In this document: positions 1 through 64,000 of the stretch, in pieces
Position numbering within the stretch: position 1 is the stretch's first letter
Layout: each line of letters starts with the position of its first letter
NCBI GenBank assembly: GCA_903907955.1
Contig: CAIVPZ010000006.1
Coordinates: 1 to 64,000 of the forward strand
From: an uncultured Acetobacteraceae bacterium
Lineage (GTDB): Bacteria > Pseudomonadota > Alphaproteobacteria > Acetobacterales > Acetobacteraceae
Direction: 5' to 3'
Length of the DNA stretch: 64,000 nucleotides
Program-made: the position numbers and the translations under genes
The notes under the pieces: generated by a model
What the model was told of the DNA's origin: nothing
The model's input: only the letters and a program-made list of their open reading frames with translations
Databases searched by the model: none

Positions 1-153
1 CGCGCCGACAACGTGGCCGGCGAGCTGGTTCGTCTGGGCGTGCCCCGGAACGTGATCAGCATCCAGGCTTTCGGCGATACCCACCTGCTGGTCCCGACCG
101 CCGAGGGCGTTCGCGAACCGCAGAACCGCCGCGTCGAGATCATCCTGAAGTAG
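1..153 (+). CDS. OmpA-family outer membrane protein, C-terminal fragment (5' end outside window)
   Basis: The window opens inside a gene whose last 50 codons are read in frame 1 and end at a TAG. The residues correspond to the end of an OmpA peptidoglycan-binding domain, including an NRRVEI stretch whose arginine is a usual diaminopimelate contact. The encoded segment is nearly identical to the last 50 residues of the complete paralog ending at 1577, with only a few substitutions. It is therefore the upstream member of a tandem pair. The product would anchor the outer membrane to peptidoglycan. The gene is cut by the window edge, not visibly broken. Confidence 0.9.
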   Translation, partial: RADNVAGELVRLGVPRNVISIQAFGDTHLLVPTAEGVREPQNRRVEIILK

Positions 154-169
154 CCTTCGTCTGACTGGC

Positions 170-199
170 AACGCCGCCGTCCCTCGGGGCGGCGGCGTT
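170..199 (+). terminator. Hairpin terminator of the first OmpA-like gene
   Basis: A 13-bp stem with one G-U wobble (170-182 with 187-199) and a CTCG loop begins 16 bases after the stop codon and runs into a short T stretch. The same hairpin follows the second OmpA copy with the wobble replaced by a Watson-Crick pair. The terminator was thus duplicated along with the gene. Confidence 0.75.
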
Positions 200-304
200 T
201 GCATGTACGGCCCGCGCTGGCCCTTGCTGACCGTTGCCAATCTGCCACAGGCGTGGCTTTTCGATGCGATCGGTACGATACGGAACGAAACTTCGATCCC
301 GCCG

Positions 305-335
305 TTACGGAATCGCGCTATACGGTGAGTATAAC
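305..335 (+). promoter_or_regulatory. Candidate promoter for the complete OmpA-like gene
   Basis: A TATAAC hexamer at 330-335 matches the -10 consensus at five of six positions. A weak TTACGG lies at 305-310 with a 19-base spacer, longer than ideal. It lies about 96 bases upstream of the chosen start codon, leaving room for the long untranslated leader common on outer-membrane protein mRNAs. This is inferred from motif matching only. Confidence 0.3.
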
Positions 336-431
336 ATCTTCTGAGCATCCTGGTTTCGGTGCAACGGAATGGCGGGCTGCCCCTCCGCAGGTTGTGCACC
401 GCAAGGCTGCAACACAAGGGAAAAGACAGAA

Positions 432-1577
432 ATGAAGATTCGGAGTTTGCTGCTGGCCGCAACCATCCTGGCGCTGCCTTCGGTGGTGCAGGCTGGGGAA
501 ACGGTCAACGGCGTATATGTTGGCCTTGGCGCCGGATTTGACCTGCTGAACACGCTCGGCGTGAACAACTGGACCTGGACCGACACAGTCGTTGGAACCG
601 ACCCTCAGGCGGGTGGCGTCAACCTGCATTCGAACGGCGGCTGGGCCGTGGTTGGCAGCGTCGGCTATGGTTTCGGTGACGTGTTCGGCACCGGCGGTGG
701 CGTTCGGGTCGAGCTCGAGGGCAATTACCGCCAGAACCACGTCCACCTCGGCGGCGGTTCCTCGCTCTACGATACCGCCTATGGATACCAGTATGGCCTT
801 GGCGGCGGTGGCAACATCCAGCAGTCCGGCGTCCTGGTGAACGCCCTGTATGACTTCACCACGGTCGCGCCCTGGGTTACGCCCTATGTTGGCCTCGGTT
901 TCGGGTATGTCTGGAATAACTTCCAGGGCGGCAAGTTCTACACCACTGATGGCTACACTGACGATTTTTCGGGCGGCACCCAGGGATCCGCGGCCGGGCA
1001 GTTCATTCTTGGTGCGGCGTTCCCGCTCGGGGTGCCGGGCCTGTCGCTGACCACCGAGTTCCGCTTCCTCGGGGAGTTCTCGGGCAGCACCGTGAATGCC
1101 AAGGTCACGCCGCCGGACGGCACCGTGTCCGCCAAGTTCGGCGCGCCCACCAACGAGTCGTTCCTGATCGGCCTGCGTTACGCGTTCAACGCGGCGCCGG
1201 CGCCGGCGCCGGCGCCCGCTCCGATCGCCGCCCCGGCTCCGGCAGCGGCGCGCACCTACCTGGTGTTCTTCGACTGGGATCGTGCCGACCTGACCGGCCG
1301 CGCCCGGCAGATCATCGCCGAGGCGGCGCAGGCTTCGACCCACGTGCAGCTGACCCAGATCGAGGTTTCCGGTTTCGCGGACCGCACCGGCACCGCGCAG
1401 TACAACCTCGCCCTGTCCCGCCGGCGCGCCGACAACGTGGCCGCCGAGCTGGTTCGCCTGGGCGTGCCCAGGAACGTGATCGCCATCCAGGCTTTCGGCG
1501 ATACCCACCTGCTGGTGCCGACCGGCCCGGGCGTGCGCGAGCCGCAGAACCGTCGCGTCGAAATCGTCCTGAAGTAG
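432..1577 (+). CDS. OmpA-family porin-like outer membrane protein
   Basis: A protein of 381 residues. I chose the ATG at 432 because it opens directly into a signal peptide (MKIRSLLLAATILALPSVVQA, cut after AQ-A type motif near residue 21). A glycine- and aromatic-rich region of about 240 residues follows, typical of an OmpA/Omp25-type beta barrel. Next come an Ala-Pro linker encoded by a GC-rich short repeat (around 1194-1230) and a C-terminal OmpA domain of roughly 110 residues. In that domain FADRTG and NRRVEI carry the usual aspartate and arginine that hold peptidoglycan. The protein should span the outer membrane and bind the cell wall. Its 3' end and terminator are near copies of the gene fragment at 1-153, so the pair arose by tandem duplication. 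Confidence 0.9.
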   Translation: MKIRSLLLAATILALPSVVQAGETVNGVYVGLGAGFDLLNTLGVNNWTWTDTVVGTDPQAGGVNLHSNGGWAVVGSVGYGFGDVFGTGGGVRVELEGNYRQNHVHLGGGSSLYDTAYGYQYGLGGGGNIQQSGVLVNALYDFTTVAPWVTPYVGLGFGYVWNNFQGGKFYTTDGYTDDFSGGTQGSAAGQFILGAAFPLGVPGLSLTTEFRFLGEFSGSTVNAKVTPPDGTVSAKFGAPTNESFLIGLRYAFNAAPAPAPAPAPIAAPAPAAARTYLVFFDWDRADLTGRARQIIAEAAQASTHVQLTQIEVSGFADRTGTAQYNLALSRRRADNVAAELVRLGVPRNVIAIQAFGDTHLLVPTGPGVREPQNRRVEIVLK

Positions 1578-1593
1578 TCTTCCGCGAAACCGC

Positions 1594-1623
1594 AACGCCG
1601 CCGTCCCTCGGGACGGCGGCGTT
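1594..1623 (+). terminator. Hairpin terminator of the complete OmpA-like gene
   Basis: A perfect 13-bp stem (1594-1606 with 1611-1623) closes a CTCG loop, 16 bases after the stop. There is only a two-base T tail, so termination efficiency is uncertain. It is the counterpart of the hairpin at 170-199. Confidence 0.75.
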
Positions 1624-1675
1624 CGCATGCACGGCCCGCGCCAGCCAAAGGCGCAGGAAAGCGAGGCGCCTCGCT

Positions 1676-2266
1676 TCAGTTCTTCCTTGTCGCGGGCTTC
1701 GAGGGCTTCTCCGCCGCCGGGGGCGCTGCCGGCGCACCCGAACATTCGGTGAATTTCATCGCCTGCGGAATCGATTGCGTCTTGGTCGCGGCGAAGGCCG
1801 CCAAGTCGTCGGGCCTGGACAGGGCCATCACCTCGTCGAACCGGCCCAGCGAGCGTTCGCAGAACTGGCTGCCCAGGACCATGGCGCGGCTGGACTGCGC
1901 ATTGGCGAGCTGCGTCACGTAATCGTCGCGCAGCTGCTGGCCGTGCCGCTTGTCGCCGCGGTTGAAGTAGCTCTCGGTCGCCTTCTCCTGCTGCAGCAGC
2001 GCCGGCCGGTAGCGGGTGACGAAGGCGTTGTACTTCTCATCCGCCCGGCACGAGATGGCGGCCACCATCAGGTGGCTCTTCAGCGCCGCCACCGAGAACC
2101 CGGCTATCTCGGCCGGGCGGGCGCACCAGGGCGCGTCCGGCGGCTGCGGCAACGGCGGCGGCACATAGGCGGCCTGCACCGGCGGCGGCGGCGGTTCCTT
2201 GGCGCAACCGGCGAGCAGGGCAACCAGCGACAGGGCGGCGGTTCGGGTCAGGACGGAACGCAGCAT
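1676..2266 (-). CDS. Putative lipoprotein of unknown function
   Basis: A 196-residue product. The start at 2266 gives a clean lipoprotein signal: a short basic N-terminus, a hydrophobic core and the lipobox LLAGC, with the lipidated Cys near residue 21. A proline-rich stretch (PPPPPVQAAYVPPPLP) follows as a spacer, then an alpha-helical region of about 140 residues with three further cysteines. An in-frame ATG at 2275 would add three residues. I do not recognise the family. It is convergent with the OmpA-like gene and its start faces the divergent ATP-grasp gene. It is likely anchored to a membrane facing the periplasm. Confidence 0.7.
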   Translation of the reverse strand: MLRSVLTRTAALSLVALLAGCAKEPPPPPVQAAYVPPPLPQPPDAPWCARPAEIAGFSVAALKSHLMVAAISCRADEKYNAFVTRYRPALLQQEKATESYFNRGDKRHGQQLRDDYVTQLANAQSSRAMVLGSQFCERSLGRFDEVMALSRPDDLAAFAATKTQSIPQAMKFTECSGAPAAPPAAEKPSKPATRKN

Positions 2267-2450
2267 GGGGATCATCCAGGGGCAGAGGAGGCTTTCAGCA
2301 ATAGGCCGGGTCCGCCGCGTCGCGCAACACCACCCTGGCGCAGCCGACAATCGCGCGCTGCTGCGCTGCGGCGAATGGGGATTGCATCCGCCGCAGGTCT
2401 GCTATGCTGGCGACCGCTCAGACCCATTCAACAGGCTTGACGAGTTTCGC

Positions 2451-3929
2451 ATGCAGCAGAACGTTGCCGATCCATTCAGCAGCTACCGGCCCGGTCCCTA
2501 TTTCTGCGAACTGACCACCGATCGCCCGGGTGACGGCGGGGTGCCGGCCGCGGTGCGCGCCCGCATCGGCGCCATCGGCCTGCCCGCCCTGCGCGCCCGC
2601 GCCGCCGCGGCCGAGCACGACCTGATCAATCTCGGCATCACCTTCACCGTCTATACCGAGGCCAATGCGATCGATCGCATCCTGCCGTTCGACTGCATTC
2701 CGCGCATCCTGACCGCGGCCGAGTGGCGCGTGCTGGAAGCCGGGGTGAAGCAGCGGGTGGCGGCGCTGAACGCGTTCCTGCACGACATCTACCACGGCAG
2801 GCGGATCGTGAAGGAAGGCGTGATCCCGGCCGAGCTGGTGTTCGGCAATCCGAACTACCGGCCCGAGATGGAGGACTTCCCGGTCCGCTTCGGCACCTAT
2901 GTTCACATTTGCGGCACCGACATCGTGCGCGACCGCGAAGGCCGGTTCCTGGTGCTGGAGGACAATGCCCGCACCCCCTCCGGCGTGTCCTACGTGGTCG
3001 AGAACCGGCATCTGATGTCGCGCACCTTCCCCGACCTGATGGCCGGCACCCGGCTGCGTCCGGTGGACGATTACGGGCTGCGCCTGCTGGAGGCGATGGT
3101 GGAGATCGCCCCGGCCGGCGTGGACGAGCCGCGGGTCGTGCTGCTCAGCCCGGGCATCTACAACTCGGCCTATTTCGAGCATGTCTTCCTTGCCCGCGAG
3201 ATGGGCGTGCCGCTGGTCGAGGGGGCCGACCTGTTCGTCGAGCATGACAAGGTGTGGATGAGCACCACCGGCGGCCGGCGCCCGGTGCACACCATCTACC
3301 GCCGGCTTGGCGACGACTTTCTCGACCCCACCGTATTCCGCCCGGAAAGCCTGCTCGGCGTGCCGGGGCTGATCGGCGCCTGGCGCCGCGGCAATGTGGC
3401 GCTGGCCAATGCGGTCGGCACCGGGGTGGCCGACGACAAGGCGGTCTATGCCTACATGCCGCGCATCATCCGCTTCTATCTCGACGAAGACCCGATCCTG
3501 GCCAATGTCGAAACCCATATCTGTCGCGAGAAGGAGGGGCTGGCCTACACGCTCGACCGGCTGGCCGAGCTGGTGGTGAAGCCGGTGGGCGAATCCGGCG
3601 GCTATGGCATCACCATCGGCCCGCGCGCCAGCCGGGCGGAACTGGAGCACGCCCGCGCCGCCTTGCTGGCCGATCCCTCCAACTGGATCAGCCAGCCGGT
3701 GGTGTCGCTCTCGGTGGCGCCGACACTGACCGATGACGGCATCCGTCCGCGCCATCTGGACCTGCGCCCCTACGCGGTGACCGGCCGCAACACCTGGGTG
3801 CTGCCGGGCGGGCTGAGCCGGGTGGCGCTGAAGGAGGGCAGCCTGGTGGTGAACTCCTCGCAGGGCGGCGGTTCGAAGGACACCTGGGTGCTCGCCGATG
3901 ACGCCCCCATGGCGGAGGTGCAGCCATGA
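2451..3929 (+). CDS. Circularly permuted ATP-grasp protein (DUF404/DUF407 type)
   Basis: A 492-residue protein that matches the circularly permuted ATP-grasp family in length and sequence. Visible family stretches include YTEANAIDRILPFDCIPRI, VFGNPNYRPEM, VLEDNARTPSGVSYVVENR and the late VVKPVGESGGYGITIGP, which is probably part of the nucleotide-binding site. ATP-grasp enzymes join a carboxylate to an amine or thiol at the cost of ATP; the substrate of this family is not established here. The stop overlaps the next start by four bases (ATGA), so the two genes are translationally coupled. This pair, often with a transglutaminase-like gene, recurs in proteobacteria and is thought to act in peptide modification. 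No transglutaminase is present next to it here. Confidence 0.85.
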   Translation: MQQNVADPFSSYRPGPYFCELTTDRPGDGGVPAAVRARIGAIGLPALRARAAAAEHDLINLGITFTVYTEANAIDRILPFDCIPRILTAAEWRVLEAGVKQRVAALNAFLHDIYHGRRIVKEGVIPAELVFGNPNYRPEMEDFPVRFGTYVHICGTDIVRDREGRFLVLEDNARTPSGVSYVVENRHLMSRTFPDLMAGTRLRPVDDYGLRLLEAMVEIAPAGVDEPRVVLLSPGIYNSAYFEHVFLAREMGVPLVEGADLFVEHDKVWMSTTGGRRPVHTIYRRLGDDFLDPTVFRPESLLGVPGLIGAWRRGNVALANAVGTGVADDKAVYAYMPRIIRFYLDEDPILANVETHICREKEGLAYTLDRLAELVVKPVGESGGYGITIGPRASRAELEHARAALLADPSNWISQPVVSLSVAPTLTDDGIRPRHLDLRPYAVTGRNTWVLPGGLSRVALKEGSLVVNSSQGGGSKDTWVLADDAPMAEVQP

Positions 3930-4933
3930 GCCGCGAACTGTCGCTGCTGGCGCGCTATGCCGAGAACATGTTCTGGATGGCCCGCTACGTGGAACGGGTC
4001 GAGAACATGGCCCGCCTGGTCGATGTCACGCAGACCTTCGAGAGCCCGGGCCGCGAGGCGGTCAGCTGGTTCGCGCTCATCCGCATCAACGCCGACGAGG
4101 AAGGTTTCGCCAAACGCGGCCTGGCGCCGACCGCCGAGGCGGTCAAGCGCTTCTATCTGCTCGACGGCGACAACCCGACCTCGGTCCCGGCCTCGCTGGA
4201 AGCGGCGCGGACCAATGCGCGCACCCTGCGCCCGCTGATCTCTACCGAGATGTGGTCGCAGATCAACGTGTTCCACCGCGCCATGACGGCAATCGACGAG
4301 CGCGAGCTGCAGGGCGACCGGTTGAGCCGGCTGTGCGCCCGCATCAAGGAAGGCGTGCAGACCCATACCGGCATCACCGAGGGCACGCTGTTCCGCGACC
4401 AGGGCTGGCTGTTCTACCAGCTCGGCCGGCTGATCGAGCGGGCCGACCAGACCACGCGGCTGCTCGACATCCGCTACCACCTGCTGGTGCCAACCGGCAG
4501 CGGCGAGGAATTGCGGGTGGCGGAACTCACCCAATGGGGCGGGGTGCTGCGGGCGGCGGCCGGCTATCACGCCTTCCGCCGGGTGGCGCCGCCCGGCTTC
4601 ACGCCGTCCGACGTGGTGCGCTTCCTGCTGGCAGATACGCATTTCCCGCGCAGCGTGGCGCTGTGCGTGGAGCAGATCGAGTGGTTCCTCGGCCGGCTGC
4701 GCAGCCGCTGGGGGTTGCGCGGCACGGTGGCGGCACTGGAACGGGTGGAGGAACTGCGGGCCGGCCTGCTGGGGCGGCCGGTCGAGACCATCATTGCCGA
4801 CGGGCTGCACTTTTTTCTCGATGGCGTGCAGCGGGATCTGATCCTGCTCGCCGGCGAGATCGGCACGGCGTTCTTCCGCGACTGGCGACCGTTGGCGGAT
4901 ACGGCGCAGACGCAGGGGCAGACGCAAGGGTAG
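3926..4933 (+). CDS. Alpha-E domain protein (DUF403)
   Basis: A 335-residue, almost entirely alpha-helical protein. It starts with the hallmark SLLARYAENMFWMARYVERV and has later conserved-looking stretches such as QGWLFYQLGRLIERADQTTR. It belongs to the alpha-E family, which almost always accompanies the circularly permuted ATP-grasp protein. Its start overlaps that gene's stop by four bases. The biochemical role is unknown; partner or scaffold of the ATP-grasp enzyme is the usual inference. A palindromic intergenic repeat begins within two bases of the stop codon. Confidence 0.85.
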   Translation: MSRELSLLARYAENMFWMARYVERVENMARLVDVTQTFESPGREAVSWFALIRINADEEGFAKRGLAPTAEAVKRFYLLDGDNPTSVPASLEAARTNARTLRPLISTEMWSQINVFHRAMTAIDERELQGDRLSRLCARIKEGVQTHTGITEGTLFRDQGWLFYQLGRLIERADQTTRLLDIRYHLLVPTGSGEELRVAELTQWGGVLRAAAGYHAFRRVAPPGFTPSDVVRFLLADTHFPRSVALCVEQIEWFLGRLRSRWGLRGTVAALERVEELRAGLLGRPVETIIADGLHFFLDGVQRDLILLAGEIGTAFFRDWRPLADTAQTQGQTQG

Positions 4934-4934
4934 C

Positions 4935-4990
4935 AAGCCCAGGGCGCCGCCCTGGACCCGCCAGGGGGCGGTGGCGCCCTGGACCCCATT
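4935..4990 (+). repeat. Intergenic palindromic repeat, copy 1
   Basis: A GC-rich element built round CCAGGGCGCCGCCCTGG, followed by ACCCGCCAGGGG and a second CCCTGGACCCC. It starts right after the alpha-E gene stop and ends at the leuA stop, between converging genes. Its core matches the other copies at 18236, 25441, 50050, 53205 and 62148. Confidence 0.7.
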
Positions 4991-4994
4991 CCCT

Positions 4995-6569
4995 TCAGGC
5001 TGACAGGGCCTCCGGCTCGGTCCTTGCGCGCTTTACCAGCAGCTTGTTCAGCGCATGCACATAGGCGCGGGCGGCGGCGACGATGGTGTCGGTATCCGCT
5101 CCCTGGCCGTCCACCAGCTTGCCGTCCTCCTCCAGCCGCACCGTTACCCTTGCCTGCGCGTCGGTGCCTTCGGTGACAGCGCCCACCGAGAACAGCCGCA
5201 GCGTCGCCTCGTGCGGGAACAGCTGGCGGATGGCGATGAAGGTGGCGTCCACCGGACCGTCGCCGGTGGCCGTGGTGGCGTGCGCTTCGCCGTCGATCTC
5301 CAGTTCCAGCGACGCGGTGGGCTTCACCCGGCTGCCGGCATGCACGTCCAGCGCAACAAAGCGGATGCGGGTGTGGTCGCGCATCACCTCGTCATCGACG
5401 AGAGCGGAGATGTCCTCGTCGTAGACCACCTTCTTGCGGTCGGCCAGATCCTTGAACCGGCGGAACGCGTCGTTGAGCTGGTTGTCGCCGATCTCGCCGT
5501 AGCCCAGCGCCCGCAGCTTGTCGCGGAAGGCGGCACGGCCGGAATGCTTGCCCATCACCAGGTTGGACTTGGTCCAGCCGACGCTTTCCGGCGTCATGAT
5601 CTCGTAGGTGGCGGCGTTCTTCAGCACGCCGTCCTGATGGATGCCGCTTTCATGCGCAAACGCGTTGCGGCCGACGATCGCCTTGTTGGGCTGCACGTCG
5701 AAGCCGGTGATGGTGGACAGCAGGCGCGAGGTTTTCAGGATTTTTTCCGTCACGATGTTCGGCTTGCACGCCACCGCATCGGGGCGGGTGCGCAGCGCCA
5801 TGACGATCTCCTCCAGCGCCGCGTTGCCGGCGCGTTCGCCGATGCCGTTGATGGTGCACTCGATCTGCCGCACCCCGGCGCGCACCGCGGCGATGGTGTT
5901 GGCCACCGCCAGGCCCAGATCGTTGTGGTTGTGCGCCGAAAAAATCACCCGCTCGGCGCCCGGCACCCGCGCGCGCAGCATGGTGAAGATGCGCGCCAGA
6001 TCCTCCGGCAGGGCGTAGCCGACCGTGTCCGGAATGTTGATGGTGGTCGCCCCGGCGGCGATGGCGGCCTCGGTGCAGCGGCACAGGAAGTCGGGGTCGG
6101 TGCGGCTGCCGTCCTCGGCCGACCATTCCACGTCGTCGGTGTACTGCCGCGCCAGGGTGACGCTGTCGGTCACCGCCGCCAGCACCGCCTCCGGCTCCAT
6201 GCGCAGCTTGTATTTCATGTGCAGCGCGCTGGTGCTGATGAAGGTGTGGATGCGCTTGCGCTCGGCCGGAGCCACCGCCTCGCCGGCGCGGATCACGTCG
6301 GCGCGGCCGGAGCGGGCCAGGCCGCAGATCACCGGGCCTTTCACCGTCTGGGCGATGGTCTGCACGCTCTCGAAATCGCCCGGCGAGGCGATCGGGAAGC
6401 CGGCTTCGATCACGTCCACGCCCAGCTCGGCCAGCGCCTCGGCCATGCGCAGCTTCTCCGCCAGGTTCATGGAGAAGCCGGGCGACTGCTCGCCGTCGCG
6501 CAGGGTGGTGTCGAAGATGATGACGCGGGAGTCATCCAGCTTGCCGAAGCTGGGATGGTTGATGCTCAT
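4995..6569 (-). CDS. leuA: 2-isopropylmalate synthase
   Basis: A 524-residue protein of full length for the long LeuA type. The N-terminal catalytic TIM barrel shows DTTLRDGEQSPGFSM with the metal-binding aspartate, and SAHNHNDLGLAVANT with the metal-binding histidines. The C-terminal third is the LeuA allosteric dimer domain, where leucine feedback acts. It condenses acetyl-CoA with 2-oxoisovalerate, the first committed step to leucine. The ATG at 6569 has an AGGAG about ten bases upstream. The gene is preceded by a leucine-rich leader peptide (6648-6755) and alternative stem-loops, so transcription is probably controlled by leucine through attenuation. It converges with the alpha-E gene. 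Confidence 0.95.
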   Translation of the reverse strand: MSINHPSFGKLDDSRVIIFDTTLRDGEQSPGFSMNLAEKLRMAEALAELGVDVIEAGFPIASPGDFESVQTIAQTVKGPVICGLARSGRADVIRAGEAVAPAERKRIHTFISTSALHMKYKLRMEPEAVLAAVTDSVTLARQYTDDVEWSAEDGSRTDPDFLCRCTEAAIAAGATTINIPDTVGYALPEDLARIFTMLRARVPGAERVIFSAHNHNDLGLAVANTIAAVRAGVRQIECTINGIGERAGNAALEEIVMALRTRPDAVACKPNIVTEKILKTSRLLSTITGFDVQPNKAIVGRNAFAHESGIHQDGVLKNAATYEIMTPESVGWTKSNLVMGKHSGRAAFRDKLRALGYGEIGDNQLNDAFRRFKDLADRKKVVYDEDISALVDDEVMRDHTRIRFVALDVHAGSRVKPTASLELEIDGEAHATTATGDGPVDATFIAIRQLFPHEATLRLFSVGAVTEGTDAQARVTVRLEEDGKLVDGQGADTDTIVAAARAYVHALNKLLVKRARTEPEALSA

Positions 6570-6605
6570 GAAACGCCGCTCCTGGAGAGAATGTACGACA
6601 TTAGC

Positions 6606-6660
6606 CTCAGGGGTCCCCCTGAGCTGTGGCCGGCACGCAGCCGGACGTCACGCCCAGGGG
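6606..6660 (-). promoter_or_regulatory. Attenuator-like alternative hairpins in the leuA leader
   Basis: Read on the minus strand, CTCAGGGG (6623-6616) pairs perfectly with CCCCTGAG (6613-6606), a terminator-like stem with a very short loop. The same 5' arm can instead pair with CCCCTGGGC (6660-6652), inside the last codons and just before the stop of the leader peptide. That gives nine pairs including one wobble. This is the geometry of classical attenuation: a ribosome at the stop codon covers 6660-6652 and lets the terminator form, while a ribosome stalled at the upstream leucine codons leaves the antiterminator free. No T-run follows the hairpin, so intrinsic termination is not certain. 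Confidence 0.55.
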
Positions 6661-6755
6661 CGGCTAAGTCGAAGGAGCAGGCCGAGCGGCAGGCGCAACA
6701 GGCCGCGCGCGGGGGCGCGTGAAGGGCGGCCGGTGATGTCTGCGCCATGAACCAT
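6648..6755 (-). CDS. Leucine-rich leader peptide upstream of leuA
   Basis: A 35-codon reading frame from an ATG at 6755 to a TGA ending at 6648. Its second half contains LLRLPLGLLLRL: eight leucine codons within twelve, using CTG, CTC, CTT and TTG. It lies about 80 bases upstream of leuA on the same strand, and the stop codon sits just before the alternative stem-loops. The peptide itself is presumably without function; translation speed through the leucine codons would be the sensor. The ribosome binding site is weak. A TTGCAT/TAGGCT pair with a 17-base spacer lies just upstream and could give a nearly leaderless transcript, but the match is poor. Confidence 0.65.
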   Translation of the reverse strand: MVHGADITGRPSRAPARGLLRLPLGLLLRLSRPWA

Positions 6756-7099
6756 GCAACCAGCCTAGCGATGCGGGCGGGTGGATGCAAGCGCGGCAGG
6801 GCCAGGAACCGGGCAGGCCGACACGACGATCGGGCCGGCTTCAGTCCCAACCTCGCGTTTGGACGACGCGCCGGCCTGCCCGGAAGGCGCCGGGGCATTC
6901 GCGCGGGCGGGCATCTTTGCCACGTGATTGCGGCAGCATTTGACAACGCCCTCGCTTTCTGGTGACGCTGCGCGCGCAAGCGCAATCCTGGCCAGCCTTG
7001 GACCGCCTCCGATCCATCGGGTGCCTTCAAGCGGCCCAGGCTGCGGTTGCATGACCCGCACGCTATTGTGCGGTGTTTGCAGCGGAGAGCGACGTAGCG
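6756..7099. other. Divergent intergenic region between leuA leader and cold-shock gene
   Basis: About 340 bases with no convincing gene. It must carry the leuA promoter (leftward) and the cold-shock promoter (rightward). A TTGACA occurs at 6940-6945 on the plus strand, but no good -10 follows at the right distance. The sequence just before 7100 may form the long 5' leader usual for cold-shock mRNAs. Confidence 0.5.
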
Positions 7100-7303
7100 A
7101 TGGCTATCGGAACGGTTAAGTGGTTCAACACCACCAAGGGCTTCGGCTTCATCATGCCGGATGACGGCGGCAAGGACGTGTTCGTTCACATCACGGCAGT
7201 GCAGGCAGCTGGGCTTCGTGGTTTGGACGAAGGGCAGAAGGTGACCTACGAGGTGATGATGGAGCGCGGCAAGGCCGCAGCTACCAATCTCAAGCTCGCC
7301 TAA
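7100..7303 (+). CDS. Cold-shock domain protein (CspA family)
   Basis: A 67-residue single cold-shock domain. It has GTVKWFN at the start, the RNP1 motif KGFGFI and the RNP2 motif VFVHI, which together form the single-stranded nucleic acid binding face. The start at 7100 is chosen because it gives the standard MAIGTVKWF beginning. It acts in the cytoplasm as an RNA chaperone or cold and stationary-phase regulator. It is a single-gene unit, divergent from leuA and facing moaB. Confidence 0.95.
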
Positions 7304-7613
7304 CAGCGACTCGGGTTCGGTGCGTGACAGGAGCGGGCTAGAAGGCTCCCGTTACGTATCCGTTCGTTTGTTGTGAGCGTTCCGCCATCCAGGTATCTTC
7401 TGGTGTGGGGGGCGGTTGTGGCAATATATGCCGGAGCGGGTGTTTCCCGCTGAGGCAGCTGCGGCGCTGACCAGTGCTTCAGGCACCTTGCCTGAGCGGG
7501 TTGCCATGCCTGCCGTGTTGTGACGCCGTGGTTCCTGTATGGACCCGGGCGCCAGCGCTCGGTATGCGCGCGGGGTTTTTCCTCCGGCGGCGTTCGAGGG
7601 CAGGTCGTTCGGC
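7304..7613. other. Intergenic region with short hairpins
   Basis: About 310 bases between the converging cold-shock and moaB genes. I see no protein gene and no recognised RNA family. Several short inverted repeats are stacked here, for example AGCGGG/CCCGCT at 7435-7451 and CAGGCA/TGCCTG at 7480-7494. They may be terminators or part of a small RNA. There is a moderate drop in GC compared with the flanking genes. Confidence 0.4.
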
Positions 7614-8162
7614 TTAACGATCCCTGTCCCCCAGATGCTCCTGCAGCCGCGGCATCAGCTCCACCAGATTGCAGGGCCGGTGCCGGCTGTCGAGTTGCCA
7701 CACCAGAATATCGTCCCACCCGTCCTTGCACGCCCCCGGGCTGCCCGGCAGAGCAAACAGATAAGTGCCGCCGGCCACCCCGCCCAGCGCCCGCGACTGC
7801 ATGGTGGAGGTGCCGATCTTCTGCCAGCTCAGCATGCGGAACAGCTCGCCGAAGCCTTCTATCTTCTTCTCCAGCACCGCCGCGAACGCCTCCGGCGTCA
7901 CGTCGCGCCCGGTGACGCCGGTGCCGCCGGTGGTGATCACCACGTCCACCGCCGGGTCGGCGATCCAGCCGCGCAGCCGGGCGGCGATCGCCGCGACATC
8001 ATCCTTCTCGATGGCGCGCGCCGCCACCCGATGCCCGGCCGCCACAATCCGCGCTGCCAGCGTGTCGCCGGAGGTGTCATTCCCGGCGGTGCGCGTGTCC
8101 GACACCGTCAGCACCGCGATGTTGACGGGGATGAACGGGCGGCTTTCGTCGATGCGGGCCAT
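7614..8162 (-). CDS. moaB: Molybdenum cofactor biosynthesis protein MoaB
   Basis: A 182-residue MoaB/MogA-like protein. It has VLTVSDTR near the N-terminus, the central TTGGTGVTGRDVTPEA that binds molybdopterin, and the late LPGSPGACKD motif. It is expected to adenylylate molybdopterin, or take part in a related step, for molybdoenzyme maturation in the cytoplasm. I chose the ATG at 8162 over a GTG at 8180 because GGAGG lies six bases upstream of it. The gene follows the lytic transglycosylase by 29 bases on the same strand and may be cotranscribed with it, although the functions are unrelated. Confidence 0.9.
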   Translation of the reverse strand: MARIDESRPFIPVNIAVLTVSDTRTAGNDTSGDTLAARIVAAGHRVAARAIEKDDVAAIAARLRGWIADPAVDVVITTGGTGVTGRDVTPEAFAAVLEKKIEGFGELFRMLSWQKIGTSTMQSRALGGVAGGTYLFALPGSPGACKDGWDDILVWQLDSRHRPCNLVELMPRLQEHLGDRDR

Positions 8163-8191
8163 GGCGGCGCCTCCGTGCACCGCCAGACCCG

Positions 8192-10105
8192 TCAGTGCAG
8201 ACGGGCGGGCGGTTCCTGCCTGGTTTCCAGCGGATGATACCGCGGCCAGCCGCCGGCGGCGAGTTCGTCCAGCGTCGGCGTCGGCAGGTGCATGCGGGCG
8301 GCGTAGATCCAGGTATAGGCCAGCACGCGCGGCACATAGGCGCGGGTCTCGTCGATCGGGATCGCTTCGATGAACAGCAGCGGGTCGCCGTCGTCGTGCA
8401 GCGCGGCGGCCCAGCGGGCGTAGCTGCCGGGGCCGGCGTTGTAGCTGGCCAGCAGCCGCAGCAGGTCGCCGCCGATGGCGTCCTGCCCGGCCAGGTAGCC
8501 CACATAGCGCTGGCCGAGCTCGAGGTTCAGCGACGGGTCGCGCAGTTCCCCGCTCAGTGCCGCGGTGGACCGCCCGCCGGTCATGAAGCTGGCGGTCGCC
8601 GGCATGATCTGCATCAGCCCGACCGCACCGGCCGAGGATGCCAGATCGGCATCGAAGTTAGATTCGGTGCGCGTGATGCCATAGACCAGCGCCGGGTCCA
8701 TGCGGAACCCGCCGGCCGGACGCAGCCGCGGCAGCGGGAAGCGCACGTTGTCGCGCGGCCGGCCGTCGGCGGCCTGCACCAGGTCGGCGAGCTGGGCGGC
8801 CAGTTCCACCAGCCCCGCCCGCTCGGCCACCAGCATCATGGCGCGGCCGAGCGCCGGCGCCTCCTGCGCCGACGGCCACAGGCGGCGCAGTTCGGCCTCG
8901 GCGCGGCGGTCCTGGCCGACCTGCAGCAGGGCGAAGGCGCGCATGCCCTGCGGGGTGGCGGCGATCGCTTCGATATCGGCCTCGCCGAGCGTCTCGCGCG
9001 CATCCCGCCCGCCCGGGCCGAAACCGATGTCGAGGCCGAGCGTGCGCAGCGCCAGCATGCCGTAGAAAGTCCGGCGCTCGGCGGCGGCGCGCTGCATCCA
9101 GGGCACGTAGCCCGCCGGGTCACGCACCCGCAGATGGGCGCGGGCGGCCCAGAACGCGGCAGTGGCGCGCAGCGCCGAGGTGCTCAGCGCCGCCCGCCAG
9201 CCGGCCTCGAACATCGGCAAAGCGAGGTCGGGCCGGTTCATCCGCCAGGCCGCCAGCCCGGCGGCGATGCCGGCCAGCGCGGCGCTGCGACAGGTTCCGG
9301 CGCCGCGGCCACAGGCATGCGCGGCCGGGGAGGCCAGCGCATAGGCTTCCTCGTCGCGGTTGCGGGTGAACAGGATCTGCGCCGCCTCGCCGCGCAGCAG
9401 GGCGGCGTAGACGGGCGAGATCCCCTGGGTGCCCGCCAGCAGGCGTTGCGCCGCCCCGGGCCGGCCGGAACGGGCCGCCTCGCTGACGGCACTGTCCAGT
9501 GACGGGGTGCGTGCCGGCATCTGGCCCACCGGCTCGGTTTCCTCCGGCACCGGCGCGGTGGCGGGGGGGGCTGGCTGGTCGGCGGCCAGCATGGTCGCGG
9601 CCGGCGCCGGCGGGCGCCTGGCGCCGGCCGGCAGGCGGTTCATCAGCAGGGCATGCATGGCCGGCGCATCGGCCAGCTCAGGCCACTGCACCAGCCACGC
9701 CTGCAGCTCCTCGGCGCCCGGCCGGGTGAACGGGCCAAGGTCGCGGTCGGCCTGGATGTAACCCTGTATGGCCCGGCCAAGCCCCACGCCGCCGACGGTG
9801 ATTTCGGAATCCAGCAGCGCCGCCTCGCGGGCGGCTTCACGCATGTCGCCGGCCCGCTGCAGGGCGAAGACATGCCGGATGCGCGCCACCTCGCTGGGCG
9901 GCAACGGCTGCGGCAAGGCCACGCCCTGCCGCTCGCGCTGCGCCACGCGGGGGATCGCCAGGGCGGTGTCATCGCCCCCGGGCAATGCCGGGTCGACGCT
10001 CTGGGCCGCGGCGCGCGGGGCGGCGGCCCCGGCCAGAATGGCCGCTCCGGCGAGCAGCGCCCGAGCGGCAGGAAAGGGGGAAATCGTTCGATTGATACCT
10101 CGCAT
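8192..10105 (-). CDS. Soluble lytic murein transglycosylase
   Basis: A 637-residue periplasmic enzyme when started at the ATG at 10105, which opens into a signal peptide ending AAPRAAAQS. A start at 10192 is possible but would bury the signal. The long N-terminal part is alanine-rich and helical, like the superhelical U domain of Slt70. The C-terminal SLT catalytic domain carries the glutamate in YGITRTESNFDA, followed by AVGLMQIMPATA and YNAGPGSYARW, all diagnostic of goose-lysozyme-like transglycosylases. It cleaves peptidoglycan to 1,6-anhydromuropeptides. It is followed closely by moaB. An AT-rich palindrome lies in its upstream region. Confidence 0.9.
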   Translation of the reverse strand: MRGINRTISPFPAARALLAGAAILAGAAAPRAAAQSVDPALPGGDDTALAIPRVAQRERQGVALPQPLPPSEVARIRHVFALQRAGDMREAAREAALLDSEITVGGVGLGRAIQGYIQADRDLGPFTRPGAEELQAWLVQWPELADAPAMHALLMNRLPAGARRPPAPAATMLAADQPAPPATAPVPEETEPVGQMPARTPSLDSAVSEAARSGRPGAAQRLLAGTQGISPVYAALLRGEAAQILFTRNRDEEAYALASPAAHACGRGAGTCRSAALAGIAAGLAAWRMNRPDLALPMFEAGWRAALSTSALRATAAFWAARAHLRVRDPAGYVPWMQRAAAERRTFYGMLALRTLGLDIGFGPGGRDARETLGEADIEAIAATPQGMRAFALLQVGQDRRAEAELRRLWPSAQEAPALGRAMMLVAERAGLVELAAQLADLVQAADGRPRDNVRFPLPRLRPAGGFRMDPALVYGITRTESNFDADLASSAGAVGLMQIMPATASFMTGGRSTAALSGELRDPSLNLELGQRYVGYLAGQDAIGGDLLRLLASYNAGPGSYARWAAALHDDGDPLLFIEAIPIDETRAYVPRVLAYTWIYAARMHLPTPTLDELAAGGWPRYHPLETRQEPPARLH

Positions 10106-10160
10106 GCGGTCGCCCCTACACGGGAACGCGCGGCGCTGCAACACTTCGAGATAAAGAAAG

Positions 10161-10174
10161 TCTAAAGTTTTAGA
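10161..10174. promoter_or_regulatory. AT-rich palindrome upstream of the lytic transglycosylase
   Basis: TCTAAA and TTTAGA flank a GT centre, a perfect inverted repeat in an AT-rich pocket unusual for this genome. It is 56 bases upstream of the transglycosylase start and about 50 bases past the uracil-DNA glycosylase stop. It could be an operator or simply part of an AT-rich promoter; no regulator can be named. Confidence 0.35.
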
Positions 10175-10220
10175 TAAGGTCGCGATTCTCAAAAGGTTAT
10201 CGGCCGCCGATCACTCACGA

Positions 10221-11111
10221 TTATTTCACATCGGCGTCAAGCGTGCGGCGCAGGGCAACCAGGTCGGCCCAGGCCAGCCGCTTGGCCCCGGGGCTGCGCA
10301 GCAGGTAGGCCGGATGCAGCATGGGCAGCGCCGGCACCGGGGCGGCGAGCCCCGGAATGGTCACCTCCACCCAGCGGCCGCGCATCCGGGTGATGCCGGT
10401 GACGCCGCCGGTCAGCGCGCGGGTGGCCAGCGCCCCCAGCAGCACCAGCCGGCGCGGCCGCACCAGCGCGATGTGGCGCAGCAGGAACGGCAGGCAGGTC
10501 AGCACCTCGGTGTCGGTCGGGTTGCGGTTGCCGGGGGGGCGCCAGGGAATCAGGTTGGTGATCAGCAGCTGCGTCCGGTCCAGGCCGATGCTGGCCAGCA
10601 TGCGGTCGAGGAACTGGCCGGACGGCCCGACAAAAGGCCTGCCGGCGCGGTCTTCCTCGGCGCCAGGCCCTTCGCCCACCAGCATCAACCCGGCCTCCGG
10701 GTTGCCGTCGGCGAACACCAGGTTGGTGGCGGTGGCGGCCAGCGGGCAGCCGTCGAAGGCGGCCAGCGCGGCGCGGAGTTCGGCCAGGGTGTGCGCGGCA
10801 TCGGCCGCTGCCTGGGCGCGCAGCGCCGCTGCGTGCACCGGTGTTGCATGCACCGGTGTTGCATGCGCCGGTGTTGCATGCGCCGGTGTTGCATGCGCCG
10901 GTGTTGCATGCGCCGGCGGACCTGCGGCGCGGATGGCCGGCGCGGCGGCCGGACGCGGCGCGGGCAATGCGGGACGGGCAGCGGTTGCCGCCGCCGTGGC
11001 TTGTGCCGGGCGCGGCCGGGCGCCAGCGGCAAGCCGGTCGAGCGGCGCCTCCTCCAGCGCCTCGTCCGCCCCCCACGCGATCTGCAACCGCAATGCCGCC
11101 AACGCATCCAT
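10221..11111 (-). CDS. Uracil-DNA glycosylase, family 4-like
   Basis: A 296-residue protein. The catalytic domain begins about residue 110. It shows GEGPGAEEDRAGRPFVGPSG, the family 4/5 water-activating and uracil-binding motif, then ITNLIPWRPPGNRNPT and the late LHPAYLLR motif. It removes uracil from DNA to start base excision repair. In typical family 4 enzymes four cysteines hold a 4Fe-4S cluster. Here Cys122 and Cys206 remain, but the other expected positions are Phe119 and Trp190, so a normal cluster looks unlikely. The first 105 residues are a low-complexity Ala/Pro linker containing a HATPA repeat encoded by a DNA minisatellite. The start at 11111 is chosen for the MDALAALRLQ beginning; two ATGs upstream are possible. 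Confidence 0.85.
   Translation of the reverse strand: MDALAALRLQIAWGADEALEEAPLDRLAAGARPRPAQATAAATAARPALPAPRPAAAPAIRAAGPPAHATPAHATPAHATPAHATPVHATPVHAAALRAQAAADAAHTLAELRAALAAFDGCPLAATATNLVFADGNPEAGLMLVGEGPGAEEDRAGRPFVGPSGQFLDRMLASIGLDRTQLLITNLIPWRPPGNRNPTDTEVLTCLPFLLRHIALVRPRRLVLLGALATRALTGGVTGITRMRGRWVEVTIPGLAAPVPALPMLHPAYLLRSPGAKRLAWADLVALRRTLDADVK
10831..10920. repeat. 15-bp minisatellite inside the glycosylase gene
   Basis: Six tandem 15-base units (consensus GCATGCGCCGGTGTT on the plus strand; the first and last are imperfect). Each carries the palindrome GCATGC. In the minus-strand gene they encode repeated HATPA/HATPV pentapeptides in the flexible linker. Because the unit is a multiple of three, copy-number changes would alter linker length without a frameshift. 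Confidence 0.9.
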
Positions 11112-11206
11112 GCAGCACTTCATCGCCAAACCGGCGCTTCCGCGCAACCGTCCGGCCATTCATAACACCACCGGTTGCGCCAACTTCGAGCGAACGGAGG
11201 CAAACA

Positions 11207-12838
11207 ATGTCCGACACTGCGGCCCGGGAACGGATGGAATTCGACGTGGTGATCGTCGGCGCGGGGCCGTCCGGTCTGGCCGCCGCCATCCGGCTGCGCC
11301 AGCTCGCGCCCGAACTTACGGTCTGCGTGGTCGAGAAGGGCAGCGAGGTCGGCGCCCACATCCTCTCCGGCGCGGTCATCGAGCCGCGCGCGCTGACCGA
11401 ACTGCTGCCGGACTGGCGCGAACGCGGCGCGCCGCTGCACACGCCGGCGCAGGACGACCGGTTTCTCTACCTCACCCGCACCCGCGCGCTGCGCATGCCG
11501 ACGCCGCCGCAGATGCACAACCATGGCAACTACATCGTCGGCCTGGGCGATGTGTGCCGCTGGCTCGGCCAGCAGGCCGAGGCGCTCGGGGTGGAAATCT
11601 ACCCCGGCTTCGCCGCCGCCGAGGTGCTGGAGGAGGACGGCCGGGTGGCCGGCATCGCCACCGGCGACATGGGTATCGAAAAATCGGGCCGGAAGGGGCC
11701 GAACTTCCAGCCCGGCATGGAGCTGCGGGCGCGCTGCACCATCTTCGCCGAGGGCTGCCGCGGCAGCCTGACCAAGCGGCTGATCGAGCGGTTCAACCTG
11801 TGCGCGGGCCACGACCCGCAGACCTACGGCATCGGCGTCAAGGAACTGTGGGAGGTGCCGCAGCAGGTCCACCAGCCGGGCCTGATCGTGCACACCACCG
11901 GCTGGCCGCTCGATATGGCCACCTATGGCGGCTCGTTCCTGTATCATTTCGGCGACAATCTGGTGGCCTACGGCGTGGTGGTCGGGCTCGACTACCGCAA
12001 TCCGTGGCTGGCGCCGTTCGAGGAGATGCAGCGGCTCAAGACCCATCCCGCCCTGCGCGGATATTTCGCCGGCGGGCGACGCATCGCCTACGGCGCGCGG
12101 GCGCTTGCCGAGGGCGGTTTCCAGTCGCTGCCGCAGCCCAGCTTCCCGGGCGGCTGCCTGGTGGGCGACACCGCCGGATTCCTCAATGTGCCGAAGATCA
12201 AGGGCATCCACACCGCCATCAAGTCCGGCATGGTCGCGGCCGAGGCGGTGGCCGAGATGCTCGCCCACGACCAGGACCAGCCGGCCTCCTATGCCGAACG
12301 GCTGCGGGCGAGCTGGCTGTGGGACGAACTGTGGCGGGTCCGCAACGTCCGCCCGGCCTTCGCCAAATGGGGCCTGCTGGGCGGGCTCGCCAATGCCGCG
12401 CTCGACACCTACGTGCTGCGCGGCCGGGCGCCGTGGACGCTGCATCATCGCACCCCCGACAACGCCACGCTGCGCCCGGCCGCGGAGGCGCCGCAAATCG
12501 CCTATCCCAGGCCGGACGGGGTGCTGACCTTCGACCGTCTGTCCTCGGTGTTCATCAGCAACACCACGCACGCGGAAAACCAGCCCGCCCATCTGCACCT
12601 GCGCGACCCCGCTTTGGCGATCACGGTGAACTGGGAAACCTACCGCAGCCCCGAGACGCGCTACTGCCCGGCCGGCGTCTATGAGATCGTCGGCGCCGAG
12701 GAAGGGGCGCCACGGCTGCAGATCAACTTCACCAACTGCGTGCACTGCAAGACCTGCGACATCAAGGACCCGATGCAGAACATCGACTGGGTAACGCCCG
12801 AGGGCGGCGGCGGGCCGGCCTACCCAGGCGGGATGTAA
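11207..12838 (+). CDS. Electron-transfer flavoprotein:ubiquinone oxidoreductase
   Basis: A 543-residue full-length ETF-QO. It begins with an FAD-binding Rossmann motif (VVIVGAGPSGLAAA, about residues 12-25), followed by GAHILSGAVIEPRAL. It ends with a 4Fe-4S segment containing NCVHCKTCDIKDPMQNIDW. It passes electrons from reduced ETF, loaded by acyl-CoA and other dehydrogenases, to ubiquinone at the inner membrane. The start has GGAGG seven bases upstream. It is divergent from the glycosylase gene and stands alone; no etfAB is in this window. Confidence 0.95.
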   Translation: MSDTAARERMEFDVVIVGAGPSGLAAAIRLRQLAPELTVCVVEKGSEVGAHILSGAVIEPRALTELLPDWRERGAPLHTPAQDDRFLYLTRTRALRMPTPPQMHNHGNYIVGLGDVCRWLGQQAEALGVEIYPGFAAAEVLEEDGRVAGIATGDMGIEKSGRKGPNFQPGMELRARCTIFAEGCRGSLTKRLIERFNLCAGHDPQTYGIGVKELWEVPQQVHQPGLIVHTTGWPLDMATYGGSFLYHFGDNLVAYGVVVGLDYRNPWLAPFEEMQRLKTHPALRGYFAGGRRIAYGARALAEGGFQSLPQPSFPGGCLVGDTAGFLNVPKIKGIHTAIKSGMVAAEAVAEMLAHDQDQPASYAERLRASWLWDELWRVRNVRPAFAKWGLLGGLANAALDTYVLRGRAPWTLHHRTPDNATLRPAAEAPQIAYPRPDGVLTFDRLSSVFISNTTHAENQPAHLHLRDPALAITVNWETYRSPETRYCPAGVYEIVGAEEGAPRLQINFTNCVHCKTCDIKDPMQNIDWVTPEGGGGPAYPGGM

Positions 12839-12901
12839 TATCTGCCGCCAGGGCGCGATGCGGTCGTGGCGAAGCCCGCATCGCCCTGATAGGGTGGGCG
12901 G

Positions 12902-14635
12902 ATGCAGCATGGTCGTTCAATCCGCCGTTCCCTTTTGCTCGCGCTGGCGCTCCTGTCGGCGTGCGCAGCCTCCAACCCTTCGCCGCATCCGGCGACCGCC
13001 GCGGCCGGGCAAACCCGCGGCGGCGAGTCCGCCATGGCCGGGCCATTCCTCGCCGGCCGCTTCGCGGCCATGCAGAACGACCTCGACCTGGCGGCCGACC
13101 AGTTCCTGCGCGCGCTGGCGCTCGATCCGAACAGCCCCGAGCTGCGCCAGCAAACCTTCCTGGCCTGCCTGATGGCCGGGCGGCCGGAAGCGGTCGATCT
13201 GGCGCAGAACCAGCCGGACAACCAGACGGCGCAATTGCTGCTGGCCGGCCACGACGCCCTCGGCGGCAACTGGGACGCCGCCGAAACCCGCTACGCCGCG
13301 CTGCCCCGGCAGGGGTTGACCCAGCTGCTGCAGCCGCTGCTGGTGGCCTGGGCGCAGCAGGGCGCCGGACGCACCGACGCTGCGCTGGCGACGCTGCATC
13401 CGTTCATCGAGGGCCAGCGCTCCCGCTTCATCTACGCGCTGCACGGCGCGATGATCGCCGACCTGGCCGGCCGCACGGCCGAGGCGGCGCGGCTCTACCG
13501 GGTCGCCCAGACCGAGTACGGCGTGCCGACGGTGGAAATGGCCCGGCTGGTGGCAAGCTGGCAGGCACGCCAGGGCCATCCGGACGAGGCGGCCCAGACG
13601 ATCAAGGCCGCCGGCGACCTCAACCCGCAGATTGCGATCGCGCTGCCGGCCCTGCAGGCGAATGCCGGCACCCGGGTGATCCGTCGCCCCACCGACGGCC
13701 TGGCGGAGGCGTACCTGGTGCTGGCCGCGGCGCTGCGCCAGCAGGATGCCTCCGAACTGTCCATGCTGATGCTGCGCCTGGCCCTCGACCTGCGCCCCGA
13801 TGACACCTCTGCCCGGCTGCTCGCCGCGGAGATCCTGGAGGGCGGCCGGCACCCGGACATCGCATTGCAGATTCTCGCCCCGGTGGCTGCCGACGATCCG
13901 GTGATCGCGATCGTCCGCCTGCGTCGCGCCCAGTTGACCGAAGTGACCGGCCATTCCGAGGACGCGTTGCACCAGCTGGCGGAAATCGCCCGCGACTTTC
14001 CCGATCAGCCCGGCCCCTATATCGCCCAGGGCGATATCCTGCGCGCCGCGCACCGCTATGCCGAGGCTGCCGCCGCCTACGACAAGGCGGTGACGCTGGT
14101 GGGCAAACCCAGCCCGCAGGACTGGGCGCTGTTCTACGACCGCGGCATCGCGCTGGAGCGGTCGAAGGAATGGGACCGGGCGGAGAGCGACCTCCTCACC
14201 GCGCTGAGCCTTTTTCCTGACCAGCCCTACGTGCTGAATTATCTCGGCTATTCCTGGGCCGAGCAGGGCCGGAACCTGCCCCGCGCGCGCCAGATGATCG
14301 AGCGGGCGGTGGAGCAGCGGCCGAATGACGGCGCCATCATCGACAGCCTTGGCTGGGTGATGCTGCGCCAGGGCGACACCGACGGCGCGGTGAAGGCGCT
14401 GGAACATGCGGTCGAACTGATGCCCGAAGAAGCCGACATCAACGGGCATCTGGGCGACGCCTACTGGGCTGCCGGCCGCCGCGAGGAGGCGCTGTACCAG
14501 TGGCGCCGGGCGCTGACCCTCAAGCCCGAGCCTGAGGAGGTGCCGAAGCTCGAGGCCAAGCTGCGCGAGAGCGAGCAGGCCCTGGGTGTCGCCGCCGCGC
14601 CTCAGGCGCCGCCGGCCGTCAACCCGGTTCGTTAG
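12902..14635 (+). CDS. TPR-repeat lipoprotein
   Basis: A 577-residue protein. The N-terminus has a basic start, a hydrophobic core and the lipobox LLSAC near residue 20, so it should be a lipoprotein. The rest is helical with many tetratricopeptide-like units. These are clearest in the last 250 residues, for example the unit around [17 protein letters not shown] and the next around [22 protein letters not shown] arrays are protein-binding scaffolds; no enzyme motif is visible. It ends five bases before ispE, so the two are probably cotranscribed. This TPR-then-ispE order recurs in alphaproteobacteria. Confidence 0.85.
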
Positions 14636-14640
14636 CAGCC

Positions 14641-15486
14641 GTGCCGTTCACCGAGGCCGCGCCGGCCAAGGTCAACCTGTTCCTGCACGTCGTCGGCCGG
14701 CGGGCCGACGGCTACCACCTGCTCGACAGCCTGGCGGTGTTTCCCCGCATCGGCGACACGTTGCGCGCCACGCCGGCCGACGAACTGGTGCTTGCGCTGG
14801 AAGGGCCGTTCGGCGGCGCCCTGCAGGCCGAGTCCGACAATCTGGTGCTGCGGGCCGCGCGCGGGCTGGCCGAACTGGCGGCGGTGCGCGCGGGGGCGCG
14901 GCTGACCCTGGTCAAGACCCTGCCGGTCGCCTCCGGAATCGGCGGCGGGTCGGCGGACGCGGCGGCGGCGCTGCGCCTGCTGGCCCGGCTGTGGGGCATA
15001 TCGCCGGCGCAGGAAGCGCTGCATGCGCTGGCGCTGCGGCTGGGGGCGGATGTGCCGGTGTGCCTGCCGTCGCGGCCGGCGCGCATGGGCGGGGTGGGGG
15101 AGGCGCTGTCCCCCGCGCCCGCGCTGCCGGTGTTCGGCATGGCCCTGGTCAATCCCGGCGTCGCGGTAGCGACGCCCGAGGTATTCCGCGCCCGCACCGG
15201 CGGATTTTCGCCGCTGGCCGGATTGCCGGGGGGCTGGCCGGATGCCGCCGCGATGGCGCGCGACCTGGCCGGGCTGGGCAACGACCTGCAGCCGCCGGCG
15301 GTGGCGCTGCGCCCGGTGATCGGCGAGGTGCTGGCGGCGCTGCGGGCCACCCCGGGCTGCCTGCTGGCACGCATGAGCGGATCAGGGGCAACCTGCTTCG
15401 GCGTCTATGCCGACGCGGCCGCCGCCGCCGCCGCCGCGGATTCGGTGCACCGTCCGGGCTGGTGGGCGTGGGGCGGGGCTTGCTGA
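14641..15486 (+). CDS. ispE: 4-diphosphocytidyl-2-C-methyl-D-erythritol kinase
   Basis: A 281-residue GHMP kinase starting at a GTG at 14641. It has [19 protein letters not shown] near the N-terminus and the ATP-binding loop [14 protein letters not shown] at about residues 98-111. A late [12 protein letters not shown] is the third GHMP motif. It phosphorylates CDP-methylerythritol in the non-mevalonate isoprenoid pathway in the cytoplasm. It lies five bases after the TPR lipoprotein gene, and a tRNA-Gln gene follows. Confidence 0.95.
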
Positions 15487-15518
15487 CAACCGCTGCGGGT
15501 CCTAATCAGCGGGCGCGA

Positions 15519-15593
15519 TGGGGCGTCGCCAAGCGGTAAGGCAGCGGATTTTGATTCCGCCATTCGGAGGTTCGATTCCTCCCGCCCCAGCCA
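15519..15593 (+). tRNA. tRNA-Gln (anticodon TTG)
   Basis: The acceptor stem pairs TGGGGCG (15519-15525) with CGCCCCA (15583-15589), followed by G and an encoded CCA (15591-15593). The anticodon loop reads TTTTGAT with anticodon TTG. The T arm has the standard GGTTCGATTCC. The start TGGGGCG and first base pair U-A are typical of bacterial glutamine tRNAs. Confidence 0.97.
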
Positions 15594-15727
15594 GCTTTTC
15601 GCCCGCCGGCCGGCCCGCTCCGCACCACCATGCGCCGGCCCTGGCAACGGTGGCGGCAGACATGGCGTTCGCACTCCGGTAACCCGCGCGGTGCCAGGAT
15701 GCGCGCGGAGGTATCCGCAGCAAACCC

Positions 15728-17734
15728 ATGGCCGTTTCCCCGCCCCCGGACGATGCCAACATCCTGATCGGCGGTGTCTATGCCGTCGATGTGGCGCGAC
15801 CGCTGCCGGGTGCCGGCGGCGGGCTGCCGGCGTTCGCCGCCACCGACCGTCGTTTCCCCGGGCGCGGCGGGCTGATGGCGGTGCAGTCCGCGCCGGGCGC
15901 ACCACCGCGGGCGATGGCCCTGAACGCGCTGGCCGGCTGGACCGGGGCGGAGATGCTGGCGCCGCTGGCGTATGGCCCGGCGCGCGGTGCGCAGGGCGAG
16001 CCGGCCTGGTTCGTGGTGTCCGCCGCCCCGCCCGGCCCGTCGGTGGCCGCCACGCTGCGTCCCTGGGGCGAACTCGAATTGCTGGAATGCGTGCTGCGCC
16101 CCGCCGCCACGGTGCTGGCGGCCTTGCAGCAGCGGCGGATCACCCACCGCGCGATCCGCATCGACAACATCTTCCGGCTCGGCCCCGGCGCGTCGGTGGT
16201 GCTGGGCAATGCCTGGTCCGCCCCCCCGGCGCAACACCAGCCGACCCTGTTCGAGCCTCCCTATTCCGCCATGTGCCTCCCCTCCGGGCGGGGCGACGGC
16301 ACGATCGCCGACGACATCTACGCGCTCGGTGTGGTGCTGGTGGTGCTGGCGCTGGGCCGGCTGCCGCTGGAGGGGCTGGATGCAACCGCCATCCTGCGGC
16401 GCAAGCTGTCACTGGGCAGCCAGGCCGCGCTGGTGGGCGACGACCGCCTGCCGCCGGCCATCAGCGATCTGGTGCGCGGCATGCTGGCCGAGGACCCCGA
16501 GCATCGCCCGCCGCCGGCGCTGCTGGCCGAGCCGGCCCTGGCGCGGGCGCGTCGGGTGGCGGCACGGCCGCTGCGGCGCGGGCAGCACCCGCTCGACCTG
16601 GCCGGCGGCCAGGTATGGGACGCGCGCACCCTGGCGCATGCCATCGCGACGGACCCGGAGGCAGGCGCCCGCCTGTTGCGCAGCGGCACGGTCGACCGCT
16701 GGATGCGCCGCAGCCTCGGCGATTCCGCGGTGGCGCCGCGGCTGGATGATGTTGTGCGGCAGCGCGGACTCGACGGCACCGCCGACGATGTGGGCGCCGA
16801 CGCGCTGCTGACGATGCGCGCCGTGGCGGTGCTCGATCCCTTGGCGCCGCTGTGCTGGCGCGGCGTGGCCCTGTGGCCGGACGGGCTGGGGGCCGCGCTG
16901 GCGGCGGCCGAGGTGATGGGCGAGCCGCTCGGCAACCTGCTGGCCGAGCGGCTGCGCGACCTGATCGCGAGCGAGGCATCCGGCAACTGGGCGGCAATAC
17001 GGCCCGAGCGGAGCGACGCCGCGATGGTGCGGGCGGAAACCCGCACACGCCGCGCGCTGCTGCGTCTGCGCGGCTGGAGCGGCGGGCTGCCGCGGCTGCG
17101 CTATGCGCTCAATCCGCTGCTGCCCTGCAGCAGCCCGATGCTGGCCGGGCGCATCGTGGCGCGCCTGCACGACCTGCTGCCGGCGCTGGAAGCGGCGGCT
17201 TCCCGTCCGGAGGCGCGCCGCGAACGGCCGATCGATCGCGAGATCGCCGCCTTCATCGCCGCCCGGCATGACCAGCGTTTCGACGGCGAACTGGAGGGGC
17301 TGGCGGATGCGACCTCGCCCGAGCGGGCGATGCTGATGCAGTTGCGGGTGCTGGCCGGGCTGCAGCGCCAGGTGGAGGGCGGCGCCCTGCCGGCACTGGC
17401 CGGGTGGCTGGCCGAGCAGGCCGCGCCGGCGCTGGACGCGTGGCACAACCGCGCCCGCCGCGCCGCGCTCGAACATGCCATGGGCGAGGCGGCCCGGTTC
17501 GGCCAGCTCGCGCCGATGCTCGCCTTGCTGGACAACGCCGCGGCAAGAACGGCGGATGGCCGCGGCTTCCAGGCCGCCGGTGAGGCCGTCCGCCGGATCG
17601 ACGCCGAACTCGCCGCCCTGGCCGGCGGGGGCGCGGAACGGCATGAGACGGCGCGGCGGATCGGGCATGAGGCAGTGCTGGGCGTGGCGATGATGGCGGT
17701 GACGGTAGCGGTGGTCGCGATGCTGGTGTCATGA
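15728..17734 (+). CDS. Membrane-anchored protein with a degenerate protein-kinase domain
   Basis: A 668-residue protein. Residues about 45-260 have the layout of a Ser/Thr protein kinase C-lobe, but the catalytic parts are altered. The HRD motif reads HRA (140-142), with the following Asn147 kept in RIDNIF. The DFG position reads GNA (160-162). No VAIK-type lysine is visible where LMAVQ stands (49-53). An APE-like EPP (176-178) and the structural aspartate in DDIYALGVVL (195-204) remain. The middle 350 residues are arginine-rich and helical, without a family I know. The last 20 residues form one membrane helix (MMAVTVAVVAMLVS). It is probably a pseudokinase tethered to the inner membrane. A small membrane protein gene follows 13 bases later. 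Confidence 0.65.
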   Translation: MAVSPPPDDANILIGGVYAVDVARPLPGAGGGLPAFAATDRRFPGRGGLMAVQSAPGAPPRAMALNALAGWTGAEMLAPLAYGPARGAQGEPAWFVVSAAPPGPSVAATLRPWGELELLECVLRPAATVLAALQQRRITHRAIRIDNIFRLGPGASVVLGNAWSAPPAQHQPTLFEPPYSAMCLPSGRGDGTIADDIYALGVVLVVLALGRLPLEGLDATAILRRKLSLGSQAALVGDDRLPPAISDLVRGMLAEDPEHRPPPALLAEPALARARRVAARPLRRGQHPLDLAGGQVWDARTLAHAIATDPEAGARLLRSGTVDRWMRRSLGDSAVAPRLDDVVRQRGLDGTADDVGADALLTMRAVAVLDPLAPLCWRGVALWPDGLGAALAAAEVMGEPLGNLLAERLRDLIASEASGNWAAIRPERSDAAMVRAETRTRRALLRLRGWSGGLPRLRYALNPLLPCSSPMLAGRIVARLHDLLPALEAAASRPEARRERPIDREIAAFIAARHDQRFDGELEGLADATSPERAMLMQLRVLAGLQRQVEGGALPALAGWLAEQAAPALDAWHNRARRAALEHAMGEAARFGQLAPMLALLDNAAARTADGRGFQAAGEAVRRIDAELAALAGGGAERHETARRIGHEAVLGVAMMAVTVAVVAMLVS

Positions 17735-17747
17735 GCGCCCGGGTATC

Positions 17748-18200
17748 ATGAGTGCCGGGGCGGCAAGGCGCGGGCCGGGTGGGTCGGTGTGGTTGCAGGG
17801 GCTGGTCTGCGGGGCGGCCGTCGCCCTGGCAACGCCATGCACCGTGCTGGCGGGGCTGCTGCTGGCCCCCGGCATCACCGCGTTGCTGCTGGAGCGCGAG
17901 CCGGGGCGGCCGGCCGCCCGGGTGGCGCTGCTGTGCGGCGCCGCGATGGCGGCTTCCCCACTGGTCGCGCTGTGGCAGGCCGGCCAGGGCGTGGGCGGGG
18001 CGATCACCGCCGCCTCGGACTCGACGCTGCTGGGCGGCTGCTGGGCGGCGCAGGGCGCGGGCTGGCTGGCGGCAATGCTGGCGCCGTTGTTCGTGCGTCT
18101 GGCCCTGGAGGCGCACGCGCGGGCAACCATGGCGCGGCTGCGGGCGGAGCGGTCGCGCTATGAAGCCGAATGGGGGATTCCGCCCGCCGAAGGCGGCTGA
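17748..18200 (+). CDS. Small membrane protein of unknown function
   Basis: A 150-residue protein with three or four hydrophobic stretches: LQGLVCGAAVALATPCTVLA, then the segments around VALLCGAAMAASPLVALW and GWLAAMLAPLFVRLAL. It ends in a basic cytoplasmic-looking tail. I do not recognise the family. It starts 13 bases after the pseudokinase gene, so the two are almost surely cotranscribed and may form a complex. A palindromic intergenic repeat lies between its stop and the next, converging gene. Confidence 0.7.
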   Translation: MSAGAARRGPGGSVWLQGLVCGAAVALATPCTVLAGLLLAPGITALLLEREPGRPAARVALLCGAAMAASPLVALWQAGQGVGGAITAASDSTLLGGCWAAQGAGWLAAMLAPLFVRLALEAHARATMARLRAERSRYEAEWGIPPAEGG

Positions 18201-18235
18201 AGGAACACGCCCGGCGCAGCCCGTGGAACCAGTTG

Positions 18236-18331
18236 AATCAATGGGGTGCAGGGGCCTTCGGCCCCTGCCGGGTCCAGGGCGGCGCCCTGGTGGAGCGCGA
18301 GGCAAAGCCTCGCAAGGCAAGGTCAGTGTCG
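18236..18331 (-). repeat. Intergenic palindromic repeat, copy 2 (long form)
   Basis: On the minus strand this copy reads as three linked hairpins: GCGAGGCTTTGCCTCGC, then CCAGGGCGCCGCCCTGG, then a GCAGGGGCC/GGCCCCTGC stem. It is close to identical, over about 90 bases, to the copy at 25441-25531 in the opposite orientation. It lies about 30 bases after the stop of the minus-strand gene at 18360. Confidence 0.8.
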
Positions 18332-18359
18332 CGACCAATTAGCACAACCCAAACCGGGT

Positions 18360-18668
18360 TCAGTTCACCTCCCGGCGGTGCCCAAGGTCACTCAGGCGCT
18401 TGTAGATGGCGTGCGCCATATGCCGGGCATCGTTGCGCTCGTAGGTCTCGGCAAGTTTCAGCAGCCGCTGTTCCGCTTCCAGCGATTGAACCGTTCCGGC
18501 ATGCTCTTCCACCAGCATCCAGTACATCCCAACCGCCTGCCACACATTGCCTTCGGTTTGATAGCGGTATGCCATGGCCAGCAGGCGATCGAGGCTCTGG
18601 TGGATCACGTCCGCGTGGCGTCGCTGGAACGAGGGGACGCTGCGCGACGCAGTCTGTTCCTGACTCAT
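18360..18668 (-). CDS. Small helical (TPR-like) protein of unknown function
   Basis: A 102-residue protein from an ATG at 18668, with AAGGGGTGAT about five bases upstream as a good ribosome binding site. It is predicted all-helical. Segments such as AVGMYWMLVEEHAGTV and LLKLAETYERNDARHMAHA resemble two or three tetratricopeptide helices. No signal peptide, cysteine or catalytic motif is visible. It is divergent from uvrD and converges with the small membrane protein. Function unknown. Confidence 0.65.
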   Translation of the reverse strand: MSQEQTASRSVPSFQRRHADVIHQSLDRLLAMAYRYQTEGNVWQAVGMYWMLVEEHAGTVQSLEAEQRLLKLAETYERNDARHMAHAIYKRLSDLGHRREVN

Positions 18669-18887
18669 AACATCACCCCTTTTTTCCGGCCACTGCAAAA
18701 ACCGCCAAAGTCACGCCACCGACGATACAATCCGTTCTCGACTGCCGGCAAGATCGGCGGACGATATCCCCACAAACCCCGGCACACGTTATCGCGAGTG
18801 TTGGCAGGCCGACCGCCCGGTCAGAACCGGGACCATCGATCACGACCGGCCTTCCTTCGTCCTCCCCCGCCGGCCTATATCCGCCGC

Positions 18888-21062
18888 ATGACCGACTACC
18901 TGACCCGCCTGAATCCCGAGCAGCGCGAAGCCGTGGAGACGCTCGACGGGCCGTTGCTGGTGCTGGCCGGCGCCGGCACCGGCAAGACCCGCGTGCTGAC
19001 CACCCGCTTCGCCCACATCCTGCTGTCCGGCCGCGCCTATCCCAGCCAGGTGCTCGCGGTCACCTTCACCAACCGGGCCGCCCGCGAAATGCGCGAGCGC
19101 GTCGCCGCCATGATCGGCCGCCCTGCCGAGGGGCTCTGGCTCGGCACCTTCCATGCGCTGTGCGCCCGCATGCTGCGCCGCCATGCCGAGCTGGTCGGCC
19201 TGACCAGCAGCTTCAACATCCTCGATGCCGACGACCAGCTTCGCCTGCTCAAGCAGGTCATGGAGGCGGAGGGGCTGGACACCAAGCGCTGGGCGCCGCC
19301 GGCGCTGATGGCGGTGATCCAGCGCTGGAAGGACCGCGGCCTGCCGCCCGCGCGGGTGACCCCGGCCGACGAGTCCGACTTCGTCAACGGCCGTGCCCGC
19401 GCGCTGTATGCCGCCTACCAGGACCGCCTGCGCACGCTGAACACCGCCGATTTCGGCGACCTGCTGCTGCATGTGACGGAAATCCTGCGCGGCCACGCCG
19501 ATGTGCTGGCGCAGTACCACCGTTCGTTCCGCTATATCCTGGTGGACGAGTACCAGGACACCAATCTGGTGCAGTATCTCTGGCTGCGGCTGCTGGCGCA
19601 GTCGCACCGCAACATCTGCTGCGTCGGCGACGACGACCAGTCGATCTATTCCTGGCGCGGCGCCGAGGTGGAGAACATCCTGCGCTTCGAGAAGGATTTC
19701 CCCGGCGCCCGCATCGTGCGGCTGGAGCGGAATTATCGCTCGACGGCCCCCATCCTCGCCGCCGCTTCCGGCCTGATCGCCCATAACGAGGGGCGGCTCG
19801 GCAAGACATTGCGGCCCGGCCGCGCCGATGCGACCGGCGAAAAGGTCAGCGTCATCGGCCTGTGGGATTCCGACGAGGAGGCGCGGGCGGTCGGCGACCG
19901 TATCGAGCAGTTGCGCCGCGGCGGCGACAGGCTGGCGGAAATGGCGGTGCTGGTGCGCACCGGATACCAGACCCGCGCCTTCGAGGAGCGGTTGATCACG
20001 CTCGGCCTGCCGTATCGCGTCATCGGCGGCCTGCGCTTCTACGAGCGCCAGGAAATCCGCGACGCCATTGCCTACATGCGCGTGCTGCACCAGCCGGCCG
20101 ACGATCTGGCCTTCGAGCGCATCATCAACGTGCCGCGCCGCGGCGTGGGCGAGCAGGCGTTGCGGCTGCTGCACGGCACCGCCCGCGACCGCGAAATTCC
20201 GCTGGCCGCCGCCGCTGCGCAACTGATCGACCAGGGCGGGCTGCGCGGCAAGCCGCGCGAGGCGGTCGGCGACCTGCTGCGCGGCTTCATCCGCTGGCGC
20301 GACCTGCTGGCCCGCGAGGGGCATGTGATCACGCTGGCCACCCTGCTCGACGAGTCCGGCTACATGCGCATGTGGCAGCAGGACAAATCGGCCGAGGCGC
20401 CCGGCCGGCTGGACAACCTGAAGGAACTGGTGCGCGCGCTCGCCGAGTTCGACACGCTGGCCGGCTTCCTCGACCACGTTTCGCTGGTGATGGAGAACGA
20501 GGAGAACGCCGAGGGCGACCGGGTCAGCCTGATGACGCTGCACGCCGCCAAGGGGCTGGAGTTCGACACCGTGTTCCTGCCCGGCTGGGAGGAAGGGCTG
20601 TTCCCCAGCCAGCGCACCATGGATGAGAGCGGCGCCAAGGGGCTGGAGGAGGAGCGGCGGCTGGCCTATGTCGGCCTCACCCGCGCCCGCCGGCGCGCGA
20701 TCATCAGCCACGCCGCCAACCGGCGCATCTATGCCAACTGGCAGAGCAGCATCCCCAGCCGCTTCATCGCCGAACTGCCCGATGCGCAGGTCGAGCGCAC
20801 CGGTTCGGCGGCGATGCAGCGCGACCGCGTGCCGGCGGCGCCGTCGGTGTTTCCGATGATCGCCCGCCGCCCCCGCACGGTCGAGGTCTGGGAGCAGCCG
20901 GCCCGCAAGGCGCGCGCGGACGCGATCGCGGTGGGGGCGCGGGTGTTTCACCAGAAATTCGGCTACGGCACCGTCACCGCCGCCGAGGATGACAAGCTCG
21001 ACATCGCCTTCGACCAGGCCGGCGACAAGCGGGTGCTGGATCGTTTCGTGGAGAAGGCATGA
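18888..21062 (+). CDS. uvrD: UvrD/PcrA-type superfamily 1 DNA helicase
   Basis: A 724-residue protein of normal length for UvrD. Motif Q and Walker A appear as LNPEQREAV and AGAGTGKTR (from about residue 27). Walker B is VDEYQDTN, motif III is GDDDQSIYSWRGA, motif IV has RLERNYRS, and motifs V/VI are LMTLHAAKGLEFDTVFLPG and RRLAYVGLTRA. It unwinds DNA 3' to 5' in nucleotide excision and mismatch repair. The C-terminus contains the short Tudor-like RNA-polymerase-binding end (RVFHQKFGYGTV). The start at 18888 gives MTDYLTRLNPEQ. It overlaps greB by four bases, coupling repair helicase and transcript-cleavage factor. Confidence 0.95.
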   Translation: MTDYLTRLNPEQREAVETLDGPLLVLAGAGTGKTRVLTTRFAHILLSGRAYPSQVLAVTFTNRAAREMRERVAAMIGRPAEGLWLGTFHALCARMLRRHAELVGLTSSFNILDADDQLRLLKQVMEAEGLDTKRWAPPALMAVIQRWKDRGLPPARVTPADESDFVNGRARALYAAYQDRLRTLNTADFGDLLLHVTEILRGHADVLAQYHRSFRYILVDEYQDTNLVQYLWLRLLAQSHRNICCVGDDDQSIYSWRGAEVENILRFEKDFPGARIVRLERNYRSTAPILAAASGLIAHNEGRLGKTLRPGRADATGEKVSVIGLWDSDEEARAVGDRIEQLRRGGDRLAEMAVLVRTGYQTRAFEERLITLGLPYRVIGGLRFYERQEIRDAIAYMRVLHQPADDLAFERIINVPRRGVGEQALRLLHGTARDREIPLAAAAAQLIDQGGLRGKPREAVGDLLRGFIRWRDLLAREGHVITLATLLDESGYMRMWQQDKSAEAPGRLDNLKELVRALAEFDTLAGFLDHVSLVMENEENAEGDRVSLMTLHAAKGLEFDTVFLPGWEEGLFPSQRTMDESGAKGLEEERRLAYVGLTRARRRAIISHAANRRIYANWQSSIPSRFIAELPDAQVERTGSAAMQRDRVPAAPSVFPMIARRPRTVEVWEQPARKARADAIAVGARVFHQKFGYGTVTAAEDDKLDIAFDQAGDKRVLDRFVEKA

Positions 21063-21589
21063 CCGCGCCGACCGACGACGACGAGGACGACGCCCCGCGC
21101 CTGCCGCCGGGCACCAGGAACTACATGTCCCCCGCCGGCCATGCCCGGATGTGCGCGGAGTTGCACCAGTTGCTGCGGGTCGAGCGCCCCAAAGTGGTGG
21201 AAACCGTGTCCTGGGCCGCCGGCAACGGCGACCGGTCGGAGAACGGCGACTACCTCTACGGCAAGAAGCGCCTGCGCGAGATCGACCGCCGCGCCCGCTG
21301 GCTGACCCGCCGGCTCGACATCGCCGAGGTGGTGGACCCGGCGCAGCAGCCCAACCGCGACCGGGTGTTCTTCGGCGCCACCGTCACCTTCGCGACCGAG
21401 GACGATACCGAACGCACCGTCACCCTGCTCGGCGCCGACGAGGCCGATTTTGCCCGCGGCGAAGTCAGCCTGTTCTCGCCGATCGCCCGCGCCCTGCTGC
21501 GCGCCCGCGTCGGCGAGGTGGTGAAGATGCACACGCCGCGCGGCATCGAGGCGGTCGAGGTGCTGGCGATCCGCTACCCGCAGCGGTGA
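21059..21589 (+). CDS. greB: Transcription elongation factor GreB
   Basis: A 176-residue Gre factor. The N-terminal coiled coil includes GNGDRSENGDYLYGKKRLREIDRR, which carries the acidic tip residues (D and E) that enter the RNA polymerase secondary channel. The LYGKKRLREIDRR wording is GreB-like rather than GreA-like. A C-terminal FKBP-like domain follows with TERTVTLLGADEADFARG. It restarts backtracked RNA polymerase by stimulating transcript cleavage. The start overlaps the uvrD stop by four bases (ATGA), which implies translational coupling. Confidence 0.9.
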   Translation: MTAPTDDDEDDAPRLPPGTRNYMSPAGHARMCAELHQLLRVERPKVVETVSWAAGNGDRSENGDYLYGKKRLREIDRRARWLTRRLDIAEVVDPAQQPNRDRVFFGATVTFATEDDTERTVTLLGADEADFARGEVSLFSPIARALLRARVGEVVKMHTPRGIEAVEVLAIRYPQR

Positions 21590-21746
21590 TGGCGGCGGGG
21601 TGGCGATTACGCCGTGCAAACGCCTCCTGCCGTTCGCCAACGCACCCAAAGCAGTAACCGGAAAGTCAAAATGGAAATTGCCGGATATTGGCAATTCCGC
21701 CCGCCGCGGGCAGGTTCGGTGCGATATGCGGCGAGGGAGCAGAATC

Positions 21747-22658
21747 ATGCGCATCCTGGTGCTTGGGGCCGGCGGGGTCGGCGGCTATTTCGGCGGACGC
21801 CTGGCGGCGGGGGGCGCGGACGTGACGTTCCTGGTTCGCCCGGGCCGTGCCGCGCAACTGCGCGCGCATGGCCTGGCCATCCGCAGCCCGCTCGGCGACG
21901 CGCAGGTGGCGGTGCAGACCCTGCTGCGCGAGCAGGCGGCGCCGGGCTGGGACGCCATCATCCTCGCCTGCAAGGCCTATGACCTCGACGATGCGATCGC
22001 CACCATCCGCCCGGCCGCGGCGGGCGCGCTGATCATGCCGCAACTGAACGGCATGCGGCACCTTGAGGTGCTGGACGCCGCCTTCGGGGCCGACAACGTC
22101 GCCGGCGGGCTGACCCAGATCGGCGTGACGATGGAACCGGACGGCACCATCCGCCATCTCAACCTCACCCCGGTCTTTCGCCATGGCCCGCGCCGTCCGG
22201 GCCAGCGCGCCGGCGCGGAACGGCTGCAGACGGAGTTGGAGAAAGGCGGCTTCGGGCCGGTGCTGTCGGACAGCATCGTGCTGGATATGTGGGAGAAATT
22301 CGTCTTTCTGGGCACCGTGGCGGCGATGACCTGCCTGATCCGCGCCACGGTCGGGCAGATCGTGCGCACCCAGGAGGGGGCGGCGCTGATTCTGGAGGTT
22401 TTCGCCGACTGCACCGCGGCCGCCCGGGAAGCCGGGTTCCCGCCGCGCGAACGCTTCCTGGCGGAAACCAGCCGGAAACTGACCGACCCGGACTCGCCGA
22501 TGGCCGCCTCCATGCTGCGCGACCTGCAACGCGGCGGCGCGGTCGAGGCCGGTCACATCATCGGCGACATGCTGGCCCGCGCCCGTGCCGCCGGCCGGCC
22601 AGCGCCGCTGCTGGGCGCCGCCTACGCCCATCTGCAGGCATACGAAGGCCAGCGCTAG
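21747..22658 (+). CDS. 2-dehydropantoate 2-reductase family protein
   Basis: A 303-residue ApbA/PanE-type reductase. It starts with the NADP-binding motif MRILVLGAGGVGGYFGG, has a conserved-looking CKAYDLDDAI after the Rossmann part, and a C-terminal helical domain with EKFVFLGTVAAMTCL. PanE reduces ketopantoate to pantoate for coenzyme A. Alphaproteobacteria often carry several paralogs, so the true substrate is uncertain. A GAGGGAG ribosome binding site precedes the ATG at 21747. It converges with the NHL-repeat gene, with a hairpin between them. Confidence 0.85.
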   Translation: MRILVLGAGGVGGYFGGRLAAGGADVTFLVRPGRAAQLRAHGLAIRSPLGDAQVAVQTLLREQAAPGWDAIILACKAYDLDDAIATIRPAAAGALIMPQLNGMRHLEVLDAAFGADNVAGGLTQIGVTMEPDGTIRHLNLTPVFRHGPRRPGQRAGAERLQTELEKGGFGPVLSDSIVLDMWEKFVFLGTVAAMTCLIRATVGQIVRTQEGAALILEVFADCTAAAREAGFPPRERFLAETSRKLTDPDSPMAASMLRDLQRGGAVEAGHIIGDMLARARAAGRPAPLLGAAYAHLQAYEGQR

Positions 22659-22669
22659 AGCGCTTTCAG

Positions 22670-22689
22670 GCTGACCGTAAACGGTCAGC
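22670..22689. terminator. Bidirectional hairpin between converging genes
   Basis: GCTGACCGT and ACGGTCAGC form a perfect 9-bp stem with a two-base AA centre. It lies between the stop of the reductase gene (22658) and the stop of the NHL gene (22702). The symmetric position fits a shared terminator, but no T tract is present on either strand. Confidence 0.45.
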
Positions 22690-22701
22690 GCGCTCTGGCG
22701 G

Positions 22702-23751
22702 TCAGGGGCGGCCGGCAGGGACGAATTTCTGCACCCGGTTGGCGCCATCGACCTCGGTGGTGAAGACGTTGCCGGTGCTGTCCACGGCGATGCTGTGCAC
22801 CCAGTGGAACTGCCCCGGCTGCCGGCCCGGCCGGCCGAAGGTTCCCACGATCCTGCCATCGGCGCGGCGCAGGATACGCACCTCGTTGTTCGTGCCATCG
22901 GCGTTGAACAGGTAGCCCTGCGCCGGGTCCGGCGACAGCGCCAGGTCCCAGACGCTGCCGAGGCCGCGCGTCTCCGGCCGGATCGCCCACTCGGCGACGA
23001 AGCTGCCATCGTGGCGGAACACCTGGACCCGGTCGTTCCTGCGGTCGCAGACATAGACCAGCCCGTCGCGCGCCAGTGCGACGCAGTGCACCGGGTTGCC
23101 GAACTGGCGGGCCGGCGGGGCCTTCGGGTCGTAGCCCAGGTGGCGGTCGGTCGGGGGCATTCCGTAGGCGCCCCAGTGGCGCTTGTAGGCGCCGGTATCG
23201 GCATCGAAGACGATGACGCGGTGATTGGCGTAGCCGTCGGAGACGTAGAGTTCGTTGCTGGCCGGGTCGAGCCGCGTCTCGGTGGGGCGGGCGAATCGCG
23301 TCACGTCATTGCTGTTGGTTGCTGTTCCGGGATGACCGATCTGCAGGACGAACCTGCCATCGCGGGTGAACTTGAGAATCTGCCCGTCGGCGCTGCCATT
23401 GCCGCCGAGCCAGACGAATCCTTTCGGATCGACGGTGATGCCATGCTCGTTGGTGAACCAGTCGTAGTGCGGCCCCTGCCCCGGCCAGGGACCGCCCCAG
23501 GCCAGGACCACGCGGCCTTCGGGGTCGAACTCGATGACCGGCGGGGCGGCGTGCGCGGTGTCGGCGACCGGGCGCTGGATGATCCAGACATGGTCGTGCG
23601 CGTCGGTGGCAACGCCGGAGACTTCGCCCAGGGTCCAGCCATGCGGCAGCGGCTGCGGCCAGGACGGATCGACCTGCATGCGCGGCGGCTCGGCCGCCTG
23701 CGCGGCGGCGCCCAGCAGGAAGGCGGCGAGGGTCAGGAGGTGGCGTCTCAT
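22702..23751 (-). CDS. Secreted NHL-repeat beta-propeller protein
   Basis: A 349-residue protein from the ATG at 23751, which begins a signal peptide MRRHLLTLAAFLLGAAAQA. The mature part consists of repeated blades typical of six-bladed NHL propellers, with recurring patterns such as GVATDAHDHVWIIQRP, GITVDPKGFVWLGGNG and SIAVDSTGNVFTTEVDGANR. It resembles proteins annotated as peptidyl-alpha-hydroxyglycine alpha-amidating lyase-like. Whether it is an enzyme or a binding scaffold cannot be told from sequence. It is likely periplasmic or exported. It is divergent from homospermidine synthase across 271 bases. Confidence 0.8.
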   Translation of the reverse strand: MRRHLLTLAAFLLGAAAQAAEPPRMQVDPSWPQPLPHGWTLGEVSGVATDAHDHVWIIQRPVADTAHAAPPVIEFDPEGRVVLAWGGPWPGQGPHYDWFTNEHGITVDPKGFVWLGGNGSADGQILKFTRDGRFVLQIGHPGTATNSNDVTRFARPTETRLDPASNELYVSDGYANHRVIVFDADTGAYKRHWGAYGMPPTDRHLGYDPKAPPARQFGNPVHCVALARDGLVYVCDRRNDRVQVFRHDGSFVAEWAIRPETRGLGSVWDLALSPDPAQGYLFNADGTNNEVRILRRADGRIVGTFGRPGRQPGQFHWVHSIAVDSTGNVFTTEVDGANRVQKFVPAGRP

Positions 23752-24022
23752 GCGTCTGAAAACCTTGAAGCGATGCCCAGGAACCGGCGAATCGGGGGCG
23801 TCAGGGGGGCTGGAGCGATTCTCAACATCGCGGACGCTACCTATAGTGGGGTCATGCGCGATGGCCATCCCATCCGTATCCGATACCCGGCGGTGCGGCC
23901 TCCGTCGCCGCCCGCAACCGCCGTCCGCGCTGCCGGTGTCGCTCTGGCCGGTCACGCCGGCGCGCGTGCGCGATCCGGCGAAACCTGCTAGGCGCCGGTC
24001 GCGTTGCACGGAGAACGAACAC

Positions 24023-25423
24023 ATGAAGCACGTCGCCTTCGGCGGTCGCCTGGTCATGCTGGGCTGCGGCAGCATCGGGCAGGGAGTCCTGCCGCTGATC
24101 CTGCGGCACATCGACATCCCGGTGGGGCGCATCACCATCGTGACGGCCGACCAGCGCGGCGCGGCGCTCGCCGCCGAACACGGGCTGCACCGGATCGTCA
24201 CGCCGCTGACCCGCGACAACTACCGCGAGGTGCTGACGCCGCTGCTCGGCCCGGGCGATTTCCTGCTCAACCTCTGCGTCGATGTCTCCTCGGTGGCGCT
24301 GATCACCTTCGCCCGCGACCTCGGCGCGCTGTATCTCGATACCTGCATCGAACCCTGGGCGGGCGGCTATACCGACGCCGCGCTTACCCCCTCGCAGCGC
24401 TCCAACTACGCGCTGCGCGAGAGCGCCATCGCGCTGCGCGGCGTGGACGGCCCGACCGCGGTGCTGACGCATGGCGCCAATCCGGGGCTGGTCTCCCACC
24501 TGCTGAAGGAAGCGCTGCTGATCGTCGCCCGCGACACCGGGCCGGACCTGCCGCCGCCGGCCACCCGCGCGGAATGGGCGGCGCTGGCGGAGCGGCTGGG
24601 CATCAAGGCGGTGCACATCGCCGAGCGCGACACCCAGACGGCCAACCGCGCCAAGGAGCCGGGCGAGTTCGTCAACACCTGGTCGATCGACGGCTTCGTC
24701 GGCGAGGGCTGCCAGCCGGCGGAACTCGGCTGGGGCACCCACGAGCGCACCCTGCCGGCCGATGGGCGGCGGCACGCTTTCGGCTGCGATGCGGCGATCT
24801 ATCTGCTGCGCCCCGGCGCCTCCACCCGCGTGCGCACCTGGACGCCGCTGGAAGGTCCGTTCCACGGCTTCCTGATCACCCACAACGAGTCGATCTCCAT
24901 CGCCGATTACTACACGGTGACGCAGGACGGCGCGCCGCGCTACCGGCCGACGGTTCATTACGCCTATCACCCCTGCGACGACGCGGTGCTGTCGGTGCAT
25001 GAACTGGCCGGCAAGAACTGGCACATGCAGGCGCGCCAGCGGCTGATGATGGACGAGATTACCCACGGCATCGACGAGCTGGGTGTGCTGCTTATGGGCC
25101 ATGCCAGGGGCGCGTTCTGGTATGGCTCGGTGCTGTCGATCGGGCAGGCGCGGGCACTGGTGCCGCACAACAACGCCACCAGCCTGCAGGTGACGGTGGC
25201 GGTGCTGGCCGGCATGGTCTGGGCGATCGAGAATCCGCGTGCCGGCGTGCTGGAGGCGGACGAACTGGACCATGTGCGGATCATGGACATCTGCCGGCCC
25301 TATCTGGGCACGGTGACCGGCACCTATACCGACTGGACCCCGCTGGAGGATCGCGGCGCGCTGTTTCCGGAGGATGTGGACCTGGATGATCCGTGGCAGT
25401 TCCGGAACGTGCGGGTGGTGTAG
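24023..25423 (+). CDS. hss: Homospermidine synthase
   Basis: A 466-residue protein matching bacterial homospermidine synthase in length and sequence. It has the N-terminal NAD-binding motif GRLVMLGCGSIGQGVLPLIL, VLTHGANPGLVSHLLKEAL, and an ITHNESISIADYYTV stretch near the active site. It makes homospermidine from two putrescines or from putrescine and spermidine, using NAD as a prosthetic group. It is a common polyamine enzyme in alphaproteobacteria. The ATG at 24023 follows GGAGAACG. A long-form palindromic repeat begins 18 bases after the stop. Confidence 0.93.
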   Translation: MKHVAFGGRLVMLGCGSIGQGVLPLILRHIDIPVGRITIVTADQRGAALAAEHGLHRIVTPLTRDNYREVLTPLLGPGDFLLNLCVDVSSVALITFARDLGALYLDTCIEPWAGGYTDAALTPSQRSNYALRESAIALRGVDGPTAVLTHGANPGLVSHLLKEALLIVARDTGPDLPPPATRAEWAALAERLGIKAVHIAERDTQTANRAKEPGEFVNTWSIDGFVGEGCQPAELGWGTHERTLPADGRRHAFGCDAAIYLLRPGASTRVRTWTPLEGPFHGFLITHNESISIADYYTVTQDGAPRYRPTVHYAYHPCDDAVLSVHELAGKNWHMQARQRLMMDEITHGIDELGVLLMGHARGAFWYGSVLSIGQARALVPHNNATSLQVTVAVLAGMVWAIENPRAGVLEADELDHVRIMDICRPYLGTVTGTYTDWTPLEDRGALFPEDVDLDDPWQFRNVRVV

Positions 25424-25440
25424 TACCAGCCGGCGGTGAC

Positions 25441-25531
25441 GCCGATCTTTCCTTGCGAGGCTTCGCCTCGCGCGCCGCCAGGGCGCCGCCCTGGACCCGG
25501 CAGGGGCCGCAGGCCCCTGCACCCAATTCAC
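25441..25531 (+). repeat. Intergenic palindromic repeat, copy 3 (long form)
   Basis: Three linked hairpins in the order GCGAGGCTTCGCCTCGC, CCAGGGCGCCGCCCTGG and GCAGGGGCC/GGCCCCTGC, directly 3' of hss and in the same sense. It is nearly the exact inverse of the copy at 18236-18331, indicating a mobile or recently copied element. Confidence 0.8.
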
Positions 25532-25677
25532 ACTGTCGTCACCAGTCATCGTCGAGCGTCGATTTGGGCAGGGGCGTGGTTGCTGCGGTTGTCAAGCAGA
25601 ACGTTCAACATTATTCTCGTCAGGTAGGTCACGTCATGCTGACCGCGCCTGCGGGTGCTCCCATGGAGGTTCTCCCC

Positions 25678-26439
25678 ATGCTCGACCCCAGATCCTCCCT
25701 GACCCAGCCGGCAGCGGCGCTGGCCTTCGCCAACGCATTCATCGTGCCCTATCTCACGCCGGCGTTCGGGGTGCTGTCGAAGTCGGAGATCGACCTGCTG
25801 GTGTTCTCCAGCCTGGTCGCCGCCGGCGCGATCGACCCCGGCGGCCCGCTCTATGACATCGCCCGGGCGCTCAACATCACCCCCGCCAAGGCGCGCGGCC
25901 TGGTGATGAACTGGCAGTTGCGGTCCACCCCGGCGGGCGCCGACCTGCGCCAGGCCCTGGTCGGGGCGCTGCAGAAAACCCGGTTCTCCAAGGACGGAAC
26001 GCTCATGGCGTTCGGCGTGGAGAGCCCGTTGCTGAAGGAAGACATCGTCGCCCGGCTCAAGCGCAGGGGCGTGTTCGCCGACGCTTCGTTCTCGAGCGAG
26101 CTGGTGCGGCTGCCAGTGGATGCCTTCGTGGAGTTCCTTGACGACATCGTGGACGACGACTTCAAGAAGGCGCTGAACAAGACCCTGGTGCAGGACAGGC
26201 AGCTTCCCGATCTCAGCTTCAAGGCGTTGGCGATCGGCGCGCTGGCCACGCTGGGCGAGAAGTTCGGCGGTGAGGTTCTGGGCAAGGTGGTCCAGGCGGT
26301 GGGCGACAAGGCGACCGCGGCGACCATCACGCCGGCCATCGACAAGGCCGCGTCGTTCCTGATCGGCGTCCTGCGGGGTGACGCCAAACAGGCCGCGGCC
26401 AAGATCGACAAGACCGACATTCCGAAGCCGCCGCAGTAG
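25678..26439 (+). CDS. Protein of unknown function with a helix-turn-helix-like N-terminus
   Basis: A 253-residue protein. The start at 25678 is chosen because GGAGG lies eight bases upstream; two in-frame ATGs upstream lack this. Residues about 35-85 (LSKSEIDLLVFSSLVAAG, then YDIARALNITPAKARGLVMN) look like a winged or simple helix-turn-helix. The middle is acidic and helical (VEFLDDIVDDDFKKALNK). The last 90 residues hold two moderately hydrophobic, glycine/alanine-rich helices that could insert into a membrane. I do not recognise the family. It stands alone between a repeat element and converging cobQ, with AT-richer sequence just upstream, which would fit an accessory gene. Confidence 0.6.
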   Translation: MLDPRSSLTQPAAALAFANAFIVPYLTPAFGVLSKSEIDLLVFSSLVAAGAIDPGGPLYDIARALNITPAKARGLVMNWQLRSTPAGADLRQALVGALQKTRFSKDGTLMAFGVESPLLKEDIVARLKRRGVFADASFSSELVRLPVDAFVEFLDDIVDDDFKKALNKTLVQDRQLPDLSFKALAIGALATLGEKFGGEVLGKVVQAVGDKATAATITPAIDKAASFLIGVLRGDAKQAAAKIDKTDIPKPPQ

Positions 26440-26625
26440 GTGCGGGCCGAAAGCCCGTCATCGAAGGAATGGGTCAAGGGAGCCACGGCTCCCGTGCGGG
26501 TCGGCAACGGTCTGCCCGATTGGACCCGCACCGCGATCTGGTGGGTGCCGCTCTCCGGCCGTTCTTCGCGTCAATTTTGGTGCCCATGAGGCGCGGCCCA
26601 GGACTTCATTACTGAAGCAACCCAG

Positions 26626-28080
26626 TCAAAGTCCAAGATAACGCCGCACCGGATCAAGGTCCACGTGGCTGGCGACATGGTCCGCCATCTGCCCGTACAG
26701 CGACCGGCGCTGCTCGGCCCAGGGCACCGGGTGGGCGCGATAGGCGGCGAAGCCGGCGGCGGCGGCAAGCCGCGTGCGCAGTTGCGGCGATTCGAACCAG
26801 CCATGCAGGTAGGTGCCCCACACCCGGCCGCTGCGGGCGCCTTCGGGGCGCGGCCGGCCGTCATTCCACACCTGGTGCAGCGGTTCGCACGCGGCGGTGG
26901 CTACCGTCTCGCCCATGTGGATTTCATAGGCGGTCCAGCGCGCGCCGTCGCATTCGGCTTCGGTCGGGCGCAGGGTCTTGGCGGTGTGGAACACCGTGTG
27001 CACCGGCAGCAGCCCAAGCCCGGGTTCCTCGCCGGCATCGCCCGCCACGCCAAGCGGATCGCTCAGGTGCTCGCCCAGCATCTGGTAGCCGCCGCAGACG
27101 CCCACCACCACGGCGCCGCGCGCCGCCGCCTGCAGGATCGCCCGGTCGAGCCCGCGCGCGCGCAGCCAGCGCAGGTCGGCGATGGTGTTCTTCGAGCCGG
27201 GCAGCACGATCGCGGCGGCGTCCGCCAGCACGGCGGCGTCCTCGGTCCAGCGCACCCGCACGCCGGCATCGTCCCACCAGGGCTGGCAGTCGGTGAGGTT
27301 GGCCGCCTGCGGGGTGCGCACCCAGGCCAGGGTGTCGCCGCTGCCGCGGTCGAAATCGGCGGTGGCCAGCCCGTCCTCCTCCTCGGGTTGCAGGTCGCGG
27401 CGCAGCGGCACGGTGCCGAGCACGGCAAAGCCCGGCGCATGCGGCGCCAGCCAGGCTTGCGGGTCGGGGAACAGCGCGGCATCGCCGCGGAAGCGGTTGA
27501 CGATGGCGCCGAGGCCGCGGGCGCGGTCGTCCGGCGGCAGCAGCGCCCAGGTGCCGGCAAGCTGGGCGAAGATGCCGCCGCGGTCGATGTCGGCGACCAG
27601 CAGCCAGCGCCCGTCGAGATGGCGCACCGGCCGCAGGTTGGACAGGTCGCGCGCCATCAGGTTGAGCTCGACCGGGCTGCCGGCGCCTTCCATCACCAGC
27701 ACGTCGCAGCGCTCCCGCCAGGCATCCAGCGTATCGGACACGATGCGCCAGAGCCGCTCGGTCTGGCGGAAGTAGTCGCGCGCCGGGCAATGCCCCTCGG
27801 CGCGGCCGAGCACGATCACCTGCGCGCCGATGCCGCCGGCGGGCTTCAGCAGCACCGGGTTCATTTCGACGGTGGGCAGCAGCCCGCACGCCTCGGCCTG
27901 CACCGCCTGGGCGCGCGCCATTTCGCCGCCGTCGAGCGTCACCCAGGCGTTGTTCGACATGTTCTGCGCCTTGAACGGCGCCACCCGCACGCCCTGGCGG
28001 CGCAGCCAGGCGCAGAGCGCGATGGTCATCCAGGTCTTGCCGGCGCCCGACCCGGTGCCGAGCACGCCGAGCGCCTTCAT
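26626..28080 (-). CDS. cobQ: Cobyric acid synthase
   Basis: A 484-residue protein when started at the ATG at 28080, which gives MKALGVLGTGSGAGKTWM, the P-loop-like ATP site of the synthetase domain. The NMSNNAWVTLDGGEMARAQ segment follows. The C-terminal half is a class I glutamine amidotransferase-like domain with the nucleophile Cys in GVCGGYQMLG and the histidine in TYLHGWFES. It amidates four side chains of adenosylcobyrinic acid diamide in vitamin B12 synthesis. No other cob gene is in the window. A near-consensus promoter about 160 bases upstream (28240-28269) probably drives it; I see no cobalamin riboswitch in the leader. Confidence 0.93.
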   Translation of the reverse strand: MKALGVLGTGSGAGKTWMTIALCAWLRRQGVRVAPFKAQNMSNNAWVTLDGGEMARAQAVQAEACGLLPTVEMNPVLLKPAGGIGAQVIVLGRAEGHCPARDYFRQTERLWRIVSDTLDAWRERCDVLVMEGAGSPVELNLMARDLSNLRPVRHLDGRWLLVADIDRGGIFAQLAGTWALLPPDDRARGLGAIVNRFRGDAALFPDPQAWLAPHAPGFAVLGTVPLRRDLQPEEEDGLATADFDRGSGDTLAWVRTPQAANLTDCQPWWDDAGVRVRWTEDAAVLADAAAIVLPGSKNTIADLRWLRARGLDRAILQAAARGAVVVGVCGGYQMLGEHLSDPLGVAGDAGEEPGLGLLPVHTVFHTAKTLRPTEAECDGARWTAYEIHMGETVATAACEPLHQVWNDGRPRPEGARSGRVWGTYLHGWFESPQLRTRLAAAAGFAAYRAHPVPWAEQRRSLYGQMADHVASHVDLDPVRRYLGL

Positions 28081-28239
28081 GGCCGGGCGGCCGGATCGCG
28101 GGGCGGCGGCATGGGATGCATCGAAGGCTCCTGGCGGCACAGAGGGACGGCTCGCCAGGGAATAGCCCCTGGCGGGGGGCGGGGGCAAAGCCCGCGCCGG
28201 TCCGCTGGTCTTTTTTCCTATCCAGCGGGATCGGGAATG

Positions 28240-28269
28240 ATTATACGGCATGATCATGATGCCTGTCAG
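28240..28269 (-). promoter_or_regulatory. Near-consensus promoter with a palindrome in its spacer
   Basis: On the minus strand, CTGACA (28269-28264) and a perfect TATAAT (28245-28240) are separated by 18 bases. The spacer contains the inverted repeat GGCAT-GATCATG-ATGCC (plus 28247-28263). The promoter faces cobQ. The palindrome covers the start codon region of the divergent MarR gene, a position where a MarR-family repressor could block both transcripts. The -10 and -35 are direct sequence matches; the operator role is inference. Confidence 0.6.
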
Positions 28270-28750
28270 CGCTGTCCTCGAGGACGAATCCCCCGCCCAG
28301 CCGGATGCCCCGGTCGATCTCGGCCCGCTGAGCGGGCTGCTCGGCTATGCGTTGCGGCGGGCGCAACTGGCGGTGTTCCAGGACTTCCACCGCCACTTCG
28401 CCGAGGCCGGCATCCGGCCCGCGCAGTTTTCCGTGCTGGTGGTGCTGCGGCACAATCCCGGCTTGCGGGCGACCCAGGTGGCCGCCGCGCTGGGCATCAA
28501 GCGCACCAATTTCGTGCCGCTGTTCGACGGGCTGGCGGCGCGGGGCCTGGCCGAGCGCCGCCAGGTGAAGGGCGACCGCCGTGCCTCGGCGCTGTTCCTC
28601 ACGCCCGCCGGCATCGGGATGGTGGCCCGGCTGGAGCAACTGGCGGCCCGGCACGAAGCGAAGTTCGCTGCCCGGCTGGGGGCGGAGGGGCGCTACCAGC
28701 TCATGGGCCTGCTGCACCGGCTGACCGAGGCGGCGTTCGATCCGGGCTGA
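28250..28750 (+). CDS. MarR-family transcriptional regulator
   Basis: A 166-residue protein with the MarR winged-helix layout. The N-terminal dimer helix contains LSGLLGYALRRAQLAVFQDF. Next come the HTH around RATQVAAALGIKRTNFVPLFDGLA and the wing VKGDRRASALFLTPAG, followed by C-terminal dimer helices. Such proteins repress promoters until a small ligand binds. Three nearby ATGs (28250, 28256, 28259) make the exact start uncertain. A palindrome overlaps this start and the divergent promoter of cobQ, suggesting autoregulation; the real target could be elsewhere. Confidence 0.88.
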   Translation: MIMMPVSAVLEDESPAQPDAPVDLGPLSGLLGYALRRAQLAVFQDFHRHFAEAGIRPAQFSVLVVLRHNPGLRATQVAAALGIKRTNFVPLFDGLAARGLAERRQVKGDRRASALFLTPAGIGMVARLEQLAARHEAKFAARLGAEGRYQLMGLLHRLTEAAFDPG

Positions 28751-28940
28751 ACAGCCGGTCAACCGCGCGGCGGTGGATGCCGGTTCGAAGTGGCGATGTC
28801 ATCTCGTGATTGTGATCAGTCGCGCCGGCCTGTTCGCTCGTATGCTTCAGAAGTAATTATTAGACTTTTCCCGTTTCGGACGGTGGGAATCAGGAACGAC
28901 CCGCCGGAACCGCACAGGCGCGGCAAAGGACATGGTCACC

Positions 28941-29402
28941 ATGCGTTCACTGATGTTTGCAACGGTTGCAGTGCTTGGCCTGACCGCGCTGCCGGCGCTG
29001 GCCCAGGCGCCATTCGGCAGCGACGCCGCCATCCGTACCAGCCACGAGCCCGGCGTTGGCATATCGCTGCCGCTGTCCGACCGGGCGAGCAACAACGGCC
29101 CCGCCGATACCCGCTCCACCATCGCGCCCACCCTGCCGTCGCCGCCGCTCGGCGAGGATGCGACGGCGCGTGATTACCTGACGGCGGCGCGTGCCGCGCT
29201 GGTCGCCGGCCGCACCGGGGAGGCGCAGCAGGCGCTGGAAATGGCGGAGACCCGGGCGCTGGATCGCACGGTTGGCCTCGGCCAGGTCGGCGTGCCGAAC
29301 GCCAGCCCGTTCATCGCCCGGATCGGCGATGCGCGCCGCGCCCTCGGCTTTGGCGACCGCGCGCAGGCGATCGCGATGATCGATCAGGCGCTGGCGAACT
29401 GA
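28941..29402 (+). CDS. Secreted protein of unknown function
   Basis: A 153-residue protein from the ATG at 28941, which begins a signal peptide MRSLMFATVAVLGLTALPALAQA. AAAGGA lies about ten bases upstream; an ATG at 28932 would add three residues. The mature N-terminal third is polar and probably disordered. The C-terminal 75 residues form alanine-rich helices (DYLTAARAALVAGRTGEAQQ, DARRALGFGDRAQAIAMI) resembling a TPR-like helical pair. It is probably periplasmic. I do not recognise a family. It is followed by converging crcB. Confidence 0.7.
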   Translation: MRSLMFATVAVLGLTALPALAQAPFGSDAAIRTSHEPGVGISLPLSDRASNNGPADTRSTIAPTLPSPPLGEDATARDYLTAARAALVAGRTGEAQQALEMAETRALDRTVGLGQVGVPNASPFIARIGDARRALGFGDRAQAIAMIDQALAN

Positions 29403-29438
29403 AGCCGCGACCGCCGCGCCCTGCGGCCCGGACGCGCC

Positions 29439-29840
29439 TTAAGGCACGGAGGGGGCGAGGGCGATCCGCGCGGCCAGCAGGTGGCCGGCGGTGACCGCGG
29501 CCAGGCACAGCAGCACGGACAGCGCGATGTTGGCGCAGGCCGCCACCCAGGCGTCGTCCTGCGCCAGTTCCAGCGTCTGCAGGCTGAACGCGGAAAACGT
29601 CGTGAAGCCGCCGCAGATGCCCACCATGACGAAGATGCGCAGCCCCGCATCGGCCGGCAGCCGGCCGCCGGGCTGCGTCAGCGTGCCGAAGAAGCCGATG
29701 ACGAAGCTGCCCACCAGGTTGATCAGGATGGTGCCCCAGGGAAATCCGCTGCCCCATAGCCGGACCGCCGCCATGCCCGCGCCGTAGCGCGCCATGCCGC
29801 CGAGGGCGCTGCCGAGCGCCACATACAGATACGTCATCAT
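29439..29840 (-). CDS. crcB: Fluoride channel CrcB/Fluc
   Basis: A 133-residue protein with four membrane helices. It has the family signatures GGMARYGAGM near the N-terminus, GTILINLVGSFVIGFF (the conserved N and GS region) and GICGGFTTFSAFSLQTLEL with the fluoride-track phenylalanines. As a dual-topology dimer it exports fluoride passively across the inner membrane. Its start overlaps the stop of the antiporter gene by four bases (ATGA), so it is translated with it. A fluoride riboswitch consensus is not visible upstream of the pair. Confidence 0.95.
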   Translation of the reverse strand: MMTYLYVALGSALGGMARYGAGMAAVRLWGSGFPWGTILINLVGSFVIGFFGTLTQPGGRLPADAGLRIFVMVGICGGFTTFSAFSLQTLELAQDDAWVAACANIALSVLLCLAAVTAGHLLAARIALAPSVP

Positions 29841-32296
29841 GGCGCGACCTCGGCGGGAAGCTCTGGCGCAAGAAGCTCCGCCCGCTCCGCCAGCAGCGTG
29901 TTGAAGGCGCGGCTGCGCAGCGTCAGCAGATGGCAGTACCGCAGCGCCGTCACCGCCCCCTGCGTCCGCGCCGCATCCAGCCTGCCGTCGCCGCCGAACA
30001 GCGCGCCGGCGCCGAGTCGCAGGCGGTGTCCCGCATGTTCGATCTCCACCTCGCCGGCGCTGACCAGATACACGCGGCGGGCGCGTTGCCGCCGGGGCAG
30101 GATCAACTCGCCCGGCAGCGCCAGGTGCATGGTCATGCGACGCGCGATGCTGTCCAGCAGCGGCGCCGGCAGCGCGGCGAACGGCGGCAGTTCGTGCAGC
30201 CGCCGGATCAGCCCGGCCTGGATGTCGAATCTTCCCAGCCTGCCGAGGGCATCGCGCCGGGCGTCGATGTCGCGGCGGACCGCGTTGAACAGCTCTGCGC
30301 TGACCAGCGCCTCGCCGCGCAGCTCGATGTAGGTGTCCAGTTCGGAGCGCATGCCGATGCCGTTCAGCAGGCGGGTTTCCAGCGCTTCCGCATGGCCCGG
30401 TGACAGCACCGCCAGCGCCGTCATCGCATCATCGATCAGCACGCGGCGGCGCTGCACCACCTCGCCCAGCACCCCGGTCAGGCGCGCGCCCAGCACCGGC
30501 GTCATCCGGTCGCGCAGGAACCGCAGCTGGGCGAGGAACACCAGCCGCATCACCAGCAGCATCTCGAAACGCTCGGTCATCAGGTTGGCCAGCGGCCGGT
30601 CGAGGCGGAAGCTGCGGTGCAGCCATTGCGCCAGCCGCAGCCGCAGGCCCGGCCGCAGCCGGTGGCGGGCGGCGCGCTGATAGCCGAGCCGGCCGTCGGC
30701 GCGGGTCGCGTCGATGATGGCGTCGGCGGTGCGCAGCAAGGTTGCCATGATGCGGCGCCTGACGCCGCGCTCGCGGAAAATCTGCAGCAGGATCTTGCGT
30801 TCCTGCACGGCGAAGGTCAGCAGCCCCAGCTTGATCCGGTCGCGGTCGGTCAGGGCGGCGTCGAAGGTGTTGGCGGCGGCTTCGGCGCTGGCGCGGCGAT
30901 CGTACGCCTCCACCGCGCGCTGCGTGGCCTGCGGCAGGAAGCCGAATTCGTCGGCGGTGCGGTGCAGCCCGTCGCGCACCTGGCCGAGCGCGAGCGCCGC
31001 CACCTGGTGGCGCAGCGCCTGATCGATCGGCGACAGCCGGTCGAGCCCGAGCCAGTGCACCAGGAAGCGCAGCGTGGTGCCGTTGATCAGCAGGGTGAAC
31101 AGCACGAAGCCGGTGGCGACGATGGCGATGAACTGCTGCACGTCGGTGGAAACGCTCCGGTTCTCGGTGACCGCCAGCGCCATGGCCAGCGTGATCGAGC
31201 CGCGCAGCCCGCCCCACAGGATGGTCACCTTGAACCGCGTCGGCACGCGCTGCGCCTGCCGCATGGCGTGCAGCAGCGGCATCACCAGGAACAGCACCGC
31301 CGCCCGCGCCGCCAGCGCCGCCAGCACCGCGACGCCCACCAGCAGCAGGTCCCAGGGCTGCAGCCCGAGCAGCAGCCGCGGCACCAGCATGGAAGCGAGC
31401 ACGAACACCAGCGAGGTGGCGAGGAACGAGGTCTGCGTCCAGACATCGCACAGATAGTGCCAACTCGGCGGGCGCAGCACCGACGGGCCGATCGCGCTGA
31501 CCGTCAGCCCCGCCGCGGCGGCGGCCACCACGCCGGAAACGCCGAGAAACTCGTCGCCCAGGATGTAGCCGAGATAGGGCAGGGCCATGGTCAGCGTGAC
31601 CTCGGCGGCCCGGCTGCCGCCCAGCAGCGGCATCGCCGCCAGCGTCAGCCGCGCCAGCGCATACCCCACCGCCGCACCGCCCAGCAGCGACACCGCCAGG
31701 AACAGCGCCGCCATGCCGGGGGCCGGTGTGGCGTGGTGGGTCAACTGGGCCAGCAGCAGGGTGAACAGCGCGATCGCCGCGGCGTCGTTCAGCAGGCTCT
31801 CGCCCTCCACCAGCCGGGTGAGCCGTTCATCGGCGCCGATGTCGCGGAACACGCTGATCACCGCGCTGGGATCGGTGGTGGCGACGATGGCGCCGACCAG
31901 CAGGCAGACGGTGAGCGACTGGCCGGCGATCGGCTGCAGGGCGAAACCGATCGCCGCCGTGGTTGCCACCACCGCCACCACCGCCAGCAGCAGCACCGGG
32001 GCGATGTCGCGCGCCAGCCGGCGCACGTCGATCGACAGCGCGCCGTGGAACACCAGCGCCGGCAGGAACACGAACAGGAATACCTGCGAGCTGACCGGAA
32101 AATGCGCGAAGGCCGCGGCCAGCTCGCCGGCGCCGCCGCCCAGGCCGTGGTGCAGCAGCACCGCGGAGCCGGCGCCGATCAGCATGCCGACCAGCGCCAG
32201 CAGCACCGCGTCGGAGACACCCAGGCGGCGGGCGAGTGGCTGGATGGCGCTGATGACGACCAGCATTGCCGCCGTTGCGAGCAGGATGTCGGGCAT
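29837..32296 (-). CDS. CPA1 (NhaP-type) cation/proton antiporter with cyclic-nucleotide-binding-like domain
   Basis: An 819-residue protein. The first 420 residues contain about twelve membrane helices with the CPA1 signatures FVFLPALVFHGALSID, ATTDPSAVISVFRDIG and LVEGESLLNDAAAIALF; the last includes the ND motif for ion binding. A long soluble C-terminal part follows, largely helical. Near the end is a cNMP-binding-like beta fold (LALPGELILPRRQRARRVYL, then GEVEIEHAGHRLRLG). It exchanges Na+ or K+ for protons across the inner membrane, possibly gated through the soluble domain. It overlaps crcB by four bases. A perfect 20-bp hairpin lies 19 bases upstream of its start. Confidence 0.88.
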   Translation of the reverse strand: MPDILLATAAMLVVISAIQPLARRLGVSDAVLLALVGMLIGAGSAVLLHHGLGGGAGELAAAFAHFPVSSQVFLFVFLPALVFHGALSIDVRRLARDIAPVLLLAVVAVVATTAAIGFALQPIAGQSLTVCLLVGAIVATTDPSAVISVFRDIGADERLTRLVEGESLLNDAAAIALFTLLLAQLTHHATPAPGMAALFLAVSLLGGAAVGYALARLTLAAMPLLGGSRAAEVTLTMALPYLGYILGDEFLGVSGVVAAAAAGLTVSAIGPSVLRPPSWHYLCDVWTQTSFLATSLVFVLASMLVPRLLLGLQPWDLLLVGVAVLAALAARAAVLFLVMPLLHAMRQAQRVPTRFKVTILWGGLRGSITLAMALAVTENRSVSTDVQQFIAIVATGFVLFTLLINGTTLRFLVHWLGLDRLSPIDQALRHQVAALALGQVRDGLHRTADEFGFLPQATQRAVEAYDRRASAEAAANTFDAALTDRDRIKLGLLTFAVQERKILLQIFRERGVRRRIMATLLRTADAIIDATRADGRLGYQRAARHRLRPGLRLRLAQWLHRSFRLDRPLANLMTERFEMLLVMRLVFLAQLRFLRDRMTPVLGARLTGVLGEVVQRRRVLIDDAMTALAVLSPGHAEALETRLLNGIGMRSELDTYIELRGEALVSAELFNAVRRDIDARRDALGRLGRFDIQAGLIRRLHELPPFAALPAPLLDSIARRMTMHLALPGELILPRRQRARRVYLVSAGEVEIEHAGHRLRLGAGALFGGDGRLDAARTQGAVTALRYCHLLTLRSRAFNTLLAERAELLAPELPAEVAP

Positions 32297-32314
32297 GGCG
32301 GCGACGGCTCCCTG

Positions 32315-32357
32315 AAGGTAAGGAAGGCCAGGGCGCTGCCCTGGCCTTCCTTACCTT
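32315..32357. repeat. Perfect 20-bp inverted repeat between divergent genes
   Basis: Bases 32315-32334 pair without mismatch with 32338-32357 around a GCT centre. The core AAGGCCAGGGCGCTGCCCTGG matches the intergenic repeat family, but here the outer arms are symmetric too. It lies between the divergent starts of the antiporter (32296) and the MATE gene (32411), where a terminator is not expected. It would form a very stable stem in whichever transcript includes it. Confidence 0.85.
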
Positions 32358-32410
32358 TACTTTATTGCCTCCGTCCCGCACACCATTCCGGCAACCCGAC
32401 TCATCCGCAG

Positions 32411-33859
32411 ATGACCGAGCCTCCCCCCCAGCCAAACCGTTCGGCGCGCTTCGTCACCGGCTCGACCATGCGCCATGTCGCGGTGATGGCGGGCACGGGG
32501 GCGATCGGCCTGGTGGCGGTGTTCGCCGTCGATCTGGTGAACCTGTTCTACATCTCGCGGCTCGGCGACCAGGCGGTGGCGGCGGCGGTGGGGTTCGCCG
32601 GGGTGGTCGGTTTCTTCCAGTTCTCGATCTCGCTCGGGCTGACCATCGGCGTCACCGCGGTGGTGTCGCGCGCGCTGGGCGCCGGGTCGGTGGCGCAGGC
32701 GCGGCAACTGGCGACCGCGGGCATGCTGCTCACCGGGCTGGCGGCGGCGGCGGTGGGGCTTGGCACGGTGGCGTTGCTGGACCCGATCCTGGATGTGCTG
32801 GGCGCCGCGGGGCGAACCCGGGTGCTGGCGCACCAGTTCCTGATGATCACTTCGCCGTCGCTGCCGCTGCTCGGGGCCGGCATCTGCCTGTCGGGGGTGC
32901 TGCGGGCGGCGGCCGACCCGCACCGGGCGATGAACACCACCTTGTTTGCCGCCATCGTCACCGCCGGGGTGGACCCGTTGCTGATCTTCGGCCTGCATCT
33001 CGGGCTGGCCGGGGCGGCGATCAGCATGGTGATTTCGCGGCTGGTGCTGCTGTCGGTGGCCTGGCACGGGGTGGCGCGGCGGCACCGGTTGCTGGGGCCG
33101 ATCCGGCTGGCCGGGTTTGCCGCCGCGGTGCGGCCGATCCTGACGGTCGGCGGGCCGGCGGTGCTGACCAACCTCGCCACCCCGGTGGGGGCGGCCTATG
33201 TCACCCACGCCATGGCGCAGTTCGGCGCGCAGGCGGTGGCCGGGCTGGCGACCATCGACCGGATTTCGCCGGTGGCGTTCGGCCTGGTCTATGCGCTCAG
33301 CGGCGCGGTCGGGCCGATCCTGTCGCAAAATCTCGGCGCCGGCCGGTTCGACCGGGTGCGCCAGACCATGCGCGACAGCCTGGTGTTCGTGCTGGTGGCG
33401 GTGTGTGCGGCGTGGCTGCTGCTGGCGATCGGGCAGGGGGCGATCGTGCGGGCGTTCTCGGCGGTTGGGGTGGCGGCCGAGCTGGTGCGGCTGTTCTGCT
33501 GGCTGTTCGCCGGCAGCTTCATGTTTGCCGGGGCGCTGTTCGTGGCCAACGCGGCGTTCAACAATCTCGGCCACCCGCTGCTGTCCACCGCGTTCAACTG
33601 GGGGCGGGCGACGCTGGGCACGATTCCGTTCGTGGCGTTTGGCGCCCAGTACGGGGCGGTGGGCGTGCTGGCCGGGCAGGCGGCGGGGGCGGTGCTGTTC
33701 GGCAGCCTCGCCGTGGTGGCGGCGTTCCGGGTGTTGCCGCGGCCGGCCGAGGCGCTGCCGGCGCCGCTGGCGTTTCCGGGCGGCACCGGGTCCGCGGCGC
33801 TGGCGGCGCTGGCGGCACGGCCGCTGCGGCGCTGGGAAAGCGACGCCGGCGACGCGTAG
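32411..33859 (+). CDS. MATE-family multidrug efflux protein
   Basis: A 482-residue integral membrane protein with about twelve helices in two similar halves. The first half opens with MRHVAVMAGTGAIGLVAVFA and DLVNLFYISRLGDQAVAA, typical of MATE exporters; the second half has YVTHAMAQFGAQAVAGLATI in the same relative place. Such proteins export drugs or metabolites in exchange for Na+ or H+. The substrate is unknown. The start at 32411 lies 54 bases past the perfect inverted repeat. It is transcribed away from the antiporter. Confidence 0.88.
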   Translation: MTEPPPQPNRSARFVTGSTMRHVAVMAGTGAIGLVAVFAVDLVNLFYISRLGDQAVAAAVGFAGVVGFFQFSISLGLTIGVTAVVSRALGAGSVAQARQLATAGMLLTGLAAAAVGLGTVALLDPILDVLGAAGRTRVLAHQFLMITSPSLPLLGAGICLSGVLRAAADPHRAMNTTLFAAIVTAGVDPLLIFGLHLGLAGAAISMVISRLVLLSVAWHGVARRHRLLGPIRLAGFAAAVRPILTVGGPAVLTNLATPVGAAYVTHAMAQFGAQAVAGLATIDRISPVAFGLVYALSGAVGPILSQNLGAGRFDRVRQTMRDSLVFVLVAVCAAWLLLAIGQGAIVRAFSAVGVAAELVRLFCWLFAGSFMFAGALFVANAAFNNLGHPLLSTAFNWGRATLGTIPFVAFGAQYGAVGVLAGQAAGAVLFGSLAVVAAFRVLPRPAEALPAPLAFPGGTGSAALAALAARPLRRWESDAGDA

Positions 33860-34021
33860 GCCAGGCCGCTGCATGGGGCGCGCGCGCGGCAGGGGGTTGG
33901 GGAAGGCGGCGCTTTGGGCTATAGGGATTGCCTGTTTCCCATGCCGGCCTGTCCTGTGCCAGCCGCGCCCTCGCGCGATCCGGGCCGTGGCGGCTGTCGC
34001 CAACCGTCGGATCGCCGCCAT

Positions 34022-35677
34022 ATGTCATTTTCCCGCGCCCATTCCGCCCTTGCCGGCGCGCTCGCCGCGCGCGGCTATGCCGAGGCGACGCCGGTGCAGG
34101 AAGCCGTGATGCAGGCCGGCGCCGATGGGCGCGACCTGCTGGTCTCGGCGCAGACCGGCTCGGGCAAGACGGTGGCCTACGGGCTGGCGCTGGCCGGCGA
34201 CCTGCTGGGCACCGAGGCGCGCCTGCCGTCGCCCGGCCTGCCGCTGGCGCTGGTGGTGGCGCCGACCCGTGAACTGGCCATGCAGGTGCAGGGCGAACTG
34301 GCCTGGCTGTACGCCGATGCCGGCGCCCGCATCGCCACCTGCATCGGCGGCATGGACGGTCGCGCCGAGGCGCGCATGCTGGCTTCCGGCTGCCATGTGG
34401 TGGTCGGCACGCCGGGCCGGCTGTGCGACCATATCCGCCGCGGTGTGCTCAATCTGTCGGCGGTGCGCGCGGTGGTGCTGGACGAGGCCGACGAGATGCT
34501 CGACCTCGGCTTTCGCGAGGAACTGGTGCAGGTGCTGAGCGCGGCCCCCGAGGGGCGGCGCACGCTGATGTTCTCCGCCACCATTGCCCGCGAAATCGCC
34601 TCGCTCGCCCGCCAGTTCCAGCGCGACGCGCTGCGCATCGACACGGTGGGCCGCAACCGCCCGCACGCCGATATCGCCTATCGCGCGGTGCGGGTGGCGC
34701 CGCATGAAGCCCTGCATGCGGTGGTGAACCTGCTGCGCCATGAGGCGGCGCCGACCGCGCTGGTGTTCTGCGCCACCCGCGAGGGGGTGCGGCATCTGCA
34801 TGCGTTCCTGCTGGAGCGCGGCTTCGCCTCGGTGGCGCTGTCGGGCGAGCTGAGCCAGGCGGAGCGCACCAGCGCCCTGCAGGCGCTGCGCGAGGGGCGG
34901 GCCGGGGTGTGCGTGGCGACCGATGTGGCGGCGCGCGGGCTCGACCTGCCGGCGCTCGATCTGGTGGTGCATGCCGACCTGCCGGGCGATCGCGCCATCC
35001 TGCTGCATCGCAGCGGGCGCACCGGCCGCGCCGGGCGCAAGGGCAGCAGCGTGCTGGTGGTGCCGTTCAACCGCCGCCGCCGGGCCGAGGAATTGTTTTC
35101 CACCGCCGGGGTGGAAGCAACCTGGGCGGAGCCGCCGGATGCCGAGTCGATCCGGGCGCGCGATGCCGACCGATTGCTGAGCGACGAAGCGCTGAACGCG
35201 CCGGCCACCGAGGAGGACCGGGCGCTGATCGGCCGCCTGCTGGAGAACCGCACGCCCGAGCAACTGGCCGCCGCACTGATCCGGCTGCACCGCGCCCGGC
35301 TGCCGGCGCCGGAGGAGTTGTCGGCCGCCGCCGCGCCGGAGCGGCGGGTGCCGTCATCCGAGTCGGCGCCGCGCGCCTGGTTCAGCATGAATCAGGGGCG
35401 CCGCGAGCGGGCCGATCCGAAATGGCTGGTGCCGCTGATCTGCCGGCTGGGCAGCGTGGAGAAGCGCAATATCGGCGCCATCCGCATCTTCGACCGCGAG
35501 ACCAAATTCGAGATCGATGCCGCGCTGGCCGCGCGCTTCCTGGCCGCGGTGCCGCAGGAACCGGGCGAGGAGGTGCGCATCGTGGCGTGCGACGCCGCGC
35601 CGGCCGCCGCGCCGTGGCGGGGTGGGCCGTCGCGGGCGCCGGGCGCGCGCGGGCGGGGACGGGCGCGGGCCGCCTGA
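34022..35677 (+). CDS. DEAD-box RNA helicase with a DbpA-like RNA-binding end
   Basis: A 551-residue protein with all DEAD-box motifs: Q motif (EATPVQEAVM), Walker A AQTGSGKT near residue 44, PTRELA, TPGRL, VLDEADEML, SAT in MFSATI, VATDVAARGLD and HRSGRTGRAGRKG. The last 80 residues (LVPLICRLGSVEKRNIGAIR and following) resemble the RRM-like domain of DbpA and DeaD/CsdA. An arginine-rich tail follows. It remodels RNA, probably during ribosome assembly or cold growth. The start at 34022 is chosen for the typical short N-terminus before the Q motif. Confidence 0.92.
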   Translation: MSFSRAHSALAGALAARGYAEATPVQEAVMQAGADGRDLLVSAQTGSGKTVAYGLALAGDLLGTEARLPSPGLPLALVVAPTRELAMQVQGELAWLYADAGARIATCIGGMDGRAEARMLASGCHVVVGTPGRLCDHIRRGVLNLSAVRAVVLDEADEMLDLGFREELVQVLSAAPEGRRTLMFSATIAREIASLARQFQRDALRIDTVGRNRPHADIAYRAVRVAPHEALHAVVNLLRHEAAPTALVFCATREGVRHLHAFLLERGFASVALSGELSQAERTSALQALREGRAGVCVATDVAARGLDLPALDLVVHADLPGDRAILLHRSGRTGRAGRKGSSVLVVPFNRRRRAEELFSTAGVEATWAEPPDAESIRARDADRLLSDEALNAPATEEDRALIGRLLENRTPEQLAAALIRLHRARLPAPEELSAAAAPERRVPSSESAPRAWFSMNQGRRERADPKWLVPLICRLGSVEKRNIGAIRIFDRETKFEIDAALAARFLAAVPQEPGEEVRIVACDAAPAAAPWRGGPSRAPGARGRGRARAA

Positions 35678-35925
35678 GGCAGCGGCGGCAGGTGCCGATG
35701 CAAACAAAATGCCTGAGAAGCTGAATCTGTTCATGTGTTGAGCGGGGAGCAGGGCGGCGTTGCCATTCTTTACCCGATTGTCCTGTGTGCAGTGCAGCAT
35801 TGCCCTTGCCGTCACCCGGCGGATGCGGTAACAGGGCTGCAACCTGTCCGCCCCGCCACCAACGGTCGTAAGCAATGAAATCAATTGCTTGCGGCCCAAA
35901 ACCATTGCATACGTGGGCCCGAACC

Positions 35926-38900
35926 ATGAATCCAAAATATCCCGGCATCCCAACCGTCATCCACGGTAACGGGGCCGTCGCCCACGTCATGGGCCATGTC
36001 TGCGGCGGCGTGATCGGGTATCCGATCACCCCTTCCACCGAGATCTCCGAGCTCTACGAGGCCTACCGCGCCGGCGGCGGCTGCAACGTGTGGGGGCGGC
36101 ATCCGTTCTTCTTCTGTCCCGAGGGCGAGCATTCGGCGCAGACCGGCGCGCTCGGCGCGGCGCTGACCGGCGGCAAGTACGTCTCCAACGCCTCGTCCAG
36201 CCAGGGCATCCTGTATGGGCTGGAGTCGCACTACGTCACCGTCGGCAAGAAGGTCGGCGGCTTCGTGCTGCAGGTGGCGGCGCGGGTGGTATCGCGCCAC
36301 TCGCTGAACGTGATGGCCGGGCATGACGACGTGTATGCGTTGCTGCCTTCCGGCTACACCGTGCTGTTCGGCGCCAATCCGCAGGAGGCGGCCGACCTTG
36401 CCGCCATTTCCTACAAGGTTGCCGCGCTGTCGCTGATTCCCGTGGCCAACGCCATGGACGGCTTCGCCACCAGCCACATGCTGTGCGAATCGCTGCTGCC
36501 CGAGCCGGACCTGCTCGCCGAGTTCCTCGGCGATCCGGAGGGCCGCATCAAGGCGCCGACGGTGGCGCAGGAGATTCTGTTCGGCGCCAAGGGGCGGGTG
36601 TTCCAGCTGCGCCAGTACCTGAACCGCCACCAGGCCGATATCGTGCCCGAGCAGCTGGCGCAGCTGCAGGCGTGGCTCGGTGAGGTCGCCGACGCGGTCG
36701 AGCGCGACAATGACGGCGCGCTGGTGGAGCGCACGCTTGCCTGGATTCCCGAGGAACTGCGCGGCCAGTGGCGCCGGCAGTGGCTGAACGCGCCGGAGCG
36801 CGGCACCCGCCAGCGCGTGCCCGCGCTGGTGGACGTGAACAACCCCGGCATGACCGGCGTGGTGCAGAACCAGCCCGACTTCCAGGCCGGCGCGGTTGAC
36901 CATCGCACCCATTTCGCCAGCGAAGTGCCGCGCTTCGTGCGGCAGGCGATGCGCGAGTATTCCGAACTCACCGGCCGCAGCTACGCGCCGGTGCAGACCT
37001 TCCTGTGCGAGGACGCCGAGTATGTGATGCTCGGGCTTGGCTCGGTCACCGACGATGCCGAGGCGGTGGCGAGCTATCTGCGCGGCCAGGGCAAGAAGGT
37101 CGGCGTGGTGGCGATCAAGCTGCTGCAGCCGTTCCCGGAGGCCGAACTGGTCGAGGCGCTGCGCGGCGTGCGCGCGGTGACGGTGCTGGAGCGCTGCGAG
37201 GTCACCACGCTGACCGGTCTGGTGACCCAGGCGCTGTTCAAGGCGCAGGAGAATGTGGCCGGCGAACGCCACGCCGGCATCAGGCCGCTCGACACTGCGC
37301 CGCGCGTCACCACCGCGATCTTCGGTCTCGGCGCGCATGATCTGCAGCCGCGCCACCTGATCGCCGCTGTCGCCAACATGGAGAATCCGAAGGGCGCGTC
37401 CTTCGTCTATCTCGGCTCGCAGTTCTTCTCCCGCGACGCCAGCCCGCGGGTGGCGGCGATGCAGGACCGGCTGCGGATCGCCTATCCCGAAACCGAGTTC
37501 ATGGCGCTGGAGACCGCGCCCAATCCGCGGCTGCTGCCGGAGGGCGCGTTCCGTGTGCGCTTCCATTCGGTGGGCGGCTACGGCACCATCGCCACCGGCA
37601 AGCTGCTGACCGACATCCTGGCCGGCGCGCTCAACATGCATTCGAAATCGGCGCCGAAATACGGCTCGGAAAAGAGCGGCGCGCCGACCAACTACTTCGT
37701 CACCCTCAGCCCCGAGCCGGTGAAGCTGACCAACGCCGAGCTTGAGGACGTCGAGATCGTCATCTCGCCCGACCACAAGGTGTTCAGCCACACCAACCCG
37801 CTGCGCGGGCTGGCCGCCGAGGGCAGTTTCATCCTGCAGTCCAGCCAGACGCCCTTGGAAACCTGGCGCGAACTGCCGGCGCATGCGCGGCGGGCGATTC
37901 GCGAGCGGCGCATCCGGTTCTTCGTGGTCGATGCCTTCGCGGTGGCCAAGAAGCACGCGCCGACGCCTGAACTCGAAACCCGCATGATGGGCATCGCCTT
38001 CCTCGGCGCGATCGCCGGCCATGCCGATCGGGTCGCCGCCGGCGCCTCGGAGGAAGCGGTGCTGGCCAAGGTGCGCCAGCAGATCAGCAAGAAATTCGGT
38101 GCCAAGGGCGGGCCGATCGTCGAAAGCAACATGGAGGTGGTGCGCGAGGGGTTGGAGGCGACCCAGCGCGTCGAGTACGACGAGCCGGCCTTCCTGCGTT
38201 CCGACGAGCTGGCGGTGACCGCCGCGCCGCCGCGCCGCACCGTGGCGCTGTCGGCTTCGATGTGCCGGACCAATGGCCCTTCGGCCAGCGCCGGTTTCCT
38301 CGACCGCGAATACTATGACGACATCGTTGCCTCGCGCTTCCGCGACGGCAGCATCGGCGAGGCGCCGGTGCTGCCGGGGGCCGGCCTGTTCATGCCGCCG
38401 GGCAGCGCGGCCATGAAGGACAAGGGCCTGTTCCGGCTGAATGCGCCGGAGTTCCTGGCCGATCGCTGTACCGGCTGCATGGAATGCGCCATCGTCTGTC
38501 CGGACGCGGCGATTCCAAATACCGTGCACGACATCCACGACCTGATCCTCACCGCCATCCGCCACCTCGAAATCACCGAGGCGCAGAAGGACGCGGTGCG
38601 CAACCACGTGTTCGCGCTCGCCACCGCGGTGCGCGAAGCCTACCGCCGCGGCAGCGAGGCGACCTCGTTCGCACAGACCGTGGCGGAAGCGCTGGTCGGG
38701 CTGCCGCATGAGGATGTGACGGTGCGGCGCAATCTCGGCCGCGCGGTGGAGGTGCTGGAAACCTTCCCGGTGGCGCGCACAAGGCCGTTCTTCGACGCCA
38801 TGGAGAAGGCGCAGCCGGGCACCGGTGGGCTGTTCTCGGCCGGCGTCGATCCGTGGAAGTGCAGCGGCTGCATGGAATGCGTCGATGTCTGCGGCCCCGG

Positions 38901-40920
38901 CGCGCTGGTGCCGCGCACCCAGGACGGCGACGTGCTGGAGATGCTGCAGGCGCGCTTCGAATTCCTCAGCCGCACGCCGAACACCCCGGCGCGCTTCTCC
39001 GACGGCGCAACGAAGCCCGACGGCGAGACCAAGCGGCTGCTGCTCGACCGCGCCAACTACTACGCCACCACCGGCGGCCATGGCGCCTGCCGCGGCTGCG
39101 GCGAGGTGACCGCCATTCGCCTGGTGGTTGCCGCCAACCGCGCCATCCAGGAACGCCGCCGGCGCGAGCATGTGCGTGAACTGGAAACGCTGGTCGGCAA
39201 ACTCGAGACCAAGCGCGACCATCTGGCCGCCGCCGGGGCGGATGCCACCCGCAGCGGACGCATCGAGCGCACCCTGCGCGCGCTGGAGAAGCGGCTGTAC
39301 CTGTTCGAAAGCGGGCCGACCGGCAACGGTCCGTCCGGCACGGTGATCGCCAACTCCACCGGGTGCAGCTCGGTGTTTGCCTCCACCTTCCCGTTCAACC
39401 CGTACAACGACCCGTGGGTGAACTCGCTGTTCCAGGATGCCCAGCCGCTGGCCAAGGGCATCTTCGAAGGGCTGGTGGCCTCGGGGCTGGACGACGTGCG
39501 CGCGCTGCGCACGGCGCGGCTGGAACTGGATGACGCCTACGATCCGGCCATCCACGACACCTTCTTCCGCCATTTCGGCTGGGAGCAGTTCACCCCGGAA
39601 GAACTGGTGCTGCTGCCGACGGTGATGACCATCGGTGGCGACGGCGCCACCTACGACATCGGCTTCGGCGCGCTGTCGCGGCTGCTGGTCACCGACACGC
39701 CGATCAAGGTCGTGGTGCTGAACTCCGGCGTCTATTCCAACACCGGCGGGCAGGCGTCCACCGCCAGCTACACCGGCCAGGATTCCGACCTGACGCGGTT
39801 CGGCAGCGCGCATAGCGGCAAGCAGGAGGACCGCAAGGAACTCGGGCTGATCGCCGCGTTCCACCCGAACGTGTTCGTGACCCAGACCAGCACCGCGCTG
39901 CAGGGCCACTTCATGAAGAGCGTGCTGGCGTTCCTGAGTTACAGCGACTCGCCGGCGGTGATGGACGTCTACACGCCGTGCCAGGCCGAGCACGGCATCG
40001 CCGACGCCGCCGCCAGCCGGCATGCGCGGCTTGCGGTGGAAAGCCGCATGAGCCCGGTGTTCGTGCACGACCCGCGCCGCGGCAACTCGCTGCAGGAATG
40101 GTTCTCGCTGGACGGCAACCCGGCGCCGGACAAGGACTGGGGCAACACCACGCTGGAATACGTGGATGCCGACGGCGCGGCGAAGCTGCTGGAAATGCCG
40201 ATGACGCCGGCCGACTTCGCCCTGAAGGAAACCCGCTTCAAGAAGCATTTCCGCCCGCTCGGCGCCGCCGAGAACGGTGTGCCGGTGCATGAATATATCG
40301 ATCTGGCGCCCGCGGATCGCGTCGGCCGGATGCCGTTCGTGGTTTCGACCGATGACGACAAGCGACTGGTGAAGCTGGCGGTGTCGTCCACCATCGTCAA
40401 TCTGGTGGAGGAGCGGCGGAAATACTGGCGCACGCTGCAATATCTGGGCGGGCAGCAGATCGAGGCGCTGGACGCCAGCCATCGCGCTGAACTGACCCAC
40501 CTGGAGAACCAGTACCAGGACTCGGTGCGCCAGCGCGAAACCTCGCTGGACAGCATCGCGCGGGCGATGTCGGAACTTGCCGCGTCCTCGAATGCGCCAT
40601 CGTCGAACGGGCTGGCGGCGAGTTTCATGCCGGCGGCCTCCGCGGTGCCGGCACTGGCGGCGCCGGCATCCGGGCTGAACGGTTCGGCGGCGCCGCTGGT
40701 GACCATCGACGAGGCCGACCAGGCGAAGTGCACCAACTGCAAGACCTGCTACCAGGATCTGGGCGAAGTGTTCGAGAAGACCCGGATCGTCGTGGACGGC
40801 GTGGCCAGGGAAGTCGGTCGGGTGAAGCCCGGGGCGCTGGCCCATCTGGCGGTAACGCCGGAACTGCGCACCCGCGCCGCCCGGGTGGCCGCCAATTGCG
40901 ACGCGGAAATCATCCGATGA
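35926..40920 (+). CDS. Pyruvate:ferredoxin oxidoreductase-like 2-oxoacid oxidoreductase, extended
   Basis: A 1664-residue protein from an ATG at 35926; an in-frame ATG at 35875 is possible. All parts of a one-chain PFOR are present. The substrate domain has YPITPSTEISELYEAY with the catalytic threonine. The gamma domain is near residue 545 (HSVGGYGTIATGKLL). Two 4Fe-4S motifs are near 847 (CTGCMECAIVCP) and 978 (CSGCMECVDVC). The thiamine diphosphate domain has GACRGCGE near 1050 and TIGGDGATYDIGFG near 1235. Ordinary NifJ ends about residue 1200. Here roughly 300 more residues follow and finish with CTNCKTC near 1601, a further iron-sulfur site. It would oxidise pyruvate or another 2-oxoacid to acyl-CoA. 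The stop overlaps the next gene by four bases. Confidence 0.85.
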   Translation: MNPKYPGIPTVIHGNGAVAHVMGHVCGGVIGYPITPSTEISELYEAYRAGGGCNVWGRHPFFFCPEGEHSAQTGALGAALTGGKYVSNASSSQGILYGLESHYVTVGKKVGGFVLQVAARVVSRHSLNVMAGHDDVYALLPSGYTVLFGANPQEAADLAAISYKVAALSLIPVANAMDGFATSHMLCESLLPEPDLLAEFLGDPEGRIKAPTVAQEILFGAKGRVFQLRQYLNRHQADIVPEQLAQLQAWLGEVADAVERDNDGALVERTLAWIPEELRGQWRRQWLNAPERGTRQRVPALVDVNNPGMTGVVQNQPDFQAGAVDHRTHFASEVPRFVRQAMREYSELTGRSYAPVQTFLCEDAEYVMLGLGSVTDDAEAVASYLRGQGKKVGVVAIKLLQPFPEAELVEALRGVRAVTVLERCEVTTLTGLVTQALFKAQENVAGERHAGIRPLDTAPRVTTAIFGLGAHDLQPRHLIAAVANMENPKGASFVYLGSQFFSRDASPRVAAMQDRLRIAYPETEFMALETAPNPRLLPEGAFRVRFHSVGGYGTIATGKLLTDILAGALNMHSKSAPKYGSEKSGAPTNYFVTLSPEPVKLTNAELEDVEIVISPDHKVFSHTNPLRGLAAEGSFILQSSQTPLETWRELPAHARRAIRERRIRFFVVDAFAVAKKHAPTPELETRMMGIAFLGAIAGHADRVAAGASEEAVLAKVRQQISKKFGAKGGPIVESNMEVVREGLEATQRVEYDEPAFLRSDELAVTAAPPRRTVALSASMCRTNGPSASAGFLDREYYDDIVASRFRDGSIGEAPVLPGAGLFMPPGSAAMKDKGLFRLNAPEFLADRCTGCMECAIVCPDAAIPNTVHDIHDLILTAIRHLEITEAQKDAVRNHVFALATAVREAYRRGSEATSFAQTVAEALVGLPHEDVTVRRNLGRAVEVLETFPVARTRPFFDAMEKAQPGTGGLFSAGVDPWKCSGCMECVDVCGPGALVPRTQDGDVLEMLQARFEFLSRTPNTPARFSDGATKPDGETKRLLLDRANYYATTGGHGACRGCGEVTAIRLVVAANRAIQERRRREHVRELETLVGKLETKRDHLAAAGADATRSGRIERTLRALEKRLYLFESGPTGNGPSGTVIANSTGCSSVFASTFPFNPYNDPWVNSLFQDAQPLAKGIFEGLVASGLDDVRALRTARLELDDAYDPAIHDTFFRHFGWEQFTPEELVLLPTVMTIGGDGATYDIGFGALSRLLVTDTPIKVVVLNSGVYSNTGGQASTASYTGQDSDLTRFGSAHSGKQEDRKELGLIAAFHPNVFVTQTSTALQGHFMKSVLAFLSYSDSPAVMDVYTPCQAEHGIADAAASRHARLAVESRMSPVFVHDPRRGNSLQEWFSLDGNPAPDKDWGNTTLEYVDADGAAKLLEMPMTPADFALKETRFKKHFRPLGAAENGVPVHEYIDLAPADRVGRMPFVVSTDDDKRLVKLAVSSTIVNLVEERRKYWRTLQYLGGQQIEALDASHRAELTHLENQYQDSVRQRETSLDSIARAMSELAASSNAPSSNGLAASFMPAASAVPALAAPASGLNGSAAPLVTIDEADQAKCTNCKTCYQDLGEVFEKTRIVVDGVAREVGRVKPGALAHLAVTPELRTRAARVAANCDAEIIR

Positions 40921-43754
40921 GCGGCCCCCCCGTGTCCGGCGGCGCGGAGATGGAACGCTTCCTGCGCGCCACCACCGCCTATGAGGCCACCCGCCACGAA
41001 CTGGAGGAACTGGTCCAGAGCGAGGCGGTCGAGCTGTTTCAGAAACAGCTTGGCCTGCTCCGCAAGCGGCTGCTGAAGGACCCGAACGTCTTCCGCGAGA
41101 TGTTCGTCGCCGACGGCACCCAGGCGATCGTCTGGGAGTTCCGCCAGGAGGAACTTGGCGCCGCGTTCACCCGCACGCTGTGGGCGTTGCTGCTGCGCGG
41201 CGACGACATGAGCGCGATCCTGCAGCGGTTCATCTGGAACGTGCCGCTGAAGTTCAAGCGCAAGTTCGTCCGCGCCATCGACGTGCATCTGGGCGACCGC
41301 TACCCGATGTTCCGCGGCCTGTCGGAAGGCTGGCCGGCGAACAACTCCATCCCGCCCTACATGCGCCCGGCCGACGAGCGGTCGCGCGATTTCGGCCTCG
41401 TGAACCAGGGCTATCTTGGCTACATGGGCCAGGGCTTCACCGCCCGCGAGGTCGATCTGATCGTCTGGCTGGAAGTGCTGCGCGACAAGCAGTGCGAGGA
41501 CCGGCCCTGCGAGATCGGCGTGCATATGGAGGGCAGGTCCGAACCCAAGGGCGGCTGCCCGGTGAAGATCCACATTCCCGAGATGCTGGACCTGCTGGGC
41601 ACCGGGCGCATCCGCCAGGCGATGGAATTGATCCAGAGCTGCAACCCGCTGCCCAATGTCACCGGCCGGGTCTGTCCGCAGGAATTGCAGTGCCAGGGCG
41701 TGTGCACCCATACCGGCCGGCCGATCGAAATCGGCCAGCTCGAATGGTACCTGCCGCAGCGCGAGAAGCTGACCCAGCCCGACACCAACGATGCGCGCGG
41801 GGAGGGCTTCGTTGATCCGTGGGTGCGGGCGGACAAGCCGCCGATCGCGGTGGTCGGCTCGGGTCCGGCCGGCCTGATCAACGCCTATCTGCTGGCGGCC
41901 GAAGGCTATCCGGTCACCGTGTTCGAGGCGTTCCACGCGCTTGGCGGCGTGCTGCGCTACGGCATTCCCGAATTCCGCCTGCCGAACGAACTGATCGACG
42001 ACGTGGTGGCCAAGATCCGCTCGCTGGGCGGCCGGTTCGTCACCAATTTCGTCGCCGGCAAAACCGCCACGCTGGAGGACCTCAAGCAGGCCGGGTTCTG
42101 GAAGATCTTCATCGGCACCGGCGCCGGCCTGCCGCGCTTCATGAACGTGCCCGGCGAGCACCTGCTGAACGTGATGTCGGCCAACGAGTTCCTCACCCGC
42201 GTCAACCTGATGCAGGGGCTGCGCGAGGACTACGAAACGCCGCTGCCGGAAACCGCCGGCAGGCAGGTGATCGTGATCGGCGGCGGCAACACCGCCATGG
42301 ATGCGGCCCGCACGGCGCGGCGCCTCGGCGGGCTGGTGACCATCGTCTATCGCCGCACCCAGGGCGAAATGCCGGTGCGCGTCGAGGAACTGCACCACGC
42401 GCTGGAGGAGGGCATCCAGCTCAAGGAGCTGCGGGCGCCGCGCGAATTCGTCGGCGACGGCAAGACGCATGCGGTGACCCATACCATCCTCGATGTCATC
42501 GAGCTGGGCGCGCCGGATGCCTCCGGCCGGCGCAGCCCGGTGGTGACCAGCGAGACCGAGCTGATGGCGGTCGATCTGGTCATCATGGCGCTCGGCAATA
42601 CGCCCAACCCGATCGTCAAGGATGCCGAGCCGGGGCTGCAGACCACCAAATGGGGCACCATCGAGGTCAAGCGCGGCTCGCAGAGCACTTCGGTGGAAGG
42701 CGTGTTCTCCGGCGGCGATGCGGCGCGCGGCGGTTCCACCGCCATCCGCGCGGCCGGCGACGGGCAGGCGGCGGCGCGCGAAATCACCGGCAGCATCGAC
42801 ATCTCCGCCGACGAAATCCGCAGCCGGGTCGGCAACGCCGTGGCTTACACGAAGCTCGGCCAGGCGCCGCAGCGGATCGTGGAAAAGATCCATCTCGCCG
42901 ACGGCATCGTCGAGTTCGTGGTGCACTCGCCGCTGATCGCCAGGGCGGCGCAGGCCGGGCAGTTCGTGCGCGTGCTGGCCGAGCCGAAGGGCGAACTGAT
43001 CCCGCTGACGCTGGCCGACTGGGACGTCGCCGCCGGCACCATCGACCTGGTGGTGCAGGGGCTGGGCACCAGTTCCATCCTGATCAACCGCATGCAGCAA
43101 GGCGACGCCTTCGCCGGCATCGCCGGGCCGCTCGGCCAGCCCAGCGCGCTGCATCGCTACGAGGGCCAGCAGACGGTGGTGTTCACCGCCGGCGGCGTCG
43201 GCCTGCCGCCGGTGTTTCCGATCGCGCGCGCGCATCTGCGGATGGGCAACCACGTAACGCTGATCGCCGGTTTCCGCAGCGCCGATCTGGTGTTCTGGAC
43301 CGGGCATGACGAGCGGGTGGGGCGTCTGCAGGCGGAGTTCCCGGGGCTGCTGGACGTGATCTACACCAGCAACGACGGCACCTTCGGCGTGAAGGGGTTC
43401 GTGACGCTGCCGCTGGAGGAGATGCTGAAGCGTGCCAGGGCCGGCACCGGACGGCAGATCGCCGAAGTGGTCACCATCGGGCCGCCGCTGATGATGCGCG
43501 CGGTGACCGACCTGACGCGTCCCTATGGCGTGCGCACCATCGCCAGCCTGAACTCCATCATGGTGGACGCCACCGGCATGTGCGGTGCCTGCATGGTGCC
43601 GGTGCTGGAGCGCGGCAAGCTGGTGCGCAAGCATGCCTGCGTTGATGGTCCCGAGATCGATGCGCATACCATCGATTGGGACAAGTTCCTGCCGCGGTTC
43701 GGCCAGTTCCGGGCGCAGGAAGCGGCCAGCCGCAAGCGGCACGGGCTGGGGTAA
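40917..43754 (+). CDS. NfnB-NfnA-like fusion flavoprotein (ferredoxin:NAD(P) oxidoreductase type)
   Basis: A 945-residue protein. The first 190 residues are helical and unfamiliar. From about 212 comes a GltD/NfnB-like half: GCPVKIHIPE, NPLPNVTGRVCPQELQCQGVC, an FAD site [10 protein letters not shown] near 311, and an NADP site VIVIGGGNTAMDAA near 451. From about 654 a second half resembles NfnA and PyrK, the ferredoxin-NADP-reductase-like subunit. It ends with a 2Fe-2S site, ATGMCGACMVPV and KHACVDGPE (883-912). In known bacteria NfnA and NfnB are separate subunits that couple ferredoxin, NADH and NADPH. The gene is translationally coupled to the PFOR-like gene, so it probably passes PFOR electrons to NAD(P). 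Biochemical activity is inferred. Confidence 0.8.
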   Translation: MSGPPVSGGAEMERFLRATTAYEATRHELEELVQSEAVELFQKQLGLLRKRLLKDPNVFREMFVADGTQAIVWEFRQEELGAAFTRTLWALLLRGDDMSAILQRFIWNVPLKFKRKFVRAIDVHLGDRYPMFRGLSEGWPANNSIPPYMRPADERSRDFGLVNQGYLGYMGQGFTAREVDLIVWLEVLRDKQCEDRPCEIGVHMEGRSEPKGGCPVKIHIPEMLDLLGTGRIRQAMELIQSCNPLPNVTGRVCPQELQCQGVCTHTGRPIEIGQLEWYLPQREKLTQPDTNDARGEGFVDPWVRADKPPIAVVGSGPAGLINAYLLAAEGYPVTVFEAFHALGGVLRYGIPEFRLPNELIDDVVAKIRSLGGRFVTNFVAGKTATLEDLKQAGFWKIFIGTGAGLPRFMNVPGEHLLNVMSANEFLTRVNLMQGLREDYETPLPETAGRQVIVIGGGNTAMDAARTARRLGGLVTIVYRRTQGEMPVRVEELHHALEEGIQLKELRAPREFVGDGKTHAVTHTILDVIELGAPDASGRRSPVVTSETELMAVDLVIMALGNTPNPIVKDAEPGLQTTKWGTIEVKRGSQSTSVEGVFSGGDAARGGSTAIRAAGDGQAAAREITGSIDISADEIRSRVGNAVAYTKLGQAPQRIVEKIHLADGIVEFVVHSPLIARAAQAGQFVRVLAEPKGELIPLTLADWDVAAGTIDLVVQGLGTSSILINRMQQGDAFAGIAGPLGQPSALHRYEGQQTVVFTAGGVGLPPVFPIARAHLRMGNHVTLIAGFRSADLVFWTGHDERVGRLQAEFPGLLDVIYTSNDGTFGVKGFVTLPLEEMLKRARAGTGRQIAEVVTIGPPLMMRAVTDLTRPYGVRTIASLNSIMVDATGMCGACMVPVLERGKLVRKHACVDGPEIDAHTIDWDKFLPRFGQFRAQEAASRKRHGLG

Positions 43755-43788
43755 GGCGAGGCCGGGGGCGCTTCCCCTGGCCTTCCCC

Positions 43789-43805
43789 ATGCCGCACTGC
43801 GGCAT
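43789..43805. repeat. 17-base palindrome, copy 1
   Basis: ATGCCGCA-C-TGCGGCAT, perfect 8-base arms, between the Nfn-like gene and gltB. The identical 17-mer occurs at 53041-53057 upstream of the di-iron protein gene. It could be a small terminator, a binding site or a repeat remnant. Confidence 0.7.
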
Positions 43806-43920
43806 TGCGTGAACCTGCCGCGATGGATAGGTTCCCCCTTTGTGACACGGGACCTCCGCAACGGTGGCTTCCCGGTGTCGCCATGGCTTTCTCGATTTAC
43901 CGCAGAGGTGGCGTCTGTCG

Positions 43921-48570
<4,650 letters not shown>

Positions 48571-48586
48571 GGCCGGGAGAGCACCC

Positions 48587-50038
<1,452 letters not shown>

Positions 50039-50049
50039 GCCCTGGGATG

Positions 50050-50106
50050 AAGGAAGGCCAGGGCGCTGCCCTGGACCCGCCAGGGGTCGGTGGACCCCTG
50101 GACCCG
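50050..50106 (+). repeat. Intergenic palindromic repeat, copy 4
   Basis: AAGGCCAGGGCGCTGCCCTGG, then ACCCGCCAGGGG and a partner CCCCTGGACCC. It begins about 12 bases after the gltD stop and runs in the same sense as gltD. Confidence 0.7.
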
Positions 50107-50222
50107 TTCGTCGGACAGTGATGCCGGGACAGGCGCAGGCCGCCGCGGCGTCGAGCCAGGGATTACGCCGGGCAAGGTCTTCGGTGGCGCAGGTCAGCCG
50201 CAGCCGGCATCGTCGCGCCGTG

Positions 50223-51092
50223 CTATGACGCCTGGGCTTCCGGCGGCGTGGGCGCGGCCGGCGGTGCCAGCCGTGCCGCCGCCGCGACAATTTCCTGGTG
50301 GCCGGGAAAATAGTCGAGCGCCTGCCGGATCAGGACCGCCGCCTCCTCGCCACGGCCGGCCCGCGCCAGCGCCTCGGCCAGCTGCAGGAAGCCGAAAGGC
50401 TGATCGGGGAATTGCCGCTGCAGCGCCTCCCACCGGGCAATCCCTTCCTCGCGGTTGCCGGAACGCTCGGCGACCCGGGCGGCGGTTTCCATCATCGCCC
50501 TGGACCCTGGCAGCAGCCGCATGCCCTCGGCGATCACCGCCTCGGCCGCATCGGCACGCCCGTCCGCGATGAGCGCATTGGCCGTCGCCTCGCAGTAATC
50601 GACGCGGTCGCGGAAGCGCCGGCGCAAACGATCGAAGCGACGCGCCGCCTCGGCCCATTCCTGCCGTCTGACGGCATCATCCGCCCAGGCGGCCAGGAGG
50701 TCGGGGTCCCGCGGCAACCGGCGCACTGCCCTGCGCAACAGGGCCAGCGCCTCCTCCGCACGGCCGCTGCGGTGCAGCACGTCGATGCGGATGAGCCAGG
50801 CCTGCGGCGACCGCGGCGCGCGGTGGGCGAACATCTCGGCCCGGAGCAGCGCTTCCGCCAGCTCGTTGCGTTCCAGGGCATTGCCGACGTACTGCCGCAG
50901 CAGCACCGGGCTGCCCGGATTGCGGGCAAGCAGTGACCTGACATGGCTGTCGGACCACGGGGCCACCTCCAGCTTGAACCTGAGGTCGTCCTCCCCCCCC
51001 AGTTCGGCGCCGGCGGTAATCCGCCGGTAGCTGAAGAAAAGGAATGCCCCCCAGATCAGGATCGCTGCAATCACCCATGCCAGCAGAATCAC
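50223..51092 (-). CDS. Membrane-anchored TPR protein
   Basis: A 289-residue protein starting at a GTG at 51092, with GGGAG about nine bases upstream. Residues 2-20 (ILLAWVIAAILIWGAFLFF) form one membrane helix. The rest is a soluble helical array with TPR-like units such as AWLIRIDVLHRSGRAEEALA and FGFLQLAEALARAGRGEEAA. It probably faces the cytoplasm or periplasm as a scaffold. It follows galE by 29 bases on the same strand and may belong to an operon with galE and the di-iron protein. Function unknown. Confidence 0.75.
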   Translation of the reverse strand: MILLAWVIAAILIWGAFLFFSYRRITAGAELGGEDDLRFKLEVAPWSDSHVRSLLARNPGSPVLLRQYVGNALERNELAEALLRAEMFAHRAPRSPQAWLIRIDVLHRSGRAEEALALLRRAVRRLPRDPDLLAAWADDAVRRQEWAEAARRFDRLRRRFRDRVDYCEATANALIADGRADAAEAVIAEGMRLLPGSRAMMETAARVAERSGNREEGIARWEALQRQFPDQPFGFLQLAEALARAGRGEEAAVLIRQALDYFPGHQEIVAAAARLAPPAAPTPPEAQAS

Positions 51093-51121
51093 GTGATCTA
51101 TCTCCCGGGGCGTCCTGCCCG

Positions 51122-52114
51122 TCAGACCGTGTCGTAGCCGGCGGGATGGGCCAGCCGCCAGCGCAGGGCGGTTGCGACAATGTCGTCCAGCGCGGTGAAG
51201 CGCGGTTGCCAGCCGGTCTCCGCGGTGATGCGCGCCGACGAGGCCACCAGCACCGGCGCATCGCCCGCCCGGCGGCCGACGCAGCGGTGCGGCACCGGGC
51301 GGCCCCCCACCCGTTCGACCGCGCGCACCACCTCCAGCACCGTGTGGCCGCGGCCGGTGCCCAGGTTGTAGGACACGCTGCCGTGCTCCAGCCGCTCGAA
51401 CGCGCGCAGATGGGCATCGGCCAGGTCGCTGACATGGACGTAGTCGCGGACCGCCGTGCCGTCCGGCGTGGCGAAATCGTCGCCGAACACGTCCAGCATG
51501 TCGCGCCGTCCCAGCGCGGCGTCGATGACCAGCGGAATCAGGTGCGTCTCGGGCCGGTGGTCCTCGCCCAGCCGTCCCGCCGGATCGGCCCCGGCCGCGT
51601 TGAAATAGCGCAGGCAGACGCTGCGCAGGCCGTGCACCTGCCCGGCCCAGAACAGCATGCGTTCGATCATGTGCTTGCTCTCGCCATAGGGCGAAAGCGG
51701 TTCAATCGGCGCGTCCTCGGCCAACGGGGCGTCGCCGGGCCGGCCGAACAGGGCGGCGGTGGAGGAGAACACGAAGCGGCGCACGCCATGGCGCACGCAG
51801 GCGTCGATCAGCCGCGCCCCGTTGGCGGCGTTCTCGATGAAATAGCGCATCGGGTCGCGCATGCTGTCGCCGACCACCGACCAGGCGGCGAAGTGGAACA
51901 CCCCGTCCCAGGGGCCGTCGGCCAGCACGTCGTCCAGCAGGTCGGGGTTGCCCAGGTCGCCCTCGATCAGGCGGGCGCCCGGCAGCACCGCCGCACGATG
52001 GCCGGTGCGCAGATTGTCGAGCACGACACACGTCGCGCCACGGGCCAGCAGTTCCGCCACCAGATGGCTGCCGACGAATCCGGCGCCGCCGGTCACCAGA
52101 AATCGCCTTTTCAT
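51122..52114 (-). CDS. galE: UDP-glucose 4-epimerase
   Basis: A 330-residue short-chain dehydrogenase of the GalE type from the ATG at 52114. The NAD-binding motif is VTGGAGFVGSHL at the N-terminus. The catalytic tyrosine and lysine are in SPYGESKHMIERML. FNAAGADPAGRLGEDH is the GalE substrate-site signature. It interconverts UDP-glucose and UDP-galactose for surface polysaccharide. It is 50 bases downstream of the ferritin-like gene and 29 bases upstream of the TPR gene, all on the minus strand. Confidence 0.93.
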   Translation of the reverse strand: MKRRFLVTGGAGFVGSHLVAELLARGATCVVLDNLRTGHRAAVLPGARLIEGDLGNPDLLDDVLADGPWDGVFHFAAWSVVGDSMRDPMRYFIENAANGARLIDACVRHGVRRFVFSSTAALFGRPGDAPLAEDAPIEPLSPYGESKHMIERMLFWAGQVHGLRSVCLRYFNAAGADPAGRLGEDHRPETHLIPLVIDAALGRRDMLDVFGDDFATPDGTAVRDYVHVSDLADAHLRAFERLEHGSVSYNLGTGRGHTVLEVVRAVERVGGRPVPHRCVGRRAGDAPVLVASSARITAETGWQPRFTALDDIVATALRWRLAHPAGYDTV

Positions 52115-52164
52115 CGGTTGTCCGCCGTTGCCTCGCCCCTCAGTGCCGCAACCCCGGTGCGGGA

Positions 52165-53010
52165 TCAAGCCACCGGTGCGGCGGCGGTTGATCCGGCGAG
52201 TCGGCGGACGAAGCGGCGCTGGCGGTATTGCAGCAACCGGAAGGCGAGGCGGGCCGCGGTGTCGGAAAGCCGCCCGCGCGGCGGCAGGCCGACCGTCTTG
52301 AGGATCATGCCGGTGGCGCGCTCGATGTGGTGCAGGCGATAGAAGGCCATCGCGCGCCCCATATAGGCGGCCATGCACCGGCGGTGGTCATACGGCAGGT
52401 CGGCCGGTTCGTTGGCGCAGTGCCAGGCATAGGCCAGTTCGTCGTCCTCGGTTTCGCCGATCCGCCCCAGTGCGATGCGCAGGCGGCGCGGCAGGCCGAT
52501 CCGCTCGCGCCCCAGCCAGCGGCGCATGTGGTCGTAGAACAGCTTGAAATGGCGGAACTCGTCGGCGGCGACCAGCCGGCAGATCTGCTGGAGCACCGGC
52601 TCGGCGGTGGCTTCGCCGAGCGCCGAGTAGTAACTGGAGGTGCCGGTCTCGACCATGCAGCGGGCGATCAGCTCACCGGTGCGGGAGCCGCGCACCGACG
52701 CTTTGGCCTCCAGCGGGATGCGGTAGCCTTCGCGGAAGCGGGCGAAGGCGGCCTGGTAGTCCCAGGACGGGTCGGCGAGGCTGGCCCAGCGGCCCAGCGC
52801 GTCGCCGTGCTGCACCTCCTCGAGGCTCCAGTTGTTCACGGCGCGGCCGATATCGGGGTCGTCGCCGAACACGTTGTTGAGGTAGATGGCGTAGTCGGTG
52901 CCGTTACGCTCGACCATGGCCGCCGCCTTGACGAGGGGGACGATGTCCGGGGGGACCTTGTCGGCAGCGAACTGGTCCCAGGCCACATCCTCGATCTGCC
53001 AGTGTTTCAT
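52165..53010 (-). CDS. Ferritin-like di-iron protein (acyl-ACP desaturase-like)
   Basis: A 281-residue helical protein. Di-iron ligands fit the ferritin-like pattern: SLEEVQHGDALGRW gives a glutamate followed by ExxH, and AADEFRHFKLFYDH gives the second ExxH; ETGTSSYYSAL supplies a further glutamate. The layout resembles actinobacterial DesA-type and other acyl-ACP desaturase relatives. It might desaturate or hydroxylate a lipid or protein-bound substrate, but the substrate is not known. The ATG at 53010 is the only start consistent with the fold. It is first in a possible operon with galE. Confidence 0.75.
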   Translation of the reverse strand: MKHWQIEDVAWDQFAADKVPPDIVPLVKAAAMVERNGTDYAIYLNNVFGDDPDIGRAVNNWSLEEVQHGDALGRWASLADPSWDYQAAFARFREGYRIPLEAKASVRGSRTGELIARCMVETGTSSYYSALGEATAEPVLQQICRLVAADEFRHFKLFYDHMRRWLGRERIGLPRRLRIALGRIGETEDDELAYAWHCANEPADLPYDHRRCMAAYMGRAMAFYRLHHIERATGMILKTVGLPPRGRLSDTAARLAFRLLQYRQRRFVRRLAGSTAAAPVA

Positions 53011-53040
53011 CGTCGTCGTCCGTGCTGCTGCCACTGCTGC

Positions 53041-53057
53041 ATGCCGCACTGCGGCAT
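53041..53057. repeat. 17-base palindrome, copy 2
   Basis: An exact copy of the perfect palindrome at 43789-43805. It lies 30 bases upstream of the di-iron gene start, within its likely promoter or leader. Confidence 0.7.
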
Positions 53058-53158
53058 CGCTGCAAAACGTTTGAACCGGATGCGCCGCTTCAAGCCCGGT
53101 TCGCCGCCGGCAGTAAGGCGCTACCTTACCATGGGTCCATACCACATGCGAACGGGGC

Positions 53159-53180
53159 AGGAGATGCATCAGCATCTCCT
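53159..53180 (-). terminator. Hairpin downstream of the atp operon
   Basis: AGGAGATGC and GCATCTCCT form a perfect 9-bp stem with an ATCA loop. It lies about 90 bases beyond the atpC stop and past the palindromic repeat, so it may terminate the atp transcript. It also lies in the upstream region of the di-iron gene, so a regulatory role there is possible. No T-run is seen. Confidence 0.4.
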
Positions 53181-53204
53181 CCCCCGTTGGTATGAAACCC
53201 TTAT

Positions 53205-53264
53205 GGAATGGGTTCCAAGGGGCCACTGCCCCTTGGCGGGTCCAGGGCAGCGCCCTGGCCTTGC
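53205..53264 (-). repeat. Intergenic palindromic repeat, copy 5
   Basis: On the minus strand it reads AAGGCCAGGGCGCTGCCCTGG followed by ACCCGCCAAGGGG and its partner. It begins a few bases after the atpC stop, in the same sense as atpC. Confidence 0.7.
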
Positions 53265-53270
53265 TTTCCG

Positions 53271-53678
53271 TTAGTTCGCCTTGGCTGCCTCCAGCATGGC
53301 CCCGGCCGAAAGGATGCGGTCCAACAGCGCATCCTCCGCCGGCACGCCGGGCTTGCCGGCGGCCTCGTACTCGGCCTGGGCGGCGGCCACGCGGCGCTCG
53401 CCCTCGGCCACCGACAGGTCGGCGACCGGGATCACTTCATCGGCCAGCACGGTGACGCGCTGGGTGGTCACCTCGGCGAAGCCGCCGCTGACGAACAGCC
53501 GGTCGGTGACGGTTTCGCCCTGATACAGCCGGATGGTGCCGCCGCGCAGCAGCACGATCATGGGCGCGTGGTTGGGCAGCACGCCCATGTCGCCCTCGGC
53601 GGAGGGGATGACCACCATGTCCACCGGCCGGGAGAGCAGCAGCTTCTCCGGGCCGAGGATTTCCAGGTCGATCGGCAT
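53271..53678 (-). CDS. atpC: ATP synthase F1, epsilon subunit
   Basis: A 135-residue epsilon subunit. The N-terminal beta-sandwich has LEILGPEKLLLSRPVDMVVI and EGDMGVLPNHAPMIVLL, the usual GxMGxLPNHAP signature. The C-terminus is a short helical region. It connects F1 to the rotor and can inhibit ATP hydrolysis. It is last of the atpHAGDC operon, 23 bases after atpD. Confidence 0.95.
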   Translation of the reverse strand: MPIDLEILGPEKLLLSRPVDMVVIPSAEGDMGVLPNHAPMIVLLRGGTIRLYQGETVTDRLFVSGGFAEVTTQRVTVLADEVIPVADLSVAEGERRVAAAQAEYEAAGKPGVPAEDALLDRILSAGAMLEAAKAN

Positions 53679-53701
53679 AATCCGCTCCTTTGCCGTTCCG
53701 C

Positions 53702-56045
<2,344 letters not shown>

Positions 56046-56071
56046 GGGAGGGGACTACCTGCCGGTCAGGA

Positions 56072-57604
56072 TCAGACGAAGTTCTTGACGAAGCTGTCCA
56101 GGAAGGCGGCCAGCTTCTTGTCGGTCTCCGGCTTGATCTCGCGGTCGTTGCGGATCGCTTCCAGGATGGCCGGCGCGCGGGACTTCAGATCGCTCAGCAA
56201 CTGGCGCTCGAAGGCACCGATCCTGGCCAGCGGGATGGTGTCGAGATAACCGCGGGTGCCGGCGAACAGCGCCACCACCTGTTCGTCGACCGGCACCGGG
56301 CTGAACTGCGGCTGCTTCAGCAGTTCGGTCAGCCGGGCGCCGCGGGCGAGCAGCTTCTGGGTGGACGCATCGAGGTCGGAGGCGAACTGGGCGAACGACG
56401 CCATTTCGCGGTACTGGGCAAGCTCCAGCTTGATGCGCCCGGCAACCTGCTTCATCGCCTTGATCTGCGCCGCCGAGCCGACCCGCGACACCGAGATGCC
56501 GACATTCACCGCCGGGCGGATGCCCTTGAAGAACAGCTCGGTCTCCAGGAAGATCTGGCCGTCGGTGATCGAGATCACGTTGGTCGGGATGTAGGCGGAG
56601 ACGTCGCCGGCCTGGGTTTCGATCACCGGCAGGGCGGTGAGGCTGCCCGCGCCGTGCGCGTCGCTCATCTTCGCCGCGCGCTCCAGCAGGCGCGAGTGCA
56701 GGTAGAACACGTCGCCCGGATAGGCTTCGCGGCCCGGCGGGCGGCGCAGCAGCAGCGACATCTGGCGGTAGGCGACGGCCTGCTTGGACAGATCGTCGTA
56801 GAAGATCACCGCATGCCGGCCGCTGTCGCGGAAGAACTCGCCCATCGTGCAGCCGGTGTACGGCGCCAGGAACTGCAGCGGCGCCGCTTCGGAGGCGGTG
56901 GCGGCGACCACGATGGAGTATTCCATCGCGCCGTTTTCCTCCAGCGTGCGCACCAGCTGTGCCACGGTGGAGCGCTTCTGGCCGATCGCGACGTAGATGC
57001 AATAAAGCTTCTTGCTCTCGTCGTCGGTGGCGTTGATGGTTTTCTGGTTGATGATCGTGTCGACGATCACCGCGGTCTTGCCGGTCTGGCGGTCGCCGAT
57101 GATCAGCTCGCGTTGGCCGCGGCCGATCGGGATCAGGCTGTCGATCGCCTTGATGCCGGTCTGCACCGGCTCATGCACCGACTTGCGCGGGATGATGCCG
57201 GGCGCCTTCACCTCGACCGGGCGGCGCTCGGTGGTTGCGATCGGACCCTTGCCGTCGATCGGGTTGCCCAGCGCATCGACCACGCGCCCGAGCAGGCCCA
57301 GGCCCACCGGCACGTCGACGATGCGGCCGGTGCGGCTGACCGTGTCACCCTCGCGGATGGCCCAGTCGTCGCCGAAGATCACCACGCCGACATTGTCGGT
57401 TTCGAGGTTGAGCACCATGCCCTGCAACCCGGCCGAGGGGAACTCGACCAGCTCGCCGGACATCACGTTCTGCAGGCCGAAGATGCGGGCGATCCCATCG
57501 CCCACGCTCAACACCTGGCCGGTCTCGGCAACATTCGCCTCGGTATCGAACGAAGCGATTTGCTTCTTGAGGATATCCGAGATCTCGGCGGGGCGGATCT
57601 GCAT
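56072..57604 (-). CDS. atpA: ATP synthase F1, alpha subunit
   Basis: A 510-residue alpha subunit with [14 protein letters not shown] at the N-terminus, the nucleotide loop [11 protein letters not shown], and the signature [17 protein letters not shown]. It forms the regulatory nucleotide sites of F1. It starts one base after the atpH stop, within the same operon. Confidence 0.98.
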
Positions 57605-57605
57605 C

Positions 57606-58175
57606 TCAGGCGGCTCCCTTCATGGCGTACTGCAGGCGCTGCAGCCGGGACTTCAGTGACGTATCGTAAAGGCGGGCGCCGACCTTGACGACCAACCCGC
57701 CCAGGAGCGAGGGGTCAATCCGCTTGACGATGTTGACGCGGCCGTAGCCGGCTTCGATCAGCCGGGCGCGGAGCTGTTGCTCCTGCAATTCGGTGAGCGG
57801 GTGGGCGCTTTCGACCTCCGCCACCACCACGCCGCGCTTGTCGGCGACCAGGGCGGCGAAGGCGGCGACGATGTTGCGCAGCGCCCGGGCGCGCCGGTTG
57901 GCCACCACGACGCCGGCGAAATCCAGCACGATCTTGCCGAAGCCCTGACCTTCCAGCACCTCGCGCAGGGCGCGGCCGGCGGTGTTCACGTCGATCAGCG
58001 GGCTGTCGAGCAGGGTGCGCAGGTCAGCGCTTTCGTCGATGAGCCGGCCGAGCGCCTCCATCTGGTCGATGGTGGCATCAAGGGCGTTTTCATCTTCGGC
58101 GTGCGCATAGAGTGCACTTGCGTACCGGCCGGCTGGTCCGCCGCCGGAATATTTCGATGTGCCGTCAGACGCCAA
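57606..58175 (-). CDS. atpH: ATP synthase F1, delta subunit
   Basis: A 189-residue delta subunit. It has [18 protein letters not shown] near the N-terminus, the central [21 protein letters not shown], and the C-terminal signature [21 protein letters not shown]. It links F1 to the stator. The only usable start appears to be a TTG at 58175, with a weak ribosome binding site; no in-frame ATG or GTG lies nearby. As first gene of the operon, a TTG start may keep its translation low. F0 genes are absent, as usual for alphaproteobacteria. Confidence 0.93.
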
Positions 58176-58535
58176 AGCTGCGTTTCCGTCTGCTGGGGCC
58201 GCAATTGCGACCGGGGATTATGTGCCGCCACGTCTCCGCAACCGGCAACCGGCGTCTAGCATGGGGTTTTGGGGCGCGCAACACGCGGGGTTGCGGTTGC
58301 CGGTGCCGTGCGTTGAAGCGGCAGTGCGGCAGCAAGAAAAAGTAGGGAAAAGTTACACAAGGACACGGAAAGGCGGAGAGCAGGCCCTCAATCTTCGCGG
58401 CAACGGCCGGGACTCGTCGTGCTGTCCGGTCCGGCTGCTTCGTCCGTTTCGTGGAAATACGGAACATGCGCGAAGTTCTTCGCCGCGATGTCGTGGGGCA
58501 GGTCCCACCTCCTGGAAGTGAACCCGCGAACAAAC
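58176..58535. other. Upstream region of the atp operon
   Basis: A 360-base gap between atpH (leftward) and the end of priA. It is clearly AT-richer around 58325-58385 than anything nearby, which fits the atp promoter and leader. I could not assign -10 and -35 boxes with confidence. The plus-strand reading frames here show no family resemblance and no ribosome binding site. Confidence 0.45.
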
Positions 58536-60761
58536 CTACAGGAAGCTCACCGGGTCCACATCCACATCCACCCGCACGCCGCCGCGCACCGGCACCGCCG
58601 CCAGCCACGCGCGCAACAGCGGCTGCACCGGGATGTCGCGCCGCGTCTTCAGCAGCAGCCGCCGCCGGTGCCGGCCGCGCAGGATGGCAAACGGCGCCGG
58701 GGCGGGGCCGAGCACCACGATCCCTTCCCCATGCGGCGCCGCCCGTCCCAGGTCGCGGGCCACCGTATCGGCCGCCGCGGCGCTGTCGGCCGAGACGATC
58801 AGCGCCGCGAGTCGCCCGAACGGCGGCCAGTTGCCGGGCCGCCGCTGCGCCGCCTCGCGGGTCATGAATTCCTCCAGCCGGCCGGACAGCAGCGCCTGCA
58901 TCACCGGATGCTCCGGCGAGAACGTCTGCAGCAGCACCCGCCCCGGCGCCTCCGCCCGCCCGGCCCGCCCCGCCACCTGGTGCAGCAGTTGCACGGTGCG
59001 CTCGGCCGCCCGCAGGTCGCCGCCAGCCAGACCGAGATCGGCATCGACCACGCCGACAACGGATAAGAAAGGAAAATGCCAGCCCTTGGCGACGATCTGG
59101 GTGCCGATGATCAGGTCCACCTCGCGTGCCGAAATCGCCCGCGCCGCTTCGGCGGCGGCGTGCGGGCCGGGCAGGGTGTCGGAGGCCATCACCAGCGTGC
59201 GCGCCTCGGGGAACAGCGCCTGCGCCTCCTCGGTGATGCGCTCCACCCCGGGGCCGACCGCGGTCAGGCTGTGGGTGGCGGCGCAGGCGGGGCAGGCGGG
59301 CGGGATCGGCACGGTATGGCCGCAATGGTGGCATTGCAGCACCGCCCGCGCCCGGTGCTCCACCAGCCAGGCGGTGCAGTTCGGGCACGCCATGCGGTGG
59401 CCGCAGGCGCGGCACAGGGTCAGCGGCGCGTAGCCGCGGCGGTTGAGGAACAGCATCGCCTGCTCGCCGCGGGCGAATGCCGCCCGCACCGCCGCCACCA
59501 GCGGCGGCGCCAGGAAACGGCCGCGCTCGGGCGGAGTCGCGCGCAGGTCCAGCAGCACGATTTCCGGCAGGCTGGCGCCGCCGTGCCGGTCGGGCAAATG
59601 CAGCCGCCGGTAGCGCCCGGCCTGCACGTTCGCCACCGTCTCCAGGCTGGGGGTGGCGGAGACCAGCACCGCCGCCGCCGCGCACAGCCGGGCGCGCACC
59701 ACCGCCATGTCGCGGGCGTGGTAGACCACGCCGTCCTCCTGCTTGAAGGCCGTCTCGTGTTCCTCATCGACGATGATCAGGCCGAGCTCGGGAAACGGCA
59801 GGAACAGCGCCGAGCGGGCGCCCACCACCACCGGCGCCGTCCCGGCATCCACCGCCCGCCAGGTGGCGCGCCGCAGCTTTGTGGACAGATCGGAATGCCA
59901 CACCGCCGGCGCCACCCCGAAGCGCCCAAGAAAACGCTCAAGCCATTGGGAAGAAAGCGCAATTTCCGGCAGCAGCACCAGCGCCTGGCGGCCGGCGCGC
60001 AGGCATTCCGCCACCGCCTCCAGATAGATCTCGGTCTTTCCCGACCCGGTGACGCCGTCGAGCAGGGTGACGGAATAGCCGGCGCGGACCGCAGCGCGCA
60101 GCGCCGCCGCGGCGGTTTCCTGGTCGGGCGACAGGGTCGGGCCGGGGTGCCCGGGGTCGGGGCGGTCGAAGGGCGGGCGCACCGGCAGCGCCGTCGGCAC
60201 CAGCAGCCCGGCCTCGGCCATCGACCGCAGCACGCCCGGCGAAACCCCGGCCACGCGGGCCAGTTCCGCGCCGGGTCGCGGCTGGCCGTCCGCCAGCGCC
60301 GCCAGCACGCTCCGGCGCGCCTCGGTCAGGCGGGTGTCCGGCAACGGGTCCGCCAGCCGCCAGCCGGTGGGCGGGGCATCCGGGCGGAGCGCGTTCACCC
60401 GCAGCGCCATCGCCAGCACGTCGCCGGGCGGCGCCAGCGTATAGGCGGCGATCCAGTCGATCAGCCGGCGCAGATCGGCGCGCATGGGCGGGCCGTCGAT
60501 GCGCCCGGAGATCGGCCGGAGCCGGTTGTCGCCCACACTCTGATCGGGCGGGCCGTCCCACACCACGCCCACCGCCTCGCGCCGGTTCAGCGGCACCAGC
60601 ACCAGGTCGCCGGGCGCCACCTCCAGGTCGGGCGGCACCCGGTAGTCGAACGGGCCGGCGAACGGATAGGGCAGCAGCACGGGCACCCGCGCCGGTTGTG
60701 GTGCCGGGGCGTCGTCGTCGAATAACGGGTCCTGCCTGCGCTTTCGGTTGCTGCCGGCCAT
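58536..60761 (-). CDS. priA: Primosomal helicase PriA
   Basis: A 741-residue PriA. The DNA-binding 3'BD domain is N-terminal ([18 protein letters not shown]). The helicase part has [15 protein letters not shown], the box [15 protein letters not shown] and [10 protein letters not shown]. Eight cysteines for two zinc sites follow ([14 protein letters not shown], then QCHHCGHT and PACPAC). It restarts collapsed replication forks. It is divergent from the transaldolase-like gene, 59 bases apart. Confidence 0.96.
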
Positions 60762-60820
60762 CGCTATGCTCTGCCTGAATTACCGCCGCCGCGACAGACC
60801 CCCGATACGGAACAGCACGC

Positions 60821-61492
60821 ATGAAATTCTTCGTCGACACCGCGGATATCGCGGAAATCAAGGCGCTGGCCGCCTCCGGGTTGCTGGACGGGGTGACCAC
60901 CAACCCCACGCTGATCGCCAAATCCGGCCGCCGCATCCTGGAGGTGGTGGCCGAGATCTGCGACGTGGTGCAGGGGCCGGTGAGCGCCGAGGTGGCCGCC
61001 ACCGACTACGCCCAGATTCTCCGCGAAGCGGAGGTGCTGCGCCGCATCGCCCCCAATGTGGCGGTCAAGCTGCCGCTGACCCCGGACGGGCTGCGCGCCT
61101 GCCGGACGCTCACCGACCAGGGGGTGATGACCAACGTCACCCTGTGCTTCTCGGCCGCCCAGGCGCTGCTGGCGGCCAAGGCGGGCGCCACCTTCGTCAG
61201 CCCCTTCGTCGGCCGGCTGGACGATGTCGGCCAGGATGGCATGCAGCTGATCGCCGACATCGTGCAGATCTACCGCAACTATCCGGCGCTGAAGACCGAG
61301 GTGCTGGTGGCCAGCGTCCGCCACCCGATCCACGTGGTCGAGGCGGCCAAGCTGGGCGCCCATGTCGCCACCGTGCCGCCGACGGTGCTGCGCGCGCTGT
61401 ACAACCATCCCCTGACCGACAAGGGCCTGGCCGGGTTCCTGGCCGACTGGGCGAAGACCGGACAGCAGATCACCGACATGGTCGCGGTTTGA
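60821..61492 (+). CDS. fsa: Transaldolase-like / fructose-6-phosphate aldolase
   Basis: A 223-residue protein of the short transaldolase type. It has [30 protein letters not shown] and the Schiff-base lysine in NVAVKLPLT (about residue 86). The size fits the TalC/FSA subfamily. Many such alphaproteobacterial proteins are annotated as transaldolase, so the exact activity is open. It acts in the cytoplasm on sugar phosphates. Its stop shares one base with the next start. Confidence 0.9.
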
Positions 61493-62133
61493 TGGCCGAG
61501 CCGGCATCGACCGGCACGCCGGTCGATACCGAGTCGGTCGCCGCCTTCCTGCGCGCCCATCCGCGCTTCCTGGCCGACCGGCTGGAGCTCTACCGCGTGC
61601 TGGCCCCGCCGGTGCGCGTGCACGGCGAGATTCTGGCCGACCACATGGCGGCCATGGTGGGGGCCGAGCGGGCGCATGCCCTGGCGATGGCCGAGCGGGC
61701 CGACGGTGTGCTGGCGGCCGGTCGCGCCGCCGCCGGCATGACGGCGCGGGTGCACGAGGCGGTGCTGGCGCTGATCGGCGCCGGGGACATCGCCGAGTGC
61801 ATCACCGTCGCCTTCCCGGCGCTGCTGGCGGTGGATGCCGCCGCGCTGTGCGCCGAGGCCCCGCTGCCGGGCGCGCGCCTGCTGCCGCCCGGCACGGTGG
61901 CGCGGCTGCTTGCCGGGCGCTCGGTCGCCCATCGCAGCGACGTCGCCGATGCCAGCCTGCTGCACGGCGAGGCGGAAGCGCTGGCGCTGCACGATGCGCT
62001 GGTGCGCGTGCCCGGCGAGCCGGCGGCGCTGCTGGCGCTGTCGGCGCGCGAGCATTGGACGCTGGACCCGGCGCAGGGGGCGGGGGCTTTGGCGTTCCTT
62101 GGCCGGGCGGTGGCGGCGGCTTTGGGGCGGTGA
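61492..62133 (+). CDS. DUF484 family protein
   Basis: A 213-residue protein with the DUF484 start SVAAFLRAHPRFLADRLEL, a helical segment (AERAHALAMAERADGVLAAG) and a GAF-like C-terminal half. It overlaps the fsa stop by one base (TGATG). In E. coli and many proteobacteria a DUF484 gene lies immediately before xerC, the same order as here, but its role is not known. A composite palindromic repeat separates it from xerC. Confidence 0.85.
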   Translation: MAEPASTGTPVDTESVAAFLRAHPRFLADRLELYRVLAPPVRVHGEILADHMAAMVGAERAHALAMAERADGVLAAGRAAAGMTARVHEAVLALIGAGDIAECITVAFPALLAVDAAALCAEAPLPGARLLPPGTVARLLAGRSVAHRSDVADASLLHGEAEALALHDALVRVPGEPAALLALSAREHWTLDPAQGAGALAFLGRAVAAALGR

Positions 62134-62147
62134 GGGAGGAAGGAAGC

Positions 62148-62285
62148 AAGGCCAGGGCGCTGCCCTGGACCCGGCAGGGGTCAGTGGATCCCTGCACCCC
62201 ATTCCCCAGGATCGGGTTCCAAGGGCGAAGCCCTTGGTGGGGTGCAGGGGCGAAGCCCCTGCCGGGGTTTGGGGCTGCGCCCCAA
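62148..62285 (+). repeat. Composite intergenic palindromic repeat, copies 6 and 7
   Basis: Two family units face each other. The first half (AAGGCCAGGGCGCTGCCCTGG and a CAGGGGTC/GATCCCTG stem) follows the DUF484 stop in the same sense. The second half, from about 62214, carries GGGGTGCAGGGGCGAAGCCC and is inverted relative to the first. The right end reaches to within 20 bases of the xerC start. Confidence 0.7.
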
Positions 62286-62304
62286 CTTCGTCCGGCAGCA
62301 GATC

Positions 62305-63216
<912 letters not shown>

Positions 63217-63655
63217 GGCGCGGCCGCACTGCGGATTCCGCGCCGCGGCCCGAGGCTTCCCGCAATCCCCAGGTGCCGCTCCAGCGCGCCGAATGGCGTG
63301 GTTTCGCTACCGAATGTAGCGGTTGCCTGGTTGATCCTGGCTTCCTTCATAAAGGCACTTCAAGTTCTTGAAATTAGGAGGCTTTCTGAGAAATCTCCGG
63401 CGAAGCTGTTCATGCAATTCACAGGATTGTGAGCGAATTTGAGGCTTGACGCCGGCTGCTGGAAATTTCAGGTTACGGTTCCATAAAATATAGCGATGGG
63501 TGTGGGTTGCCGCCTGAACGGGAAAGCTTCGGTCAAAATGGTCATGCATACTAACAAGGCCCGGGGCATGTGCTGGTGAATTTCTGGCTTGCTGCGAAAA
63601 TTGATGAAAATCATTACGCTCGATGCGAACCTCTTTTATCGGATCTGAATTTCCA
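63217..63655. other. Intergenic region with a sharp fall in GC
   Basis: About 440 bases without a convincing gene. The first 80 bases are as GC-rich as the chromosome. From about 63300 the sequence becomes far more AT-rich and stays so to the window end. AT-rich candidate promoter sequence occurs near 63490 (ATAAAATATAG). I see no terminal repeats or integrase scar. Confidence 0.5.
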
Positions 63656-64000
63656 ATGAAGATCGCTGCCTTCACAATGACCTATAATGAGCCAATATTC
63701 CTTCCGATATGGATCGCATACTACGGAAGAGAGTTTGGAGAAGAAAATCTTTTCATTATAGACCACGGGTCTGATGATGGAAGCACCGAAGATATTGGGA
63801 ATGCCCATAGAATTGTGATTTCAAGGGACGAGCTTGATGAAGGGCGGCGTGCGAAATATGTTATTTTATTTCATGAAGCGCTGCTTCAGGAGTACGATGC
63901 CGTTGTTTTTTCTGATACTGACGAGTATTTAATTGCAGATCCAAGAAAATTTGGCAGCCTGAAGGAGTTCATTCAAGAGCGCTGCACGTCCTTTTCCCAG
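63656..64000 (+). CDS. Glycosyltransferase family 2-like protein, N-terminal part (3' end outside window)
   Basis: An open frame of 115 codons from an ATG at 63656 runs off the right edge. It begins MKIAAFTMTYNEPIFLPIW, then FIIDHGSDDGSTED and VVFSDTDEYLIADP. These give the nucleotide-binding beginning and the DxD-type motif of GT-A glycosyltransferases that process surface sugars. Base composition and codon choice (ATT, AAA, GAT, TTA) differ strongly from every other gene here, pointing to acquisition by transfer. The ribosome binding site is weak. Confidence 0.75.
   Translation, partial: MKIAAFTMTYNEPIFLPIWIAYYGREFGEENLFIIDHGSDDGSTEDIGNAHRIVISRDELDEGRRAKYVILFHEALLQEYDAVVFSDTDEYLIADPRKFGSLKEFIQERCTSFSQ

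Follow-up and report, generated by a model that had tools for sequence, protein, structure and literature searches.

The region ahead of leuA in the window, the whole stretch of 64,000 nucleotides from an uncultured Acetobacteraceae bacterium that was analysed, raises the question of how a leucine-rich reading frame with competing stems may govern the gene that follows, and whether it would do so by terminating transcription or in another way. The gene (6569-4995, on the minus strand, as are all the features of the element given below) encodes 2-isopropylmalate synthase (NCBIfam NF002087, E 7e-256), which bears out the placement of leuA downstream of the leader in a sequence-only reading made earlier of this locus, and it is presumed to be the regulated gene; the closest LeuA matches of its product are those of Acetobacteraceae and Rhodospirillales MAGs. 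A divergent cold-shock-domain gene (7100-7303) shares the intergenic region 6756-7099 with the leuA leader. Two genes, one for a circularly permuted ATP-grasp protein and the other for an Alpha-E domain protein, occupy the plus strand at 2199-4933, convergent with leuA, which is apparently the sole minus-strand gene of this neighbourhood. The only tRNA of the window is tRNA-Gln (anticodon TTG, 15519-15593).

The 35-codon frame with eight leucine codons in twelve, as it had been described from the sequence, was confirmed in both respects: the leader peptide ORF (6755-6648) translates as MVHGADITGRPSRAPARGLLRLPLGLLLRLSRPWA, ending in GLLRLPLGLLLRLSRPWA before the stop, and its run of leucine codons LLRLPLGLLLRL (6666..6701) is the sole segment with at least eight leucines among the 110,391 stop-free 12-codon segments of the whole window in six frames. 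Among the 102 non-redundant relatives, leucine takes a 32% share of codons -12 to -2 in the leader frame, its share being 8% and 3% in the two alternative frames, and stops interrupt the leader frame in 3 relatives as compared with 35 and 24 in the other two. By such leucine enrichment and frame conservation the leader ORF is, as judged from the aligned sequences, a translated one. The last leucine codon (6666..6668 in the window) is CUU in 98 of the 102 relatives and CUA in 4, with A as the next base in all of them, and CUU makes up 4% of the leucine codons in the leuA genes of the same relatives; the pairing described below accounts only in part for the near-invariant A after this rare codon. 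Codon and spacing are constant among the members while the Arg, the Pro and the stop position vary, and an arrest peptide ending in RLxxP and a stop was ruled out, since Leu can replace the Arg, some members have no Pro and the stop shifts. A +1 slip from CUU to UUA was prompted solely by the conservation of CUUA, and the CUAA variants speak against it.

Upstream of the leader, a promoter-like pair (TTGCAT at 6790-6785, a gap of 17 nt and TAGGCT at 6767-6762; together 6762..6790), with a modest score of 6.5, ends 6 nt before the ATG. The congeners L083 and L084 retain the start codon together with a -35/-10-like pair placed 6 to 7 nt upstream of it, a layout like that of the window is also present in other Acetobacteraceae, and TATAGT stands 7 nt before the leader ATG in Rhodobacterales; the sequence ahead of the leader ATG gave no strict sigma-70 match. 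With promoter-like sequence so close to the ATG, the leader mRNA would be leaderless: it probably starts at or beside this codon, so that translation would begin at its extreme 5' end.

The 9-bp pairing of 6652-6660 with 6616-6624, earlier assigned the role of an antiterminator, is real and contains one G-U pair, but that role is not retained, as the pairing is the universal stem of the element (stem A), a status that rests on covariation. It had been said to overlap the leader stop region and, more exactly, it covers the codons CCC UGG GCG, which immediately precede the stop (6650-6648). The 5' arm CCCCUGGGC (arm A, 6652..6660) begins in nearly every relative at a distance of 8 nt from the C of CUU, the 3' arm GCUCAGGGG (A', 6616..6624) closes the stem, and a variable hairpin B, CCGGC-UGCGU-GCCGG (6630..6644), is predicted to fold within it. 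In the alignment A2, the ten pairs of stem A are formed in 96.5% of the cells, slid controls giving at most 59.2%, and six of the ten show double changes. With the alignment widened by Rhizobiaceae, Sphingomonas and Actinobacteria, 95.3% of the stem A cells pair and 82 cells have double changes versus 18.7 in shuffles, figures biased towards pairing by the choice of the 3' arm as the best complement in several rows; in the added groups the stem sequence differs for the most part or entirely (CGGUCGCCAG/CUGGCGACCG, CCGCGACGAG/CUCGUCGCGG). A fully re-paired stem A, CGCUUAAGCG/CGCUUGAGC, is found in a low-GC alphaproteobacterial relative (L138:702-760).

An alignment of the regions upstream of leuA had been suggested as a check on this locus, and in it both the leucine-rich frame and the covarying structure prove to be conserved in relatives. 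The comparison of 98 distinct Acetobacteraceae-type loci gave in nearly all of them CUK-CGA-CUU-A-nCnn-CCCCUG, a variable hairpin and then CGCUCAGGGG, with a leucine-rich frame typically ending in LLLRL[STI]xP; some relatives carry CUN where others have CGA. The pattern CGACTTANCNNCCCCTG occurs in 27 of the 289 class genomes and its reversed form, used as control, in 4; each of the 20 inspected matches is directly upstream of leuA. The covariance model R1, built from A2, matches 87 of the 289 class genomes, spread by count over about 56 families, nearly always in one copy per genome, and in a phylum sample 52 of 53 R1 matches fall within Alphaproteobacteria, the remaining one being weak (E 0.007). 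The named genera among the relatives are Paracoccus, Phaeobacter, Methylobacterium, Sphingomonas, Shinella, Rhizobium, Ochrobactrum and Sinorhizobium; the laboratory species Paracoccus denitrificans and Phaeobacter inhibens (loci L256, L254) are among the carriers. The second LeuA type (PRK03739/TIGR00970) is also preceded by the element (L154, L156, L170, L257), which is therefore tied to the pathway step and not to one protein lineage. Ahead of the plasmid- or chromid-borne long-type leuA genes of Rhizobiaceae/Brucellaceae (L261, L262, L266, L267, L273) the element has a stem of entirely different sequence, and the model trained on CCCCUGA missed these loci or scored them weakly. Upstream of the long-type LeuA in Cupriavidus, Burkholderia or Klebsiella the element was not found, and the Rfam scan of the window and eight relatives returned no relevant match and no leader family.

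The partner of the leucine codons is suggested by the predicted fold of the window, in which CUGCUCCU (6680-6673) forms 8 bp with AGGAGCGG (6576..6583), the site that includes the leuA Shine-Dalgarno (SD) sequence AGGAG (6583-6579). Further in, CGAC/GUCG and UUAGCC/GGCUAA make up the second part of the long-range helix, in which GGCUAA-U-GUCG (6596..6606) pairs with CGACUUAGCC (6671-6662), and then come stem A and hairpin B; all these predicted helices are nested and therefore able to coexist in one masking structure. The run LLRLPLGLLLRL would accordingly be both a putative leucine sensor and the 5' strand of a helix covering the leuA ribosome-binding site (RBS). The fold energy of the window leader is 1.8 sd below shuffles, no more.

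For each relative, with leuA start codons assigned by script, the duplex energy of its own leucine-codon region with its own leuA-start region was compared with that of swapped combinations. The native pairs surpass the swapped ones (-16.6 versus -14.1 kcal/mol; z -8.1, 0/5000 permutations), also with GC-matched swaps (z -6.7, 0/5000) and at 60% redundancy (n=38; z -3.1, 3/5000). The controls of this test gave z from +0.8 to -3.0, and because two weak ones reach about -3, relatedness and composition explain part of the pairing signal, though not all of it; in 29 of the 102 relatives the native pairing is no better than expected. Among the other pairings tried, that of arm A with sequence downstream of A' (z -0.2) and that of the leucine codons with A' (z +0.8) were rejected. 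Complementarity of the leucine codons and the RBS is striking in such single cases as TTCTCTCGCT/AGCGAGAGAA (L144) and AGATTCTTCG/CGAAGAATCT (L242). The spacers of CGA-type relatives are enriched in GTCG (RNA GUCG; 25 versus 14.5 expected) and those of CUN-type relatives in TAAGG (RNA UAAGG; 8 versus 0.6), which are the complements of the leader motifs of the CGA-type and CUN-type members, respectively. The predicted openness of the SD, 0.28 in the free leader, reached 0.43 when the mask of a ribosome stalled at CUU was applied and 0.33 when an equally large control mask was used (P 0.002); for the leader of the window the increase under the mask at CUU was only from 0.05 to 0.19. In 12 of 101 relatives this mask lowered the openness, and its effect on SD opening, as modelled, is modest.

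The element is thus rather probably, in our judgement, a translational attenuator through which leuA responds to leucine. Comparison of the sequences shows the leader frame, its leucine enrichment, stem A, the species-matched pairing of leucine codons with the RBS and the lack of a U-tract, while stalling, the direction of regulation and leucine as the signal are drawn from established attenuation logic. With no ribosome on the 3' part of the leader, stem A (6660-6652/6624-6616) would fold and bring the leucine codons onto the leuA RBS, through 6680-6673/6583-6576 and 6671-6662/6606-6596, so that the masked gene would be poorly translated. When leucyl-tRNA is scarce, a ribosome would stall on the leucine codons, notably on CUU (6668-6666), covering the masking strand and, by count, the first bases of stem A, and the SD so freed would allow LeuA to be made. 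With ample leucine, the ribosome would get to the stop and depart, the masking structure would re-form, and the untranslated leuA mRNA may also be lost to Rho. Of the earlier idea of a leucine attenuator, the leucine-rich leader ahead of leuA is retained and the roles of the stems are changed; of its fallback, a Rho- or translation-based control, the translational form fits better, as the leucine codons pair with the leuA SD in a species-matched manner.

The roles first given to the stems were those of classical transcription attenuation, in which A:A' would be the antiterminator and A':C (6606-6623) the terminator, a stall on the leucine codons favouring A:A'. Arm C, CCCCUGAG (6606..6613), is a copy of arm A and can pair with 6616-6623 in its place; the perfect stem reported at 6606-6613/6616-6623 is indeed exact (CTCAGGGG-GA-CCCCTGAG) and occurs once in the genome. 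Both structures are present in the window and are mutually exclusive, and arm C is over-represented in the CGA-type spacers (CCTGA, 17 versus 3.5 expected), but the A':C stem is present in 7 of the 102 non-redundant relatives, with no general pairing signal across them (z -0.8), and a ribosome halted at the conserved CUU would lie over the first part of arm A. The T-run noticed as missing is indeed so, with 0 terminator-like sites in 6500-7110 and no U-tract after C or A', and an intrinsic terminator at stem A or C was rejected for want of a T-run; because neither stem has a U-tract, a transcription terminator is unsupported. Together with the universality of the 9-bp pairing, these results do not bear out the choice between terminator and antiterminator, and classical attenuation is considered improbable. 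The copy CCCCUGAG just past stem A is carried by a minority of Acetobacteraceae (window 6596-6613, L009, L057, L070, L088), and A':C is, on the sequences compared, a local addition in some members of the family; as a guess, arm C might engage the liberated 3' arm of stem A while a ribosome occupies arm A.

Stem A might itself be a terminator or mark a Rho-dependent one, with a ribosome at CUU blocking the 5' arm and transcription continuing, and the distance of 8 nt from CUU to stem A, fixed in nearly all relatives, would suit such a device, as would the AUUUUUA that directly follows the stem in L138, the clearest member whose stem A also resembles an intrinsic terminator. However, the T fraction after A' is near the spacer mean, the longest T-run is at most 2 in 85 of the 102 relatives, and the species-matched pairing of leucine codons and SD is left unexplained, which makes this an unlikely account. 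A regulatory-protein binding site, in which the peptide would matter little, was proposed by the authors of the actinobacterial LEU element; the near-invariant CUUA agrees with it, as do leucine-codon mutations in the Streptomyces leuA leader that were reported not to behave as classical attenuation predicts (PMC1262725). Against it stand the strong in-frame leucine enrichment with frame conservation and a stem sequence that can change completely, and we hold it to be very improbable.

The translational attenuator thus preferred looks, from the comparative evidence, like an old and widespread leucine sensor that would act on translation and not through a classical transcription terminator. The usual teaching presents amino-acid attenuation as a way to terminate transcription; for leucine synthesis, an entire bacterial class apparently relies on a translational form of it. 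The conserved element is absent from Rfam and undescribed within the literature searched; its covariance model is usable for annotation, and it would offer an easily tested leucine sensor for industrial and environmental Alphaproteobacteria.

In the full-text literature searched, no earlier report from Alphaproteobacteria was found, only that of the LEU element, predicted by Seliverstov et al. in 2005 upstream of leuA in Actinobacteria (PMC1262725). It comprises a peptide with a leucine run, a base stem of leucine codons and the leuA SD and an inner pseudoknot or hairpin, without a terminator, and its authors regarded classical attenuation as unlikely (PMC1262725). The position upstream of leuA, the short leucine-run peptide, the base stem of leucine codons and leuA SD enclosing an inner hairpin, and the lack of a terminator are all present in the alphaproteobacterial element, and its probable leaderless start is matched by LeuL1 of Streptomyces lividans (MRFGLLLLSCRGEGL), which is leaderless and without a terminator (PMC8079986). 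In the leuA leaders of Nonomuraea and Microbacterium the sequence is CUUA, the distance from the C of CUU to the stem is exactly 8 nt, and CUUAGCUGCC is shared with some Alphaproteobacteria. The leaders of Nocardia and Tsukamurella read CUCG, and here too the stem follows the beginning of the last leucine codon by 8 nt. The R1 scores on actinobacterial leaders are weak (Microbacterium E 0.03, Nonomuraea E 0.08), and taken with the common CUUA and 8-nt spacing they make shared descent with the LEU element no more than plausible. The differences are that the LEU element was described for Actinobacteria only, with a pseudoknot and a protein partner proposed, whereas many alphaproteobacterial members have CUK-CGA-CUU-A, many have a CCCCUGA stem that contains the leader stop, and the genes downstream encode two LeuA types; neither of the two is represented in the Rfam scans. 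The anatomy would thus be that of the LEU element, whose range would on sequence grounds include a second phylum and for which a translational reading gains support; this would clarify the unexplained actinobacterial element. It is a tentative further step that the two form one ancient RNA family with a ribosome ruler, in which a stall at the near-invariant CUU exactly 8 nt before the stem opens the leuA RBS, and which stays upstream of leuA even with a different LeuA type.

The enterobacterial leu attenuator (Rfam Leu_leader) likewise has a leucine-rich leader peptide before leuA, but the element described here is without its U-tract terminator and without an Rfam match, and its predicted output is translation. 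The leaders of the ermC type are translational attenuators, in which a uORF pairs with the downstream SD and a stalled ribosome unmasks it. The mycobacterial Cys uORFs are also translational attenuators (mentioned in PMC13236596). As in both of these, the uORF sequence pairs with a downstream SD that a stalled ribosome would unmask; unlike them, the signal would be leucyl-tRNA, the target leuA, and the conservation would extend over a bacterial class.
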